A DNA stretch of 64,000 nt from Planotetraspora kaengkrachanensis (GTDB lineage Bacteria; Actinomycetota; Actinomycetes; Streptosporangiales; Streptosporangiaceae), in assembly GCF_016862895.1 (NCBI RefSeq), contig NZ_BONV01000024.1, positions 62,001 through 126,000 of the forward strand, written 5' to 3'. Below are positions 1-64,000 of this stretch, one piece after another. Position 1 is the stretch's first letter. Each line of letters opens with the position of its first letter. The translations under genes and the position numbers were made by a program. Under the pieces are notes generated by a model. The model saw only the letters and a list, made by a program, of their open reading frames with translations. It did not search any database and had not been told where the DNA came from.

Positions 1-1
1 G

Positions 2-1345
2 CTGCTGCCGGTCGCGACGGGGGCGATCGCGAGCGGGCGGCTGGGCACCGCGATCGTGTTCGTGCTGCTTCCCGTCTACGCGTCCCTCGCGACCCGCATC
101 GTCGCGGGCTCGCGTCGCGCGGCATGGGGGTTCGGCCTGCTCCTCGCGGTCGGCACGGCCTTCGTCCCGCTCCTGTACGTGCTGGTCGCCGTACTCGGCG
201 GGCTCGCGGCGGTGTCCTTCGCCGGGGTGCGCAGGGGAGTGGGCGTGGCGCTCGCGATCGGCCTCGGCACCCCGCTCGTCCTGCTGTTCCCCTGGCTCGC
301 CGGGCTCGTCCGGGATCCAGGGCGGATCCTGCTCGAGTCGGGCCTGCACGACATCGCACTCTCCGACCCCGGCCTTGGCGGGGAGAACCTGCTGATGCTG
401 AGCCCCGGCGGCCCCGGCGCGCCGCCGGTCTGGGTGACCGCGGGCCTGGTCGCCGTCGCGCTGGCCGCCCTGCTCGTGCGCCGCCACCAGATGGTGGTGG
501 CGATCGGCTGGGGCGTCATGGTCTTCGGCGTCCTGGTGGCGATCGTCGTCGGCCGCCTCACGGTTCACGGCGTCCCCGCCTGGCCGGGAGTCCCCCTGGC
601 CTTCGCCGCCACAGGACTGCTCGTCGCGGCCGCCCGCCCGGCCCGCTGGATCGGGGAGTTCGCCGCCGGCGGGATGCTCCGTCGCGCCGCGGCCGCGCTG
701 ATCGTCGTCGTCGCCTTCGCCACGCCTCTCGCGGCGGCGGCGATGTGGATCAAGTCGGGCGCCGAGGACCCGCTCCGCCGGGGCGTGCGCGATCCCATGC
801 CCCTGCTCGCCGCCGTCGGATCGGCGAAGGGGCAGGGCACCCTGGTGCTGCGACCGAGAGACGGCGTCGTCACCTACACCGTCCTGCGCGGCAGCGCCCC
901 CCTGATCGGGGAGTCCGATCTCGCGGCGGCCGAGGACGCCTCCCAGCGGTTCGGCACGGCCGTGGCCGGCCTCGCCTCCGGCCGCGGCGGCACCTACGCC
1001 CGGACGCTCGCCCAGTACGGCGTGCAGTTCGTCAGCGTGCCGGGCCCCGTCGACGCCACTCTGCACCGCACGCTCGACTCCGAGCCCGCCCTGGTGCGGA
1101 TGAGCCTGTCGGCGGGCGGCGGGCTGTGGAAGCTGGCCCAGCCCGCTCCGGCGCCGCCGCCTCCACCGGGCGGCGACTCCGCGCACAGGATCTGGTTGTG
1201 GGCTCAGGCGACTCTCCTGCTCGTCGTGGTGATCCTGGCCTCGCCGGGCGCCCGCGCGGCCGAGGCCGAGGAGCAGTACGCCGACGTCCCCCTGGAGGAA
1301 CCCCGGGGACGCCGCCGGGCTGGTGAGGATCGGGTGCGGGTGTGA
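2..1345 (+). CDS. Glycosyltransferase-type membrane protein, C-terminal part (5' end outside window)
   Basis: The frame is open to the first bases of the window, so this is the 3' part of a longer gene; the internal ATG at 56 is not a convincing start. About 447 codons are visible. The visible part has at least four hydrophobic segments in its first 240 residues, then a soluble stretch, a Pro-rich linker (APAPPPPPGGDS) and a last membrane segment before a charged tail. In actinobacteria the gene directly before a DUF5719 gene in the manB neighbourhood is usually a large family 2 glycosyltransferase with a multi-spanning C-terminal region, and the assignment rests on that context because the catalytic domain is not visible. 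It overlaps the next gene by 4 bp, indicating translational coupling. Confidence 0.55.
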   Translation: MLPVATGAIASGRLGTAIVFVLLPVYASLATRIVAGSRRAAWGFGLLLAVGTAFVPLLYVLVAVLGGLAAVSFAGVRRGVGVALAIGLGTPLVLLFPWLAGLVRDPGRILLESGLHDIALSDPGLGGENLLMLSPGGPGAPPVWVTAGLVAVALAALLVRRHQMVVAIGWGVMVFGVLVAIVVGRLTVHGVPAWPGVPLAFAATGLLVAAARPARWIGEFAAGGMLRRAAAALIVVVAFATPLAAAAMWIKSGAEDPLRRGVRDPMPLLAAVGSAKGQGTLVLRPRDGVVTYTVLRGSAPLIGESDLAAAEDASQRFGTAVAGLASGRGGTYARTLAQYGVQFVSVPGPVDATLHRTLDSEPALVRMSLSAGGGLWKLAQPAPAPPPPPGGDSAHRIWLWAQATLLLVVVILASPGARAAEAEEQYADVPLEEPRGRRRAGEDRVRV

Positions 1346-2889
1346 AAAGTCTGATCGAGAACCGCTTCGGCCTGCTCGTTCTGGTGCTGGTGGCCCTTGG
1401 CGCCCTGTACGGCGTCGCCTACGCGAGCAGGCCCGCGCCCGCGGCCCACACGCCACCCAAGCCCGTCCGGGCCCTCATGGAGTCGCTGACGACCGTCTGC
1501 CCGTCTCCCGGCGGCAGCAGGGTGAGCGTCGTGACGCCCCCTGGCGCCCAGGGGCAGGGGAGCGCCACCGTGGGAGAGGTCACGCGCGTCCCGGCCGCCG
1601 GCGAGGACGGATCAGACGGGGACGCGGCGAAGAAGGACGCACAGAAGAAGGACGCCAAGAAGGGCGCCGCGGAAGGAAACGACGAGGCCGCGAAGCCCGG
1701 CAAGGCGGCCGAGCCCGAGCGGCTCGACCAGCCGGGTGTGCTGTGGCAGCGGGACATGAAGACGGGCACCGCTCCGCTGGCCGTCGCGGGCTCCGGTTCG
1801 ATGGCGGCCGGGCTGGAGGCAACGCAGACGGCCCGGTTGGACGCGGGGACCCAGCGGGGCCTGGCGTCCGTCCGCTGCGTCGAGCCGGGCTCCGACGCCT
1901 GGTTCATCGGTCCCGGCCCCGCCGCGGCCGCGATGACGCTGTACCTCACCAACGCCGACTCCGCCCCCGCCAACGTCGAGGTCATGATCTACGCCGGTGA
2001 GGGGCCGGTGCTCAGCGACCGGGGGAGCGGCATGGTCCTCCAGCCGGGCGAGCACCGGACGGTCAAGCTGAGCGACCTCGCCCCCTCGCCGCTGGTGATG
2101 GCCGTGAACGTCAGTACGAGCGGTGGTCGCGTGGCCGCGGGGATCAAGGCGGTGTTCGGCAGGGACAAGGGCGTCGACTGGCTGCCGGCCGCCGCGCCCC
2201 CGGCCAAGCAGGTCGTGATCCCCGGCGTCCCCGGCGTGGCCGGGCTCAGGGAGCTCTATGTCACGGCTCCCGGTGAGCAGGACACTGTCGTCCAGGTGAA
2301 GGCCGTGCTCAAGGACGGCTCTTACGCCCTGAAGAACAAGGAGACCGTGGACGTCCTGGCCGGGTCGACGAGCACCTTCGACCTGTCCACGGGAATCGGC
2401 GGCCAGCCCGCCGCCCTCGTTCTGACCGCCGACGTCCCGATCGTCGCGGGTATGAAGATCACCGGAACGGGCCTGAGCCAGGACGTGGCCTTCACCGCGG
2501 GGGCGTCGCCCATCGACCTGGGCAGCGTCGTGGCGGACAACCGGGTCGCGCGCAAGTTGGCGTCGCGCCTGGTCCTGTCGGCCCCGTTCGCGGAGGCCAC
2601 GCTCAAACTCCAGCTGGTGCCCAAGAAGGGCGCCGCGCCGGAGCCGGTCGAGGTCAAGGTGCCCGCGGCCCGGACCAAGGAGATCAAGCTGACCGCCCCG
2701 CCCGGGAGCGAGTCGGGGTTCAGCGTCGTACTCCAGCCGCAGCCCGGGTCCGGTCCCGTGTACGGCGGCCGGGCGCTCGTCGAGGACACCCCCGGTGGTC
2801 AGCTGATCACGGTCCAGCCGCTCGCGCCCGCGAGCATCTGGGCGCTGGTCCCGCCCACCGCGGACTCGCCCAGCGCCGTCCTGCCGTGA
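1342..2889 (+). CDS. DUF5719 family protein
   Basis: This 515-residue protein starts at a GTG overlapping the previous stop. It has a short basic N-terminus and one hydrophobic segment (residues about 9-28, FGLLVLVLVALGALYGVAY), so it is probably anchored in the membrane with the rest outside. Residues about 85-125 are a Lys/Ala/Glu-rich low-complexity linker (KKDAQKKDAKKG). The remainder is a beta-rich extracytoplasmic region typical of DUF5719 proteins, which have no established biochemical role. Position between a glycosyltransferase-type gene and the manB cluster suggests an envelope or glycan function, which is inference. No catalytic motif was recognised. Confidence 0.7.
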   Translation: MKSLIENRFGLLVLVLVALGALYGVAYASRPAPAAHTPPKPVRALMESLTTVCPSPGGSRVSVVTPPGAQGQGSATVGEVTRVPAAGEDGSDGDAAKKDAQKKDAKKGAAEGNDEAAKPGKAAEPERLDQPGVLWQRDMKTGTAPLAVAGSGSMAAGLEATQTARLDAGTQRGLASVRCVEPGSDAWFIGPGPAAAAMTLYLTNADSAPANVEVMIYAGEGPVLSDRGSGMVLQPGEHRTVKLSDLAPSPLVMAVNVSTSGGRVAAGIKAVFGRDKGVDWLPAAAPPAKQVVIPGVPGVAGLRELYVTAPGEQDTVVQVKAVLKDGSYALKNKETVDVLAGSTSTFDLSTGIGGQPAALVLTADVPIVAGMKITGTGLSQDVAFTAGASPIDLGSVVADNRVARKLASRLVLSAPFAEATLKLQLVPKKGAAPEPVEVKVPAARTKEIKLTAPPGSESGFSVVLQPQPGSGPVYGGRALVEDTPGGQLITVQPLAPASIWALVPPTADSPSAVLP

Positions 2890-2921
2890 CGCCAGGGGCG
2901 CCGGCCCACGCCTGAGACTCC

Positions 2922-3368
2922 CTAGTGACGATCGTCGTACCCGGGGTCGATCGTCTCGGGGGTCTGCCCCAGGAGGCTGGCGACCTGCTCCACGACGACG
3001 TCGAAGACGAGCGTGCCGAGGCTGTCCCGGTCGCGGGCACGCGCCTCGAGGGGACGGCGGTAGACCACCACCGCGGCCGGGGCTCCGCCCCCCGCGGGAT
3101 CGGCCCTGCCGAAGGGGATGGGGTCGGAGGACAACCTCGCCGGTCCGTCGACCAGCTCGTTCACCGGAGGGACCTCCTCGACGGCGAACTCGACGGCGGC
3201 CAGTTGGGCGCCCCAGCGCGGTTTGAGCCGTTCGACCGCCTCGAGCACGAGATCGTCGAAGCGCTCCCCGCGGGATTTCGCGATGGGGACGTGCGACGGG
3301 GCCAGTGGGCCGCGCATCCCGCGGCCGTGCCGATCACGTCGGCGCACGTGTCGCTTCGGCTGCGGCAT
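2922..3368 (-). CDS. Metallopeptidase-fold protein (DUF1025-like) lacking HExxH
   Basis: The protein resembles the small zincin-like family (PF06262) that in actinobacteria lies beside DUF3499 and manB. The N-terminus is Arg/His rich (RRRDRHGRGMRGPLAP), followed by the domain beginning near FDDLVLEAVERLKPRW. Where the family carries the HExxH zinc-binding helix this protein reads VFDVVVEQVASLLGQ, so both histidines are absent and peptidase activity is doubtful. The ATG at 3368 was chosen because GAAGG lies 7 nt upstream; an upstream GTG at 3395 would add nine residues. It is divergent from the DUF3499 gene and convergent with the DUF5719 gene. Confidence 0.65.
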   Translation of the reverse strand: MPQPKRHVRRRDRHGRGMRGPLAPSHVPIAKSRGERFDDLVLEAVERLKPRWGAQLAAVEFAVEEVPPVNELVDGPARLSSDPIPFGRADPAGGGAPAAVVVYRRPLEARARDRDSLGTLVFDVVVEQVASLLGQTPETIDPGYDDRH

Positions 3369-3523
3369 GTCGCCGCCTTCGCTCGGCTCTGTCACGGAGT
3401 CAGCTTAAAGCGCCGCCCGTGACGAGCGGCGGGCCGTATCGCTGCTGTCCGAATTGTGGCGACACGCTCGATAAGAGCTCCGGGGTGGTGGCAATGTGCA
3501 CGCGGACCGGATACGGTCCCTCC

Positions 3524-3889
3524 GTGAGCCCCGTCCGCAGCTGTTCCCGTACCGCCTGCAGGCAGCCTGCCGTCTTCACACTCACGTATGTCTACGCCGA
3601 CTCGACCGCCGTCCTCGGGCCCCTGGCGACGTACGTCGAGCCGCACTGTTACGACCTGTGCGCGGAGCATGCGGAGAGGCTCACCGCGCCGCGGGGATGG
3701 GAGGTCGTCCGCCTTCCCTCCGAGGCCGGGTCGCCCAGTGGTGACGATCTCGAGGCGCTCGCCAACGCGGTCCGCGAGGCCGCCCGCCCCGCACCCGCCG
3801 CGGGGGAGCCCATCGGCCAGGCGGTGGAAGTGGGCAGACGGGGGCATCTGCGGGTCCTGAAGTCGGCCCAGCCCAACCGGGAGCGGTGA
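3524..3889 (+). CDS. DUF3499 family zinc-ribbon-like protein
   Basis: This is a 121-residue protein. Two cysteine pairs, CSRTAC near the N-terminus and CYDLC followed by an EH, look like a zinc-binding knuckle. The stretch TLTYVYADSTAVLGPLATY and the segment ERLTAPRGWEVVRL are hallmarks of DUF3499, a family conserved across actinobacteria and of unknown function. The GTG at 3524 was preferred over far-upstream starts because it puts the family's usual opening (SPVRSCSRTAC) at the N-terminus. It sits 93 bp upstream of manB on the same strand, the usual arrangement. Confidence 0.8.
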   Translation: MSPVRSCSRTACRQPAVFTLTYVYADSTAVLGPLATYVEPHCYDLCAEHAERLTAPRGWEVVRLPSEAGSPSGDDLEALANAVREAARPAPAAGEPIGQAVEVGRRGHLRVLKSAQPNRER

Positions 3890-3982
3890 CCTCCTCGTAC
3901 GGCACCGCGATCTCGCCCGCCGTACGCAACGATCAGGCGCTATAGGCTCATGTGCGAGACATCAAGGAGTCCGGGGACTGCC

Positions 3983-5338
3983 GTGGCCGATCTCAGCAGG
4001 ATTTTCAAGGCGTACGACGTGCGTGGCGTCGTGCCCGACGAGCTCGACGAGGAGGCCGCGGAGGCCGTCGGAGCGGCGTTCGCCGAGGTGACGGACGCCT
4101 CGTCGCTGGTGATCGCCTACGACATGCGGCCCTCGTCCGTCCCGCTGGCCGCGGCATTCGCGCGGGGGGCGACCTCACGCGGCGCCGACGTCGTGAACGC
4201 CGGCCTGGGCTCCACGGACCTCCTCTACTACGCCAGCGGCGCCCTCGGGCTGCCCGGCGTCATGTTCACCGCCAGCCACAATCCCGCGGGGTACAACGGC
4301 ATGAAGATGTGCCGGGCCGGCGCGGTGCCGGTGGGCGCGGACACGGGCCTGGTCGAGATCCGCGACCGCGCGGCCGGGCTGCTGACCGCGGGCCTCGGCG
4401 GCATGCCGGGCAAGGGCGAGGTGACGCGGCGGGATCTGCTGGCCGACTACGCCGGGCACCTCAGGTCGCTGGTCGACCTGTCGCGCATCCGGCCGCTCAA
4501 GGTCGTGGTCGACGCCGGCAACGGCATGGGCGGGCACACGGTCCCCTCGGTCTTCCAGGGGCTGCCGATCGAGCTGACCGCGCTCTACTTCGAGCTCGAC
4601 GGGACCTTCCCCAACCACGAGGCGAACCCGCTCGAGCCGGCCAACCTGCGCGACCTGCAGAAGGCCGTGGTCGACCTGGGCGCCGACATCGGCCTCGCCT
4701 TCGACGGCGACGCCGACCGGTGCTGGGTGATCGACGAGAACGGTGAGTCGGTCTCCCCGTCCGCGATCACCTCGCTGGTCGCGGTGCGGGAGCTGGCCAG
4801 GCACCCCGGCGCCACGATCATCCACAATCTGATCACCTCCCTGGGCGTGCCGGAGATCGTCGCCGAGCACGGCGGCGTCCCCGTGCGCACGCGGGTGGGG
4901 CACTCGTTCATCAAGGCCGAGATGGCCCGCACCGGCGCCGTCTTCGGGGGCGAGCACTCGGCCCACTACTACTTCCGCGACTTCTGGTTCGCCGACTCCG
5001 GCATGCTGGCCGCGCTGCACGTGCTGGCCGCCCTCGGCGAGCAGGACAGGCCGCTGTCGGCGATGTTGTCGAGTTACGCGCGGTACACGGCGTCCGGCGA
5101 GCTGAACAGCACGGTCTCCGACCAGGGCGCGGCGGTCGACAGGGTTCGGGCGACGTTCTCGGGACGAGAGGGTGTTAGGTTCGACGAGCTGGACGGTCTC
5201 ACCGTGACCGGCCCCGGCTGGTGGTTCAACCTGCGCCCGTCCAACACCGAGCCGCTGCTGCGGCTCAACGCCGAGGCGACCGACGAGAACACGATGGCCA
5301 CCGTGCGCGACGAAGTGCTCGCAGTGGTAAGGAGCTGA
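3983..5338 (+). CDS. manB: Phosphomannomutase/phosphoglucomutase
   Basis: This 451-residue alpha-D-phosphohexomutase should interconvert mannose-6-phosphate and mannose-1-phosphate, feeding GDP-mannose for cell-wall glycans. All family motifs are visible: the phosphoserine loop TASHNPAGYNG (Ser98), the metal-binding loop FDGDADR near residue 245, the sugar-binding loop GGEHSAHYYF and the phosphate-binding loop RPSNTEPLLRLN near the C-terminus. The GTG at 3983 has AAGGAG about 13 nt upstream and gives a normal N-terminus (ADLSRIFKAYDVRGV). It is followed within 10 bp by a Trm112-like gene and then an SIS isomerase, a conserved mannose-metabolism operon. Confidence 0.92.
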   Translation: MADLSRIFKAYDVRGVVPDELDEEAAEAVGAAFAEVTDASSLVIAYDMRPSSVPLAAAFARGATSRGADVVNAGLGSTDLLYYASGALGLPGVMFTASHNPAGYNGMKMCRAGAVPVGADTGLVEIRDRAAGLLTAGLGGMPGKGEVTRRDLLADYAGHLRSLVDLSRIRPLKVVVDAGNGMGGHTVPSVFQGLPIELTALYFELDGTFPNHEANPLEPANLRDLQKAVVDLGADIGLAFDGDADRCWVIDENGESVSPSAITSLVAVRELARHPGATIIHNLITSLGVPEIVAEHGGVPVRTRVGHSFIKAEMARTGAVFGGEHSAHYYFRDFWFADSGMLAALHVLAALGEQDRPLSAMLSSYARYTASGELNSTVSDQGAAVDRVRATFSGREGVRFDELDGLTVTGPGWWFNLRPSNTEPLLRLNAEATDENTMATVRDEVLAVVRS

Positions 5339-5344
5339 CCCGAG

Positions 5345-5518
5345 TTGAAGATCGACGACTGGCTGCTGGACATTCTGGCCTGTCCGGCGTGCAAGTCCCC
5401 CCTGCGCGCGGAGGGCGACACGGACGAGCTCGCCTGCACGTCCTCGGAGTGCGGGCTGGTCTACCCGGTCCGCGACGACATCCCGGTCCTCCTGGTCGAC
5501 GAGGCTCGCAAGGCATGA
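5345..5518 (+). CDS. Trm112-like zinc-ribbon protein
   Basis: This 57-residue protein starts at a TTG, 6 bp after the manB stop. It has the Trm112 signature: KIDDWLLDILACPACKSPL at the N-terminus, a second Cys motif (CTSSECGLVYPV) and the closing RDDIPVLLVDEA. The four cysteines should bind one zinc. Trm112 proteins act as partners or activators of methyltransferases in eukaryotes; in actinobacteria this short form is found between manB and the SIS isomerase and its role is unproven. Its stop overlaps the next start (ATGA), so the three genes are translationally coupled. Confidence 0.85.
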   Translation: MKIDDWLLDILACPACKSPLRAEGDTDELACTSSECGLVYPVRDDIPVLLVDEARKA

Positions 5519-6657
5519 CCGATGCCGGAGGGGCTCCCGGCACGGTGTTCGATCCGGATCGCCTCGACGACCAGGAACATCTGGTGGGGGGCGACCCTTC
5601 CGGGGTTCTGCGGGCCGTGGCGTCCTCCGCGGCTCGGGTGCGCACCGCGTATCGGGCCTCCGCAGAGGCGGAGGTCGGCTCTCTGGCTCGGTTCGGCCGT
5701 CCCCGGGCGATCGTGGTGGTGGGCTCGGGCGGTTCCGCCGTGGCCGGCGACGTGCTCGACGCCGTCATCGGGTACGGCGCGCCGTTGCCGATCGTCACCG
5801 TCCGCGGCCACCGGCTGCCGGGCTGGGTCGGCGCCGCCGACATCGTCATGGCGGTCTCGCGGCCCGGCGACGGGGAGGAGACCTTCGCCCCGGCCGCGGA
5901 GGCGGCTCGGCGCGGCTCCTCGATCATGGGTGTCGGACCCGCGCGGTCGCCGCTCGAGCCTGTCGTGACGCGGGCGGGCGGGCCGTACGTGCCGTACGGA
6001 AACGAGGTCGGGCGGCAGGGAGGGACGTTGTGGGAGATCATCGTCCCGCTGGTCGTCGCCGCCTCGTCCCTCGGCCTGGTGGAGGCACGTGAGGACGTCT
6101 TCGAGGCCGCCGCGGTGCGGCTGGAGGACATCGCCCACCGGTGCCGGCCGTCCAGTGAGTCGTTCATCAACCCGGGGAAGACCCTCGCGGCCGAGCTCGC
6201 GGGCAGCATCCCGGTGATCTGGGGCACCTCGCCCCTGGCCGGGGCCGCGGCCAGATGGCTGGCGTTCCGGCTCAACGAGATCGCCAGATATCCGGCCGTG
6301 TGGGGCGAGCTCCCGGAGAGCCGCCACCAGCTCGCCGCGTTCACCGGGCCTCTCGCCGGCCGGGACATCTTCGCCGACCCCTTCGCGGACGAGCCCGGAG
6401 GCGAGGGCGCCAGGCTGCGGCTCGTCCTGCTGCGCGACGCGGAAGAGGACGAGCAGGTCGCCAGGCACCGTACGGCGGCCGTCGGACTGGCGGAGGACAG
6501 GGGTGTCCCCGTCTCCGAGGTCGTGGCCGAGGGCGTTCATCCGCTGGAGCGGCTCGCGACGCTGACGGGTCTCGGCGACTACGCGGCCGTCTACGCCGCG
6601 CTGGGCTACGGCATTGACCCGGAGTCGTTTTCGGACGTCACGGAACTCAGGTCCTGA
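5515..6657 (+). CDS. SIS-domain phosphosugar isomerase (phosphoglucose/phosphomannose isomerase type)
   Basis: This 380-residue protein has two SIS domains. The first contains the phosphosugar loop IVVVGSGGSAVAGDV near residue 65 and the segment MAVSRPGDGEET; the second contains PVIWGTSPLAGAAARWLAFRLNE. The C-terminus resembles the bifunctional phosphoglucose/phosphomannose isomerase family (FTGPLAGRDIF). With manB directly upstream it probably supplies mannose-6-phosphate from fructose-6-phosphate. In the first domain SRPGD replaces the more usual SxSGxT, so the phosphate loop is somewhat divergent and specificity is uncertain. The start ATG at 5515 overlaps the Trm112-like stop by 4 bp. Confidence 0.8.
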   Translation: MTDAGGAPGTVFDPDRLDDQEHLVGGDPSGVLRAVASSAARVRTAYRASAEAEVGSLARFGRPRAIVVVGSGGSAVAGDVLDAVIGYGAPLPIVTVRGHRLPGWVGAADIVMAVSRPGDGEETFAPAAEAARRGSSIMGVGPARSPLEPVVTRAGGPYVPYGNEVGRQGGTLWEIIVPLVVAASSLGLVEAREDVFEAAAVRLEDIAHRCRPSSESFINPGKTLAAELAGSIPVIWGTSPLAGAAARWLAFRLNEIARYPAVWGELPESRHQLAAFTGPLAGRDIFADPFADEPGGEGARLRLVLLRDAEEDEQVARHRTAAVGLAEDRGVPVSEVVAEGVHPLERLATLTGLGDYAAVYAALGYGIDPESFSDVTELRS

Positions 6658-6700
6658 ATTTCGCTCTAGGATCTTTTTGGCCGATTCCTGAGGAGTTCTT

Positions 6701-7639
6701 GTGAGTGCGAGTGGCGGATCCAAGGCGATCATCGCGGCGCTGAGCGCCAACTTGGCGATCGCGGTGGCGAAATTCGTGGCGTTCCTCTTCACGGGATCGT
6801 CGTCGATGCTCGCGGAGTCCGTCCACTCGGTGGCCGACTCCGGGAACCAGGCCCTGCTGCTCGTGGGCGGCAAGCGGGCGGAGCGGGCACGGACCCGCAC
6901 CCACCCGTTCGGGTACGGCCGCGAGCGGTACTTCTACGCCTTCGTCGTGGCCTTGGTGCTGTTCAGCATCGGCGCGCTCTTCTCCATCTACGAGGGCTGG
7001 CACAAGATCGCCGACCCGCACCCCGTCGAATCGCCGATCTGGGCCTTCAGCGTGCTGATCTTCGCGATCATCGCCGAGAGCGTCTCGTTCAGGACCGCCA
7101 TCAAGGAGTCGCTGCCACACAAGGGCAACGCGTCGTGGGTGAGGTTCATCCGCCGGGCCAAGGCTCCCGAACTGCCCGTCGTGCTGCTGGAGGACCTCGG
7201 GGCGCTGCTGGGCCTTGTTTTCGCCCTGTTCGGCGTGACGATGGCCGTGGTCACCGGTGACGCCGTCTGGGACGGCATCGGGACGATCATGATCGGCGTG
7301 CTGCTCGCCGTCATCGCGATCGTTCTCGCGCTGGAGACCAAGTCGCTTTTGATCGGGGAGAGCGCGGCGCCGGAGGTCGAGAACCAGATCTGCGCGGCGC
7401 TCGAGGGCGCCCCCGAGGTCACCAAGGTGATCCACCTGCGCACGCTGCATCTGGGCCCGGAGGAGCTTCTCGTCGCAGCGAAGATCGCGGTCGCGCACGA
7501 CGACACGGCGACCGAGGTCGCCCGGGGCATCGACGAGGCCGAGCAGCGCATCAGGGCCGCGGTGCCGATCGCCCGGGTGATCTACCTGGAGCCCGACCTC
7601 GACCGGGCCGAGCAGGCGTCCTCGCCGCAGCCGCGGTGA
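6701..7639 (+). CDS. Cation diffusion facilitator family transporter
   Basis: This is a 312-residue protein with about six membrane segments and a short cytoplasmic C-terminal domain, the architecture of the CDF (SLC30) family of proton-coupled divalent-cation exporters. The metal site of the second helix is visible as AESVHSVADSGNQ and that of the fifth as LLEDLGALLGLV. The sequence THPFGYGRERYFYAF and the HSVADSGNQ motif resemble the SLC30A9-like branch rather than the classic CzcD branch. The likely substrate is zinc or another divalent ion, which cannot be read from the sequence. The GTG start is preceded by GAGGAG. It lies 43 bp after the SIS gene. Confidence 0.85.
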   Translation: MSASGGSKAIIAALSANLAIAVAKFVAFLFTGSSSMLAESVHSVADSGNQALLLVGGKRAERARTRTHPFGYGRERYFYAFVVALVLFSIGALFSIYEGWHKIADPHPVESPIWAFSVLIFAIIAESVSFRTAIKESLPHKGNASWVRFIRRAKAPELPVVLLEDLGALLGLVFALFGVTMAVVTGDAVWDGIGTIMIGVLLAVIAIVLALETKSLLIGESAAPEVENQICAALEGAPEVTKVIHLRTLHLGPEELLVAAKIAVAHDDTATEVARGIDEAEQRIRAAVPIARVIYLEPDLDRAEQASSPQPR

Positions 7640-7808
7640 CGAGCCGCCGGGGCCTTCTGCCTGGTTTCGCCTGATCTCCGCTCCGTACGCGAGGGGACGC
7701 ACTCCGCCGCGGGTGACGGCGTGACGAAAATGTGATGCGTGTTCCCTTTACCTCCTTGTACTCGTGGGTAACTTGGGCTTTACCCATTTGACCTCGCGGG
7801 AGGTGCCC

Positions 7809-8411
7809 ATGGTCAAGCAGGGACACGTGCGGTGGAAGCGCTTCGCGCTGGTCTTCGTGCCCGCGCTCGCGGTCGCCGCCGTACTCGTCGGAGCCACGGC
7901 TGAAGGTGCGATCGGGGCGTCGTTCGTGGTCTCGGGTGACACGTTCAAGGTCTCCGCCGACAAGCTCACGGGGCAGGGGTTCGTCCAGTACGGCAGCCTG
8001 GTCCAGAACAAGAAGGGGCAGAAGATCCCCGTCGCGGTGTCGGGCATCCGGCACGCCACGCTCACGAACATGTGCCAGACCGTGCTGGTCGACTCGCCGG
8101 TCGGCGCGGTGACCATCAAGCTGACCGCCGGAACGGGCAAGAACCCGGTGGTCGCGGAGAACATGATCGTCGACGCGTCCCAGCTTCAGGGCAACGCGGT
8201 CTTCACGCGCATCCAGGTGGGCAGGGACGCCGGGACCCTCAACGCGGTACCGGTCTCCGGCGGGGCGGGAGCCTCGGGGATGTTCGGCCAGCAGGCCAGT
8301 GCCGTCTCGATCACCGGCTTCAAGCAGGTCTCCTGGGCCGTCAACGCGGCGACCTTCAAGCTGCCCGGCCTCAAGCTGACCGTCGAGCCCGGCAAGCACG
8401 AGTGCTTCTGA
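7809..8411 (+). CDS. DUF6230 family protein
   Basis: This 200-residue protein has one hydrophobic segment near the N-terminus (FALVFVPALAVAAVLVGA, residues about 11-28) after a basic start, so it is likely exported and anchored. The remainder is a Gly/Val/Thr-rich beta domain with the pattern GFVQYGSLVQNKKGQKIPV and a C-terminal Cys. The domain matches DUF6230, which in streptomycetes and relatives is encoded directly before a DUF6114 protein as here. Function is unknown. The ATG at 7809 was preferred over 7764 because GGGAGG lies just upstream and the signal segment then begins promptly. Confidence 0.75.
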   Translation: MVKQGHVRWKRFALVFVPALAVAAVLVGATAEGAIGASFVVSGDTFKVSADKLTGQGFVQYGSLVQNKKGQKIPVAVSGIRHATLTNMCQTVLVDSPVGAVTIKLTAGTGKNPVVAENMIVDASQLQGNAVFTRIQVGRDAGTLNAVPVSGGAGASGMFGQQASAVSITGFKQVSWAVNAATFKLPGLKLTVEPGKHECF

Positions 8412-8466
8412 TGCCGTCCTCCACCCCGGCGCCCCGGACGCCTCCGGCCCCGTCTGGAGGACGTCC

Positions 8467-9546
8467 GTGAGTGACACGACGTCGTGGCGCAGGACCCGGC
8501 CCTTCTGGGGCGGCCTGCTGGTCCTGCTCGCCGGTGCGGAGCTGCTGAGCATCCCGTTCGCGTCACAGGCGCTGCCCCTGGTCGTCCAGTCCGGCACGGT
8601 CGGCGCGAGCTATCTGATCGCGCTGGTGCTGATCGCCGTCGGCCTGCTGCTGTGGTGGCAGCCCGGTCAGCGGATCTTCCTGGGCGTGGTGGCCGTGCTC
8701 GTGTCGCTCGCGTCCTTCGTCTACGCGAACCTGGGCGGATTCGTCCTCGGCATGATGCTGGGCCTCGTCGGAGGGGCCCTCGCCGCCGCCTGGACGCCAG
8801 AGGCGGGCACCGACGACCCGGACGACGCGCAGGACCTGCGATCCCCGACGGGCCTGACGTTCACGCGGCGGCGCGTCCTCAGCGGCGACGAGCTGGCGAA
8901 CACCCCTCCCGCCTCGCCGGACGAGCCGAGGGGCGGCGCGTCCGGGGTCTGGATCGGGCGGGTCAAGGACGGGCCCGCCCGCGACGGGGAAGCCGGGGCC
9001 GACCCCCGTGACCCGGGCGCCGGGCCCGACGACAAGGCGGGCCCCGGCGGGAAGGTGCTTGCGATCGCCGTCCTGCCCGTGATCCTCATGTCGGGAGCCG
9101 CCCTGCACGAGGCCGGCGCGCCTTCGGCCCCGATGGTGGCGACCGAGGCGGCGTCCGTGAGCGCTCCCTCGCTGACCATGACGGGCATGAAGTTCCACGG
9201 CGTCGTGGAACTGCCCACGGCGACCGGAACGGTCAAGATGTTGTGGTTCACCATGGACAGGGCCGTGCTGTCCGGGCCGCGGCAGACGATGGGGCGCGCC
9301 ACCCTGACCGGGAGTACCTTCACGTTCACCGGGAACGTCGACATCTACACGACCAAGATGACCGGCACGCTCCTCGGCCTGCGCCAGGAGTTCACGGCGG
9401 AGCACCCGAACGTCCTGGTCAGGGCGTTGAAGCTGGTGCCGAGACTCGATCTTCCGCTGACCATGACCGACATCGTGAGCGAGCGGCCGTACGTCACGGC
9501 CGACTCCCTCCAGGCAGAGGGCCTGCGGCTGGTCGTCGCGTCCTGA
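8467..9546 (+). CDS. DUF6114 family membrane protein
   Basis: This 359-residue protein has an N-terminal block of membrane segments (residues about 15-110: FWGGLLVLLAGAELL, YLIALVLIAVGLLLWW, FVLGMMLGLVGGALAAAW), a hydrophilic linker, another hydrophobic stretch (VLAIAVLPVILMSGAAL) and a C-terminal beta-rich domain of about 130 residues. The N-terminal part matches DUF6114. The pairing with DUF6230, 55 bp apart, is conserved and suggests they work together in the envelope; no biochemical role is established. The stop codon lies inside a perfect 20-bp palindrome shared with the convergent response-regulator gene. Confidence 0.75.
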   Translation: MSDTTSWRRTRPFWGGLLVLLAGAELLSIPFASQALPLVVQSGTVGASYLIALVLIAVGLLLWWQPGQRIFLGVVAVLVSLASFVYANLGGFVLGMMLGLVGGALAAAWTPEAGTDDPDDAQDLRSPTGLTFTRRRVLSGDELANTPPASPDEPRGGASGVWIGRVKDGPARDGEAGADPRDPGAGPDDKAGPGGKVLAIAVLPVILMSGAALHEAGAPSAPMVATEAASVSAPSLTMTGMKFHGVVELPTATGTVKMLWFTMDRAVLSGPRQTMGRATLTGSTFTFTGNVDIYTTKMTGTLLGLRQEFTAEHPNVLVRALKLVPRLDLPLTMTDIVSERPYVTADSLQAEGLRLVVAS

Positions 9547-9561
9547 CCGCCGGCGGTCAGG
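9542..9561. terminator. Palindrome spanning two convergent stop codons
   Basis: CCTGACCGCCGGCGGTCAGG is a perfect 20-bp inverted repeat without a spacer. The plus-strand TGA of the DUF6114 gene (9544-9546) and the minus-strand stop of the response regulator (9557-9559) lie in opposite arms, so both transcripts end in the same GC-rich hairpin. There is no U-tract, so a bidirectional terminator role is inference. Confidence 0.5.
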
Positions 9562-10204
9562 CCGGATCGCGGCCGCCGGCCCGGACGAGGCCGGTCTCGT
9601 AGGCGTGGATCACAGCCTGCGTGCGGTCGCGCAGGCCGAGCTTCGACAACAGGCGGGCCACATGGGTCTTCACCGTGTGCTCGGTCACGACCAGTTCCGC
9701 CGCGATCTCGGAGTTGGACAACCCCCGGGCGATCAGCTGAAGGACCTCCGACTCCCGTGGCGTGAGCAGTGTGGCGGCCGCGGCTCGCTGTCGCCCGGTG
9801 AACTCGGCGATCAGCCGCCTGGTCACCTTCGGTGCGAGCAGCGCGTCCCCGCGCGCGACGATTCGCACCGACTCCGCCAGCTCCTCGGCCCGGATGTCCT
9901 TCAGCAGGAAGCCGCTCGCCCCCGCGAGGAGCGCTTCGTAGACGTACTCGTCCAGGTCGAAGGTCGTGATCATGAGTGCCTTCGCGCCCAGCCCGGTGAC
10001 GGCACGGGCGACCTCGATGCCGTTCATGACCGGCATGCGGATGTCGAGCAGGGCGACGTCCGGCCGCTCGGCGTGCGCGAGCCGTACCGCCTCCCCGCCG
10101 TCGGAGGCGGCTCCCACGACGGTGATGTCCGGTTGGGCGGCGAGCACGGCGGTGAAGCCCCTGAGCACCACCGGCTGGTCGTCGGCCACGAGAACCTTGA
10201 TCAT
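9557..10204 (-). CDS. NarL/LuxR-family response regulator
   Basis: This 215-residue response regulator has an N-terminal receiver domain with acidic pocket VADDQ, phospho-acceptor Asp54 (VALLDIRMPVMNG) and the conserved Thr/Lys positions (MITTFD, FLLKD). A LuxR-type helix-turn-helix occupies about residues 145-205 (LTPRESEVLQLIARGLSNSEIAAEL). It is coupled by a 4-bp overlap to the kinase gene upstream on the same strand, so the two form a classic actinobacterial NarL/DesK-type pair. Targets cannot be inferred, although the convergent DUF6230/DUF6114 genes are the nearest envelope candidates. Confidence 0.9.
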   Translation of the reverse strand: MIKVLVADDQPVVLRGFTAVLAAQPDITVVGAASDGGEAVRLAHAERPDVALLDIRMPVMNGIEVARAVTGLGAKALMITTFDLDEYVYEALLAGASGFLLKDIRAEELAESVRIVARGDALLAPKVTRRLIAEFTGRQRAAAATLLTPRESEVLQLIARGLSNSEIAAELVVTEHTVKTHVARLLSKLGLRDRTQAVIHAYETGLVRAGGRDPA

Positions 10205-11391
10205 TCGAGGGGGAGTCCCGCCTGGACGAGGAACCCTCCGGCCGGGCCGGGACCGGCGACGAACCAGCCCCCCAGCGCGACCGCCCGCTCGCGCATGCCG
10301 ATCAGCCCGTGCCCCGGACCCTCACCAGGTCCGGCCTGGGTGTTCTCCGGCGCGGCCGGCCCCGGGCCGTCGTCGGCGATCCGGAGAGCGAGGAGCGTGG
10401 GCCGGTAGGCGATCTCGATGGAGACCCGGGCCCCCGGGGCGTGCGTCCTGGCGTTGGTCAGGGACTCCTGGATGATCCGGTAGGCCGACATGTCGACGGC
10501 CTGCGGAAGCTCCTTCTCCTCCCCGACGATGTCGAGGTCGACCTCGCCGCCGTGATGTTCGAGCAGTTCGGGCAGTTGTCTCAGCCCCGGCTGCGGTGCC
10601 GTCTCCGGGGGGACGTCCGCACGGAGCACGCCGAGCAGCCGCCGCATCTCGGTCAGCGTCCCCCGGGCAGCCGTGGCGATCTCCGCGAACTCCCGCCGGG
10701 CCTCGTCGTTCAGGTCCTTGATGGTGTACGGCGCCGTCTCGGCCTGAACCGCGACCATCGAGATGGAGTGGGCCACGACGTCGTGCATCTCCCTGGCGAT
10801 CCTGGCGCGCTCGGCCATGGCCGCCTGCTCCCGCAGGGTCTCCAAGTTGTCCGCCCGCACCTCCTTGATCTCCGTACGGCTCCGCCGGACGTCGGCCACC
10901 ATGGTGATCCCCACCACGAGGGCACCCACGACTGTGCATACCACCGCGACCAGGGACAACCTGATCGGTCCCGAAGCCAGATAGGCGAGGACTGCGACGC
11001 CCGTGAGCAGCGCGCCGATGCCTCCCGTGAAGATCCAGGCCGCCCGGCGCTCGAGCAGGCGCTGGACGGTGTAGAACGACAGCGCCGCCGACGCGATCAC
11101 CGGAATCGCCCAGGCGCCGGGCCGCGGCGGGGACATCACGATGAGCGCCGCGCCGACGAGGGTGAGTGTCACGGTCAGCCACGGATAGGCGCGGCGCATC
11201 ACATGTGGCACGGTGGCCAGGAGCACGCCCGCCAGATCCAGCGGCGCCGAGGTCGCGCCGGCGGTGCCGAGAAGCGCGAGGACCGCGAGCACGGCGCCGA
11301 GCAGGAGGTCCACGCGGGAGCTCAGAGCCCTGCGGAGGTCGAAGGAGCCCAGGCTCCGCTCGACCTGGTCGATTCCTGTCGTCAGGTTCAC
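10201..11391 (-). CDS. DesK/NarL-type sensor histidine kinase
   Basis: This 396-residue kinase has about five to six membrane segments in its first 165 residues and no large extracytoplasmic loop, suggesting that it senses membrane state or an intramembrane signal. The dimerisation helix is HisKA_3 type, with the phospho-accepting His203 in [14 protein letters not shown]. The ATPase domain closes the protein (residues about 290-390, ending [12 protein letters not shown] and [16 protein letters not shown]). It lies directly upstream of the regulator with a 4-bp overlap. The ligand is unknown. Confidence 0.88.
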
Positions 11392-11509
11392 GCCGAGAAT
11401 TGTCCGCCGACCGCCGGTGACGTGTCGTCACTCCCGAGAGCGACGTCTGGATGCCCGGGCCGCCGGGCGCGCTGACCGCCGGAGCGCGCTGACCATCGGG
11501 GCACGTTGG

Positions 11510-11842
11510 TCACCGGGGCCGCAGGAGGCGCAGGGCCTTCTCCTTCTCGAAGTCGAGCGCCCGGCGCGGCGCCTGGATGCGGCCGATCCTGACGCCCAGA
11601 TCGCGTACGGCCTGGGCCACGGCCGGCTCGGACATCGCCCGCAGCGCGAACGCCAGCTCGGCGGGGGAGATGTCGAAGCGGCGCTCCAGCTCCATGGCCT
11701 GGCTGACCGCGGCGAGCTCGTCGGGGCCGAACCTGCGGTGCGAGCCCTGGTCGCGCACCGGAGGGAGGAGGCCGAGGGACTCGCGATAGCGCAGCATCCG
11801 CGGCGACACACCCAGTCGTCGCGCGGCTTCCGTTATCCGCAT
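11510..11842 (-). CDS. Small MerR-family transcriptional regulator
   Basis: This protein of about 110 residues has an N-terminal winged helix of the MerR type ([20 protein letters not shown]) followed by a coiled helix and no effector domain; there is no Cys cluster, so it is not a metal sensor of the classic sort. The internal ATG at 11842 is preceded by AAGGGG and begins directly at the helix-turn-helix; a GTG at 11857 would add five residues. It is divergent from ahcY with about 170 bp between them, so it may control itself, ahcY or both. That link is inference from position. Confidence 0.8.
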
Positions 11843-12013
11843 CCCTGCCCCTTTCACGCCCCGTCTGCGCTCACGCTAGACAGTCAGAAGGCCCTTTGGC
11901 AGCCCCTTGCGGCCGATTCTCACATTCTCGTGTCAAGTTCGGCCTTCCGGGCGTGCGCCGTGCCGTACGAGCGGCCTAGACTCGCTGAGACGGACAATGG
12001 AGGGACACGAAAA

Positions 12014-13441
12014 ATGGACTTCAAGGTCGCCGACCTTGCACTTGCGGAGTTCGGCCGCAAGGAGATCCGCCTCGCCGAGCACGAGATGCCGGGCCTGATG
12101 GCGACCCGTAAGGAGTACGCCGCCTCGCAGCCGCTCAGGGGCGCGAAGATCATGGGCTCGCTGCACATGACGATCCAGACGGCCGTGCTGATCGAGACGC
12201 TGGTCGCGCTCGGAGCCGATGTCCGCTGGGTGAGCTGCAACATCTTCTCCACGCAGGACCACGCCGCGGCCGCGGTCGTCGTCGGCCCCGAGGGCACCGC
12301 CGACAACCCCTCCGGCGTGCCGGTCTTCGCGTGGAAGGGCGAGACGCTGGAGGAGTACTGGTGGTGCACCGAGCAGGCGCTCGCGTGGCCTGACGGCACC
12401 GGCCCGAACATGATCCTCGACGACGGCGGCGACGCCACGCTCCTCGTCCACAAGGGCGCCGAGTTCGAGAAGGCGGGGGCCGTCCCGGTCGCCGGCGAGG
12501 ACGACCCGGAGGAGTGGGCGATCATCCTCGACACGCTCCGCCGCACGGTCACCGACGAGAAGCGCTGGAGCGCCATCGCCCAGGAGATCAAGGGCGTCAC
12601 CGAGGAGACCACCACCGGCGTGCACCGGCTCTACGAGATGCACAAGTCGGGCCAGTTGCTCTTCCCGGCGATCAACGTCAACGACTCGGTGACGAAGTCG
12701 AAGTTCGACAACAAGTACGGCTGCCGCCACTCGGTGATCGACGGCTTGAACCGGGCCACCGACGTGCTGATCGGCGGCAAGGTCGCGGTGATCTGCGGCT
12801 ACGGCGACGTGGGCAAGGGCTGCGCCGACGCGCTGCGCGGCCAGGGCGCCCGCGTGATCGTGACCGAGATCGACCCGATCTGCGCCCTGCAGGCGGCGAT
12901 GGACGGCTTCCAGGTCACCACCCTGGAGGACGTCGTCGGCATCGCGGACATCTTCGTCACCACGACCGGCAACTTCGGCATCATCACGGCCGAGCACATG
13001 TCGCAGATGAAGCACCAGGCGATCGTGTCCAACATCGGGCACTTCGACAACGAGATCGACATGGCGGGCCTGACCCGCATCCCCGGCATCGTGAAGAACA
13101 ACATCAAGCCGCAGGTCGACGAGTGGATCTTCCCTGACGGGCACTCCATCCTCGTGCTGGCCGAGGGCCGTCTGATGAACCTGGGCTGCGCCACCGGCCA
13201 CCCCTCGTTCGTGATGTCGAACTCCTTCACCAACCAGGTGATCGCCCAGATCGAGCTCTTCACCAAGACCGACGAGTACCCGGTGGGCGTCTACGTGCTG
13301 CCCAAGCACCTGGACGAGAAGGTCGCCCGTCTCCACCTCGACGCGCTCGGCGTCAAGCTGACCAAGCTGACGAAGAAGCAGGCGGAGTACATCGGCGTGC
13401 ACGTCGAGGGCCCCTACAAGCCCGACCACTACCGCTACTGA
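12014..13441 (+). CDS. ahcY: S-adenosylhomocysteine hydrolase
   Basis: This 475-residue enzyme reversibly cleaves S-adenosylhomocysteine to adenosine and homocysteine, clearing the inhibitor of methyltransferases. Visible signatures are the substrate loop [13 protein letters not shown], the motif [14 protein letters not shown], the NAD loop [13 protein letters not shown] near residue 261 and the C-terminal Lys-Pro-Asp-His-Tyr-Arg-Tyr that reaches the NAD of the neighbouring subunit in this branch. Length and insertions fit the long bacterial/eukaryotic form. The ATG at 12014 follows GGAGGG by about 9 nt. A second AHCY of another lineage lies downstream, across a repeat array. Confidence 0.95.
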
Positions 13442-13455
13442 TCAACCCCCTGGGT

Positions 13456-13777
13456 GTGATCATGCACCACCTCGGGTGAATGCTCGCTGAGCTGCCACAT
13501 CACCGATCGTGATCATGCACACTTTCGTGGAAATGGTGCGTGAGCTGGGGTCATGAGGTTCGTGATCATGCAATGCCGTACGGCCGTGCCCGGTGCGGCC
13601 GAAACGGTGCATGATCACGAACCATCCCACCGCAGCTCAGAGTGGTCGTTGCCGAATCTGTGCATGATCACGCTGGGGGGATGGCCAGGTCATTGCGGAT
13701 AACGCCGAATGCGTGCATGATCACGCGGGTTGTCGGCGGAGGCGGCGGCGGGAATCGAGGAATCTGTGCATGATCAC
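13456..13777. repeat. 53-bp-period repeat array 1 (7 units, orientation flips)
   Basis: Seven copies of a 12-bp core lie between the two AHCY genes. Three read GTGATCATGCAC on the plus strand, starting at 13456, 13509 and 13562 (the last ends in A instead of C). Four read as the reverse complement GTGCATGATCAC, starting at 13607, 13660, 13713 and 13766. Within each orientation block every spacing is exactly 53 bp. Most units also carry CAGSTC 14 bp after the reverse-oriented core, and CGAAY-type bases just before the next core. The last unit abuts the start of the second AHCY gene and contains an in-frame GTG. This array explains the 342 bp without a gene. Function unknown. Confidence 0.9.
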
Positions 13778-13783
13778 GGCGGG

Positions 13784-15013
13784 ATGGCGGAGGCGGGGGA
13801 GCGGCGGATCGGCTGGGCCGCTCGGTCCATGCCCGTGCTCGAGGCCATCGGGGCGAGGTTCGCCCAGGACCGGCCGTTGGACGGGTTGCGCATCGCCGCC
13901 TGCCTGCACGTGACCGCGGAGACGGCGGTCGTCATGGGCGCGCTCAAGGCGGGAGGCGCCGAGATCGCCCTTGCCGCCTCCAACCCGCTGTCCACCCAGG
14001 ACGACGTCGCCGCGGCGCTGTCCACGTACGGCATCGCCGTACACGCTCGGGCGGGCGTGGACCGGGACACCTACTATCGGCACATCCACCAGGCGCTGGA
14101 CATCGCGCCGAACATCGTGCTCGACGACGGCTGCGACCTGGTCAACATCCTGCACACCGAACGGGTCGAACTGCTCGACGAGGTCGTCGGCGGCTGCGAG
14201 GAGACCACGACGGGCATCATCAGGCTCCGTCAGATGGCCGCAGAGAACGCGCTCAGGTTTCCCATGGTCGCGGTCAACGACACCCGTACGAAGCGGATGT
14301 TCGACAACAGGTACGGCACGGGCCAGTCCACTCTCGACGGCATCATGCGGGCCACGAACCTCCTGCTCGCCGGGCGCACGGTCGTCGTCGCCGGCTTCGG
14401 GTTCTGCGGCCGCGGAGTCGCGGAGCGGGCCAAGGGCCTGGGAGCGCGCGTCGTCGTCACCGAGATCGACCCGGTGAAGGCCCTCGACGCGGCACTCCAG
14501 GGGTACGACGTCCAGCCGATGGGGCGGGCCGCGGAGATCGGCGACGTGTTCGTGACGGTCACCGGCAACCGCGATGTCATCCGGGCCGAGCACCTGGCCG
14601 TCATGAAGGACGGCGCGGTCCTCGCCAACGCCGGTCATTTCGACGTCGAGATAGACGTCAGGGCCCTGGAAGAGATGGCCCAGACCGTACATTTCGGGAT
14701 TCGCCCGAACACTGACGAGTACGTCCTGGACAACGGCAGACGGCTGCTCCTCCTCGCGGAGGGCCGCCTGGTGAACCTGAGCGCCGCCGAGGGGCACCCG
14801 GCGGCGGTGATGGACATGTCCTTCTCCGCCCAGGCGCTCGCGGTGGCGTGGCTCGCGCAGGAGGCGGCCGGGCTCACCCCCGGCGTCTACGACGTCCCGC
14901 CGGAGGTCGACGTCCAGGTGGCGAGGCTGAAACTGGGAGCGGCGGGCATCGAGATCGACGCCCTCACCTCCGAGCAGGAGGACTACCTGCACTCCTGGCG
15001 GGTCGGTTCCTGA
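13784..15013 (+). CDS. Second adenosylhomocysteinase, archaeal/Thermotoga-type
   Basis: This 409-residue paralogue of AHCY shares the catalytic motifs (NDTRTKRMFDNRYGTGQST, NAD loop GFGFCGRGVAERAKGLG, and EGRLVNLSAAEGHP) but lacks the long-form insertion and ends SWRVGS, without the C-terminal Lys/Tyr extension of the upstream gene. The opening (WAARSMPVLEAIGARFAQ, then LHVTAETA) and the end (EQEDYLHSWR) resemble the shorter archaeal and Thermotoga-type enzymes. Some of these accept related nucleosides, so the exact substrate is open. The ATG at 13784 fits family length; an in-frame GTG at 13766, lying inside the last repeat unit and preceded by GAGGA, would add VHDHGG. Direct adjacency to ahcY is notable. 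Confidence 0.85.
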   Translation: MAEAGERRIGWAARSMPVLEAIGARFAQDRPLDGLRIAACLHVTAETAVVMGALKAGGAEIALAASNPLSTQDDVAAALSTYGIAVHARAGVDRDTYYRHIHQALDIAPNIVLDDGCDLVNILHTERVELLDEVVGGCEETTTGIIRLRQMAAENALRFPMVAVNDTRTKRMFDNRYGTGQSTLDGIMRATNLLLAGRTVVVAGFGFCGRGVAERAKGLGARVVVTEIDPVKALDAALQGYDVQPMGRAAEIGDVFVTVTGNRDVIRAEHLAVMKDGAVLANAGHFDVEIDVRALEEMAQTVHFGIRPNTDEYVLDNGRRLLLLAEGRLVNLSAAEGHPAAVMDMSFSAQALAVAWLAQEAAGLTPGVYDVPPEVDVQVARLKLGAAGIEIDALTSEQEDYLHSWRVGS

Positions 15014-15169
15014 ACTCCCGGACGGCGGGGAAAGGCCGTAAAAGGACGGTGGGCACGACCCGTGCGGCCTCTCCTCCGCACATGGTCGTGCCTCACCTCA
15101 ACCCCATTAGCAGGCATGGCCCCATGACCTGCACGGGGAACCCATGCCCCTCCAATCGGGCTCTACACC

Positions 15170-16159
15170 TCACGTGGGGGGGACAAATCCACCCGGGGTG
15201 GGGCCGGAGGGTTCCACCGGGGCCTGCGGCGGGCTTGGGGCAGGAGCCGGCGCCTCCCCGCCGGGACGCGCAGACGCCCCGCCGTACGGGGCAGCCTGCC
15301 CGCCGTACGGGGCTGCTCCGCCGTATGGGGCTGTTCCGCCGTAGGGCGAGCCCGGCGCGCCGTCATATGGTGGCGCGGCCCACTGGGGAGCCTGGCCGTA
15401 CGGCGAGGCGGAGTCCCGGGCCTGCGCGAGCCGCACCTGCGCGCGATGACGGCGCTCGGCGAGCACGGCGGCGAGGTAGGCGTGCGGCGGGACGCCCGGC
15501 GGGGGCGGGGGCGCCACGCATGCGCTGACCAGGCCCGCGATCCGCATCCCCATGTCGTGCTGCGCGTACGGCGACAATTGGTGCCAGCGGGAGAGGTACT
15601 GCCTGGCGGTGTTGGCCAGTTCGTCGGGGAGTTGGGACAGCTCCAGTGTGGAGGCCCATCCGGCGAGCTGCGGCGGCATCGGGGGCGGCGGCGCCTGCCG
15701 GGGCGAGCGCTCGCCGATGACGATCGTGCCGGCGAAGATGTCGCCGAGCCGCTTGCCCTTCTGGTTGATCAGTGACGTGATGATCGCGGGAGCGCCGAAC
15801 AGCGGCCAGAACTCCACCAGCCCTGCCAGTCCGCGAAACAGCGCCTGACGGAACCGCTCGGGCCCGCCGTCCTCGCTCACGACCCTGAGCCCGAGCGCGA
15901 GCTTGCCCAGGCTACGTCCTCTGCTGACCGTCTCGAAGATCACCGGATAGCCGACGGCGACCAGCGCGGAGAACAGGATCGCCAGGCCAGCGGTGAGCGC
16001 GTCGTCGGTGATGAAGGACGCATTGGTCAGCAGCAGGGAGATCGCGATCACGGCGGCCGTCTGCACGAGCCAGTCGATGAAGAAGGCCGCCGCGCGACTG
16101 GGCAACTGGGCGATCCGGACCTCGACGACGACGGCCTCGCCCGTCACTACTTCTGACAC
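15170..16159 (-). CDS. RDD family membrane protein with Pro/Gly/Tyr-rich tail
   Basis: This 329-residue protein has an N-terminal RDD domain: LPSRAAAFFIDWLVQ, membrane segments at about 29-47, 55-80 and 110-130, and the motif SRGRSLGKLALGLRV. Residues about 155-250 form a soluble region, and the last 80 residues are low complexity with repeated PYGG (SPYGGTAPYGGAAPYGG). RDD proteins are proposed to be transporters or membrane-stress proteins, without a general function. It is divergent from the SpoIIM gene by 40 bp, the usual actinobacterial arrangement of this cluster. The 156 bp between it and the AHCY paralogue show nothing I recognise. Confidence 0.85.
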   Translation of the reverse strand: MSEVVTGEAVVVEVRIAQLPSRAAAFFIDWLVQTAAVIAISLLLTNASFITDDALTAGLAILFSALVAVGYPVIFETVSRGRSLGKLALGLRVVSEDGGPERFRQALFRGLAGLVEFWPLFGAPAIITSLINQKGKRLGDIFAGTIVIGERSPRQAPPPPMPPQLAGWASTLELSQLPDELANTARQYLSRWHQLSPYAQHDMGMRIAGLVSACVAPPPPPGVPPHAYLAAVLAERRHRAQVRLAQARDSASPYGQAPQWAAPPYDGAPGSPYGGTAPYGGAAPYGGQAAPYGGASARPGGEAPAPAPSPPQAPVEPSGPTPGGFVPPT

Positions 16160-16199
16160 ACTCGCACCCTACTGTGCGCCGGTCGATAGGGTTTGATCT

Positions 16200-17192
16200 G
16201 TGGACATCGATGCGTTTGTCGCGGCCGGAAAGCCGAGCTGGGACCGGCTTGAAGACCTCGTCCGGCGGCGTCGATCGCTGAACGGCGCGGAGGTCGACGA
16301 GCTGGTCGAGCTGTATCAGCGGGCCGCGACGCACCTGTCCATCGTCCGGTCGGGTTCCAGGGACGCCATCCTGGTCGGCCGCCTTTCCGCGCTGGTCGCC
16401 CGGGCCCGGTCCGCCGTCACGGGGGCGCACACCCCGGCCTGGCGCGAGGTCGTCAGGTTCTTCACGGTGTCGTTCCCCGTGGTCGCCTACCGGGCGCGCA
16501 GGTGGTGGCTGGGGGCGGGCCTCGCCTCCCTGGTCCTCGCGTGGGTCGTCGGCGTGTGGATCGCCAAGAACCCCGACGTCCAGGCCGCGATCGGGACTCC
16601 CGAGGACATCAGGCAGCTGGTCGAACACGACTTCGCCGACTACTACTCCGAGAATCCGGCGGCGTCGTTCGCCGGGCAGGTGTGGATCAACAACGCGTAC
16701 CTGAGCATGCAGGTCATCGCGTCCGCGGTCCTGCTGGGTCTGCCGATCCCCTACATCCTGTTCCAGAACTCGGCGAACGTCGGTCTCCTCGGCGGCCTCA
16801 TGTCGGCGAACGGCAAGGCCGACATCTTCTGGGGGCTGATCCTTCCTCACGGGCTGCTGGAGCTCACCGCCGTCTTCCTCGCGGCCGGGGCCGGGATGCG
16901 CCTCGGCTGGACGATCATCGACCCCGGGCCGCGGCGGCGCGGAGAGGCCCTCGCCGAGCAGGGGCGGGCCGTGATGAGCGTCGCGCTGGGGCTCGTCGCC
17001 GTGCTGTTCGTCTCGGGGCTCATCGAGGCCGGCGTCACGCCGTCAGGGCTGCCCACCTGGGCGCGCATCGGCATCGGCGTGCTCGCCGAGGTCCTCTTCC
17101 TCACCTATGTGATCTTCTTCGGACGCCGAGCCGTGCGGCGGAACGAGACGGGAGACATCGAGTTCGCCCCCGACCTGGCCCCGACCAGCTGA
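16200..17192 (+). CDS. Stage II sporulation protein M (SpoIIM) family membrane protein
   Basis: This 330-residue protein has an N-terminal cytoplasmic region (MDIDAFVAAGKPSWDRLEDLV) and about six membrane segments from residue 95 onwards, matching the SpoIIM/DUF95 superfamily. In Bacillus SpoIIM works with SpoIID and SpoIIP in engulfment; actinobacterial relatives sit beside RDD, DUF58 and MoxR genes and probably have a different, envelope-related role. The GTG at 16200 opens the typical family N-terminus. Its 3' end is 7 bp from the convergent DUF58 gene. Confidence 0.85.
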   Translation: MDIDAFVAAGKPSWDRLEDLVRRRRSLNGAEVDELVELYQRAATHLSIVRSGSRDAILVGRLSALVARARSAVTGAHTPAWREVVRFFTVSFPVVAYRARRWWLGAGLASLVLAWVVGVWIAKNPDVQAAIGTPEDIRQLVEHDFADYYSENPAASFAGQVWINNAYLSMQVIASAVLLGLPIPYILFQNSANVGLLGGLMSANGKADIFWGLILPHGLLELTAVFLAAGAGMRLGWTIIDPGPRRRGEALAEQGRAVMSVALGLVAVLFVSGLIEAGVTPSGLPTWARIGIGVLAEVLFLTYVIFFGRRAVRRNETGDIEFAPDLAPTS

Positions 17193-17199
17193 CCGCGCG

Positions 17200-18576
17200 T
17201 CAGAGACGGCCGGCCGCCTTCAGCGCGAGGTAGGCGTCCGCCAGCGCGGAGGCGGCGTCCTCAGGGAGGGCGTCCACGACCTCGACGCCGTGGCGGCGCA
17301 GCAGAGACGTGATCCGCCGTCTCTCGCCCCGCAACTGCTCGGCCGCCGCCGCGTCGTAGACCTGCTCCGCCGTACCGCGTCCGGAGGCCATGGCCGCGAC
17401 GCGCGGGTCGGCGACCGCCGCCACGAGCACCAGGTGCCGCGAGGACAACTGCGGGAGCAGGGGCAGGAGGCCCTCCTCCATCGCGGTTGCGTTGAGGTCG
17501 GTCAGCAGCACCACCAGGCAGCGGCGCTTCGCTCTGGCGAGGACGGCCGCCACCATTCCGGCCGAGTCCGCCTCGACGAGTTCGGCCTCGATCGGCGCCA
17601 TCACGTTGACCAGGGACGACAGCAGCTCGGTGCGAGACGATCCCGCGAGCCAGGCGCGGACCGCGCGGTCGTAGGCGAGGAAGTCGACGCGGTCGCCGGC
17701 GCGGGCGGCGAGGGCGGCCAGCAGCAACGCGGCGTCCATCGACCAGTCCAGGCGGGGCCATCCGGGCGCCGGACGAGGCCCGTCGTCGCCCGGGTCCGGG
17801 CGGTCGCCCTCGGGCGGCTCCGACGCCAGGGGGATCGGGGCCTTGCCGACGCGGCCCGCCGAGGTGCGGCCGGTGTCCAGCACGATGAGGACCCGGCGGT
17901 CACGCTCCGGACGCCAGGTGCGCACGACGACGTCGCGGCGCCTCGCGCTGGCGCGCCAGTCGATGGACCGCACGTCGTCGCCGACGACGTACTCCCTGAG
18001 CGAGTCGAACTCGGTGCCCTGGCCGCGCACCAGCGCGGGGTGCTGGCCGTCCAGTTCCCTGAGGCGGGCCAGCTTGGCCGGGAGATGCTTGCGGCTCAGG
18101 AACGGCGGCAACACCCGCACCGACCAGGGGACCCGATGCGTCCCCTGCCGTCCGGCCACACCGAGCGGCCCCAGCGAGCGGACCGTCACCGTGACCGCCT
18201 CGCGGTCGCCCCTCCGGGTGGGGGTGAGGGTGACGGTGAGGCGTCGCCTCTCTCCCGGCGGCACGTCGACGTGGAGTCGCCGGGGCGCGGCTCCCGCCGA
18301 GGGCGGCCAGGCGTCGCGCAGCACGCCGCGGACCCGGCGCGGGCCGGGGTTCTCCACGATCAGCCCGACGGTGACCGACTGGCCGAGCCGTACCAGCCGC
18401 TCGCCTTCACGGCTGAAGCGCAGGGGGCGCACCCCGCCCGCGAAGGCCAGGTCGACCACGATCAGGCAGGCGATGAGCAGCACGACGCCCAGCACCGCGA
18501 GCCCCGGCCGCGGTGCGAAGAGGACCACGACGGCGCCGAGGGCCGCGAGCAGCCCCGCGCGTCCCGTCAGCGCCAT
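17200..18576 (-). CDS. DUF58 domain protein (MoxR partner)
   Basis: This 458-residue protein begins with two closely spaced membrane segments (residues about 5-45), followed by a beta-rich region and the DUF58 signature GTEFDSLREYVVGDDVRSID and WRASARRRDVVVR, then a VWA-like domain (RVLIVLDTGRTS, VVLLTDLNATAMEEG). DUF58 proteins are usually encoded with MoxR AAA ATPases and are thought to be clients or adaptors in assembling complexes. Here the MoxR gene is upstream on the same strand, but 179 bp containing repeat array 2 separate them, an unusually large gap for this pair. Confidence 0.88.
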   Translation of the reverse strand: MALTGRAGLLAALGAVVVLFAPRPGLAVLGVVLLIACLIVVDLAFAGGVRPLRFSREGERLVRLGQSVTVGLIVENPGPRRVRGVLRDAWPPSAGAAPRRLHVDVPPGERRRLTVTLTPTRRGDREAVTVTVRSLGPLGVAGRQGTHRVPWSVRVLPPFLSRKHLPAKLARLRELDGQHPALVRGQGTEFDSLREYVVGDDVRSIDWRASARRRDVVVRTWRPERDRRVLIVLDTGRTSAGRVGKAPIPLASEPPEGDRPDPGDDGPRPAPGWPRLDWSMDAALLLAALAARAGDRVDFLAYDRAVRAWLAGSSRTELLSSLVNVMAPIEAELVEADSAGMVAAVLARAKRRCLVVLLTDLNATAMEEGLLPLLPQLSSRHLVLVAAVADPRVAAMASGRGTAEQVYDAAAAEQLRGERRRITSLLRRHGVEVVDALPEDAASALADAYLALKAAGRL

Positions 18577-18614
18577 GGTGCCGCCCTTCCTTCTCGTACG
18601 GCTCCCGCCACACT

Positions 18615-18732
18615 GTGCATGATCACGAACTCCATCTTCCCAGGTCAGCCCACTTGATCGCGAACTTGTGCATGATCACGCCAGGAGTAATGCCAGGTCA
18701 GGCGGCCAGCCCGCGAGCCTGTGCATGATCAC
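18615..18732. repeat. 53-bp-period repeat array 2 (3 units)
   Basis: Three copies of GTGCATGATCAC start at 18615, 18668 and 18721, exactly 53 bp apart. The first two units carry CAGGTC 14 bp after the core, in the same register as in arrays 1 and 3. All three have one orientation, reading GTGATCATGCAC downstream of the minus-strand MoxR gene. The array fills most of the 179-bp gap between MoxR and DUF58. Function unknown. Confidence 0.88.
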
Positions 18733-18755
18733 TCCAAGAACCCACTCCAAGAACC

Positions 18756-19760
18756 TCAGCGGGGGACGGGGACCGAGGCCAGGATGCCGTCCAGGACGCC
18801 GTCAGGAGTGGCGCCCTCGAGCTCCGCCTCAGGACGCAGCTGGACGCGGTGCCGCAGCGCCGGCCGGGCCAGGGCCTTGACGTCGTCGGGAGTGACGTAC
18901 GAACGGCCCGACAGCCACCCCCACGCCCGAGAGGCGGCGAGCAGGGCCGTCGCGCCTCGAGGGGAGACGCCGAGCTGCAGCGACGGCGACTGCCGCGTCG
19001 CCCGGGCGAGGTCGACGATGTAGCCGAGCACCTCAGGGGCCACGTGCACCTGCTTGACTGCCTCGCGTCCCGCCTCCAGGTCGGCCGTGGTCGCCACCGG
19101 CTTGAGGTGGGTCAGGTCGCGGGGGTCGAAGCCGAGCGCATGCCGTTCGAGCACCGCGATCTCCTGCTCCCGGGGAGGCAGCGGAACGGTCAGCTTGAGC
19201 AGGAACCGGTCCAGCTGGGCTTCTGGGAGCTGGTAGGTGCCCTCGTACTCGATGGGGTTCTGGGTCGCCGCCACGATGAACGGATCGGGGAGCGCGCGGG
19301 CCGTGCCCTCGACGCTGATCTGGCGCTCCTCCATGGCCTCGAGCAGAGCGGCCTGGGTCTTCGGCGGCGTGCGGTTGATCTCGTCGGCGAGCAGCAGGTT
19401 CGTGAAGACCGGGCCCTCGCGGAACTCGAACTCCGATGACTTGGCGTCGTAGACCAGCGAGCCGGTCACGTCGCCCGGCATCAGGTCGGGGGTGAACTGC
19501 ACCCGCTTGAAATCGAGCGAAAGGGTGGAGGCGAGAGCGCGGACCATGAGCGTCTTGGCGACGCCGGGGACGCCCTCGAGCAGCACGTGCCCGCGGCACA
19601 ACAGGGCGATCACGAGGCCGGTGACGATGGAGTCCTGCCCCACCACGGCCTTGCCCACCTCGGCCCGCAGCGTGGCGAGCGCCTCCCGCGCCGCGTCGGC
19701 CCCCGGCGTGGCCGGCTGGGGGGCTCCGGCTCCGAAGGCCCCGGATCCAGGTGTCGTCAC
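18756..19760 (-). CDS. MoxR-family AAA+ ATPase
   Basis: This 334-residue ATPase has Walker A as [14 protein letters not shown], Walker [15 protein letters not shown], sensor 1 [22 protein letters not shown] and a C-terminal lid. MoxR proteins act as chaperone-like ATPases with VWA/DUF58 partners in complex maturation. The GTG at 19760 overlaps the DUF4350 stop by 4 bp (GTGA), which fixes the start. It is the fourth gene of the run membrane protein, DUF4129, DUF4350, MoxR; the DUF58 partner follows beyond repeat array 2. Confidence 0.9.
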
Positions 19761-20959
19761 GAGTCTTGTACCTGCCTTTCGAGTGTGTCGAGGAATCCGG
19801 CCAGGGCGACGAGCCCGGCGTCGTCGGCGGGAGCGCCGCCGTACAGCGCCTGCCGTACCTGTCCCGGATCCACTCCGGTTCGCACGGAGACCGCCGTGAC
19901 GATCTCGTCGGGCGTGGCCGTGCGGGGAAGCCCCAGGCGTGGGGTGATGCGGTCTGTCGTCGCCGCGCGCAGGGCGATGGCCGCCCGGTCCCGTGCCCGG
20001 CGGGCCCGGTACAGACGACCCCTGCCCTCCACGGTCTCGGCCGCCCGCACCACCACAGGAAGGCGTTCTGCGACGACCGGGCCGAGCCGCCGCCCGCGCC
20101 ACAGGGCGACCAGGCCCACCGCGATGACGAGTTCGAGGACCGCCCAGCCCACTCCTCCCGGGATCAGGTCGCCGATGCTTTTCGGCTCGGAGCCCGACCC
20201 GTCGGACCCGTCCGGGCCTGACGGCTGGGAGGTCTGGTCGGATTGGGCCGGCGGCACCAGCCAGATGAGCCGCTGCTTCGTGCCCGCCAGGTTCGTGGCC
20301 AGTGCGGCGTTGCCGTCCTCGGCCAGCCTGAGGTTCGTCATGAACTGGCCGTCGCCCACCACGGTCACCGTATGGCCGTCGACCACGTAGCGGACGAGGG
20401 TCGGCTTGCCGTCCGAGGGGTAGCAGCCGGTCGATCCCGGGGGCGCGGTGAACGCCGTGCCGCCCATGTACGCGTCGCCCGCCTGGGTCGCCTCGCGCAG
20501 TCCGCACTCCGGCGCCCGCGACCGGGAGCGAGTGCCGCCGATCTCGGCGGTGAGGCCGCGTGCCAGCACGTCCAGGTGCGGGACGTCTCCGACGATCAGC
20601 CTGTCGGCGGGTGCGGCGGCGATGCGGCCGGCCTCCCCCTGCGTGAGCGAGACCGAATCGGTGATGAGGAGCTGGCTGTCGGGGCCCGCGGCGGCGAGCG
20701 CCGTCGCGACGTCGCCCACTCGCCGGACCTCTACGCCGTGCGCGCCGAGCACCTGGGCCAGAGCCCTGCTGCCGACGAGGGAGGAGTCGCCGGGATCGAG
20801 CGGGGTGCCACCCTGGGGCGACCCTGACGGCAGCAGGAGCGGCACGACCGCCGCGATCACGACGATCGCGCCGACCAGCACGATCGCACGCCCCCGCCGC
20901 CAGACGCCGCGGGCCGTGGGGGAGACGGAGAAGGACCGCTCGGCCGTCTGGAGCGTCAT
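19757..20959 (-). CDS. DUF4350 domain protein
   Basis: This 400-residue protein has one membrane segment near the N-terminus (IVLVGAIVVIAAVVPLLL, residues about 26-43), an external domain beginning LDPGDSSLVGSRALAQVLGAHG that matches DUF4350, a second membrane segment near residue 265 (VGWAVLELVIAVGLVALW) and a cytoplasmic tail of about 115 residues. DUF4350 proteins have a GATase-like fold and unknown function. It is coupled by 4-bp overlaps to both DUF4129 (upstream) and MoxR (downstream), so the genes are very likely co-translated. Confidence 0.82.
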   Translation of the reverse strand: MTLQTAERSFSVSPTARGVWRRGRAIVLVGAIVVIAAVVPLLLPSGSPQGGTPLDPGDSSLVGSRALAQVLGAHGVEVRRVGDVATALAAAGPDSQLLITDSVSLTQGEAGRIAAAPADRLIVGDVPHLDVLARGLTAEIGGTRSRSRAPECGLREATQAGDAYMGGTAFTAPPGSTGCYPSDGKPTLVRYVVDGHTVTVVGDGQFMTNLRLAEDGNAALATNLAGTKQRLIWLVPPAQSDQTSQPSGPDGSDGSGSEPKSIGDLIPGGVGWAVLELVIAVGLVALWRGRRLGPVVAERLPVVVRAAETVEGRGRLYRARRARDRAAIALRAATTDRITPRLGLPRTATPDEIVTAVSVRTGVDPGQVRQALYGGAPADDAGLVALAGFLDTLERQVQDS

Positions 20960-21603
20960 GCGGAGACCTCCAGCACGACGCGGGCGGCCGCCAGCTTCTC
21001 GTCGAGGTCCTTGAGAACGGCGTAGGCCTCAGGGGTCCCCGCCACCTCGCCGTAGGTCACGTCGTCGAACACCCGGGCGGCCGTACGCAGGTCGGACGCG
21101 TGGGCCGGCAGGGACCGCCCCGCGCTTTCGGCCAGTTCGAGGGCGGTACGGCCGGGCAGCGGGCTGACGATGGCGCGCTCTTCGAGCCCTCGGGCGATCG
21201 CCCGGAGACGTTCCTGGACGGCTCCAGTCCAGTCGCCTTCCGACGCGAGCCGCTCCGCTTCCGCCCGATGTTGCTCGGCCGTCCGCTCCTGGCCGCCGAA
21301 CACCGCGGCGGCGGTACGGCGGCCACGGGACATGCGGCGCATCGCCCAGAACAGGAGAGCCACGAGGATCGCCAGGATCACGACGATGACGACGAGCGAG
21401 ACCACGCTCCCCGCTCCGCCCCCGCCGATGCTCACGAGGTCGCCGAGGAACTGGCTCACGATCCGATAGATCCGGTCGAAGAAGCCCTCCTGCTGGTAGC
21501 CGGGCTTGAGCAGTTCCCGCGCCGCCTCCTGCTGCGCCTGGTCACGCCCGATGTCGACGGGCGCCCCGAGCAGCGCGAGGGACGGCGACAAGAAAAGGGT
21601 CAC
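20956..21603 (-). CDS. DUF4129 domain protein
   Basis: This 215-residue protein has a hydrophobic N-terminus (LFLSPSLALLG), a short external stretch, one clear membrane segment (SVVSLVVIVVILAILVALLF, residues about 66-85) and a cytoplasmic C-terminal domain of about 110 residues with the DUF4129 features ERLASEGDWTGAVQERLRAI and DVTYGEVAGTPEAYAVL. Members of this family resemble transglutaminase-associated tails and occur in MoxR/DUF58 operons; activity is unknown. The GTG start at 21603 overlaps the upstream stop by 4 bp, and its own stop overlaps the DUF4350 start. Confidence 0.82.
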   Translation of the reverse strand: MTLFLSPSLALLGAPVDIGRDQAQQEAARELLKPGYQQEGFFDRIYRIVSQFLGDLVSIGGGGAGSVVSLVVIVVILAILVALLFWAMRRMSRGRRTAAAVFGGQERTAEQHRAEAERLASEGDWTGAVQERLRAIARGLEERAIVSPLPGRTALELAESAGRSLPAHASDLRTAARVFDDVTYGEVAGTPEAYAVLKDLDEKLAAARVVLEVSA

Positions 21604-23252
21604 GGCCGCGGCTCGTGTGGAGGCGTCCCCGTGGAGCCCTGCTGCGGCGTTCCCGGCTCCCCGGGGGCGGGCTCGGCCGCGCTCCCCGGAGCCGGTGACC
21701 CCGGAGACCCGTAGGGCGTGGCCGGAGGAGCGGGTGTGCCCGGGGCCGCGTAGGGGGTGGTCGCCGGAGCGCCGTAGGGGTGCGTGGTTCCCGTGCCGTA
21801 CTGCTGTCCGCCCGCGTCGTAGGCGGGCGTCCCGTACGCGCCCGTGTCGTACCGGACGCCGGGCTCGGCCGCCGCGTAGGAGGGGTGCCAGTAGTCGTCG
21901 ACGCTCTCGTGCACCCAGCCCTGCTGCTGGTTCCGCCCGGCCGCCGTCTGGAGGACGAGGTCGAACGCCTCGGCCCGCATCCGCCGGTCGGCGTAGAGCA
22001 GCCCGTGAACACCCGCCGTGATCGGATAGGTGATCATCGGGGTCAGCACGTTCCCGAGGAAGCCCAGAAACGCGGCCAGGACCGTGACGCCCACCGACGT
22101 CCCGCTGAAGCCGAGGAAGGAGGAGACCAGGGAGAAGGGCACGGACAGGACGCCGCCGAGGAGGAAGACGAGGATCGACGTGAGGAGCAGGATGCCGAAC
22201 ACCCGCCAGAAGTCGCCTCTCACCAGCCGCCACGAACGGCGCAGGGAGTCGGTGGGGCCACGCCGCTCGAGCACCAGGCTGGGCGCGGCCAGCGCGAACT
22301 TCGTGTTGAAGAACGCGTAATAGACGAACCACCCGATCACCGACAGGACGGTGAGTCCGCCGATCAGTACGCCGGTTTCCGGGGCCATGTCCACGTTGCC
22401 GGAGGCAAGGCTGACGAAAAGCACGACGAGCACCGCCGCAATGATCAACAGTGGTGCCGCGATGATCAGACCCTGGAGGAGCACCAGGCCGCACAGGGCC
22501 CAGAAACGGGACTTCACCGACCTCCAGGCCTCCCCGGCCGTGATGCGGCCGCCGAAGACGGCCCGGCCGAGCACCCGCATCAGAATGCCGGTGAGGATGG
22601 TCGTGGCGATGAAGCCGATGATCGATGACAGGAACAGCCCGGTGTACTGCGCCACGACGTTGCCGACCGGGAAGTCGCTGTCGAAGGACTCCGGGTTGTT
22701 CAGCATCTGGCTCATGGTGCGGTTGGAGATCACCTGTGTGATCGTGAGCGGGATCGCGCCGATGGCCGCCACGATGGCCGACAGGCCGAGCGTGGACCGG
22801 GGGTTCGACCGGATCAGCTTGATGGCGCCGTCGAGGATGTCTCCGACGCCGAGCGGGCGCAGCGGGATGATTCCCGGGCGCGGCGCCTGCGGGCGATAGC
22901 CGTGCGGGGCCGGCGGATAGGCGCCGTAGGGCCCCGTCTGGTACTGCCCGTAACCCTGTTGCCCGTACTGCTGCCCGCCGTATTGCTGTCCAGTGGGCTG
23001 CCCTCCGTAGGGCTGGCCGCCGTATTGCTGCCCCCCGTAGGGCTGCCCGCCGTATTGGCCGCTCCCGTACGGCTGACCGCCGTACTGCGGGTGGGAGGGA
23101 GGCGGGGCGGCCTGCCCTGGCTGTCCCTGGGCTTGGGGCCCGCCGGAGGATCCGGGAGCGGTCCAGGCGCCGTCGGTTCGTCCGTACGCGGGAGGCTGCT
23201 CGGCAGCCCAGCCTGGTGGCACTTCGGGGGTGGGGCCAGGGCCGTCTGTCAT
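21600..23252 (-). CDS. Glycerophosphodiester phosphodiesterase-type membrane-domain protein
   Basis: This 550-residue multi-spanning protein has an N-terminal low-complexity region of about 110 residues rich in Gln/Tyr/Gly/Pro (repeats such as QYGGQPYGG), then about six to eight membrane segments from residue 150 to 410, then a Pro/Gly/Thr-rich tail. The membrane region fits the domain found fused to glycerophosphoryl diester phosphodiesterases, but the catalytic domain is absent, so enzymatic activity is not implied. It is the first gene of the DUF4129-DUF4350-MoxR run and is divergent from mtrA. The tail shares the PYG-rich style of the RDD protein. Confidence 0.75.
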   Translation of the reverse strand: MTDGPGPTPEVPPGWAAEQPPAYGRTDGAWTAPGSSGGPQAQGQPGQAAPPPSHPQYGGQPYGSGQYGGQPYGGQQYGGQPYGGQPTGQQYGGQQYGQQGYGQYQTGPYGAYPPAPHGYRPQAPRPGIIPLRPLGVGDILDGAIKLIRSNPRSTLGLSAIVAAIGAIPLTITQVISNRTMSQMLNNPESFDSDFPVGNVVAQYTGLFLSSIIGFIATTILTGILMRVLGRAVFGGRITAGEAWRSVKSRFWALCGLVLLQGLIIAAPLLIIAAVLVVLFVSLASGNVDMAPETGVLIGGLTVLSVIGWFVYYAFFNTKFALAAPSLVLERRGPTDSLRRSWRLVRGDFWRVFGILLLTSILVFLLGGVLSVPFSLVSSFLGFSGTSVGVTVLAAFLGFLGNVLTPMITYPITAGVHGLLYADRRMRAEAFDLVLQTAAGRNQQQGWVHESVDDYWHPSYAAAEPGVRYDTGAYGTPAYDAGGQQYGTGTTHPYGAPATTPYAAPGTPAPPATPYGSPGSPAPGSAAEPAPGEPGTPQQGSTGTPPHEPRP

Positions 23253-23585
23253 GTCCCAATCCTGGCATGATGTACGGAGTCATGGCACGGTGATCGCCTG
23301 AGTGACCCCCGGCCGAGCGGTACGGCTGTGGCCGGTCGGTGATCAGCCGGTTACGGGGATGGCAGAAACGGCCTCCTCGGGCGCAGACTTGGAACGTGTC
23401 ATGTCTGAAGCGTTCCCCACCGTTGTGGCCGCATCTGGTCAGATCATCGCGCGTTCTTCCTCAGCCCTTTAAACTGCATCCTTTGTCATGGTCGTGTAAC
23501 ACGTAAGCGGCAGCCACCGGTAACCTTCGGATGAACCTGTGACAAACGCCCAAATCTCCCGGTTGTGCAGAACGAATGAGGGCCC
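23253..23585. promoter_or_regulatory. Divergent intergenic region with MtrA-box-like repeats
   Basis: This 333-bp region separates the minus-strand membrane-protein operon from mtrA. Close to mtrA it holds several GTNAC-type pentamers: GTAAC at 23496-23500, the near match GTAAG at 23503-23507, GTAAC at 23520-23524 and GTGAC at 23539-23543. MtrA of streptomycetes is known to bind repeated GTNAC motifs, so autoregulation is plausible. I found no hairpin terminator or RNA gene here. Confidence 0.45.
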
Positions 23586-24263
23586 ATGAAAGGTCGTGTG
23601 CTGGTCGTCGACGACGACGCCGCTCTCGCCGAGATGCTCGGCATCGTCTTGCGCGGGGAGGGGTTCGAGCCGTCGTTCGTCGCGGACGGCGACAAGGCGC
23701 TTGACGCGTTCCGCGACACTCGGCCCGACCTGGTGCTCCTCGATCTCATGCTGCCCGGCGCCGACGGCATCGACGTGTGCCGCAGGATTCGGGCGGAGTC
23801 GGGTGTGCCGATCGTCATGCTGACCGCCAAGAGCGACACCATCGACGTGGTGCTCGGCCTGGAGTCGGGCGCGGACGACTACATCGTCAAGCCGTTCAAG
23901 CCCAAGGAACTCGTCGCGCGGGTTCGCGCGCGGCTTCGCCGCACGGACGAGCCGACGCCCGAGATCCTCCAGATCGGCGACATCACCATCGACGTCGCCG
24001 GCCACTCGGTGAAGCGTGCCGACGAGACGATCAACCTCACGCCGCTCGAGTTCGACCTCCTGGTCGCCCTGGCCCGCAAGCCGCGCCAGGTGTTCACCCG
24101 CGAGGTGCTCCTCGAGCAGGTCTGGGGTTACCGGCACGCCGCCGACACGCGACTGGTCAACGTGCACGTCCAGCGGCTCCGCGCCAAGATCGAGAAGGAC
24201 CCCGAGCACCCGGAGATCGTGGTGACGGTCCGCGGCGTGGGCTACAAGGCCGGGCCGGCCTGA
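23586..24263 (+). CDS. mtrA: Two-component response regulator MtrA
   Basis: This 225-residue OmpR-type regulator has a receiver domain with acidic pocket VVDDD, phospho-acceptor Asp53 (LVLLDLMLPGADG), Thr (MLTAK) and Lys (YIVKPF), and a C-terminal winged helix with NLTPLEFDLLVALARKPRQV and RLVNVHVQRLRAKIEKD. The sequence, the length and the following mtrB-lpqB genes identify it as MtrA, the conserved actinobacterial regulator of cell-wall and division genes. The mtrB gene begins 16 bp after its stop. Confidence 0.96.
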   Translation: MKGRVLVVDDDAALAEMLGIVLRGEGFEPSFVADGDKALDAFRDTRPDLVLLDLMLPGADGIDVCRRIRAESGVPIVMLTAKSDTIDVVLGLESGADDYIVKPFKPKELVARVRARLRRTDEPTPEILQIGDITIDVAGHSVKRADETINLTPLEFDLLVALARKPRQVFTREVLLEQVWGYRHAADTRLVNVHVQRLRAKIEKDPEHPEIVVTVRGVGYKAGPA

Positions 24264-24279
24264 CATAAGGGCGCCGACG

Positions 24280-26031
24280 ATGCCCGCTGCCGCTCCGGCG
24301 AAGAAGAAGCCTCGCCGCAGGACCCCGCGTCAGATCGCGCGGGGAGTCCGCAGGCGTGCTCGGCGCGCCGCCGGAATGGTCCGGAGGATCTGGCGGCGCT
24401 CTCTCCAACTGCGGGTGGTCACCAGCACGCTGGTCATCTCGATGGCCGTCGTGGCGGTGCTCGGCGTCTTCCTCATGCAGTCGATCGCGACATCGGTCCT
24501 CAAGAGCCGCGAGCTGGCGGCGGTCGAGGAGTCGCGGGCGAACATCGCCACGGCGAGCGGATATCTGGCACCCCAGACCGCCGAGGTCGCCGACGCGTCA
24601 CCGGAGGGCGGGTCGGGCGGGCTGGCCGCCAATCCCGTCGACTCCGCCGTCTCCGCGCTCACGGAGCGATCGGGCGGCCGCTACGACGTGGTCGTCTTCA
24701 ACGACGACGGCATCGGCGACGGCCGGGCCTCAGGGAAGATCGACTACAGCAGCATCCCCGAACGGTTGCGGGCCAAGGTCAAGGCGAGCGAGGAGGGTGT
24801 GCTCTACACCCAGCCCGTGACCCTGCGCTACCTGGGGAACAAGGCGCCGGAGAGCGGTCTCGCCATCGGCGGCCGGGTCAACGACTCCTACGAGATCTAC
24901 CACCTGTTCCCGCTCAACTCGGAGGAGACGACGCTGCTCGCCGTCCAGCGGGTGCTGATCGGCGTGGGCGTCGCGCTCGTCCTGCTCCTCGCCGCGATCG
25001 CCTACCTGGTCACCCGGCAGGTCGTCACCCCCGTACGGCTCGCGCGCCAGGCCGCGGAACGGCTGGCGGCCGGACGGCTGGAGGAGCGGCTGAAGGTCCG
25101 GGGCGAGGACGACCTCGCACGCCTGGCCACCTCGTTCAACGAGATGGCCTCCAACCTGGCGCTGAAGATCCATCAGCTCGAGGAGCTGTCACAGGTGCAG
25201 CGGCAGTTCGTGTCCGACGTGTCCCACGAGCTGCGCACCCCGCTGACCACCGTGCGGATGGCCGCCGACCTGCTCTACGAGAGCAGGGAGGACTTCGATC
25301 CCGCCGCGGCCCGGTCGGCCGAGCTCATGCAGAACCAGCTCGAGCGGTTCGAGTCGATGCTCGCCGACCTGCTCGAAATCAGCAGGTACGACGCGGGCGC
25401 GGCCACCCTCGACGTGGAGTCCGTCGACATGCGCGACGTCGTGCTGCGCGCGGTCGGGGACTCCGAGGCGCTCGCCGAGCGCCAGGCCACCAGGTTCGAG
25501 CTCAGGCTTCCCAGCGAGCACTGCATGGCCGAGGTGGACAGCCGCAGGGTCGAGCGAATCCTGCGCAACCTCCTGTTCAACGCCATCGAGCACGGTGAGG
25601 GCAGAGACATCGTCGTCACCCTCGGCGCCGACCGGGACGCGGTGGCCGTGGCCGTACGCGACCACGGCGTCGGGCTGAAACCGGGGGAGGAGAACCTGGT
25701 CTTCGACCGCTTCTGGCGAGGCGACCCGTCACGCGCGCGCACGATCGGCGGTACCGGGCTCGGCCTGGCGATCTCCCGCGAGGACGCGATGCTGCACGGC
25801 GGATGGCTCCAGGCCTGGGGCTCGCCGGGCGAGGGCACGCAGTTCCGGCTGTCGCTGCCGCGGCTGGCCGGCTCCGAGCTGCGCGGCTCACCGCTTCCGC
25901 TGGTGCCGCCCGAGGTCGAGATCCGGCGCGCCTGGCGCGGCCACGCCACCCCCGTCATGGCCCCGGCCGTCGCGGAGGTCGGCGCGCGGTCGCTGGAGAA
26001 CGCAGACGCGGGTGGTTTCGATGTGGACTGA
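24280..26031 (+). CDS. mtrB: Sensor histidine kinase MtrB
   Basis: This 583-residue kinase has a basic N-terminus, a membrane segment near residues 47-68, an external sensor region to about residue 220, a second membrane segment (VLIGVGVALVLLLAAIAYLV), a HAMP domain, a HisKA domain with phospho-acceptor His316 (FVSDVSHELRTPLT) and an ATPase domain with N box NLLFNAIEH and G boxes DHGVGL and GGTGLGLAI. It phosphorylates MtrA. Its 3' end overlaps the start of lpqB, completing the conserved three-gene unit. Confidence 0.95.
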   Translation: MPAAAPAKKKPRRRTPRQIARGVRRRARRAAGMVRRIWRRSLQLRVVTSTLVISMAVVAVLGVFLMQSIATSVLKSRELAAVEESRANIATASGYLAPQTAEVADASPEGGSGGLAANPVDSAVSALTERSGGRYDVVVFNDDGIGDGRASGKIDYSSIPERLRAKVKASEEGVLYTQPVTLRYLGNKAPESGLAIGGRVNDSYEIYHLFPLNSEETTLLAVQRVLIGVGVALVLLLAAIAYLVTRQVVTPVRLARQAAERLAAGRLEERLKVRGEDDLARLATSFNEMASNLALKIHQLEELSQVQRQFVSDVSHELRTPLTTVRMAADLLYESREDFDPAAARSAELMQNQLERFESMLADLLEISRYDAGAATLDVESVDMRDVVLRAVGDSEALAERQATRFELRLPSEHCMAEVDSRRVERILRNLLFNAIEHGEGRDIVVTLGADRDAVAVAVRDHGVGLKPGEENLVFDRFWRGDPSRARTIGGTGLGLAISREDAMLHGGWLQAWGSPGEGTQFRLSLPRLAGSELRGSPLPLVPPEVEIRRAWRGHATPVMAPAVAEVGARSLENADAGGFDVD

Positions 26032-27841
26032 CAACCCCGGAGCGGGAGGACGGCGCGGCCGTCTCGTCGCCGGCCGCGCCACGGTCTTCGCGGCACTGAG
26101 CCTCGCCCTTGCGGCCATGGCCGCCGCCTGCGCCGTCGTGCCCACGACGGGCAGCCCGCGCGCGGCGGAGGAGGACAACAGCAGGGACTCGCTCAACCAG
26201 CCGTACGTCCGCATGATCGCGACGCCGCCGATCAAGGACGCCTCTCCGGAGGAGATCGTCAAGGGCTTCCAGGCCGCGATGGCCAGTTTCGACGATCCGA
26301 CGCTCTCCGTCGCGCGGCAGTACCTCACCCCGGCGGCGGCGCAGAAGTGGAACCCCTGGCGGCAGACGACGGTCTTCGAGAGCAAGCTCGTGCCCGAGGG
26401 GCCTTCGGGCCAGAACCTCCAGGACGCCAAGGACACGACGGTCACCCTCAAGGGCACGGCGGTCGCCACCATCGATTCGGAGGGGCGGTACACCCCGGCC
26501 TCCGGGTCGGTGGCCCAGCAGTTCAGCCTGGCCAGAGCGGACGGCGCGCAGTGGCGGATCGACGAGCCGCCCGACGCCCGTCTGCTGTCGACCGACGACC
26601 TCAAGCGGGACTACCGGCAGGTCGACCTCTACTACCCTCCGGCCACCCAGTCGGAGGGACTCGTCGTCGACCGCGTGTGGGTGCCGATCAACCCCAGCAC
26701 AGGTGTGCCGGAGACGGTGGTCCGCAGGCTCCTCGCCGGCCCCACGGCCTCGATCAGGAACTCGGTCAGCACGGCGTTCCCCGACGGGACGGATCTCAAC
26801 CAGATCACCGTGGAGGGGGACACGGTCGTGGTCGACTTCACGTCCCCGGTGGAGTCGGTCTCCGCCGACCGCATCGAGGCGATGAAGGCGCAGCTCTCGT
26901 GGACGCTGGGTGACCTGGTGACGGGCAGGACCGTCGAGATCCGGGTCGACGGGGAGCCCTTCCGGGGGACGGAACTGCGGTTCAACCCCCGGGACTACTT
27001 GCAGTTCGATCCCAACGTGCTGCCCTCCCAGCCGCAGGCGTATTACATGCAGGGCGGCAAGCTGTACCGGACGAAGGAGAAGGGCGGCGAACTCGTGTAC
27101 GGGGCGGCAGGCACCGCGGACGCGAAGTTCTCCGACCCCGCGATCTCTGGCGAGCCCTCGCCCCGGGTCGCCGCGCTCGTCGGCGACGAGGGGATCTGGG
27201 TGACGACCACCGTGCTCGACGGCCAGTGGCAGCGCTGGATCGCAGGCAAGACCAAGGACCTGACCGCGCCCTCGTGGGATCGTTACGGCGCCGTATGGAC
27301 GGCGGAGCGGGTCGGCGACCACGAGACGCGCGTCTGGCGGGCGATGGCGGGTCAGGCCCGCCGCGTGAACATCGACAAGGACCTGGCGGAAAGCCGCGTC
27401 CTCGCGCTCCGGGTGTCCCGCGACGGGGCCCGCGTGGCCATGATCACCGCGGACGGCCCGGATGAGGCGGTCGAGATCGGGACGATCGTCAGGACCGGAC
27501 AGGACGCCACGATCACCAACGTCCAGCGGCTCGACCCGCGCACCCACCAGCGCATCGTGGACATCGCCTGGCAGGACGCGGCCAGCCTCCTCGTGCTCTC
27601 CAAGGGGAACGCCGGCCAGGAGTTGTCCACGTGGTCGGTCATGGAGGGCATGGAGGTCCCCGACGCCGCGATCAAGCTGGACGCGCAGGCCGAGATCGGT
27701 TCCATCGTCGCCGCGCCGCCCGACCACGTGCTCGCCAGCGCGGACGACGACGGCGAGGTCCGCACGTACAACGTCGACAAGAAGGCCTGGATCGCCATCG
27801 CGAAGGACGGCGCCACCAACCCGGTCTACCCCCTCGGCTGA
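26021..27841 (+). CDS. lpqB: Lipoprotein LpqB
   Basis: This protein of about 606 residues has a signal segment (ATVFAALSLALAAMAAACAVVP) with a Cys that could be the lipidated residue, although AAAC is a weak lipobox. A GerMN-type domain follows the N-terminal region (PINPSTGVPETVVRRLLAG, then TVVVDFTSPV), and the second half is a beta-propeller-like region. In mycobacteria LpqB binds the external domain of MtrB and modulates the MtrAB system. The ATG at 26021 was chosen; GTG 26012 is an in-frame alternative. Either start overlaps the end of mtrB. Confidence 0.9.
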   Translation: MWTDNPGAGGRRGRLVAGRATVFAALSLALAAMAAACAVVPTTGSPRAAEEDNSRDSLNQPYVRMIATPPIKDASPEEIVKGFQAAMASFDDPTLSVARQYLTPAAAQKWNPWRQTTVFESKLVPEGPSGQNLQDAKDTTVTLKGTAVATIDSEGRYTPASGSVAQQFSLARADGAQWRIDEPPDARLLSTDDLKRDYRQVDLYYPPATQSEGLVVDRVWVPINPSTGVPETVVRRLLAGPTASIRNSVSTAFPDGTDLNQITVEGDTVVVDFTSPVESVSADRIEAMKAQLSWTLGDLVTGRTVEIRVDGEPFRGTELRFNPRDYLQFDPNVLPSQPQAYYMQGGKLYRTKEKGGELVYGAAGTADAKFSDPAISGEPSPRVAALVGDEGIWVTTTVLDGQWQRWIAGKTKDLTAPSWDRYGAVWTAERVGDHETRVWRAMAGQARRVNIDKDLAESRVLALRVSRDGARVAMITADGPDEAVEIGTIVRTGQDATITNVQRLDPRTHQRIVDIAWQDAASLLVLSKGNAGQELSTWSVMEGMEVPDAAIKLDAQAEIGSIVAAPPDHVLASADDDGEVRTYNVDKKAWIAIAKDGATNPVYPLG

Positions 27842-27875
27842 GCAGGGACCCGGCCGGGACCGCCCGCGGGTCGAC

Positions 27876-28014
27876 GGTGGGGCCGGGACCGCGTGCCGGT
27901 CGTCCGCGCCGGGACCGCCTGACGGCTGTCGGTGCGGCCGGGCCGCGTGCTGGTTGTCGGTGCGGCCGGGCCGCGTGCCGGTTGTCGGTGCGACCGGGCC
28001 GCGTGCCGGTTGTC
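27876..28014. repeat. 28-bp GC-rich tandem repeat before comF
   Basis: Three near-identical 28-bp copies start at 27931, 27959 and 27987 (core GGGCCGCGTGCYGGTTGTC), differing only at one C/T and one G/A position. Two more diverged copies precede them (27876-27904 and 27905-27930). The array fills most of the 197 bp between lpqB and comF. Nothing else is recognisable in that gap. Confidence 0.8.
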
Positions 28015-28038
28015 GGTGGCGGCTGACAGGGTTTCCCC

Positions 28039-28809
28039 GTGCTCGCGGCGCTCCTCGACCTGATCCTCCCGGCCCGCTGCGCCGGCTGCGGCGCCGCCGG
28101 ATCCATGGCGTGCCGTTCGTGCGCCGCCGAGCTCGTCAGGGCTCCCGCCGCCCGCCCTCCCTCACCGGCGCCGCCCGGGCTGCCGGAGTGCTGGTCGGCG
28201 ACGGGCTACGACGGCGCCGCCCGCCGCATGGTGCTCGCCTACAAGGAGCGCGGCCGTACGGCTCTCGCCCCCGTGCTGGGGGCGAGCCTCGCCGCCGTGG
28301 CCGTAGCGGCCCTGGAGGCCGTCGGCGGCCGGAGGGTCCCGTTGGTGCTGGTGCCGGTCCCCAGCGCCCGTGCGGCCTCACGTAGGCGCGGGCACGACCC
28401 GGTGCGGGCGCTCGCCTCGGCGGCGGCGGTCCGGCTCCATGAGCTAGGACTCCACGCGACCTCGGCGCCGGTGCTGCGGCAGGGCAGACGGGTGGCAGAC
28501 CAGGCGGGGCTCGGATCCGCCGAGCGCGCCCGGAATCTGTCGGGAGCGTACGGCGTCGTGGACGGCGGTCCCGATTTGGTGGGGCACGCACGCGTCGTGC
28601 TGGTCGACGACGTCGTCACGACCGGAGCGACGCTGGCCGAGGCCGCGCGGGCGCTCGGTGCCGCCGGGATCCCCGCCGCTCTGGCGATCACCGTCGCCGC
28701 GACGCCTCGCCGGGCGTCACCGCGTGCGGCACGCCCGGCGCGGAACCGACAGCCGGATCGAACGGCGACACGCCGGGGCCGTCAAGTCTCTCTTTGTAAC
28801 GGAGAGTAA
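28039..28809 (+). CDS. comF: ComF-family phosphoribosyltransferase
   Basis: This 256-residue protein has an N-terminal zinc-finger-like region (CAGCGAAGSMACRSC) and a phosphoribosyltransferase domain, with RRRGHDPV near residue 115, NLSGAY, and the PRPP loop VVLVDDVVTTGATLAEAARAL near residue 200. ComF proteins take part in DNA uptake in naturally competent bacteria; in actinobacteria the gene near lpqB and hpf is conserved but competence is not established. The last 25 residues are Arg/Pro-rich and unlike the family, so the C-terminus may be extended. The GTG at 28039 has only a weak ribosome-binding site. Confidence 0.85.
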   Translation: MLAALLDLILPARCAGCGAAGSMACRSCAAELVRAPAARPPSPAPPGLPECWSATGYDGAARRMVLAYKERGRTALAPVLGASLAAVAVAALEAVGGRRVPLVLVPVPSARAASRRRGHDPVRALASAAAVRLHELGLHATSAPVLRQGRRVADQAGLGSAERARNLSGAYGVVDGGPDLVGHARVVLVDDVVTTGATLAEAARALGAAGIPAALAITVAATPRRASPRAARPARNRQPDRTATRRGRQVSLCNGE

Positions 28810-29327
28810 AGGTTGGCCAATTCTCATGCTGACCGCCAGGACACACCTGTGTGACCTTCACCCTAGATCCCTCCAGCTCACCTGGAAGAAGGAGTGCGCC
28901 GCGCGCGGGGATTCCATCGTCGAGTGATCGTTCTCGGCGGTGTACGGGATCGTTGCAACATCACAGACAGTGATCGTTTGGCGGATCTCCTGGCTGACAT
29001 TCGGCGCGGCAAGGACTAGCGTGCAGACATGGCACCCGTCCGGGTCCGTGGTTGCACCGGGCCTCTCTCCCTCGGGGGATCGGCCTGGCTAGCCGATGCC
29101 AGCCGCAGGCAAAACGGTCCACGTAAGGCGACTCTTGGTCGACCGATCACGGTGCGGCTTAGAGGTAAGTCCTGCCTTCCCGGGGGTCCAGATGTCCCCC
29201 GCAAGAAGAGAAGGGCAGTAGTGGCGACTGAGCTGCGAACCCCTCAGCAGGCGGATGTGGGGACGAAGACCAGGTCGGACGGGCGGGTGCCGCGGAACCA
29301 CAGTCGATATGCGAAGGGGGGCTTTGT
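28810..29327 (+). promoter_or_regulatory. Long leader region of hpf
   Basis: This 518-bp region has no convincing gene. A possible sigma-70-type promoter, CTGACA (28994-28999), 17 bp, TAGCGT (29017-29022), would give an hpf transcript with a leader of about 300 nt. That leader contains short inverted repeats, for example ATCGGC at 29079-29084 pairing with GCCGAT at 29092-29097. A small frame from 29221 overlaps the hpf start out of frame, without evidence that it is translated. I could not match the leader to a riboswitch class from memory. Confidence 0.35.
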
Positions 29328-29987
29328 GTGGACATCATCGTCAAGGGACGGCACACCGGAGTGAGTGACCGATTCCGCGATCATGCGACTACCAAGCTGG
29401 CCAGGATCGAACGACTGAACAACAAGCTCATTCGCGTGGATGTCGAGGTCTCCAAGGAGGCCGGCAACCGCGTGAGCGGCCAAAGAGAACGGGTGGAGCT
29501 GACCATCCACTCGCGTGGTCCTGCCATTCGCGCGGAAGCGGCGGCGGACGATCGATTCGCCGCACTCGACATCGCGCTCGGGAAGCTGGTCGAGCGCCTG
29601 CGCCGGCTCGGAGACCGGCGCAAGATCCACCATGGCAAGAGCTGCCCGCCGTCCGTGGCCGAGATCACGGCCTTCATGGGCGAGGGCGGCCTGGAGACGA
29701 TCGAGGAGACCGGGCGGGCGATCCCCGCGACCGCGGTCGAGTTCGCCCAGGAACGGCGCGGCCCCGCCGAGGCCGTCGTTCCCATCGAGATGGACGGTGA
29801 CGGGCCGCTCGTCGTTCGCGAGAAATTCCACGAGGCCGATCCCATGACGATCGAGCAGGCGCTCCTGGAGATGGAACTCGTCGGCCATGACTTCTATCTG
29901 TTCCGCGACAAGGAAGGCGGCCAGCCCAGCGTCGTCTACCGGCGGCGAGGCTACGACTACGGTGTGCTGAGGCTCATCGAGAGCTAG
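29328..29987 (+). CDS. hpf: Ribosome hibernation promoting factor, long form
   Basis: This 219-residue protein has the N-terminal ribosome-binding domain (MDIIVKGRHTGVSDRFRDHA; DDRFAALDIALGKLVERLRR) and the C-terminal dimerisation domain of long-form HPF (PMTIEQALLEMELVGHDFYL, RRRGYDYGVLRLIE) joined by an acidic linker. It inactivates 70S ribosomes and promotes 100S dimers in stress or stationary phase. The GTG start follows a purine-rich AAGGGGGG. The downstream LuxR-type regulator is a common neighbour. Confidence 0.94.
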   Translation: MDIIVKGRHTGVSDRFRDHATTKLARIERLNNKLIRVDVEVSKEAGNRVSGQRERVELTIHSRGPAIRAEAAADDRFAALDIALGKLVERLRRLGDRRKIHHGKSCPPSVAEITAFMGEGGLETIEETGRAIPATAVEFAQERRGPAEAVVPIEMDGDGPLVVREKFHEADPMTIEQALLEMELVGHDFYLFRDKEGGQPSVVYRRRGYDYGVLRLIES

Positions 29988-30115
29988 CCGTCCCCCGTAG
30001 ACCACCCGTGCGGAATCCACGGATCTGCGCATTCGGCAAGACGAAGATCAGCACTGAGCGCGAAACCCGTGTAATGATGGCGATCCAGCGTCCTTGGCCC
30101 CCGCAAGGAGGTTCC

Positions 30116-30817
30116 GTGACCCGACCCGACGAGGCGGCCCGAGCATCCGGTCGTGAGCCGATCCGCGTGATGATCGTCGATGATCATGCGCTGATTCGCC
30201 GCAGCCTGGAACTCGCCCTGGCCGCGGAGCCGGACATCGAGGTGGTCGGCGAGGCGAGCGACGGGCAGGAGGCGGTCGGCCTGGCCGACCGCCTCCTGCC
30301 CGATGTCGTCCTGATGGACGTCCGGATGCCGCGGCAGGACGGAATCGGGGCGACCAGGAGCATCAAGGAATCCGTGCCGAGCACCCGGATCATCATGCTC
30401 ACGGTCAGCGACGAGGAGGAGGACCTCTTCGAGGCGATCAAGGCCGGCGCCACCGGCTATCTGCTCAAGGATGTGCAGATCGACGAGGTGCCCGACGCCG
30501 TGCGCGGCGTGCACGAGGGCCAGTCGCTCATCAACCCGGCGATGGCGGCCAAGCTGATCAGCGAGTTCGCCAACATGAGCCGCAAGGAGGCGGAGCGGCC
30601 GCCGCAACTGCCGGTGCCCCGGCTGACCGACCGGGAGATGGAGGTCCTCAGGCTGGTCGCCAAGGGCATGAACAACCGGGAGATCGCCAAGGACCTGTTC
30701 ATCTCCGAGAACACGGTGAAGAACCACGTCCGCAACATCCTCGAGAAGCTCCAGCTCCACTCCCGCATGGAGGCGGTCGTCTACGCCGTGCGCGAGCGTC
30801 TCCTGGAGATCACCTAG
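30116..30817 (+). CDS. LuxR-family response regulator (orphan)
   Basis: This 233-residue regulator has a receiver domain (MIVDDHALIRRSLE; Asp68 in VVLMDVRMPRQDG; YLLKD) and a LuxR-type helix-turn-helix (LTDREMEVLRLVAKGMNNREIAKDLFISENTVKNHVRNIL). No kinase is encoded beside it, so it is an orphan or has a distant partner. The GTG at 30116 was chosen because AAGGAGG lies 4-5 nt upstream, even though the frame stays open further 5'. Its last 8 bp overlap the 3' end of the convergent YcaQ-like gene. Confidence 0.88.
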   Translation: MTRPDEAARASGREPIRVMIVDDHALIRRSLELALAAEPDIEVVGEASDGQEAVGLADRLLPDVVLMDVRMPRQDGIGATRSIKESVPSTRIIMLTVSDEEEDLFEAIKAGATGYLLKDVQIDEVPDAVRGVHEGQSLINPAMAAKLISEFANMSRKEAERPPQLPVPRLTDREMEVLRLVAKGMNNREIAKDLFISENTVKNHVRNILEKLQLHSRMEAVVYAVRERLLEIT

Positions 30818-32051
30818 CGAGCTCGGCGCGCAGGGGCGCTTCGAGAGCGGGTGAGGTCACCCGCTCGACTCGGACGTCCGTGCAGCCCACCCAGCTCGCG
30901 GCCTCCCAGAGCGCGTCGCGCATCGCGGCGGCCACCTTGGCCGGGCCGCCGTTGCCGGGTTCGAATCCGACCTGGCGGGCGACCAGGGTCGTCCCCTCAC
31001 GCGCCGGGTCGACCCGGCCGATGATCCTTCCGCCGGCGAGCACCGGCATGGCGAAGTAGCCGTGGATCCGCTTGTCCTTCGGCACGTAGGCCTCCAGGCG
31101 GTGGTTCAGGCCGAAGATCCGCTCGGCACGCGCCCGCTCCCAGATCAGCGAGTCGAAGGGCGACAGCAGCGTCGTGCGGTGACGGCCGCGGGGCTCCGAC
31201 TCCAGGGCGGCCGGGTCGGCCCACGCGTTGGCCGCCGCGACGACGCTCTCGCCACGCCTGGCCCGCGGAGACGGCCACCCGGCGACGTGCACCGGCACGA
31301 GACCGGCGGCCCCGCTCAGGAGGGCGTCGTCCAGCAGTTCGGCGTGCTTGCCCTTCACCCGGGTGAAGTCGACCAGGTCGGCCCGGGTCGCCACGCCGAG
31401 GGCGCGCCCGGCCAGCCGGGTGAGGCCCGTGACACCCACCGCGTCGGGGAGGTCGTCGGCGAAAAGCTCTTCGGGGATCACCCGCTCGGCCAGGTCGTAG
31501 ACCCGCCGCCAGCCGATCCTCCTGGTGCAGACGACCTCGCCGATGTCCAGGAGGAACTCAATAGCGATCTTGGAGTCGGACCAGTCCCACCACCCGGCCG
31601 CCTCTGTCGTGCCGGAGGCGCGCAGGTCGACTCGGGCGCCGCCGATGTCGCCGGTCATGAGCGGTCCGTCGGCGCGGACCTGGTCGAGGAGCTTGTCCAC
31701 GATGGGCGGCACCTCGTGCCAGCGGTAGCGGCGATCGCGGTAGGCCCGGCGGCGGAAGCCGTACAGGGGCCAGTCCTCCAGCGGGAGGATGCAGGCGGCG
31801 TGACACCAGTATTCGAAGGTGCGCGCCGGGTCGTGCCAGTAGGCGCGCTCGACGGCGGTCCGGCCGACGGCGCCGAGCCTCGCGTAGGCGATCAGCTCGT
31901 GCGAACGGGCGAGCACGGAGATGGTGTCGAGCTGGACGGCGCCCACCCGCCGGAGCATGGCGGGCACGCCGCCCGTCCGGGAGCCGGCGCCGAGGAATCC
32001 CTGGGCTCGCAGGATGATGCGGCGGGCCTCGTCGGCGGTCAGGTCGGTCAC
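30810..32051 (-). CDS. YcaQ-like winged-helix DNA glycosylase family protein
   Basis: This 413-residue protein belongs to the HTH_42 family (PF06224). Near the N-terminus it carries GAVQLDTISVLARSHELI, in which Gln40 and Asp42 match the catalytic QxD of YcaQ/AlkX, glycosylases that unhook interstrand crosslinks and bulky alkylated bases. Aromatic-rich segments follow (AYWHDPARTFEYWCHAACILP). Relatives in antibiotic producers protect against DNA-alkylating natural products, but this copy is not in a biosynthetic cluster. Substrate is unknown. Confidence 0.8.
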   Translation of the reverse strand: MTDLTADEARRIILRAQGFLGAGSRTGGVPAMLRRVGAVQLDTISVLARSHELIAYARLGAVGRTAVERAYWHDPARTFEYWCHAACILPLEDWPLYGFRRRAYRDRRYRWHEVPPIVDKLLDQVRADGPLMTGDIGGARVDLRASGTTEAAGWWDWSDSKIAIEFLLDIGEVVCTRRIGWRRVYDLAERVIPEELFADDLPDAVGVTGLTRLAGRALGVATRADLVDFTRVKGKHAELLDDALLSGAAGLVPVHVAGWPSPRARRGESVVAAANAWADPAALESEPRGRHRTTLLSPFDSLIWERARAERIFGLNHRLEAYVPKDKRIHGYFAMPVLAGGRIIGRVDPAREGTTLVARQVGFEPGNGGPAKVAAAMRDALWEAASWVGCTDVRVERVTSPALEAPLRAELAR

Positions 32052-32119
32052 ACCTGCAGATGCTAGATGGCGTGACCGACAAAACGCTTAGAGCGGTTGC
32101 ACCTGTGGAGGCGGGTGGA

Positions 32120-32383
32120 TCAGTGCCGCTGCTCGAAGGGCGAGTGGTGCTCCAGAGCCGGGATGTCGCGCGGGGCGTCGACGATCACGTCGGAGAAGAT
32201 GTCGAACGCCAAGGCGAGCAGGCCGCCGATCGCGACGATCCCCGCGCCGACCCAGAAGAGGAACCAGTCGGGCCCGATGGTGAGGGCGACCCCGCCGACC
32301 GTGAAGCCGATCAGGATCACGGTGACCGCCAGCCAGGATTTGGCGCTTCCGCCGTGGCTGCCTTGATGTGCGCTCTCTGCCAT
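32120..32383 (-). CDS. Small two-helix membrane protein (HGxxPAAW-like)
   Basis: This 87-residue protein has a hydrophilic N-terminus with HGGSAKSW, two membrane segments (LAVTVILIGFTVGGVALTI and FWVGAGIVAIGGLLALAF) and a short acidic/His tail. It resembles the small actinobacterial HGxxPAAW family, with SAKSW in place of PAAW. Function is unknown. It lies between the YcaQ-like gene and divergently transcribed secA. Confidence 0.65.
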   Translation of the reverse strand: MAESAHQGSHGGSAKSWLAVTVILIGFTVGGVALTIGPDWFLFWVGAGIVAIGGLLALAFDIFSDVIVDAPRDIPALEHHSPFEQRH

Positions 32384-32596
32384 ACCCGATTTCTACCCGA
32401 TGAACGTCTCGGTCCGCACATTGGGGGAACCCGTGGACCGGTTCCCCCGTTGTACACAGGCGAGATGACGCGCCGCTCCGTCCGATTGCCGGTGGCTGTG
32501 TCTGGTGATGGAACGGCCTACGATGGCCGTGGGGAAGTATCTCGTCCTCAGACCCCGGCCGATCCGCCGAGGTAGACCTGCGAGGAGCTCACGAAA

Positions 32597-35398
<2,802 letters not shown>

Positions 35399-35408
35399 CA
35401 TGGCGCGA

Positions 35409-35443
35409 CGAACCCCCGCCGGGCAGGCCCCGGCGGGGGTTCG
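35409..35443. terminator. Strong hairpin after secA
   Basis: A 15-bp GC-rich stem (35409-35423 with 35429-35443) and a 5-nt loop lie 10 bp after the secA stop. The same hairpin can serve the convergent Rv3235-like gene, whose stop is 37 bp away, so it may act in both directions. A short CGTTGTC follows rather than a long U-tract. Confidence 0.75.
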
Positions 35444-35479
35444 CGTTGTCCGGACACCCTTCGCGGCGCTCAGGGGGCT

Positions 35480-35995
35480 TCAGGCGGTCTCGAAGTCGGT
35501 GACCAGCCACTGCACGCCGAAGCGCTCCAGGCGCAGGGCCAGCACGCGGCTCCGGTCGCCGCAGTGGACGAGCACGCACATCTCGAGGACGCCCTCGACG
35601 GGCTGCTGGACGTGGGGCAGCCCGACCATCGGCGGCCGCTGGGTGTCGATCATCTTCCCGGCCCTGACCAGCCCCCGGTAGGCCCGCTCGGACAGCCGGT
35701 TCTGAACCGACTCCGGCGGCCGGCGGCCGGTGAGGATCTCGGCCATCGCCTGTCCCAGGCCGCGCAGGCGGCGTTCGTCCGGAACCGATCCCCTCGGGGA
35801 GAGGATGAGCCCGCCGCGGGGCCCCGGCGTCCCCTCGCCGAGGCCCCGGGCCGCACGGTGCTCTCCGGGCTCACGGGCCAGGGCCAGCGAGCCGTACGTG
35901 GCGGCGGGGCCGGCGTACGGGCCGCGCTCGTCGTCGTACGGAGGGTCCGCCGGGGGGACGGAGGCGAGCCTCGGCAGGGGGATCGGCTTGCGCAT
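35480..35995 (-). CDS. Rv3235 family protein
   Basis: This 171-residue protein has a disordered, Arg/Pro/Gly-rich N-terminal half and a conserved C-terminal domain (GQAMAEILTGRRPPESVQNRL, then VLVHCGDRSRVLALRLERFG and WLVTDFE). This matches the Rv3235 family encoded next to secA in mycobacteria and other actinobacteria. The function is not established; proximity suggests a link with secretion or translation. No signal peptide or membrane segment is visible. Confidence 0.75.
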   Translation of the reverse strand: MRKPIPLPRLASVPPADPPYDDERGPYAGPAATYGSLALAREPGEHRAARGLGEGTPGPRGGLILSPRGSVPDERRLRGLGQAMAEILTGRRPPESVQNRLSERAYRGLVRAGKMIDTQRPPMVGLPHVQQPVEGVLEMCVLVHCGDRSRVLALRLERFGVQWLVTDFETA

Positions 35996-36334
35996 CGGGA
36001 CTCCCTTGTCGTCGTGACCTGACCCCTAATAGAGGTTCCGGTCCGGCGGGCTGATACAACGGCCGCCAACTTTGCCGATCAAGAGGTCGTTTCGAGGTCG
36101 TTCGCCGGAGAGATTCCCGCGGGTTGGATCTCGTGGTCAGGGCCTCCCGTCCGTTACGGACGTGAGGGCCGGGCGTTTCCCGTCGGCCGGAAAAGCCACG
36201 GGGGTGAGGCTCGCCTGCGGAACGCGACGGGCGCGGCCCGCCCCTGGAAAGCGCAAGGGGCGCCCGGGATCGCCGGGCGCCCCTTTCCCCGATACGCGTC
36301 TGGGAGGATGACGCGTGGGTCCGGTGAGGATGGA
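35996..36334. other. Intergenic region between Rv3235-like and EIIC genes
   Basis: This 339-bp region has no convincing gene. It contains a direct repeat of GAGGTCGTT around 36091-36113, an imperfect inverted repeat around 36141-36170 (stem of about 13 bp closing on TTA) and the strong hairpin at 36255-36285. The two stem structures would lie downstream of the minus-strand EIIC transcript. Confidence 0.5.
36255..36285 (-). terminator. Hairpin downstream of the EIIC gene
   Basis: A 13-bp stem (36255-36267 with 36273-36285) and loop GATCG form a GC-rich hairpin about 50 bp beyond the minus-strand EIIC stop, followed on that strand by AA-rich then mixed sequence. It probably terminates the GntR-EIIC transcript. 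Confidence 0.6.
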
Positions 36335-37672
36335 TCAGGCGCGACTGGGAGCCGTCTCCGCGGTCTCTCCCGCGTCCACGTCGGGCTCCGGCTCGCGGCC
36401 GGGGGTCTTGAGGTTCAGCTTCTTGATCAAGAAGGTGAACACCCCGTAGTAGACGAAGAAGTAGATGACGCCGATCACCATGATCAGCAGGAAGTTGTGC
36501 GTGTTGTCCTTCGTCGAGTTCAGCCCGGCGTCGATGGCGCCCGCCGAGAAGCCGAACCCGAGCCGGCCGTCGAGCGCCGCGACCACCGCCATCGAGATGC
36601 CGGTGAGCAGGGCATGGACCACGAACAGCACGGGTGCGACGAAGATGAACGCGAACTCGATCGGCTCGGTGATGCCGGTGACGAAGGAGATCAGCGCCGC
36701 CGAGATCATGATGGAGCCGACCGCCGCACGGCGGTGGGGGAGGGCGGTGCGCCACATGGCGAGGGCCGCGGCGGGCAGGCCGAACATCATGACCGGGAAG
36801 AAGCCCGCCATGAACGCGCCCGCGCCGTCCTGGCCGGCGAAGTAGCAGTTCAGGTCGCCCGCGGCCTGGGTGGCGCCCACGGTGCACTCGGGGACGGTGA
36901 ACCAGACGATCGAGTTGACGAAGTGGTGCAGGCCGAAGGGGATCAGCGCCCGGTTGACCACGCCGTAGATGCCGGCGCCGGCGGTGGAGTTGTCGGCCAG
37001 CCACTCGCCGAAGCTGCTGAGCCCCTGGCCGATCGGCTGCCAGATCAGGCCGAAGATGACGGCGAGGATGAGCGCGGCGGCCGCGGTGATGATCGGCACG
37101 AACCGGCGGCCGCCGAAGAAGGCCAGCCAGGCCGGCAGCTTGATCCGGTAGAACCTCTGCCACAGGATGGCCGCCGTGAGGCCGATGAGGATGCCGCCCA
37201 GCACTCCCGTGGGATTGGCCGACGCCAGGTTCAACGCCTCGGTGGGCTGGCCGTCCGCTCCGACGACGCTCTGGACCACCTTCCCGTGGACCGCGGAGTC
37301 GGCCGAGGAGACGTCGAAGAACATCAGGTGCGTGACCCGGTCCCAGACGAGGTAGCCGACCACGGCGGCGACCGCGGTCGAGCCGTCGGACCTGCGGGCG
37401 AAGCCGACGGCCACGCCGACGGCGAACAGCAGCGGCAGCGCGTCGAAGAGCGCGCCGCCCGCGCCGCCCACCAGATCGGCGATCGTGTCGAGCGTCTTGT
37501 TGTCCGTACGGCCGAGCAGGTCGCCCTGACCGGCGCGCAGGAACAGCGACGCGGCCGCCAGGGTCGCGATCGGGAGCATGAGCGAACGGCCGATGCGGGA
37601 CAGCACGGCCATCACGGGGGACTGGCGCGCTGGAGCGGCGGGCAGACCTGCGTCTGCGGACGAGGATGTCAT
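36335..37672 (-). CDS. PTS EIIC permease, glucose/N-acetylglucosamine family
   Basis: This 445-residue membrane permease has about ten hydrophobic segments. It carries the family signature FFGGRRFVPIITA and the segment NRALIPFGLHHFVNSIVWF typical of GlcNAc/glucose-type EIIC. The protein has no fused EIIB or EIIA, which are encoded separately on the opposite strand (39649 and 40005). Context with a DasR-like regulator, a SIS deaminase and a NagZ-like lipoprotein points to N-acetylglucosamine or a related amino sugar, but specificity is inferred. GGAGGACACC precedes the ATG, and the gene starts 36 bp after the regulator's stop on the same strand, so they are probably co-transcribed. Confidence 0.88.
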   Translation of the reverse strand: MTSSSADAGLPAAPARQSPVMAVLSRIGRSLMLPIATLAAASLFLRAGQGDLLGRTDNKTLDTIADLVGGAGGALFDALPLLFAVGVAVGFARRSDGSTAVAAVVGYLVWDRVTHLMFFDVSSADSAVHGKVVQSVVGADGQPTEALNLASANPTGVLGGILIGLTAAILWQRFYRIKLPAWLAFFGGRRFVPIITAAAALILAVIFGLIWQPIGQGLSSFGEWLADNSTAGAGIYGVVNRALIPFGLHHFVNSIVWFTVPECTVGATQAAGDLNCYFAGQDGAGAFMAGFFPVMMFGLPAAALAMWRTALPHRRAAVGSIMISAALISFVTGITEPIEFAFIFVAPVLFVVHALLTGISMAVVAALDGRLGFGFSAGAIDAGLNSTKDNTHNFLLIMVIGVIYFFVYYGVFTFLIKKLNLKTPGREPEPDVDAGETAETAPSRA

Positions 37673-37708
37673 GGTGTCCTCCAGGAATGGGGGTGCGGGA
37701 GGAGACCG

Positions 37709-38449
37709 CTAAGAGCGTCGGGTGGGGATCTCGAGGAGAGTCCGGAGCTGGTAGCGGTCGGCACGGTAGGTGGAGACCCCGAGTTCGGCGCAGACCCCGC
37801 CGGAGTAGGACCTGCGCTGCAGGAGCAGCACGGCCCCCCCGCGGGGCAGTTTGAGCAGGTCGGCGTCACTCGGATCGGCGATTCCGCCGTCGATTGTGAG
37901 CTCCCCGGCGTCCAGCACGAGCCCGTAGCGGGACTCGAGCAGGGCGTACAGGGATCGGCCGGACAGGTCGTAGTCATCGAGGTCGGGTGCGAGCACGACC
38001 GGGATGTGGGCGCGCTCGATGCTCAGCGGTTCCCCGTCCGCCGTGCGCAACCGCTCGATGAAGTGCACGGGGTCTCCCGGCTGGATGCCGAGTTCCCGTG
38101 CCAGATGCGCGCTGGCCCGGACCACACGCCGGTCCAGGTCGCGGGATCCCGGCTCCATGCCGCGTGCCCGCATGTCATCGCTGAAGGACGTGAGCTGTAG
38201 TGCGAGTTCGATCTTCGGACGTGCGACGAACGTGCCCTTGCCGGGAACCCGGTGCAGGCGTCCCTCCGACACCAGGTGGTCCACGGCCTGCCGTACCGTC
38301 ATCCGGGACAGGCCGAAACGCTGGCAGAGCTCTCGTTCCGAGGGGATCGCCGCGCCGATCGGCAGCTCGTTGCTTTCGATGAGGTCGAGCACGATCTCCC
38401 TCAACTGGAAGTACTTCGGCACCGGGCTGTCCGGATCGATCTGCGCCAC
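37709..38449 (-). CDS. dasR: GntR/HutC-family regulator, DasR-like
   Basis: This protein of about 246 residues has an N-terminal GntR winged helix (PKYFQLREIVLDLIESNELP; RMTVRQAVDHLVSEGRLHRV; GKGTFVARPKIELALQLTSF) and a C-terminal UTRA-type effector domain. The layout and the ALQLTSF-DDMRARGMEP segment resemble DasR, the GlcNAc regulator of streptomycetes that responds to glucosamine-6-phosphate. The GTG at 38449 was chosen because GGGAGGG lies just upstream; ATG 38476 is an in-frame alternative. Two dre-like palindromes in this locus fit such a regulator. Confidence 0.82.
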   Translation of the reverse strand: MAQIDPDSPVPKYFQLREIVLDLIESNELPIGAAIPSERELCQRFGLSRMTVRQAVDHLVSEGRLHRVPGKGTFVARPKIELALQLTSFSDDMRARGMEPGSRDLDRRVVRASAHLARELGIQPGDPVHFIERLRTADGEPLSIERAHIPVVLAPDLDDYDLSGRSLYALLESRYGLVLDAGELTIDGGIADPSDADLLKLPRGGAVLLLQRRSYSGGVCAELGVSTYRADRYQLRTLLEIPTRRS

Positions 38450-38500
38450 TGATCCCTCCCCTCTCGTTCTGATCATGTGAAATAAGTTAAGGTTCTTACT

Positions 38501-38520
38501 GGTCTAGTCCGGACTAGACC
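38501..38520. promoter_or_regulatory. Perfect dre-like operator
   Basis: GGTCTAGTCCGGACTAGACC is a perfect 20-bp palindrome between the divergent dasR-like gene and the SIS deaminase gene. Each half contains GGTCTAG, the half-site of the DasR dre consensus (roughly ACTGGTCTAGACCAGT). It could control transcription in both directions. The TTACT immediately before it extends the left half to ACTGGTCTAG. Confidence 0.75.
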
Positions 38521-38600
38521 ATAGGCCGGAAATATGTGTCAATGAACGGGCCGGCGTCGGATCGATAACGGCCCCATTCGCCAACGAGGATGAGCACCGG

Positions 38601-39635
38601 ATGACGACGAAGATGCGCAGCGAGATCGCCGAGCAGCCGGCGGCACTGCGGGCGACGATCGACGCCCTGCTGCCCCGCACCGACGAGATCCGTGCGCTGG
38701 CGCGAGACACCCGTCAGACGTTGTTCGTCGCCCGCGGCACCTCGGACAACGCCGCGGTGTACGGCCGGTACCTGATCGAGGCCAGGGCGGGGCGGCTGTC
38801 GGCGCTGGGGGCTCCCTCCATCGCCACGACCTACCGGCGCAAGCTCGACCTCGAGGGCGTGCTCGCCGTCGGGCTGTCCCAGTCGGGACGCACCGAGGAG
38901 ATCGTCGAGACCATGGAGTGGGCCAAGGCGTGCGGGGCGAAGACCGTCGCCGTCACCAACGGCGGCGAGGACTCGCCGCTGGCCCAGGTCGCCGATCTGG
39001 CACTGTGCACCCTCGCCGGCGAGGAGAAGGCGGTTCCCGCCACCAAGACCTACACCACCCAGCTCGCCGCCCTGGCCGTGCTCGCCCTGGGCCTCGGCGC
39101 CGACGTCGACCCGGGTGACCTGCGGCGGGTGCCCGACGCGGTCGAGAAGCTGATCTCCGACCCCGGCGACCTGCAGGCGCTCGTCGACGGGCTTGCCGAC
39201 AAGCCCGGGGTTGTCGTGTCCGGCCGCGGCCTGGCCTTCTCGACGGCACTCGAGCTCGCCCTCAAGCTCAAGGAGGCGTGCTACCTGCACGCCATGGGCC
39301 TGTCCTACGCCGACCTGCTGCACGGCCCGATCGCGGTCGTCGACGAGGACACCCCCGCGATCCTGGTGGCGGCGGGCGAGGGACCGACGCTCGCGGGCAC
39401 GGTCGCCCTCGCCGAGCGCGTCACCGGCGCGGGGGCGTCGGCCTTCGGCGTCGGCGGCGGCACCGCGCTCGCCTCCGCGTCCACCGCCGCGTTGAACGGC
39501 CCCGATCTGCCGGAATGGGTGGCCCCGATGGGACTCATCGTTCCGGGACAGTTGCTGACCGAGGCGCTTGCGCGCAGGCTCGGTATCGACCCGGACGCAC
39601 CCCGTGGTCTGAACAAGGTCACCCAGACCGACTGA
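38601..39635 (+). CDS. SIS-domain aminosugar-phosphate deaminase/isomerase (NagB-II-like)
   Basis: This 344-residue protein has two SIS domains, like the isomerase half of GlmS but without the glutaminase domain. Motifs are FVARGTSDNAAVYGRYL near residue 42, VGLSQSGRTEEIVE near residue 94, TKTYTTQLAALAVLAL and LKLKEACYLHAMGLSYADLLHGP. Such GlmS-C-like proteins in PTS loci commonly deaminate glucosamine-6-phosphate to fructose-6-phosphate. It begins the plus-strand arm of the PTS locus, downstream of the dre-like operator, and is followed 13 bp later by EIIB. Confidence 0.85.
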   Translation: MTTKMRSEIAEQPAALRATIDALLPRTDEIRALARDTRQTLFVARGTSDNAAVYGRYLIEARAGRLSALGAPSIATTYRRKLDLEGVLAVGLSQSGRTEEIVETMEWAKACGAKTVAVTNGGEDSPLAQVADLALCTLAGEEKAVPATKTYTTQLAALAVLALGLGADVDPGDLRRVPDAVEKLISDPGDLQALVDGLADKPGVVVSGRGLAFSTALELALKLKEACYLHAMGLSYADLLHGPIAVVDEDTPAILVAAGEGPTLAGTVALAERVTGAGASAFGVGGGTALASASTAALNGPDLPEWVAPMGLIVPGQLLTEALARRLGIDPDAPRGLNKVTQTD

Positions 39636-39648
39636 ACGGAGAACCCCC

Positions 39649-39885
39649 ATGGCCGCAGACGCCGAGGCGATCGTCGCCGGACTCGGTGGCGCCGACAACA
39701 TCATCGAGATCGAGCCGTGCATCACGCGGCTGCGCACCGAGGTGCACGACGCCTCCAAGGTCGACCAGGCGGCCCTCAAGGCGGCCGGAGCCCACGGCGT
39801 GATGGCAGCGGGCAACATCGTGCAGGTCGTGGTGGGCCCCGAGGCCGACACCATCGCCAGCGACATCGAGGACATCATCGGCTGA
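39649..39885 (+). CDS. PTS EIIB domain protein, glucose family
   Basis: This is a free-standing 78-residue EIIB. The phosphorylated cysteine is Cys24 in IIEIEPCITRLRTEV, the exact family signature, and the protein ends with the usual IVQVVVGPEAD segment. It should transfer phosphate from EIIA to the sugar entering through the separately encoded EIIC. The preceding GGAGAACCCCC is its ribosome-binding region. Confidence 0.92.
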   Translation: MAADAEAIVAGLGGADNIIEIEPCITRLRTEVHDASKVDQAALKAAGAHGVMAAGNIVQVVVGPEADTIASDIEDIIG

Positions 39886-39894
39886 GTCCGCCGT

Positions 39895-39930
39895 GCGCGC
39901 GAGCCCGGACTGATCGCCGGGCTCGTGCGC
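39895..39930. other. Hairpin between EIIB and EIIA genes
   Basis: A 14-bp stem with one mismatch (39895-39908 with 39917-39930) and an 8-nt loop begins about 9 bp after the EIIB stop. It sits inside an otherwise co-directional gene series with a 119-bp gap, so it may attenuate transcription or set the ratio of EIIB to EIIA messages. That role is inference. Confidence 0.5.
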
Positions 39931-40004
39931 GGGCGGGCCCCGCGTCGCGGCGATCGGGCTCATGGCGGGCCGAGCGTCGCGCGCCGGAGGAAGGGCGCTT
40001 CACG

Positions 40005-40451
40005 TTGACGACTGTTCTCGCGCCGATGTCGGGCTCGGCCGTCGGCCTCGCCGCCGTCCCCGACCCGGTGTTCTCCCAGGCGATGGTGGGACCGGGCACC
40101 GCGATCGATCCCGAACGGGCACCTGGCCAGGCGGTGGCTCCGATCACCGGCACGATCGTCAAACTGCACCCGCACGCCTACGTGGTGGTCGGCGCGGACG
40201 GCCGCGGGGTGCTCGTCCATCTCGGCATCGACACGGTGCAGCTCAAGGGCGCGGGCTTCCACCTGCTCGCCGCGGAGGGCGACCATGTCGAGGCGGGGCA
40301 GCCCGTCGTGAGCTGGGACCCGGCCGTGGTCGAGGCGGGCGGGCGCTCACCCGTCTGCCCCGTCGTCGCGCTGGACGCCGCGGCCGAGTCGATCACCGAT
40401 GTGGCCTCCGGCAGGGTCGACGCCGGCGACGAGCTCTTCACGTGGTCGTGA
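40005..40451 (+). CDS. PTS EIIA, glucose (crr-like) family
   Basis: This protein of about 148 residues starts at a TTG preceded by GGAGGAAGGG. It has the glucose-family EIIA fold with PVFSQAMVGPGTAIDP, the first conserved His in KLHPHAYVV and the phosphorylated His72 in VLVHLGIDTVQLKG. It relays phosphate from HPr to EIIB. The TTG start gives the normal family N-terminus (VLAPMSGSAVGL). Its stop overlaps the following HAD gene start. Confidence 0.9.
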   Translation: MTTVLAPMSGSAVGLAAVPDPVFSQAMVGPGTAIDPERAPGQAVAPITGTIVKLHPHAYVVVGADGRGVLVHLGIDTVQLKGAGFHLLAAEGDHVEAGQPVVSWDPAVVEAGGRSPVCPVVALDAAAESITDVASGRVDAGDELFTWS

Positions 40452-41098
40452 TGCGGGCGGCCCTGTTCGACCTGGACGGCACGCTGATCAACACCGAGCG
40501 CCGCAGCCTCGCCATGTGGGCGATGTTGCTGGACAACCACGGTGTGGAACACGACCCGGCGCTGCTGCGGCGGTTCATGGGCCGCAGGGGCGCCGACGTG
40601 CTCCCCGAGTTCTTCCCGGACGGAGACGTCCGCGCCCTGCTCGACGAGGTGCACTCCTACCACGACCGTCCGGGCCTGCCGGACATCGTTCCCGTGCCCG
40701 GAGCGGCGGAACTGGTGCGCCGGGTGGCCGCCCACGGCTCGGCGATCGGGCTCGTCACGTCGGCGGGCCGCGCGTGGGCCCGGGAGAGGCTCACCCAGGT
40801 GGGGGTCGCCGACCTGGTCCAGACCATCGTCTCCGCCGAGGACGTCGTGGTGGGCAAGCCGGACCCCGCCGGCTTCCTGGAGGCCGCCGCCCGGCTCGAC
40901 GTCAAACCTGACGAGTGCGTCGTGTTCGAGGACTCGCTGGCGGGGATCGCCGCCGCGGAGGCGGCACGCATGGCGTGCGTGGGAGTGGCCACCACACATC
41001 GTCCCGATGAACTGGGGCACGCGGATCTGGTAATCAGCGATCTGTCGGGTATTGATTGGCCCTTGACAGGAATAAGGTGGTCTAGACCGCGTTATTAA
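40448..41098 (+). CDS. HAD-superfamily phosphatase (beta-phosphoglucomutase-like)
   Basis: This protein of about 216 residues has all HAD motifs: the nucleophile motif ALFDLDGTLINTE, motif II LVTSAGRAWARERL, the Lys in VVGKPDPAGFLEAAARL, and motif IV VVFEDSLAGIAAAEAA. It belongs to the small-molecule phosphatase/mutase subgroup and may act on a sugar phosphate from the PTS. GTG 40448 overlaps the EIIA stop by 4 bp; ATG 40451 is equally possible. The 3' end contains the second dre-like site (41079-41088), so this coding end doubles as the ptsH promoter region. Confidence 0.82.
   Translation: MMRAALFDLDGTLINTERRSLAMWAMLLDNHGVEHDPALLRRFMGRRGADVLPEFFPDGDVRALLDEVHSYHDRPGLPDIVPVPGAAELVRRVAAHGSAIGLVTSAGRAWARERLTQVGVADLVQTIVSAEDVVVGKPDPAGFLEAAARLDVKPDECVVFEDSLAGIAAAEAARMACVGVATTHRPDELGHADLVISDLSGIDWPLTGIRWSRPRY
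41063..41088 (+). promoter_or_regulatory. dre-like site and -35-like hexamer before ptsH
   Basis: TTGACA at 41063-41068 is a consensus -35 hexamer, followed by the palindrome GGTCTAGACC at 41079-41088, which contains the core of the DasR dre consensus. No good -10 at standard spacing was found, so the promoter is tentative but the operator core is clear. Both lie within the last codons of the HAD gene, upstream of ptsH-ptsI. Confidence 0.6.
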
Positions 41099-41119
41099 GT
41101 TCGCTTGAAGGAGGAGATC

Positions 41120-41377
41120 GTGGCTGAGCGTAGGGTCAGCGTCGTGTCCGAGGTGGGGCTGCACGCCCGTCCCGCTGCGACTTTCGTGCAGACCGCGGCG
41201 AAGGCGCCGTTCGACGTGACCGTGGCGAAGGCCGGGGGCAGCCCGGTGAGTGCGAAAAGCATCCTGTCCGTCCTGGCGCTGGACGTCAGGCAGGGCGAGT
41301 CCATCGTCATCTCGGCGGAGGGGGAGGGCGCCGACGAGGTGCTCGACCGCCTCGCCGAGATCGCCGCGGCCTCCTGA
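41120..41377 (+). CDS. ptsH: Phosphocarrier protein HPr
   Basis: This 85-residue HPr has the phosphorylated His15 in EVGLHARPAATFVQTA and a regulatory-type serine (Ser47) in SAKSILSVLALDV. It shuttles phosphate from enzyme I to EIIA. The GTG at 41120 follows a strong AAGGAGGAG. It is directly followed by ptsI; the two general PTS genes are therefore in the same locus as the sugar-specific parts. Confidence 0.95.
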   Translation: MAERRVSVVSEVGLHARPAATFVQTAAKAPFDVTVAKAGGSPVSAKSILSVLALDVRQGESIVISAEGEGADEVLDRLAEIAAAS

Positions 41378-41382
41378 TCCCC

Positions 41383-43116
41383 ATGGACCGGCGCGAGACG
41401 GGGCGCCCCCTCCCGGACTCCCAGGAGCAGACTCCCCGGCTGCTCACGGGAACGGGCGTCAGCCCGGGCTCCGGATACGGCCCCGCCTACCTCGTGGTCG
41501 GAGACATCCCCGAGCCCGCCCCTGGATCGCGGCACGACGGGGACGCGCGGGCCGAGCGGAGCCGGGCCGAGCAGGCGCTGGACGACGTGGCCGCCGACCT
41601 TGAGTCGAGAGGCGCACGGGCTGGCGGCGAGGCCGAGGAGGTGCTCGGCGCGCAGGCCATGATGGCCCGTGACCCCGGGCTCGCCGAAGAGGTGGGCCAA
41701 CTGATCGGCGAGGGCGTCGCCGCGCCCCGGGCCGTCTTCGAGGCCTTCGGGAAGTACCGGGAGCTGCTGTCGGCGGCGGGCGGCTACCTCGGTGAGCGGG
41801 TCGCCGACCTCGACGACATCCGCGACCGGGCGATCGCCCTGCTCACCGGCCTTCCGCTGCCCGGCGTCCCCACCAGCGCCGCCGAGCCGTTCGTGCTGAT
41901 CGCCAGGGATCTCGCCCCCGCGGACACGGCTCTGCTGTCCAAGGACGTCGTCGCCGCGTTCGTGACCGAGCAGGGCGGGCCGACGAGTCACACCGCGATC
42001 CTCGCCCGCTCGATGGGCGTGCCGGCGGTCGTCGGCTGCGCCGGTGCGACCGCGGTCGCGCAGGGCACGGCCGTGCTCGTCGACGGCGCGTCCGGGCGTG
42101 TACGGCTCTCGCCCGCCGAGGACGAGGTCGCCGCCGCGCGGAACGCCGACGAGGCGAGGCTGGCCGCGCTGTCGGAGGTCACCGGGCCGGGCGCCACCGC
42201 CGACGGCCATGCCGTACCCCTGCTCGCCAACATCGGCGGCCCGCGCGACCTCGACGCCGCGCTGGCGGCCGGCGCCGAGGGCGTGGGCCTCTACCGCACC
42301 GAGTTCCTCTTCCTTGACCGCGACGCCGCGCCCACGCCCGAGGAGCAGGAGGCGGCGTACAGGGCCGTCTTCGACGCGTTTCCCGCAGGGCGCGTCGTGG
42401 TCAGAACTCTCGACGCCGGCGCGGACAAGCCGCTGGCGTTCCTGCCGCCTCCCGGCGAGGAGCCCAACCCGGCGCTCGGCGAGCGCGGCATCCGCCTGTT
42501 CCGCCGGTATCCGGACGTGATGACCGCCCAGCTCGGCGCTCTCGCGCGGGCCGCCGAGGGCACGTCGGCCACGGTGGAGATCATGGCCCCGATGGTGGCG
42601 ACCGCCGAGGAGGCCGAGTGGTTCGCCCAGGCCTGCCGTACGGCGGGGCTGGAGAACGCGGGGATCATGATCGAGGTGCCGTCGGCGGCGATCAGGGCGG
42701 CGGACCTGATCCAGCGGGTCGACTTCTTCTCGATCGGGACCAACGACCTCACGCAGTACGCGCTCGCCGCCGACCGGCAGGTCAGCGAGGTGGCCGAGCT
42801 CCAGGACCCGTGGCATCCCGCGGTGCTCGACCTCATCGGCGCGGCGGCTTCCGCGGCCTCGGCCGCGGGCAAGGGATGCGGGGTCTGCGGCGAGGCGGCG
42901 GCCGACCCGGTCCTCGCCTGTGTGCTCGTGGGCATGGGGGTGACGTCGCTGTCCATGGCGGCGCCCGCGCTGGCGCAGGTGCGGGCCGTCCTGGCGCGGC
43001 ACACGCGTGAGCAGTGCCGGCAGGCCGCCGCGGCCGCACGGGCGGCGACGTCGCCCGCCGAGGCCAGGACCGCCGCACGGGCGCGGCTTCCGGAGCTCGA
43101 GACCCTGGCCCTGTGA
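41383..43116 (+). CDS. ptsI: PTS enzyme I
   Basis: This 577-residue phosphoenolpyruvate-protein phosphotransferase carries the active-site His203 in EQGGPTSHTAILARSMGVPA, the PEP-binding region GVGLYRTEFLFLDRD, the TLDAGADKPL segment and the C-terminal IEVPSAAIRAADLI, SIGTNDLTQYALAADR and CGVCGEAAADP. It starts the PTS relay by phosphorylating HPr. The ATG lies 5 bp after the ptsH stop. The N-terminus is about 20 residues longer than usual before GTGVSPG. Confidence 0.95.
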   Translation: MDRRETGRPLPDSQEQTPRLLTGTGVSPGSGYGPAYLVVGDIPEPAPGSRHDGDARAERSRAEQALDDVAADLESRGARAGGEAEEVLGAQAMMARDPGLAEEVGQLIGEGVAAPRAVFEAFGKYRELLSAAGGYLGERVADLDDIRDRAIALLTGLPLPGVPTSAAEPFVLIARDLAPADTALLSKDVVAAFVTEQGGPTSHTAILARSMGVPAVVGCAGATAVAQGTAVLVDGASGRVRLSPAEDEVAAARNADEARLAALSEVTGPGATADGHAVPLLANIGGPRDLDAALAAGAEGVGLYRTEFLFLDRDAAPTPEEQEAAYRAVFDAFPAGRVVVRTLDAGADKPLAFLPPPGEEPNPALGERGIRLFRRYPDVMTAQLGALARAAEGTSATVEIMAPMVATAEEAEWFAQACRTAGLENAGIMIEVPSAAIRAADLIQRVDFFSIGTNDLTQYALAADRQVSEVAELQDPWHPAVLDLIGAAASAASAAGKGCGVCGEAAADPVLACVLVGMGVTSLSMAAPALAQVRAVLARHTREQCRQAAAAARAATSPAEARTAARARLPELETLAL

Positions 43117-43203
43117 GCCGGGGATCCACGCCGGGGACCTCCGTGTGGGGTCCCCGATGTGCGTTCGCGCACGACCGGCGCGGGGCGCCGATAACGTAAA
43201 GCC

Positions 43204-44508
43204 ATGCTAAAGCTGCGGTCTGGTGCGGTTGGTCTGGCGGCTCTCCTGGTGACGGGGTGCTCGGCCGGGCTGGGAGCCACCGCGCCGTCGTCTCCGGCCG
43301 CCGCGCCCTCCGGACCTCCGGCCGCTCCCTCGGCCTCGCTTCCGCCGTCCCCGGCCGCGAGCCCCACGCCGTCGGCGGGGAACCTCGAGGCGACGGTCGC
43401 GGCGATGTCGGACGAGGACAAGGTCGGGCAACTGCTGGTGGCCGTCGTGTACGGCCAGCGGGCCGACGCCTCCAGCAAGGAGAACCAGGCCAGGTACGGC
43501 GTGGGCACCCCCGCCGAGGTCGTCAGGAAGTACCGGCCGGGCGGCGTGATCCTGTTCAACTGGGCGGACAACGTCTCCACCGCGAAACAGGTCGCCGCAC
43601 TCACCACAGGGCTCCGCGAGGCGTCGGAGACGCCGCTCATGATCGGGGTCGACCAGGAGAACGGCGTGGTGTCCCGGCTGTCCCCGCTCATCACCGAGCT
43701 GCCGGGAGCCCTCGAGATCGGCTCGACCGGCGATCCCGCGAACGCGCGCGACGCCGCCAGGGTGACCGGTGAGGAGCTCAAGGCGCTCGGCATCTCGGTC
43801 GACTTCGCCCCGGTCGCCGACGTGAACATCAACCCGCACAATCCGGTGATCGGGCCGCGCGCCTACGGGTCCGATCCGCGCAAGGTGGCGGCCATGGTGG
43901 GAGCGGCCGTCGACGGCTTCCACGACGCGGGCGTCGCCACCGTCGCCAAGCACTTCCCGGGCCACGGCGACACCTCGGTCGACAGCCACACCGGGCTTCC
44001 CGTGATCAAGCACTCCCTGGCGCAGTGGGAGAAGCTGGACGCGCCGCCGTTCCGCGAGGCCATCGAGCGCGGCGTCGACGCGATCATGACCGCCCACGTC
44101 GTGATGCCGAAGCTCGACCCGTCCGGGGATCCCGCGACCCTCTCGCACAAGATCCTCACCGGGCTTCTCCGGGACAAGCTGGGCTTCGACGGAGTGGTCA
44201 CCACCGACGCGCTCGACATGGCGGGCGTCAGGAAGAAGTACGGCGACGCCGAGGTGGCCGTGCGCTCGATCCTCGCCGGGGCCGATGTGCTGCTGATGCC
44301 GCCCGACTTCCCCGGGGCGTACAAGGCGCTGCTCAAGGCCGTCGAGACGGGGCGCATCACCGAGCAGCGGCTCGACGAGTCGGTCCTGCGCATCCTGCGG
44401 CTGAAGAAGTCACGCGGTATCTTCGGCCCGATCACGACCGATCCCGGCGCGCTGAAGTCGGGCGAGCATCTCCGGGTCGCCAAGCGGCTCAAGGCGGCCG
44501 CGCGCTGA
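43204..44508 (+). CDS. Glycoside hydrolase family 3 lipoprotein, NagZ-like
   Basis: This 434-residue protein has a lipoprotein signal (VGLAALLVTGCSAG) and an Ala/Pro/Ser-rich spacer, so it is anchored outside the membrane. The GH3 N-acetylhexosaminidase domain shows AKHFPGHGDTSVDSH (residues from 248) and the nucleophile region VTTDALDMAGV (Asp335). The KHFPGHGxxxxDSH loop is the NagZ hallmark for beta-N-acetylglucosaminidases. Placed after the PTS genes, it could release GlcNAc from wall or chitin fragments for uptake, which is inference. Confidence 0.88.
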   Translation: MLKLRSGAVGLAALLVTGCSAGLGATAPSSPAAAPSGPPAAPSASLPPSPAASPTPSAGNLEATVAAMSDEDKVGQLLVAVVYGQRADASSKENQARYGVGTPAEVVRKYRPGGVILFNWADNVSTAKQVAALTTGLREASETPLMIGVDQENGVVSRLSPLITELPGALEIGSTGDPANARDAARVTGEELKALGISVDFAPVADVNINPHNPVIGPRAYGSDPRKVAAMVGAAVDGFHDAGVATVAKHFPGHGDTSVDSHTGLPVIKHSLAQWEKLDAPPFREAIERGVDAIMTAHVVMPKLDPSGDPATLSHKILTGLLRDKLGFDGVVTTDALDMAGVRKKYGDAEVAVRSILAGADVLLMPPDFPGAYKALLKAVETGRITEQRLDESVLRILRLKKSRGIFGPITTDPGALKSGEHLRVAKRLKAAAR

Positions 44509-44549
44509 ACGGGTTCGCTCCCGGTGGCGACCGGCATATCCTGTAACGC

Positions 44550-45215
44550 GTGTCAACGGGAGGTGCCGTGCTTAAGGGCGTGCTGATCGACTGGGGCGGT
44601 GTCCTCACCACGAGCCTGGGCGACTCCATCGTCCAGTGGCTCGAAGCCGACCGGATCGACTCCACGCACTATCGAGGCGTCATGAGCGACCTCGTCATGC
44701 ACGCCTACGCCGCGGGCGGCGAGGGGGAGAACCCGATCCACGCGCTTGAGCGCGGAGAGGTCTCCGCCGCCGAGTTCGAGCGGGCCCTGGCCGCCCAGCT
44801 GCTGACGGTGGACGGCGTGCCCCCGGAGGCGGCCGGGTTGCTCACCCGCATGTTCGCCGGGTTCCGCCCGGTCGAGGAGATGAACGAGCTGTTGCGCCGG
44901 GCCCGCGCCGCCGGGCTCGCCACCTGCCTGCTGTCGAACTCGTGGGCCAACGACTACCCCCGTGACGGCTGGGACGAGCTGTTCGACGCCATCGTCATCT
45001 CCGGCGAGGTCGGCATGCGCAAGCCCGAGCCCCGCATCTTCCACCACGCGCTCGGGCTGATCTCCCTCGAGCCGCAGCAGTGCGTGTTCATCGACGACAT
45101 CGAGGCCAACATCGACGCGGCCCGCACCCTGGGCATCGTCGGCATCCATCACCGCGAGGCCGGCACCACGATCAGCGAGATGGAACAGCTCTTCAGCCTG
45201 CCGTTCCGGGCGTGA
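44550..45215 (+). CDS. HAD-superfamily hydrolase
   Basis: This 221-residue HAD protein has the first motif as LIDWGGVLTTS (Asp14, with Gly replacing the second Asp, as in the epoxide-hydrolase-N/acyl-phosphatase-like subgroup), motif II LLSNSWANDYPRDG, Lys/Pro in MRKPEPRIFHHAL and motif IV CVFIDDIEANIDAA. Substrate unknown. The GTG at 44550 is plausible, but an internal GTG (44568) could be used. The next gene starts 23 bp after its stop. Confidence 0.8.
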   Translation: MSTGGAVLKGVLIDWGGVLTTSLGDSIVQWLEADRIDSTHYRGVMSDLVMHAYAAGGEGENPIHALERGEVSAAEFERALAAQLLTVDGVPPEAAGLLTRMFAGFRPVEEMNELLRRARAAGLATCLLSNSWANDYPRDGWDELFDAIVISGEVGMRKPEPRIFHHALGLISLEPQQCVFIDDIEANIDAARTLGIVGIHHREAGTTISEMEQLFSLPFRA

Positions 45216-45238
45216 GCCGGGAGGAAGTCGAGGAACAC

Positions 45239-45745
45239 ATGCGCGTGTACCTGCCGTGCACGCTCCCGGCGCTGGCCCGCGTGGTCGCCGCAGGAGAGCT
45301 GGGACCGGCCCCGCTGACCGGCTACGCCGTCACCCCGGCGCTCGTCGAGTGGTACGTGTCCGGCGACACCGAGGAACTCGAGTACGTCGCGTTGACCGAG
45401 GCCGCCCGCGCGTCGCTGCGCATGCTGGCGGCCGACCGGGCAGACGGCGTCGAGGCGGCCCCGCGGCGGGTCGTCGTCGCGGCCGAGATTCCGGACGGCG
45501 CCGTGAAGATGGGCACCGACCTGGAGGAACGCGCGCGGGTGCGCCTGGCGAAGTCGGTCCCGATGGCGGAACTCGCCTCGATCCACGTCGACGACGTGTC
45601 CGCGGGCGCCGATGTGGAGGCGGCCATCGCCGCCCTGCCCGCCGCCGACCGCGGGGACGACGACGCGCAGTTCGTCGTGGACGGCGCGGAGGACCACGAA
45701 CTGATGTGGTACGCCACGCAGGAAATCCCCGACTTGCTGAGTTGA
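45239..45745 (+). CDS. DUF6912 family protein
   Basis: This 168-residue soluble protein begins MRVYLPCTLPALARVVAAGE and ends with EDHELMWYATQEIPDLL, matching the actinobacterial DUF6912 family of unknown function. It is acidic and has no signal, membrane segment or obvious catalytic motif. The ATG at 45239 was chosen because GAGGA lies upstream; an in-frame GTG at 45212 would overlap the previous gene. Placement between two HAD genes is the only clue to its job. Confidence 0.7.
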   Translation: MRVYLPCTLPALARVVAAGELGPAPLTGYAVTPALVEWYVSGDTEELEYVALTEAARASLRMLAADRADGVEAAPRRVVVAAEIPDGAVKMGTDLEERARVRLAKSVPMAELASIHVDDVSAGADVEAAIAALPAADRGDDDAQFVVDGAEDHELMWYATQEIPDLLS

Positions 45746-45796
45746 CCACGCACGTTCACGGACTTGTCGCAGGTCGCCCTTAAGCTCTAGAGCGAT

Positions 45797-46432
45797 ATGA
45801 GACACATAGTTTGGGACTGGAACGGCACGCTGTTCCACGACATAGACGCGGTGGTCGGAGCGACGAACGAGGTCTTCCTCCCCTACGGGCTGACCCCCTT
45901 CGACGTGGAGTCCTTCCGCGAGGTCTACACCCGGCCGATCTGGGTGGCCTACGAGCGCATGCTCGGCCGCGCGCTCGACGAGGGCGAGTGGGAGCGGCTC
46001 GACGTCGCGTTCCACGAGCACTACCACGAGCTCATGCTGGCCTGTGAGCTGGCGAAGGACGCGCAGGCCTGCCTCCGGGAATGGGAGGGCTCCGGCCGGA
46101 CGCAGTCGCTGCTGTCCATGTGGGCCCACGAACGGCTGGTTCTCAAGGTCGGCGAGTTCGGCATCGACATGCACTTCGCCAGGGTCGACGGGCTGCGCTC
46201 CGCGTCGGGCGGCACCAAGGCCGAGCACATGGTCGCCCACCTGCGTGCGCTCGAGCTCGACCCGGAGAACGTGGTGGTCATCGGGGACAGCGTCGACGAC
46301 GGGCACGCGGCCCAGCACGTCGGCGCGCAGGCGATCCTCTACACCGGCGGCATGACCAGGCGGTCGGAGCTGGAGGCGCTGGGCTTCCCGGTCGTCGACT
46401 CGCTCGCCGACGCTCTCGGCAGGGTCGTCTGA
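45797..46432 (+). CDS. HAD-superfamily phosphatase (Gph-like)
   Basis: This 211-residue protein has the motif VWDWNGTLFHDIDA with nucleophile Asp7 and Asn in place of the second Asp plus one (DWNGT), a helical cap, and motif IV VVVIGDSVDDGHAAQHVGA. The DWNGTL variant is common in actinobacterial phosphoglycolate-phosphatase-like proteins. Substrate unknown. A hairpin follows its stop, so it may end a transcription unit begun at the preceding HAD gene. Confidence 0.82.
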   Translation: MRHIVWDWNGTLFHDIDAVVGATNEVFLPYGLTPFDVESFREVYTRPIWVAYERMLGRALDEGEWERLDVAFHEHYHELMLACELAKDAQACLREWEGSGRTQSLLSMWAHERLVLKVGEFGIDMHFARVDGLRSASGGTKAEHMVAHLRALELDPENVVVIGDSVDDGHAAQHVGAQAILYTGGMTRRSELEALGFPVVDSLADALGRVV

Positions 46433-46434
46433 CC

Positions 46435-46457
46435 GAGGACGGCCGCCGGCCGTCCTC
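46435..46457 (+). terminator. Hairpin after HAD gene
   Basis: GAGGACGGCC (46435-46444) and GGCCGTCCTC (46448-46457) form a perfect 10-bp stem with loop GCC, 2 bp after the HAD stop codon, followed by CTTCG. It is a probable intrinsic terminator without a long U-tract. Confidence 0.6.
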
Positions 46458-46527
46458 CTTCGCACCCCTGGGAGATCTCGCGCGTGACCAGGGGTGTGAG
46501 ATCGGGCCGGGCGGCTACAACCTCGGT

Positions 46528-47322
46528 ATGACAGGTCCTCATGACCGGGTGATAGCCGTACCCTTGGGCACGAGCCATGCCGAATCCCCCACGGAGGCCG
46601 CTATCAACCGTCTCGTCCTCTGGAACGTCGATCTCACTCTCGTCGACGCGACCATCGTCACCCGCGAGGCCTACGCGGACGCGTTCCGGATGGTGACCGG
46701 CCGGCCGCTGGTCAAGCTCGCTCCGGCCATGGGCCGTCCGGACTCCGAGATCATCTTCGAGACGCTGGCCATCAACGGCATCGTGGTCGAGGACCGGCAC
46801 CTGCCCGCGTTCCTCGACGCGCTCGCCACCAGCTTCGCCGCCAAGCACAAGCGCGTGGCGAAGGAGGGGCGGATGATGCCGGGGGCCAAGGACGCGCTCG
46901 CCGCCGTCTCCCGGCTCGGCGGGGCCGTCCAGTCTGTGCTGACAGGGACCATCAAGGGCAACGCCGTACACAAGCTGACCGCGTTCGGCCTGCACAAGTG
47001 GGTCGACTTCGAGGTGGGCGGCTACGGCGAGGAGGTCTATCCCAAGGCGACCCTCCTCCAGGTGGCGCAGGGACGGGCCAAGGCCAAGTACGGCGCGCCC
47101 TTCACCGCGCAGAACACCGTCCTGATCGGCGACTCGACCCGCGACGTCCAGGCCGCCAGGATCGGCGGGGCCGCGGTGATCGGCGTCGCCTCGGGCCGCT
47201 CCATGACGGCCGAGTTGCACGAGGCCGGCGCCGACATCGTGCTCCCCGACCTGACGAACGCCTCGGAGGTCGTGGCCGCCGTCGCGAGCCTCACCAGCCC
47301 CGCCGACCGCAAGGCCGGCTGA
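46528..47322 (+). CDS. HAD-like protein with Asn in place of the nucleophile Asp
   Basis: This 264-residue protein has HAD architecture: a helical cap (residues about 45-120), motif II VLTGTIKGNAV, Lys in VYPKATLLQVA and motif IV NTVLIGDSTRDVQAARIGG. However, motif I reads LVLWNVDLTLVDA, so Asn33 replaces the catalytic aspartate while the general acid Asp35 remains. Related actinobacterial proteins usually have LWDxDHTL. The codon is AAC where GAC is expected. It may be inactive or a binding protein. The first 27 residues are extra compared with the family, so the true start could be internal. Confidence 0.75.
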   Translation: MTGPHDRVIAVPLGTSHAESPTEAAINRLVLWNVDLTLVDATIVTREAYADAFRMVTGRPLVKLAPAMGRPDSEIIFETLAINGIVVEDRHLPAFLDALATSFAAKHKRVAKEGRMMPGAKDALAAVSRLGGAVQSVLTGTIKGNAVHKLTAFGLHKWVDFEVGGYGEEVYPKATLLQVAQGRAKAKYGAPFTAQNTVLIGDSTRDVQAARIGGAAVIGVASGRSMTAELHEAGADIVLPDLTNASEVVAAVASLTSPADRKAG

Positions 47323-47328
47323 GCGGGG

Positions 47329-48894
47329 TCACAACGCGTCGAGGAAGCGCGCCGCCGCGGGCGCGGCGACGGCCGCGCCGGTGCCGCCGCCCTCGACGAT
47401 GACGGCGAACGCCAGATCCTTCCGATAGCCGATGAACCACGAATGCGTGGGGGGCTCCGCGCCCGAGCCGTACTCCGCGGTGCCCGTCTTGCCTGCCGTA
47501 CCCGAGGGGAAGGCGACGCCGCTCGCTGTGCCCTCGGTGACGACGGCGGGCATGAGCCGTCGCAGTGCCGTCACCACACCGGGCTCGAGTTTGCGAGGAG
47601 CGGACGCTCCGGCGGGTACGAGGGCGGCGGGGACGAGCCGCGGCTGCCGCCACGTGCCGTCGGCGATGGCTCCGGCCACGGCGGCCATGTTGAGCGGGCT
47701 CGCCAGCACCCGGCCCTGGCCGATTGCCGCGGACGCGAGGTCGGTCGCGTCGCGCGGCGCGGGGAAGGCGGCGTCGACGGCCGGCACTCCGATCTTGATG
47801 CGCGCGCCGAAGCCGAAGTCGGCGGCCACCTTGCTCAGGCGGCTCGGGCCGAGCCGGTCGACCGCCATGGCGCCGAACGTCGTGTTGCACGAGTGGGCGA
47901 AGGCGTCGACGAAGCGCAGCGTCCCGTAGTCGTGGTGCTCGGCGTTGTGGAACGCGAAGCCGCCGATCGTCTGCTCGGCGGGGCATCGCACGGTCTGCCC
48001 CGCGGTCACGCCACCCGCCACGAGCGCGGACGCGGTGACGACCTTGAAGGTGGACCCCGGGGGATACGCCCCGAGAAGCGCCCGGTTGTATCCGCCGGGC
48101 TTGTTGACCACGGCGAGGATCTCTCCGGTCGAGGGCCGCAGCGCGACGAGAGAGGCCGGCTTGCCGACGCCCTCGAGCGCGTGCGCGCCGGCGGCGTGGA
48201 CCTTCAGATCGAGTGTGGTGGTCAGCGGTTCGCCCGGGCGCTTCGCGTCGCGGGCGACGGTCGACACCGTCGTGCCGGTGGCGGTGTCGACGACGTCGAT
48301 CTGCGACGACGGCCCGCCCGCGAGACGTGAGCCGTACTGCTTGCGCAGTTCCTCGACGATCTGCTGGACCGAACCGGGCGCGTCCGGCGTGTCGATCCTG
48401 GTCCCGTCGGCCGCGGTGACGGGGGCCGGGTCGGCCCGCCGCGTGGTCAGCGTGAAGCGGCGCCCATCGGTGAGCAGCGGATGGATCGCGGCCGGCGTCC
48501 AGGCGACCCGCCACTCGCGGTCGCGTTCCACCAGCCGGAGGGATCCGTCGTAGGAGAACCCGACGGGTCCGGTCAGCGTGGCGTGGAACCCGGCCGTTCC
48601 CTCGGAGACGCGGGAGACCTGGAACCGCTGCGCGGTGAGCTTCAGGTCGTCGTGGAACGCGCGGTACCTGTCGTCGAAGTCGGCGGGCGGATCGACGGTG
48701 AGCGCGCGCATCGCCGCATAGTCCGACCGCGACCACGCGGCCAGGAAGCCGGACGCCGTCTCCTCAGGTGAGCCCTTGGTCCGCAGCGCCCATATGGTCC
48801 CGCCCGCGACCAGGACCGGGGCGAGCAGGAGAGCGGTCACGAAGGGCCAGCGGCGCCTTCTGCGTGCTCTGTGCGGTTGTGATGTGCGGCGCAT
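47329..48894 (-). CDS. Penicillin-binding protein (transpeptidase with MecA_N-type domain)
   Basis: This 521-residue protein has an Arg-rich N-terminus and one membrane anchor (FVTALLLAPVLVAGGTIWAL), an NTF2-like MecA_N domain (ASGFLAAWSRSDYAAMRAL), a dimerisation-type linker and a C-terminal transpeptidase domain. The active-site motifs are intact: PGSTFK (Ser281), HSCN (Ser335) and GKTGTAE (Lys469). This is a class B PBP acting in peptidoglycan cross-linking; the MecA_N domain is shared with low-affinity PBPs but does not prove resistance. It is divergent from a LysR gene, and a perfect inverted repeat lies 15 bp upstream of its start. Confidence 0.9.
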   Translation of the reverse strand: MRRTSQPHRARRRRRWPFVTALLLAPVLVAGGTIWALRTKGSPEETASGFLAAWSRSDYAAMRALTVDPPADFDDRYRAFHDDLKLTAQRFQVSRVSEGTAGFHATLTGPVGFSYDGSLRLVERDREWRVAWTPAAIHPLLTDGRRFTLTTRRADPAPVTAADGTRIDTPDAPGSVQQIVEELRKQYGSRLAGGPSSQIDVVDTATGTTVSTVARDAKRPGEPLTTTLDLKVHAAGAHALEGVGKPASLVALRPSTGEILAVVNKPGGYNRALLGAYPPGSTFKVVTASALVAGGVTAGQTVRCPAEQTIGGFAFHNAEHHDYGTLRFVDAFAHSCNTTFGAMAVDRLGPSRLSKVAADFGFGARIKIGVPAVDAAFPAPRDATDLASAAIGQGRVLASPLNMAAVAGAIADGTWRQPRLVPAALVPAGASAPRKLEPGVVTALRRLMPAVVTEGTASGVAFPSGTAGKTGTAEYGSGAEPPTHSWFIGYRKDLAFAVIVEGGGTGAAVAAPAAARFLDAL

Positions 48895-48908
48895 GTGTTC
48901 CCCCCACG

Positions 48909-48926
48909 TGTTCGAGTGCTCGAACA
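48909..48926. promoter_or_regulatory. Inverted repeat in the PBP/LysR divergent promoter
   Basis: TGTTCGAG and CTCGAACA form perfect 8-bp arms around a 2-bp spacer (TG), just upstream of the PBP start. A second palindrome, ATATCGATAT, lies at 48956-48965 in the AT-rich part of the same 111-bp gap. Either could be a regulator binding site; the first resembles no operator I can name with confidence. Confidence 0.5.
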
Positions 48927-49005
48927 GAGGAGCAGATGTCAGCAGAATATGTCCAATATCGATATCGTTCTCCGATTAATAGCATTTTGCGTATCATTGC
49001 TGTTC

Positions 49006-49953
49006 ATGGACCTCATCAGGCATCTCAGCCAGTTCCTGGTCCTCGCTGAAGAGCTGCACTTCGGCAATGCCGCCGCGCGGCTGGGGCTGGCACAGCCGCC
49101 GCTCAGCCAGCGCATCAAGAGGCTGGAGGACGAGTTGGGAGTCAAGCTCTTCGAGCGGTCCAGCCGCCGGGTGACGCTGACGGCGGCGGGGCGGCTCCTG
49201 GTGCCGGAGGCGCAGGACCTCGTCGCCCGGGCGGAACGGCTCCGCCACCTGGTGGCGGGATCGGACGGGGAGGACGGGACGGCCGTCCGGGTCGGCGTCC
49301 CCCCGGACCTCGGCGGGACCATGCTGGCCGCACTGATCGCCGCCTACCGGGCACGTCTGCCCGAGGTGCGGCTGTCGCCCGCGGAGATGGGGACGGCGGC
49401 GCAGGTCGCCGCGCTCGTGGAGGGCGAACTCGACGTGGGGCTGGTCCGCCATCCGGTCGCGGCGGCCGGGCTCGGGTTCGGGGCGATCCTGACCCAGCAT
49501 CCGGGCGTCCTGCTCGCGGAGAGCGACGAACTCGCAGCCTGGGCGACCGTCCACCTCGCGGACCTGGCCGGACGTGCGCTCGTGCTGTCCCCTCGCGAGG
49601 CCGAGCCCGGCCTGTACGACGAGACGCTGGCCTGCTGCAGACGGAGCGGATTCGTCCCCGCCGACGTCATCGCGGCGGGCACCGCCGAGTTCGCCCTCGG
49701 GCTCGTCCTTTCGGGCACGGCCGTCTCCTTCGGCCCTCCGGCGGCTCCGCCGGGCACCGTCTGGCGACCGCTCGCGGGGGCGCCGCTGGCCTGGCGGCTG
49801 TCCACCGCGTGGCGCGGGAAACCCGCTCCGCACGTCGAGGAGTTCGCGGCGGTGGCGCTGCGGGTGCTCCGCGAGGACGCCGGGCTCGTGGACGAGGGGT
49901 CCGTCCCCGCGCTCCGGGTCGCTCCCCGCCCGGCGACGGGATTCCTGGCATGA
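49006..49953 (+). CDS. LysR-family transcriptional regulator
   Basis: This 315-residue LysR protein starts MDLIRHLSQFLVLAEELHFG, with the helix-turn-helix (AAARLGLAQPPLSQRIKRLEDELG) and a C-terminal periplasmic-binding-like effector domain (VRVGVPPDLGGTMLAALIAAY). The N-terminal sequence is the LysR type found in aromatic-degradation and similar regulators. It is divergent from the PBP and its stop overlaps the start of a beta-lactamase-fold hydrolase by 4 bp, so those two are coupled. Confidence 0.88.
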   Translation: MDLIRHLSQFLVLAEELHFGNAAARLGLAQPPLSQRIKRLEDELGVKLFERSSRRVTLTAAGRLLVPEAQDLVARAERLRHLVAGSDGEDGTAVRVGVPPDLGGTMLAALIAAYRARLPEVRLSPAEMGTAAQVAALVEGELDVGLVRHPVAAAGLGFGAILTQHPGVLLAESDELAAWATVHLADLAGRALVLSPREAEPGLYDETLACCRRSGFVPADVIAAGTAEFALGLVLSGTAVSFGPPAAPPGTVWRPLAGAPLAWRLSTAWRGKPAPHVEEFAAVALRVLREDAGLVDEGSVPALRVAPRPATGFLA

Positions 49954-50825
49954 ACGCGATCGAGCAGGTCTTCCGTTCCGCGGGGGTCACGGGTCGGATC
50001 CACGTGACCGACATCGACTCGGGAAGCGAGGTGGCGATCCGCGCCGACGAGCCTGTGGTCCTCGCGTCCGTCTTCAAGCTTCCGCTGCTGCTCGAGCTGT
50101 ACCGGCAGGCCGAGCGCGGCGTCGTCGACCTGTCCGACCCGGTTCGGGTGCCCGCGGACGGCAGGGCTCCGGGCGGCACCGGGCTTTCCGCCATGAGTGA
50201 CGAGGCGGCGATGTCCCTGCGCGACATCGCGTACCTGATGATGGCGGTGAGCGACAACACGGCCGCCGACGTGCTGCTCGGCAGGGTCGGGCGCGACGCG
50301 GTCAACACCCTGCTCGCCGAGTTGGGGCTGCCGGGCACCCAGGTGGTGCACGACTGCCGCGAACTGTTCGCCGGCATGCTCGCGGACGCGGGCGTGGCCG
50401 ACACGGCGGCGCTCACCCAGGCGTGTGCCGACCCCACGGTGGTCGCCCGCCTCGGCGCGCTCGTCCCCGGGCGCACCAACCGCGGCACCCCGCGTGAGAT
50501 GACGCGGCTCCTCGGCATGGTGTGGCGGGACGAGGCGGCGCGGCCGGAGTCCTGCGCCGCCGTACGGCGGCTGATGGGCCTGCAGGTGTGGCCGCACCGG
50601 CTGGCCTCCGGGTTCCCTTTCGACGACGTGGCCGTCAGCGGCAAGACCGGAACGCTGCCCACGATCCGCAGCGAGATCGGCGTCGTCGAGTATCCCGACG
50701 GCGGCCGCTACGCGGCGGCCGTCTTCACCCGCTCGCTCGGGACGGCCCAGAACCAGCCCCGCGCCGACGCCGCGATCGGGTCCGCCGCCCGCATCGCGAT
50801 CGACCATCTGAGGGCGCACACATGA
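49950..50825 (+). CDS. Serine hydrolase with class A beta-lactamase fold
   Basis: This 291-residue protein has the three signature motifs: SVFK (Ser40-Lys43), SDN (Ser101-Asn103) and KTG (Lys232-Gly234). It starts MNAIEQVFRSAGVTG without any signal peptide, so it appears cytoplasmic. I did not see a clear counterpart of the Glu166 deacylation residue, which makes true beta-lactamase activity uncertain. The start overlaps the LysR stop (ATGA). The trio PBP-LysR-hydrolase recalls ampR-ampC logic but with a different gene order. Confidence 0.82.
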   Translation: MNAIEQVFRSAGVTGRIHVTDIDSGSEVAIRADEPVVLASVFKLPLLLELYRQAERGVVDLSDPVRVPADGRAPGGTGLSAMSDEAAMSLRDIAYLMMAVSDNTAADVLLGRVGRDAVNTLLAELGLPGTQVVHDCRELFAGMLADAGVADTAALTQACADPTVVARLGALVPGRTNRGTPREMTRLLGMVWRDEAARPESCAAVRRLMGLQVWPHRLASGFPFDDVAVSGKTGTLPTIRSEIGVVEYPDGGRYAAAVFTRSLGTAQNQPRADAAIGSAARIAIDHLRAHT

Positions 50826-50889
50826 GGGGGCCCGTTTCTATGTGGGCGGGGACGGTGACATGGGCCGTCCGCCTCGCAAGGATGGACAC

Positions 50890-52845
50890 ATGGTTGAGGA
50901 AGGCGCTCTGCTCTGGGAACCCACGCCGGAGATCGTCCGCGATGCTCGGGTGACTCGTTTCGCCGACCGGCTCGGCCGGTCCGGGACCTACGAGGACGTG
51001 TGGAAGTGGTCGGTCGACAGTCCGGCTGATTTCTGGACGTCGGTGTGGGACTACTTCGGCGTCGTGGGGGAGCGTGGTGACGGGCCCGTCATCAGTGGAA
51101 CGATGCCGGACGTCCAATGGTTCGCCGGATCCACCGTGAATTACGCCGCCAACGCGTTGCGCGGCGACGCCGACCGCCTCGCCGTGATTTTTCGCGATGA
51201 AGCGGGAAACAGGCGGACGTACACGCGCGGGCGACTGCGCGACGAGGTCGGCCGGGTGCGCGCCGGCCTGGTGAGGCTCGGCGTGGGGCGCGGCGACCGG
51301 GTGGCGGCGTACGTCCCCAACATCCCCGAGGCGCTGATCGCCTTCCTGGCCACCGCCTCACTGGGGGCGATCTGGTCCTCGTGCTCGCCGGACTTCGGTG
51401 CGCCGAGCGTCATCGACCGGTTCACCCAGATCGAGCCCAAGGTACTCATCGCGGTGGACGGGTACCGGTACGGCGGCAAGGCCTTCGACCGCTCGGGCGT
51501 CGTCCGCGAGATCGCGGCCAAGCTGCCCACCCTCTCCGCGACCGTGTGGATCCCCTACCTCGACACCGGGTCGCCCGCGCCCGAGGGCGACCTGAGCTGG
51601 GACGACCTCCGCGGCGAGGCCGGCGAGCTCACGTTCGAGCGGGTCCCGTTCGGGCACCCGCTGTGGGTGCTGTACTCGTCGGGGACGACCGGCCTGCCCA
51701 AGCCCATCGTGCACGGGCACGGCGGGATCGTGCTCGAACACCTGAAGTCGCTCTCCTTCCACCAGAACCTCGGCGAGGAGGATGTGTTCTTCTGGTACAC
51801 CACGACCGGCTGGATGATGTGGAACTACCTCATCGGCGGCCTCCTCGTGGGAGCCACCGTCGTCATGTACGACGGCAGCGCGGCCCATCCCGGGCCGGAC
51901 GCCCTGTGGCGGCTGGCGGCGGAGGAGGGGATCACCTACTTCGGCACGGGCGCGCCGTACATCGTCGCCTCGATGAAGGCGGGGCTGCGGCCCACGGGCC
52001 TGGAGCGGCTGCGGGGGATCGGCTCGACCGGATCTCCGCTGCCGCCGGAGGGGTTCGCCTGGGTCTACTCCGACGTCAAGGCCGACGTCCAGCTCGGTTC
52101 GTTCTCCGGTGGCACGGATGTCTGCACGGGTTTCGTGGGCGGGGTGCCGTCGTTGCCGGTCAGGGCGGGCGTGATCCCGTGCCGGTGTCTCGGCGCGAAG
52201 GTGGAGTCGTTCGACCCGTCGGGCGCGTCCGTCATCGGCGAGGTGGGCGAGCTCGTGGTCACCCAGCCCATGCCGTCGATGCCGGTCATGTTCTGGAACG
52301 ACCCGTCGGGCGACCGGTACCGCGAGTCGTACTTCGCCGACTACCCGGGCGTCTGGCGGCACGGCGACTGGATCAAGCTCAACCCCGACGGGAGTTGCGT
52401 GATCTACGGCCGGTCCGACTCGACCCTCAACCGCGGCGGGGTCCGGATGGGCACCAGCGAGTTCTACCGCGTCGTCGAGCGGTTCGACGAGGTCGCCGAC
52501 AGCCTGGTGATCGACACCGGCAGACTCGGCCAGGAGGGCCGGCTCCTGCTGTACGTCACGCTGGCCGAGGGGAGCACGTTCTCCGACGATCTCGTCGGCA
52601 GGCTCCGGACGGCCCTGCGGAGCGAGCTGTCCCCGAGGCACGTGCCCGACGAGATCCACGAGGTCCCCGGCATCCCCAGGACGTTGTCCGGCAAGAAGCT
52701 GGAGATCCCGGTACGGAAGATCCTCCTCGGCACGCCCGTCGAGCAGGCCGCCAACCCCGACGCCATGGCCAACCCCGAGGTCCTCCGCCACTTCATCACC
52801 ACCCCTGGGGGTGATCATGCAGAAGTTCGTGATCACACCCCGTGA
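50890..52845 (+). CDS. Acetoacetyl-CoA synthetase
   Basis: This protein of about 651 residues belongs to the acyl-adenylate family. The P-loop is VLYSSGTTGLPKPIVHGHGG, the A5-type motif is FSGGTDVCTGF, the hinge is YGRSDSTLNRGGVRMGTSEFY and the acetylatable lysine lies in LSGKKLEIPVRKIL. It should activate acetoacetate to acetoacetyl-CoA for ketone-body or leucine breakdown. The ATG at 50890 gives a normal N-terminus (LLWEPTPEIVRDARVTRF). The last 12 residues (GGDHAEVRDHTP) are encoded by the first unit of repeat array 3 and are not typical of the family. Confidence 0.9.
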   Translation: MVEEGALLWEPTPEIVRDARVTRFADRLGRSGTYEDVWKWSVDSPADFWTSVWDYFGVVGERGDGPVISGTMPDVQWFAGSTVNYAANALRGDADRLAVIFRDEAGNRRTYTRGRLRDEVGRVRAGLVRLGVGRGDRVAAYVPNIPEALIAFLATASLGAIWSSCSPDFGAPSVIDRFTQIEPKVLIAVDGYRYGGKAFDRSGVVREIAAKLPTLSATVWIPYLDTGSPAPEGDLSWDDLRGEAGELTFERVPFGHPLWVLYSSGTTGLPKPIVHGHGGIVLEHLKSLSFHQNLGEEDVFFWYTTTGWMMWNYLIGGLLVGATVVMYDGSAAHPGPDALWRLAAEEGITYFGTGAPYIVASMKAGLRPTGLERLRGIGSTGSPLPPEGFAWVYSDVKADVQLGSFSGGTDVCTGFVGGVPSLPVRAGVIPCRCLGAKVESFDPSGASVIGEVGELVVTQPMPSMPVMFWNDPSGDRYRESYFADYPGVWRHGDWIKLNPDGSCVIYGRSDSTLNRGGVRMGTSEFYRVVERFDEVADSLVIDTGRLGQEGRLLLYVTLAEGSTFSDDLVGRLRTALRSELSPRHVPDEIHEVPGIPRTLSGKKLEIPVRKILLGTPVEQAANPDAMANPEVLRHFITTPGGDHAEVRDHTP

Positions 52846-53215
52846 GCTGCCCACCCCTTGTGTGTGATCATGCACAGGTTCGTGCGTGGAAGCCTTGAGC
52901 TGCGCCGACCCATTTCGTGATCATGCACGGATTCGGTTGCCTGCCGTACGAGCTGGGTGAACACTCTCCGTGATCATGCAGAAGGTCCGAGTGTGCATGG
53001 TCACGCAGCAGAAAAGCACAGGTCGGAGTTGGCCGCGCCGAACCTGTGCATGATCACGCCGGGGAGGTGCGCGGGTCCGGCGGGGTGGCGCCGAATCTGT
53101 GCATGATCACGAGCAGAAGGACCGCAGGTGGAAGGGGCATTCTCCGAACCTGTGCATGATCACGCCGGGGAGGGGCGCAGGTCGGGCGGGGTGGCGCGAA
53201 TCTGTGCATGATCAC
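52811..53215. repeat. 53-bp-period repeat array 3 (9 units, orientation flips)
   Basis: Four units read GTGATCATGCAC (starts 52811, 52864, 52917, 52970; the first and last end in G instead of C). Five read GTGCATGATCAC (starts 52993, 53046, 53099, 53152, 53204; the first has G for A at position 8). All spacings within a block are 53 bp except the last, which is 52 bp. In the reverse block the unit is close to CGAAYCTGTGCATGATCACG plus CAGGTC at a fixed offset. The array joins the 3' ends of two convergent genes and provides coding or stop sequence to both. It accounts for the 366 bp without a gene. Confidence 0.92.
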
Positions 53216-54675
53216 GCGGAGGTGGGGGGGAAGCGGAGGGCGAGGGCGGGGCACATCTCGACGGCTCTGCGGGCCTCGGCGCGCAGCCATGGGGGGACGC
53301 CGCCCTCCTCGACGGCGGGGAAGCCGTGCTGGTCGAGCTTGACCAGCCCGGGCGCGACGTGAGCACAGAGCCCGTGGGCCTGGCAGCGGGACCAGTCGAC
53401 CATCAACCGGGCCTCGCGCGTCTCGGCGGCCGGGAGGGGCAACATCTCGAGCACCGGCCGTCCGCAGGTCCCGTGGACGCGATGCTCCTCCACGTCGTCG
53501 GCGAACGCCTCGAGCGCGGACAGGACGAACCTGGCCGACCCGTCGGGGTGGGAACACGCCCCACGCCCTCGTACGGCCGACGCCGCCCGCCGTACGAGCT
53601 CGATGCCGTGCGTCGAGCCCCCCGACACCTCGGCGACGGCGCGGGCGAGGTCGGGCAGCCCGAGCCGGCAGGGCCCGCACTGTCCCGACGACTGCGCGGC
53701 CAGGTAGTTCGCGACGCGCAGGGTCTCCCCGAGGGGGCAGGTCTCGCCGCCGAGCGGCACCACGATGCCCGCGCCCAGGGACCCGCCGGCCTGCGAGATG
53801 CCGCGGCGGGACACGACCGCCCCGTACGCCTGGGCCGCCGACAGCCAGGCCCCGTGGTACCCGCCGATCAGCACGCCGTCGCCGACGGCCGCCTCGCAGA
53901 GGTCGAGCACGGAGGGCAGCGGCACCCCCGGCGTGACCTCGACGACGGCCGGGAAGACGGCGGAACCGCCGACGGTCAGGAGGGTGGTACCCGGCTCCTG
54001 CACGGTCCCCACCGAGCCGTACACCTCCGGGCCCAGCTCCCCGAGGATGGCGAGCTGGGCGAAGGTCTCGGTGTTGGACAGCAGCGTGGGCAGGCCGTCC
54101 ACGCCGCTGTCGGAGGAGCGGGCCTTGCGCCCGGGCGGAATGCCCGCCTGGCCGTTCACGGCCTTGACGAGGGCGCCGCCCTCGCCCGAGATGAACCGCT
54201 CCGGTATGGGGGCGACGCGGACGGCGTCCTGCGCGCCCCGCTCGGCGACGGCGGCCGTCATGGACGCCTCCGCCATTTCACCCGCGGCCACCGCGACCAC
54301 GACCTGCCGGGAGTTCAGCGCGCGTGCCGCCAGCAGGGCGCCCTCCAGGACGAGGTGGGGAGCCCGGGTGAGCAACATCTTGTCCTTCACACTGGCGGGC
54401 TCGCCCTCGGCGCCGTTGACCAGCACGACCGTCTCGGAGGCGCGGGCGCGGGCGGCGACCGCGCGCAGCTTGCGCGCGAACGGGAAGGCCGCGCCGCCCC
54501 GTCCCCGCAGGTCGACGTCTTCCGCCATCGAGATGAGCGTGTCGACGGACTCGGTGCCGAGTTCGCCGTGGATGGAGCGATGGGTGTCGAGATCGAGCCT
54601 GCGGTGCTGGTCGAGCCCGGCCGTGAGCCGTGCCGGGCCGAGTCGTCTGATCTGGGACACGCGATAGGGAATCAC
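53212..54675 (-). CDS. NuoF-like flavoprotein fused to a C-terminal ferredoxin domain
   Basis: This protein of about 487 residues has the NuoF-type FMN/NADH fold with DLRGRGGAAFPFARKL (from residue 56) and NGAEGEPASVKDK, an SLBB-like region (GTTLLTVGGSAVFPAVVEV), a Fe-S helical domain with SGQCGPCRLGLPDLARAV, and a C-terminal ferredoxin-like part with WSRCQAHGLC and MCPALAL. NuoE and other complex I subunits are absent. The upstream gene is a cytochrome-b-like membrane protein overlapping by 4 bp, so the pair probably moves electrons between NAD(P)H or ferredoxin and membrane haem. GGAGG precedes the GTG at 54675. The stop TGA lies in the last unit of array 3. Confidence 0.82.
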   Translation of the reverse strand: MIPYRVSQIRRLGPARLTAGLDQHRRLDLDTHRSIHGELGTESVDTLISMAEDVDLRGRGGAAFPFARKLRAVAARARASETVVLVNGAEGEPASVKDKMLLTRAPHLVLEGALLAARALNSRQVVVAVAAGEMAEASMTAAVAERGAQDAVRVAPIPERFISGEGGALVKAVNGQAGIPPGRKARSSDSGVDGLPTLLSNTETFAQLAILGELGPEVYGSVGTVQEPGTTLLTVGGSAVFPAVVEVTPGVPLPSVLDLCEAAVGDGVLIGGYHGAWLSAAQAYGAVVSRRGISQAGGSLGAGIVVPLGGETCPLGETLRVANYLAAQSSGQCGPCRLGLPDLARAVAEVSGGSTHGIELVRRAASAVRGRGACSHPDGSARFVLSALEAFADDVEEHRVHGTCGRPVLEMLPLPAAETREARLMVDWSRCQAHGLCAHVAPGLVKLDQHGFPAVEEGGVPPWLRAEARRAVEMCPALALRFPPTSA

Positions 54676-55658
54676 ACGATCCTCCGGAGTTTGGTGTCCT
54701 GCGACCTGCGCGCCGCCCGTCCGATCGGCGTCGCGTCCGTGCCGGTGCGGCCGAGCAGGGGGACCGGCTCCGGCATCGTCCGGGGAGTGCTCTCCGGCTT
54801 CGACTCGGGTACGGCACGCGGCATCGGCTGTGTCTGCGTCATGTCGACGGCGTCGGCCATGGCCGTCTCGAGGGCGGGCCGGAAGGAGGCCATGACCCGG
54901 ATCAGCAGGGCCGAGCCGACGGCCACGAGACAGATCACGTAGCTCCAGCTCACCCATGCGGCCGGGCTCCGGCCGGCCATGAGGCCGTGGAGGATGGACA
55001 GCGGCCACGCCAGGTAGGCGAGGTCGTGCAGGACCCGCCATGTCCAGGGCCGTTCGGCCTGGGCGAAGCGGCCGCGCATCACGCCCGTCGCCACGATGAC
55101 GATCATGAGGTCGGACGCCAGGGCGCCCATCCCGACGTACAGCGAGGTGCTCGGCAGGACCGAGCCGTACGCGGGGACGAGCCCGGCGGCGATCTTCATG
55201 CCGATGTGGGTGACCAGGAAGCCGACGCCGATCAGGGCGGCGGCCCGGTGCACGAGCTGGGCGCGGACGCGGTGGGGGATCGGCAGCACCACGCGGTCGC
55301 TGGCGGCGAGCCCGAGGGCGACGGTCGTGGTGAGGGCGACCAGGGAGATGACGCCCGCGTAATAGGTGAGGAAGGCCTGGGCCGCGTCCAGCAGCGGCGT
55401 GCCGATCCCGTTGTAGGCGGCGAAGAGCGCACCGGTCATGACCACGGTGACCGCGGCGCCCAGGCCGATGCGCACGCCCGGGTTGTTGAGATCCAGACCC
55501 TCGTCTGGCCGGGTGTGCCGTGGAGCCCGTCGGTGGGGCAAGGAGTCCTCCGTCGGATGAACTGTGATCGGTGTTCCGGCGATCTCGGCGTGGGCGACGA
55601 GATCGCCGCGGGGGGTGCGGGGCTCAGGACGCGGAAGGGTGCCGCTCCCCGTCCTCAC
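54672..55658 (-). CDS. Cytochrome-b/ferric-reductase-like membrane protein
   Basis: This protein of up to 328 residues has a hydrophilic N-terminus of about 60 residues and about six membrane segments between residues 60 and 240. Candidate haem ligands are histidines in HRAAALIGVGFLVTHIGMK and in HDLAYLAWPLSILHGLMAG, spaced as in ferric-reductase-like transmembrane proteins. The last 80 residues are a Pro/Glu/Thr-rich tail. It overlaps the NuoF-ferredoxin gene by 4 bp, implying a two-component electron-transfer system. The GTG at 55658 has a weak ribosome-binding site, so the start is uncertain. Confidence 0.75.
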   Translation of the reverse strand: MRTGSGTLPRPEPRTPRGDLVAHAEIAGTPITVHPTEDSLPHRRAPRHTRPDEGLDLNNPGVRIGLGAAVTVVMTGALFAAYNGIGTPLLDAAQAFLTYYAGVISLVALTTTVALGLAASDRVVLPIPHRVRAQLVHRAAALIGVGFLVTHIGMKIAAGLVPAYGSVLPSTSLYVGMGALASDLMIVIVATGVMRGRFAQAERPWTWRVLHDLAYLAWPLSILHGLMAGRSPAAWVSWSYVICLVAVGSALLIRVMASFRPALETAMADAVDMTQTQPMPRAVPESKPESTPRTMPEPVPLLGRTGTDATPIGRAARRSQDTKLRRIV

Positions 55659-55722
55659 GCGGGGTGGACCGCGAGGGATCGGACGGGGAACGGCACGTCC
55701 TGAGGTTCCCGGGGCGGCGCGA

Positions 55723-56994
55723 TCAGCAGCGGCGCCCGCGGTTGATGCAGTTGACGACCGTGTTCATCAGGCGCGTCGGCATCACGTTCTCGAAGTCGGC
55801 GTGGTCGGTGATCGGGTTGTGCAGTTGCTCGGGGAAGGCGTCGACGGCGAACGACGCGCCGCGCGGCACCGAGTAGCCGAGTGTCATGCGCAACTGCGGA
55901 ATCGCCCTGGTGCCTGAGGGACACCGGCCGTTCGCGGCGGGGAAGACGACGTGCGTCCGGTGGTTGGCGCTGTCGATGTTCGCGCCGTCCCAGCAGCTCG
56001 GGAAGTCCAGGATCCGCATCACCATGCTGCCTCTGGGGCAGAGGGGGTACTTGGTGGTGGTGCGGTTGGTGAATCCCGAGCAGGTCCACTGGGCGCGGGC
56101 GTTCGCGGGCCCGTTGGTGGCCGACTTGGCGTCACCGGTGATCAACCGGAGGAACCGCGGCATGGCCACGACCCGGCTGAACCGGTTCCCGCGGAACTGC
56201 AGCGTCACGGCCCTCGGCAGCAGGATCGTCCCGATGTTGCCCTCCGCGCCGGGCCCCGGGTTCGCCGTGGCGGGAGCCGGCGCCGATGCGGTGGGTGCGG
56301 GGGCGGCGTCCCCGGGAGCGGGGGCAGCGTCCCCAGAAGCGGGGGCGGCGGGATCCGCCTCGGCGCCGGGAGGCGTCGCCGCGTCATCCGGGGCGCCGGA
56401 GGGAGCCTCGGTCGCCGCGGGGTCGGCCGAAGCCCCGGTGTCCGCGGTGGCCGCGGGGTCCGCCGGAGTCTCGGTGGCGGGAGGCGCGTCGGCGCTGGCT
56501 TCAGCGGCCTCTGCGGCCTCTGCGGCCTCTGCGGCTTCGGCCTCCGCGCGGCTCTTGATGGCCGTCTCCCCGGTCCTGCTCCTCAGCACCGGCCAGAAGT
56601 AGGTGGACTTGTCGCCCAGGCGGCAGGTGGTGCCTCCCGCGGCGAGGCTCTCGTCCGTGGAGAACCCGTTGGTGGTCAGGTTGCCGACGTAGTCGTGGAT
56701 GTGGTGCGCGCCGTTCGACACGCCGGGCGCGACGATGTGGTTGTCCGAGTTGTGGTGGGCGTTCTCGTTGCGGCCGCAGCGGGAGACGAACGACCCGCGG
56801 CCGGCGACGACGCCGGTGTTCCCGCGGGGGACCTTCCGGATGTCGACGAAGTCCTCCAGGAAGGGGCCGACGTCCTCGCACTCGTGTCCCTGCGCGGTTG
56901 GGTCGCAGTGGGCGGAGGCGGCGGGCACGTCGAGTCCCACGAGCGTGCTGCTCAGCAGGAGGGCGGCGCCGGCAAGCATCAGCCGTTTTCGCAT
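55723..56994 (-). CDS. Secreted DUF1996 protein with a long low-complexity insertion
   Basis: This 423-residue protein has a signal peptide (MRKRLMLAGAALLLSSTLVG, then PAASAHC). The DUF1996 domain is visible in two parts: RCGRNENAHHNSDNHIVAPG with GAHHIHDYVGN before the insertion, and CWDGANIDSANHRTHVVFP with GRCPSGTRAIPQLRMTLGY after it. Between them lie about 120 residues of Ala/Glu then Ala/Pro/Thr/Asp-rich sequence (EAAEAAEAAEAAEA), which separates the domain halves. DUF1996 occurs in secreted proteins of fungi and actinobacteria, without known activity. The ATG at 56994 follows AGGAG. A DUF4142 gene is 22 bp upstream. Confidence 0.85.
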   Translation of the reverse strand: MRKRLMLAGAALLLSSTLVGLDVPAASAHCDPTAQGHECEDVGPFLEDFVDIRKVPRGNTGVVAGRGSFVSRCGRNENAHHNSDNHIVAPGVSNGAHHIHDYVGNLTTNGFSTDESLAAGGTTCRLGDKSTYFWPVLRSRTGETAIKSRAEAEAAEAAEAAEAAEASADAPPATETPADPAATADTGASADPAATEAPSGAPDDAATPPGAEADPAAPASGDAAPAPGDAAPAPTASAPAPATANPGPGAEGNIGTILLPRAVTLQFRGNRFSRVVAMPRFLRLITGDAKSATNGPANARAQWTCSGFTNRTTTKYPLCPRGSMVMRILDFPSCWDGANIDSANHRTHVVFPAANGRCPSGTRAIPQLRMTLGYSVPRGASFAVDAFPEQLHNPITDHADFENVMPTRLMNTVVNCINRGRRC

Positions 56995-57016
56995 CTTTGA
57001 TAACTCCTGAACCTGA

Positions 57017-57604
57017 CTAGACCGTAGGAGCGGGGATCGTGGAGTAATCCACGAGGCCTGTGCCTTCAAGTAGGGACATGTGCTTCATGACGACGGTGTT
57101 CGCCGTCGTGGCGAACTCGCGGATCAGGTCGTTGCGGGTGCCCGCGCGTACGGCGGCGACGACCGCGAAGACTTTGCCGTGGGCGTTTCTCAGCCTGTCG
57201 ACGAAGATCTGGTCGAACTGGGGTCCCCTGGCTCCCGACATCTCGTCGAGCCATCCCTTCTGATCGGGGTTGGGCTCGTCGGGCAGCAGGACGCCGAGCT
57301 TGTCGGCCAGGGCGCGCGTCTCGGCGTCGAGCTTGGTGTGGTCGGTCACCAGGTGCATGCCGACGTCCTTGACCTTGTCGTTGTTCGAGCGATCCTGGGC
57401 CCATCGGCCGGCGGGGATCTCCCAGAGTCCTGCCCACCGGACCCGCACGAGCAGGTCGCGGTCGGCCGGGCTGAGGGGGCCCCACTGCGTCTGGGTCCAT
57501 CCCGCCTGGGCCGCCTCACCTCGAGGGACGACCACGACCACGGCTATGGCCGCGGCGAAGAGGAAGACGCCGAACACCAGGAGTTCCCCAAACCGGAACC
57601 GCAT
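57017..57604 (-). CDS. DUF4142 family exported protein
   Basis: This 195-residue protein has an N-terminal membrane or signal segment (LLVFGVFLFAAAIAVVVVV) and a helical DUF4142 domain (LSPADRDLLVRVRWAGLWEI, HLVTDHTKLDAETRALADKL, VVMKHMSLLE), a ferritin-like fold of unknown function found in exported proteins. It precedes the DUF1996 gene by 22 bp and probably shares its transcript. It is divergent from the ECF sigma gene with 123 bp between them, so both could be controlled by that sigma factor, which is inference. Confidence 0.8.
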   Translation of the reverse strand: MRFRFGELLVFGVFLFAAAIAVVVVVPRGEAAQAGWTQTQWGPLSPADRDLLVRVRWAGLWEIPAGRWAQDRSNNDKVKDVGMHLVTDHTKLDAETRALADKLGVLLPDEPNPDQKGWLDEMSGARGPQFDQIFVDRLRNAHGKVFAVVAAVRAGTRNDLIREFATTANTVVMKHMSLLEGTGLVDYSTIPAPTV

Positions 57605-57667
57605 CGTGCCTCCTTTCGTGACCTTCGGTCGGAGGTACGCGGAGGTGTGGCTGGCGGTTCAGGAAAT

Positions 57668-57681
57668 AGTCAGAAATGACT
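57668..57681. promoter_or_regulatory. Small inverted repeat in the ECF/DUF4142 divergent promoter
   Basis: AGTCA and TGACT form perfect arms around GAAA, directly after GGAAATA, which resembles the AAC/AAT-type -35 elements of ECF sigma factors. An autoregulated ECF promoter here is possible but not established. Confidence 0.35.
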
Positions 57682-57727
57682 GGAGTTGGCAGAGTCCAGT
57701 ACAGGCGAGGAAAACTGATGCAAACAT

Positions 57728-58294
57728 GTGCCCGTGCGTCGACAACTCGACAGCCGGTTCGTGCGTCAGGACTCCTACGACGAACCTGATCGGGACGATC
57801 ATCTGATCAGGGAGCTGTATCAGGAGTTCGGCGGTCCGCTACTGCGTCAGGTGCGGAAGACGACCGGCAACGACCTGCAATGGGCCGAGGACGTGGTCCA
57901 GGAGACGCTTGTTCGCGCCTGGCGTAATTCCGCGAAGCTGACCTGGGAACCCGGCCTCCTGTGGGCCTGGCTCTTGACCGTGGCCCGCCGCATCGTGATC
58001 GACGGGCGCCGGCGGCGGGGCGTTCGCCCCAGAGAGGTGGAGGCCCCCGAAGAGGACACCATCGCCGTGCCGGACGGCTCCGACCGCACGCTGGCGGCGA
58101 TCGTGGTCGCCGACGCATTACGCGGACTGTCCGCTCAGCACAGGGAAGTTATCGAAGAGACATACTTACGGGACCGTACGGTAAGCGAAGCGGCCGAGAT
58201 TCTGGGCATTCCGCCGGGTACGGTGAAATCAAGGCTCTTCTATGCCCTGCGCGCTCTGCGCTCGGCACTGAAGGAAAGGGGGGTGGCCAGCTGA
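57728..58294 (+). CDS. ECF-family RNA polymerase sigma factor
   Basis: This 188-residue sigma factor has region 2 (LYQEFGGPLLRQVRKTTGND, AEDVVQETLVRAWRN, WLLTVARRIVIDGRRRR) and region 4 (LRGLSAQHREVIEETYLRDRT, EAAEILGIPPGTVKSRLFYAL) joined by a short linker, with no region 1 or 3. A tiny zinc anti-sigma gene overlaps its stop (TGATG), the standard ECF/anti-sigma pairing. The divergent DUF4142-DUF1996 genes are natural regulon candidates. Confidence 0.9.
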   Translation: MPVRRQLDSRFVRQDSYDEPDRDDHLIRELYQEFGGPLLRQVRKTTGNDLQWAEDVVQETLVRAWRNSAKLTWEPGLLWAWLLTVARRIVIDGRRRRGVRPREVEAPEEDTIAVPDGSDRTLAAIVVADALRGLSAQHREVIEETYLRDRTVSEAAEILGIPPGTVKSRLFYALRALRSALKERGVAS

Positions 58295-58491
58295 TGTCCG
58301 CGTCGTCGGAACACTTCGATGTGGCCGCCTACGCCCTTGGAGTGCTCGATGACGACGACGTCGAGGCGTTCGAGCGCCATCTCGACGACTGTGCGCAGTG
58401 CCGGTCGGAATTGCTGGAGAGCCAGGACGTTCCCGGTATGCTCGACGCGATCAAGGCTGACTCCGTATCCCCCGAACGGACCCGCCCCTGA
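58294..58491 (+). CDS. Very short zinc-binding anti-sigma factor
   Basis: This 65-residue protein carries the anti-sigma zinc motif ERHLDDCAQCRSEL (His-x3-Cys-x2-Cys) after an alpha-helical N-terminus (DVAAYALGVLDDDDVEAFERH). Most such anti-sigma factors continue with a membrane segment and an external domain; this one stops about 20 residues after the motif. It should therefore be a soluble inhibitor of the sigma factor encoded just upstream, with which it overlaps by 1 bp. A recent truncation is possible, but downstream sequence shows no continuing frame. Confidence 0.78.
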   Translation: MSASSEHFDVAAYALGVLDDDDVEAFERHLDDCAQCRSELLESQDVPGMLDAIKADSVSPERTRP

Positions 58492-58508
58492 GTCGCCTGT
58501 ACGTTAAG

Positions 58509-58537
58509 TTGACGTATGGGGCATTTTCGGGTGATAT
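58509..58537 (+). promoter_or_regulatory. Sigma-70-type promoter for tryptophan 2,3-dioxygenase
   Basis: TTGACG (58509-58514), a 17-bp spacer and TGATAT (58532-58537) form a good vegetative-type promoter, ending 69 bp before the ATG of the dioxygenase gene. Confidence 0.6.
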
Positions 58538-58606
58538 CGGGTGCGGTGGGGCCACTCTTCCTGTCAATGGGGACCGGAAGACGGTGCGCCACCAAAGGAG
58601 TGGTGC

Positions 58607-59428
58607 ATGGCTGCGACGCCGGATCAACGAGCCCGGACCGCGGACGCGTCGCCTCCTCCGCGTAGTTTCGGCGAGGAAGGCGCTCGCCTTTCCTATGGCG
58701 ACTATCTCCGCTTGAAGGATCTCCTCGCCCAGCAGGCGCCCCAGTCGGGCGCCAGCGACGAATTGCTCTTCATCACCATCCACCAGGTCTACGAACTGTG
58801 GTTCAAGTTGCTCCTGCACGAGCTGGAGCGCATCAGGGACGCGATGGCGGGCGGCGAGCTCTGGCACGCCAGGCATCTGTTCCGCCGGGTTCACGCTGTC
58901 GAGCGGGTCCTCGTCGAGCAGGTCCAGGTGCTGGAGACCATGACCCCGCAGGACTTCCTGGAGTTCCGCTCGGTGCTCGCGCCGGCCAGCGGATTCCAGT
59001 CGGTCCAGTTCCGTGAGCTCGAGTTCCTCTCCGGGGCGAAGGACGAGGCGTACCTCTCCCGGCTCCGGGACGCCGACGACGCGGAACTCGCCAGGCTCAG
59101 GCGACGGCTGGCCGAACCCACGCTATGGGATGCTTACCTCACCGCACTCTCCCAGCGTGGCCTGGCCGTCTCCGACGAGGAGATCATGGACTCCCTGCTG
59201 GCCGTGGCCAGGGACCGCGGATCGTACGACGATCTGTGGGAGCTGGCCGAAGATCTGCTGACGCACGACGAGACCGCCGCCCATTGGCGGATGCGTCACG
59301 TTCAGATGGTCGAGCGCCAGATCGGCACCAAGTCGGGTACGGGCGGCTCGTCCGGAGCGCCGTACCTCCGCGGGCGCACACGAATGCAGTTCTTTCCCCT
59401 CCTGTGGGAATTAAGGGCCTGGCTGTAA
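58607..59428 (+). CDS. kynA: Tryptophan 2,3-dioxygenase
   Basis: This 273-residue haem enzyme opens the indole ring of tryptophan to N-formylkynurenine, the first step of the kynurenine pathway. Conserved segments are LSYGDYLRLKDLL, FITIHQVYELWFKLLLHELE (substrate and haem region), SGFQSVQFRELEFLSG, and HWRMRHVQMVERQIGTKSGTGGSSGAPYL, with the haem-ligand His expected in the last. AAGGAG lies 6 nt before the ATG at 58607. The rest of the pathway is not in this window. Confidence 0.93.
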   Translation: MAATPDQRARTADASPPPRSFGEEGARLSYGDYLRLKDLLAQQAPQSGASDELLFITIHQVYELWFKLLLHELERIRDAMAGGELWHARHLFRRVHAVERVLVEQVQVLETMTPQDFLEFRSVLAPASGFQSVQFRELEFLSGAKDEAYLSRLRDADDAELARLRRRLAEPTLWDAYLTALSQRGLAVSDEEIMDSLLAVARDRGSYDDLWELAEDLLTHDETAAHWRMRHVQMVERQIGTKSGTGGSSGAPYLRGRTRMQFFPLLWELRAWL

Positions 59429-59461
59429 ACCTCGAAAACTCACAAAGGGGTGAGTAGCGAC

Positions 59462-62400
59462 ATGCCGCTCGATATGGCGCAAAATTCGCAGGAAGCGCTG
59501 GACGAGCTTCTCCGTACCGCAGCCCAGAGGTGCGCCCACGCACCCGGTGCGCCGGGCGACGTGGAGGAGGTGCTCGCCTTCCTCCGGCGGTACTACCTCC
59601 ATGTCCCCGTCGAGGACCTGGCCGACCGCGATCCCGTGGACGTGTTCGGACCGGCGGTCTCCCACCGGCACCTGGCCGAGCACCGGCCACAGGGCCGGGC
59701 GGTGGTCCGGGTCTACACGCCGACGCTGGAGGAGAACGGCTGGGATCCCGGCCGCTCCGTGGTCCAGATCGTCACCGACGACATGCCCTTCCTCCTCGAC
59801 TCGGTGACGAGCGAGATCGACAGGCACGAGCTGGGCACGCACCTGATCGTCCACCCGCAGATGCAGGTGCGCCGCGACGTGACCGGCGCGCTGGCGGCCG
59901 GAGCCGGCCAGGAGGACGTCGCCGGCCGGGCGGAGGTCACCGGCCAGCCGCTCCGCGAGTCGTGGATGCACATCGAGATCGACCGCCAGTCGGACCCCGC
60001 CGTGCTCAAGCAGCTGGAAGGCGATCTGCAGCGGATCCTGCTCGACGTCCGCAGCGCCGTCGAGGACTTCGCCAAGATGCGGGCGCTGGCCGTGCATACG
60101 GCGGACGAGTTGGCGGCCGCGCCGCCTCCGCTCGACCCCGCCGGGGTCGAAGACAGCCAGGAGCTGCTCCGATGGCTGGCCGACGGGCACTTCACCTTCC
60201 TCGGCACCCGGGAGTACCGCCTGCTGGAGACCGAGGGGGGAGAGAGTCTGCGGGCCGTCCCCGGCACCGGGCTCGGCATCCTGCGGGCCGACAAGGCCGG
60301 ATCGGACAGCTTCGCCGCCATGCCGCCCGCGATGCGGGCGAAGGCGAGGGAGAAGCAGGTCCTGATCGTCACGAAGGCCAACAGCCGCGCGACGGTCTAC
60401 CGCCCGCAGTACCTCGACTACATCGGCGTCAAGTTCTTCTCCCCGGACGGCGAGGTGATCGGTGAGCGCCGGTTCCTCGGCCTGTTCACCCACATGGCGT
60501 ACAGCGAGTCGATCTCCAGGGTCCCCGTGCTGCGGCGCAAGCTCGGCGAGGTGCTCGACCGGGCGGGGCTTCCCCCGGACAGCCACGACGGCAAGGACCT
60601 CATCGAGATCCTCGAGACCTACCCCCGCGCCGAGCTCTTCCAGACCTCCGTCGACGAGTTGCTGCGCATCGCGCTCGGCGTCCTCAGGCTGCGCGAGCGC
60701 AAGCAGGTCAGGCTCTTCCTGCGCCGCGACGACTACGGCCGGTACATCTCCTGCCTGATCTTCCTGCCGCGCGACCGCTACACGACCAAGGTCCGCCTGG
60801 CCATGCAGCAGCTCCTGCTCAAGGCGCTCGGCGGCACGACGCTCGACTACAGCGCGATGATCGGCGAGTCGGCGCTGGCCCGGCTGCACGTGGTCATCCG
60901 CGGCGAGCGCGGCAAACCGCTCGGCGATCTCCCCAACGACCTCGAAGAGCTGGAGTCGCGTCTCGCGGCCGTCACCCGCTCCTGGGAGGACGACCTGGCC
61001 GTCGCCATCAACGAGCTGTGCATGGAGGAGGAGGCGCCCGCGCTGGTCCGCCGGTACAGCACGGCCTTCCCGGAGGGGTACAAGGCCGACTTCCCGCCGC
61101 GTACGGCCGTGGCCGACCTCAAGAGGCTGGAACAGCTCGCCGGGGACCCGTCCGAGATCGGCATGAACCTCTACGAGCCGTACGGCGCGGCGGAGGGCGA
61201 GCGGCGCTTCAAGCTGTACCGGATGGGCGCACCCATCTCGCTGTCCCACGTGCTGCCGCTGCTCCAGCGGATGGGCGTCGAGGTGGTCGACGAACGCCCG
61301 TACGAGGTGGACAGGGACCACGACCCGGACACCCAGGACGCCTGGATCTACGACTTCGGCCTGCGGTACACACCGGCGGACGACGTGGACCGCGACGAGT
61401 TCAAGCAGCTGTTCCAGAACGCGTTCGGCGCGTTGTGGCGCGGCGACGTGGAGAACGACGGCTTCAACGCGCTCGTGCTGGCCGGCGGCCTGACCTGGGA
61501 ACAGGCCGAGATCCTGCGCGCGTACGCCAAGTACCTGCGCCAGGCGGGCACCACGTTCAGCCAGAGCTACATCGAACGCGTGCTGCTCGGCAACGTCCGG
61601 CTGGCGCGGCTGCTGGTCAGGCTCTTCGAGGCGCGTCTCGACCCCAGGCGGCCCGAGGACGGCAGGACCGAGATGTGCGAGGCGCTCACGGAGGAGATCC
61701 TCGCCTCGCTCGACGAGGTGGTCTCACTCGACGAGGACCGCATCCTCCGGGCCTACCTGGAAATGATCAACGCCACCTTGCGCACCAACGCCTTCCAGAC
61801 CGCCGGCGGCGAGGGCAGGGACGCCGGAGCGGGCGGCAGCCGGCTCGTCTCCGGCAGGCGCAAGCCGTACATCGCGCTGAAGTTCGACCCGCAGGCGATC
61901 AGCGTGCTGCCGCTGCCGCGGCCGAAGTACGAGATCTTCGTCTACTCGCCGAGGGTCGAGGGCGTGCACCTGCGGTTCGGCAAGGTCGCCCGCGGCGGCC
62001 TGCGCTGGTCCGACCGGATGGAGGATTTCCGCACGGAGGTCCTCGGCCTCGTCAAGGCCCAGACCGTGAAGAACACCGTCATCGTGCCCACGGGCTCCAA
62101 GGGCGGGTTCGTCGTGAAGCGCCCGCCGGCGGGCGGCCGCGACGAGCAGCTGGCCGAGGGCATCGCGTGCTACCGCCAGTTCATCTCCGGCCTGCTCGAC
62201 CTGACGGACAACCTCGTCGCCGGCGAGGTCGTCCCCCCGCCCGACGTCGTACGGCACGACGGCGACGACACCTACCTGGTGGTGGCCGCGGACAAGGGCA
62301 CCGCGACGTTCTCCGACATCGCCAACGAGGTGTCCAAGGAGTACGCCTTCTGGCTCGGGGACGCGTTCGCCTCCGGCGGTTCGGTCGGCTACGACCACAA

Positions 62401-64000
62401 GGCCATGGGCATCACCGCCAAGGGCGCCTGGGAGTCTGTGCGCTACCACTTCCGCACGACGGGCGTCGACGTCCAGACGACCGACTTCACCGTCGTCGGC
62501 ATCGGCGACATGTCGGGCGACGTGTTCGGCAACGGCATGTTGTTGTCGGAGCACATCCGGCTGGTCGCCGCGTTCGACCACCGGCACGTGTTCGTCGACC
62601 CCACGCCCGACGCCGCCCGCGGGTTCGCCGAGCGGAGCAGGCTCTTCGCGTTGCCGCGCAGCTCCTGGGCCGACTACGACCGGGCGCTCATCTCGGCAGG
62701 TGGCGGCGTGTGGCCGCGGACCGCCAAGTCCGTTCCCGTGTCCCCGCAGATGCGGGCGGCGCTCGGCATTCCCGCCGGCGTCACCGCGCTCGCACCCAAC
62801 GAGCTGATCAGCGCCATCCTCAAGGCCCCGGTGGACCTGCTCTGGAACGGCGGCATCGGCACCTACGTGAAGGCCACGTCTGAGAGCCACTCCGACGTGG
62901 GGGACAAGGCCAACGACGCCCTGCGGGTCAACGGCGCCGACCTGCGCTGCAAGGTCGTGGGAGAGGGCGGGAACCTCGGCCTCACCCAGCTGGCGCGGAT
63001 CGAGTTCGCGCTGGGCGGCGGGCTGGTCAACACCGACTTCATCGACAACTCGGCCGGGGTGGACACCTCCGACCACGAGGTCAACATCAAGATCCTGCTG
63101 AACCAGGTCGTCCGCGACGGCGAGATGACCGACAAGCAGCGTAACCAGCTCTTCCTCGAGATGACCGACGAGGTGGGCGAGCTGGTGCTCGACGACAACT
63201 ACGCCCAGAACGTGGTGCTGGCCGCCTCGCGGGCTCAGGCGTCCTCGATGTTGCACATCCACGCCCGCTACCTGCGGCGCCTGGAGCGGGCGGGCGTGGT
63301 CGACCGGCAGCTGGAGTTCCTGCCGTCGGACAAGATGCTGGCCGAGCGCCGGCAGGCGGGCCTGGGGCTCACCGCGCCGGAGTTCGCGGTTCTGCTCGCC
63401 TACACCAAGCACGCGGTGGACGCCGAGCTGCTCGCCTCGGACATCCCCGACGACCCGTACCTGGCGTCGTGGCTCGTGTCCTACTTCCCCTCGGCCCTGC
63501 GGCAGCGTCTGCGCCCGTACATGGACTCCCACCCGCTGCGCCGGGAGATCATCACCACGCGCGTCGTGAACGACGTGGTCAACGCGGGCGGCACCAGCTT
63601 CGTGTTCCGCTTCGGGGAGGAGACCGGCGCCTCGACGGCCGACGTCGTCCGGGCGTACCTGGTGACCCGTGAGGTGTTCGACCTGGCCGCCTTCCGCCGC
63701 CAGGTGGAGTCGCTGGACAACAAGGTCGAGACCGCGACGCAGCTCGCGATGCTCTTCGAGGCCAGGAAGCTGTCCGAGCGCGGCACCCGCTGGCTGCTCG
63801 GCAACCGGCGGCCTCCGCTCGACCTCGCGTCGACCGCCAAGTCGCTCATCGAGGGCTCCAACGGCCTGGTTCCGCACCTTCCGAAGCTCCTGACCGGCCC
63901 CGACCTGGTGGCGTTCGAGGAGCGGAGGGACTCCTTCGTGGCCCGCGGCGTGCCGGACGACCTGGCCGAGCGGGTGGCCGCGATGGTGCCCGCGTACTCC
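59462..64000 (+). CDS. NAD-dependent glutamate dehydrogenase, large form (runs off window)
   Basis: The frame is open from the ATG at 59462 to the last base, giving 1513 residues with no stop. This is the large (about 180 kDa class) NAD-glutamate dehydrogenase, which deaminates glutamate to 2-oxoglutarate. The N-terminal regulatory region includes VQIVTDDMPFLLDSVTSEID; the catalytic region shows KFGKVARGGLRWSDRMEDFR-type sequence (GKVARGGLRWSDRMEDFRTE), SKGGFVVKRP with the conserved lysine, GIGDMSGDVFGNGMLLSEHI and LLWNGGIGTYVKA. The gene starts 33 bp after kynA. The C-terminus is missing only because the window ends. Confidence 0.93.
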   Translation, partial: MPLDMAQNSQEALDELLRTAAQRCAHAPGAPGDVEEVLAFLRRYYLHVPVEDLADRDPVDVFGPAVSHRHLAEHRPQGRAVVRVYTPTLEENGWDPGRSVVQIVTDDMPFLLDSVTSEIDRHELGTHLIVHPQMQVRRDVTGALAAGAGQEDVAGRAEVTGQPLRESWMHIEIDRQSDPAVLKQLEGDLQRILLDVRSAVEDFAKMRALAVHTADELAAAPPPLDPAGVEDSQELLRWLADGHFTFLGTREYRLLETEGGESLRAVPGTGLGILRADKAGSDSFAAMPPAMRAKAREKQVLIVTKANSRATVYRPQYLDYIGVKFFSPDGEVIGERRFLGLFTHMAYSESISRVPVLRRKLGEVLDRAGLPPDSHDGKDLIEILETYPRAELFQTSVDELLRIALGVLRLRERKQVRLFLRRDDYGRYISCLIFLPRDRYTTKVRLAMQQLLLKALGGTTLDYSAMIGESALARLHVVIRGERGKPLGDLPNDLEELESRLAAVTRSWEDDLAVAINELCMEEEAPALVRRYSTAFPEGYKADFPPRTAVADLKRLEQLAGDPSEIGMNLYEPYGAAEGERRFKLYRMGAPISLSHVLPLLQRMGVEVVDERPYEVDRDHDPDTQDAWIYDFGLRYTPADDVDRDEFKQLFQNAFGALWRGDVENDGFNALVLAGGLTWEQAEILRAYAKYLRQAGTTFSQSYIERVLLGNVRLARLLVRLFEARLDPRRPEDGRTEMCEALTEEILASLDEVVSLDEDRILRAYLEMINATLRTNAFQTAGGEGRDAGAGGSRLVSGRRKPYIALKFDPQAISVLPLPRPKYEIFVYSPRVEGVHLRFGKVARGGLRWSDRMEDFRTEVLGLVKAQTVKNTVIVPTGSKGGFVVKRPPAGGRDEQLAEGIACYRQFISGLLDLTDNLVAGEVVPPPDVVRHDGDDTYLVVAADKGTATFSDIANEVSKEYAFWLGDAFASGGSVGYDHKAMGITAKGAWESVRYHFRTTGVDVQTTDFTVVGIGDMSGDVFGNGMLLSEHIRLVAAFDHRHVFVDPTPDAARGFAERSRLFALPRSSWADYDRALISAGGGVWPRTAKSVPVSPQMRAALGIPAGVTALAPNELISAILKAPVDLLWNGGIGTYVKATSESHSDVGDKANDALRVNGADLRCKVVGEGGNLGLTQLARIEFALGGGLVNTDFIDNSAGVDTSDHEVNIKILLNQVVRDGEMTDKQRNQLFLEMTDEVGELVLDDNYAQNVVLAASRAQASSMLHIHARYLRRLERAGVVDRQLEFLPSDKMLAERRQAGLGLTAPEFAVLLAYTKHAVDAELLASDIPDDPYLASWLVSYFPSALRQRLRPYMDSHPLRREIITTRVVNDVVNAGGTSFVFRFGEETGASTADVVRAYLVTREVFDLAAFRRQVESLDNKVETATQLAMLFEARKLSERGTRWLLGNRRPPLDLASTAKSLIEGSNGLVPHLPKLLTGPDLVAFEERRDSFVARGVPDDLAERVAAMVPAYS

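Follow-up and report, generated by a model that had tools for sequence, protein, structure and literature searches.

The closest described systems to the repeat arrays reported here are REP elements and their RAYT transposases. REPs are GTAG-tagged imperfect palindromes of 20–40 nt present in more than 100 extragenic copies per genome, and, as described by Nunvar 2010 (PMC2817692), the enzyme gene is framed by inverted REPs, with repeat and enzyme varying together. In TIRtrons, the gene of a tyrosine transposase (RAYT-like) lies within inverted repeats that may recur elsewhere in the genome (PMC3733652). The part of a further source that gives REP counts for three Actinomycetota genomes lists them without enzymes (PMC12306157). 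The antitoxin AbiEi and Rv2827c have an N-terminal winged helix and bind inverted repeats of 23 bp located at the promoters of their own genes (PMC7319586). The MTES_1575/DUF559 (Vsr-like) nucleases were not linked to dispersed repeats in the open full-text literature searched. DNA uptake sequences resemble the arrays too: their motif is short, differs in dialect between lineages and occurs in inverted pairs.

The system described here resembles REP/RAYT in its many extragenic copies, in an enzyme gene lying inside inverted copies and in the covariation of repeat and enzyme. The REP copy number of more than 100 per genome was reached in Planotetraspora, with fewer copies in G410 (22) and G487 (29). 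It differs from REP/RAYT and from TIRtrons in its enzyme, an AbiEi-like plus PD-(D/E)XK nuclease protein in place of a Y1 transposase (PF01797) or a RAYT-like tyrosine transposase, and the Planotetraspora repeats are direct tandem 53-bp units in two opposed blocks in place of alternating palindromes, the unit itself being non-palindromic and without GTAG. It shares the AbiEi-like two-domain part with the antitoxins of type IV toxin–antitoxin systems, but here this part is fused to a nuclease domain and the sites are dispersed genome-wide. The earlier note knew of no described element with this design, and no described match was found. In the open full-text literature, whose coverage leaves out most subscription journals, no paper contained the 12-mer and none joined "repetitive extragenic" with DUF559 or "REP elements" with Vsr; among the matches listed, AbiEi/DUF559 nucleases and dispersed repeats were not joined. 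The framing of the gene of a probable nuclease by the arrays' own repeats, in this genome and in distant relatives, points to a new nuclease–repeat partnership which resembles REP elements without being them.

The reported array lies in the 64-kb window, that is, the whole stretch of DNA analysed (G000:C24:62001-126000). The arrays of the window and the neighbours of the reported array are as follows, with '>' and '<' denoting the two core orientations.

13456..13777, both strands: second array, '>' cores at 13456, 13509 and 13562 (the last with one mismatch) and '<' cores at 13607, 13660, 13713 and 13766
18615..18732, − strand: third array, a '<' block of three cores at 18615, 18668 and 18721
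50890..52845, + strand: left neighbour, AMP-binding (acyl-CoA synthetase-like) gene, whose frame extends into the first array unit
52811..52981, + strand: '>' block of the reported array, four GTGATCATGCAC-type cores at 52811, 52864, 52917 and 52970 (steps of 53, 53 and 53 bp)
52993..53215, − strand: '<' block of the reported array, five GTGCATGATCAC-type cores at 52993, 53046, 53099, 53152 and 53204 (steps of 53, 53, 53 and 52 bp)
53212..54675, − strand: right neighbour, NuoF-like (Complex1_51K) gene, with its stop inside the last core

All nine units described previously, four in one direction and five reversed, were found at their positions, and the steps of 53 bp with a last step of 52 bp were reproduced. 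The two blocks meet at a 23-bp step. The core was present in every unit, but it was identical only in six of the nine, with one mismatch each at 52811, 52970 and 52993. The convergent orientation of the flanking genes was borne out by the purpose-written gene caller, and the stop codon of the NuoF-like gene (TCA, 53212–53214) sits within the last core. Allowing up to two mismatches, the window contained 24 core matches against 4.1 expected, a number reached in 0 of 100 shuffles; this excess was due to the second and third arrays, which bring the total in the window to three with the reported one. The second array separates two adjacent + strand genes (12014–13441 and 13784–15013), both matching S-adenosyl-L-homocysteine hydrolase.

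In the 8.77-Mb genome (G000), the genome-wide scan proposed in the earlier note returned 652 exact copies of the 12-mer GTGCATGATCAC and 0 of its reversed control. The survey of arrays covered a contiguous 824 kb, 40 kb from G022 and 80 loci, each at most 8 kb long, that had been selected for holding arrays. With an array defined as two or more cores and genes called by a purpose-written codon-usage script, 121 arrays were obtained. The proposed 53-bp spacing held in this sample: same-strand steps, which were not de-duplicated, measured 53 bp in 405 of 446 cases and 52 bp in 19. The order '>' then '<' was seen in 60 of 61 multi-block arrays, and 60 arrays had a single block. No array (0/121) lay within a called gene, and this, the regular pitch and the framed nuclease gene distinguish the arrays from DNA uptake sequences.

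The expected bias to intergenic 3′ ends was found, but convergent pairs made up only part of the sample. Among the 112 arrays with both neighbours called, the neighbours were convergent in 45 cases, tandem in 54 and divergent in 13, and the other nine arrays were at sequence ends; the convergent share was 45/112 for arrays versus 75/441 for intergenic gaps of at least 50 bp. The outer array edges adjoined 114 gene 3′ ends versus 53 gene 5′ ends. Of these 3′ ends, 86 lay between −4 and +30 bp relative to the stop codon; in 28, the TGA of the core itself served as the stop. For the reported array, the core had been described as always reading in the sense direction outward from the 3′ end of either flanking gene; over all arrays the link to gene 3′ ends is a preference but not a rule, with 53 edges abutting 5′ ends. 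Single-block tandem arrays faced a 3′ end in 19 cases and a 5′ end in 9, and the polarity relative to genes is therefore a bias only.

Across 392 units, the sense unit reads C-GTGATCATGCAC-RGRTTCG-N14-YGASCTGSG, with a weaker C.C ahead of the next core. Couplings between positions of these units were strongest between neighbours or with the same position of the next unit, a pattern that is as expected of a DNA site which would be bound by protein. The earlier note had named REP/BIME-like elements and a transcript-end structure among the nearest concepts. REP/BIME is the best functional analogy, but for this genus an RNA structure at transcript ends is unlikely, because no helix-like run of Watson–Crick excess was found in the covariation of the 392 units. 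RNA structure was rejected for this reason and because 52700–53300 contained no terminator-like site and the Rfam scan matched no RNA family at the arrays. The sole match of that scan was a raiA RNA (Rfam RF03072, 149.7 bits) on the + strand at 29035–29287 of the window.

The cores are conserved between species. In the comparison with Planotetraspora mira (G125), both flanks of 11 of the 13 arrays in the G000 stretch were found in the G125 stretch, and cores were present at each of these 11; the reverse comparison gave 11 of 12. Ten of the 11 orthologous arrays were used for the identity count, the array at 100204 being excluded for its uneven placing in G125. In these, identity was 95.2% (681/715) in the cores, 89.0% (161/181) in TTCG, 78.0% (276/354) in the middle element, 59.6% (750/1259) in the spacers and 82.2% of 2025 positions in the flanks, so that the unit conservation which the earlier note had asked about is clear for cores versus spacers. 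The number of units varies between species at conserved array positions. Copying of whole units was not visible in Planotetraspora, because the inter-unit spacers are mostly unrelated.

The repeat occurs in dialects. Five genomes of the genus, G000, P. mira, P. phitsanulokensis (G104), G022 and P. thailandica (G077), had 997, 1016, 459, 1038 and 1194 sites at one mismatch, respectively, with reversed controls of 4–8. In P. thailandica the core has switched in a concerted, genome-wide manner to GTGATCATGCAG-AASTTCG. At the gene-proximal end of one array of this species (L098 3016–3120), extra units CCCCCTTGGGC-ATGATCATGAA stand at a spacing of about 22 bp, which is the main pitch in G367. Of 341 family genomes, 18 contained a TGATCATGC pair at about 53 bp, in several cases as a single match that looks like chance; among class genomes the count was 5 of 394. 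The core CGTGATCATGCA is common to other actinomycete families. It was enriched in 8 of the 394 class genomes, with reversed controls of 0 and 0–8 copies in all others; G000, G369, G428, G575, G367, G487, G410 and G119 contained 612, 288, 287, 100, 35, 29, 22 and 20 copies, respectively. The extensions of CGTGATCATGCA are lineage-specific: ATCCCGCCACCC, SRTCYTGGGS, CGCCAGCGCA, CGTTCGCCC and GTTGTTGTYTCGACC in G369, G428, G575, G487 and G410, respectively. Hairpin forms of the repeat occur in G410 and G487.

The pitch differs between lineages as well. It is mainly 22 bp in G367, where an 18-unit one-way array of 22-bp pitch was also seen after a polyprenyl synthase-looking gene (L241 9884–10269); it appears mixed in G369 (33–58 bp and one of 92 bp) and is mixed in G428 (32–35, 43–47, 53–57 and 64 bp). 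The mixed pitches of G428 are helically phased: 45 steps gave a best period of 10.4 with a resultant of 0.62, and 0 of 2000 jittered sets were as high, while distinct pitches only gave a period of 11.1 and a resultant of 0.49. In genus g65 the pitch was 53 bp in 19 of 28 steps, 52 bp in 2, 54 bp in 4 and 106 bp in 3. In this genus (L208–L213, L261–L263) the units differ by position, the outermost being CGTGATCTTGTAGTTTGTCGCA, and in L210 the two innermost units make the palindrome CGTGATCATGCAATTGCATGATCACG.

A search for array-framed genes in distant carriers returned one recurrent gene, encoding an AbiEi-like/PD-(D/E)XK protein. It stands in the arrangement '>>> gene <<<' in G428, G575 and G487, and beside an array in G367. 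The copy in this genome lies outside the window.

G000:C58:39897-40862: nuclease gene, whose product is AbiEi-like in its N-terminal part and has a PD-(D/E)XK domain (MTES_1575/DUF559) at the C-terminus

The protein has about 320 aa in Planotetraspora and carriers and about 300 aa in G428, G575 and G487. Its likeness to the MTES_1575/DUF559 nucleases lies in the C-terminal domain, which in G000 reached 41.6 bits with PF18741 (MTES_1575) against a cut-off of 38.2; the nucleases of L258 (the G000 gene, at 1489–2454), L259 and L261 exceeded the cut-off, while six others and four more nucleases fell below it with E-values of 3e-08 to 0.0018. E, D and ExD residues are conserved in this domain. The AbiEi-like part matched PADLOC AbiEi models down to 1.6e-16; with the Pfam AbiEi models, the G000 nuclease was below and the G428 nuclease above the cut-off. 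Carriage on viruses or plasmids was considered and rejected: a search of plasmids and phages with the G428 nuclease was negative, viral_contigs contained neither of two DNA patterns, and query A2 had no relative there.

Profile A1, built from the nucleases of G428, G575, G487 and G367 (43–46% identity), was run on 25 genomes at E ≤ 1e-10. There was one match each in G000, G022, G077, G125, G059, G119, G163, G168, G037 and G003, two to seven matches in each of ten genomes from other families, and none in G104, G065, G139, G031 and G046. The broad protein family is frequent, being found in 238 of 394 actinomycete genomes at E ≤ 1e-25 with query alignments that include carrier proteins. Seven of the eight carriers were among the ten best genomes of the class-wide search; the query contains those seven proteins, so this was not counted as a test.

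The nuclease gene is framed by the repeat of its own genome in Planotetraspora and four other families. The '>' and '<' units in the local dialect numbered 6/5, 4/3, 4/3 and 5/4 in G000, G022, G125 and G077, and 4/2, 4/3, 3/2, 4/3 and 4/6 in G369, G428, G575, G487 and G367, respectively; in G000 the inverted units on both sides are mostly at 53-bp pitch. Sparser framing was seen in G163 and G168 (one or two copies) and in G410 and G395 (short '><' plus '<' copies). In G119 the gene is framed by the version CGTGATCTTGTA. In G415 and G401 it has one inverted copy per side, beginning GCTGATCATGCA, and CGTGATCATGCA is otherwise scarce there (2 and 0 copies, a count that does not cover the GCTGATCATGCA version). 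The homologue in G037 has no flanking repeats.

As a control, the 735 genes called in the contiguous 824 kb of Planotetraspora sequence included none that was framed within 600 bp. Other framed genes do occur: at least two in G000 (L247, L248), two in G369 (L182, L240) and five among the 80 array-selected loci (L041, L064, L065, L070, L102). The nuclease is set apart from these by its recurrence across families and by framing where the repeat is otherwise rare. An HTH gene lies between arrays in L064. A short rho-like paralogue was also seen, with arrays on both sides of its gene pair, in P. sp. A-T 1434 (L101 6039–7154) and P. mira (L109 5965–7152). This paralogue was set aside as repeat partner without a search, the nuclease being the gene that recurs in distant carriers.

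In genus g65, the gene was present in all three array genomes searched, of five with the TGATCATGC pair; G065, G139, G097 and G166 gave no nuclease match (five candidates scored in each of the last two), and none of them has the pair. The neighbours of the gene, compared by tblastx of the flanks and named by eye, were P450-like and GDP-mannose 4,6-dehydratase-like genes in four Planotetraspora and three g65 genomes, as read there other genes than the AbiEii (DUF1814) toxin of a type IV AbiE operon, and DUF349-like and relA-like genes in G428, G367, G415 and G401. These shared neighbours indicate that, within these families, the nuclease gene has been passed on at a fixed position over genus-level time.

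The framing was also tested at homologues: the 30 best class-wide hits were scored for inverted repeats no more than 500 bp from the match. A locus passed when it scored above all 60 of its dinucleotide shuffles and at z > 5. Inverted flanking repeats passed at 21 of the 30 loci and the direct-orientation control at 2 of 30. Eight of the 21 passing loci belong to the genomes that suggested the idea, and 13 of the 20 previously unseen loci passed. Among the nine that failed, G003 and G398 are near contig ends and their test windows were misplaced; the G003 homologue (L265 690–1030, 1949–2078) has unrelated tandem repeats, of 34 bp upstream and 31–32 bp downstream. At 14 weaker loci, 8 passed in inverted and 9 in direct orientation, several being hairpins. 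The shuffle null was adopted after the outcome of a first null, made from flanks of loci from different families, had been seen: 0/30 inverted and 1/30 direct scores exceeded its 99.9% level, and it contained a few very high scores (99% level 16, 99.9% level 101, maximum 120).

The repeats at these homologues are often unrelated to TGATCATGCA, for example CGCTCGCGGGTCAC (21-bp pitch, G629), GTTGATTCCTCCCTCGTGGCGG (G669) and CTCGCGAGAGAC (G635). When 100 kb around the gene was sampled, the G629 repeat turned up in another array and the G414 repeat once more, and the G615 and G635 repeats were seen at the gene alone. On a tree of 33 of the 35 proteins (the other two, from G069 and G398, lacked a usable frame), the TGATCATGCA-type label required 2 changes versus 11.3 in shuffles, none of the 500 shuffles being as low; the label is partly confounded with host family, the labels were assigned by eye, and that of G345 rests on framing below the shuffle-test limit.

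Two genomes hold arrays without the framed gene. No homologue was detected in P. phitsanulokensis, where 92 of 120 candidates were scored. Its 459 near-cores compare with the 997–1194 of its four congeners, and its exact-core fraction was 0.53 (62 units) versus 0.73 (82), 0.69 (70) and 0.76 (17) in G000, G125 and G022, respectively. This deficit has the sign that maintenance of the sites by the enzyme would give, although the effect is modest and concerns one species; the many good cores without a detected gene indicate slow decay or another protein binding the cores. The main exception to the nuclease–repeat pairing is P. sp. A-T 1434 (G059), which the genome collection assigns to another genus: arrays are abundant (526 pairs), and the sole hit is a divergent nuclease paralogue. 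This paralogue (L266 1415–1480, 2456–2518) has on each side a hairpin of 62–63 nt beginning TCGATCATG, the two being 92% alike.

What has to be explained is the arrays with their polarity, pitch and conservation, the dialects, and the framing and synteny of the gene. The best explanation, to which we give a probability of about 0.7, is that the reported array is one cluster of cognate sites, dispersed over the genome, for a chromosomal nuclease that is probably site-specific; this would be a REP/RAYT-like partnership with an unrelated enzyme. The arrays might instead be sites of a nucleoid, insulator or roadblock-termination protein unrelated to the nuclease, with the gene among them by chance. 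The strict pitch, the core conservation and the convergent and 3′-end biases would suit such a protein, as would the framing of other genes and the arrays kept by P. phitsanulokensis and P. sp. A-T 1434 without a framed orthologue; we nevertheless regard it as unlikely, since one gene family is framed in five families with differing dialects, is framed in G415 and G401, where other copies are nearly absent, and has homologues framed by unrelated repeats.

That the repeats solely autoregulate the nuclease, dispersed copies being decoys or regulatory sites of other genes, has a precedent in AbiEi and Rv2827c, which autoregulate through the inverted repeats upstream of their own genes (PMC7319586). 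It is improbable given repeats downstream of the gene as well, the preference for gene 3′ over 5′ ends and the roughly 1000 near-core sites in most congeners. Self-marking, in which dispersed sites would label the chromosome as self and the nuclease would attack DNA lacking them, accords with the nuclease domain, the dense dispersed sites and the dialects; a framed gene in genomes where the repeat is rare (G415, G401), or was seen in the 100-kb samples at the gene alone (G615, G635), makes it very improbable. REP/REPIN elements driven by a RAYT are scarcely credible: dispersed inverted copies and the hairpin forms would fit, but 13 of the 15 carriers gave no PF01797 match (G077 and G119 had 4 and 3, respectively), which contradicts this candidate barring a missed divergent transposase, and the GTAG tag is missing and the nuclease occupies the framed position.

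Under the cognate-site explanation, nuclease binding, cleavage and enzyme-driven spread of the repeats are what we infer. The AbiEi-like part would bind CGTGATCATGCA, and sites in phase (53 bp is about five turns) in face-to-face blocks could favour the assembly of several enzyme molecules. If these nick or cut the DNA in or next to the sites, repair might then add, remove and spread units, and such changes would be tolerated mainly between genes and near stop codons. The enzyme–repeat pair would act like REP/RAYT with an unrelated enzyme, and it is inherited in place. With somewhat less confidence than in the cognate-site explanation itself, though still on balance in favour, we propose a large, undescribed actinomycete class in which the dispersed repeats are generated and maintained by the enzyme whose gene they frame, an AbiEi-like/PD-(D/E)XK nuclease in the place of a RAYT transposase, with recognition sequence and pitch (21–22, 32–35 or 53 bp) set per lineage and from one framing pair to about 1000 sites.

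If this is true, REP-like elements arose at least twice with unrelated enzymes, and an enzyme framed by its own dispersed repeats would be a general genomic strategy. A common, uncharacterised nuclease family would gain a repeat partner, and with it many natural protein–DNA recognition pairs would become available. Why genomes keep REP-like repeats would also become testable, by comparing P. phitsanulokensis with its congeners and G065 and G139 with G163 and G168.
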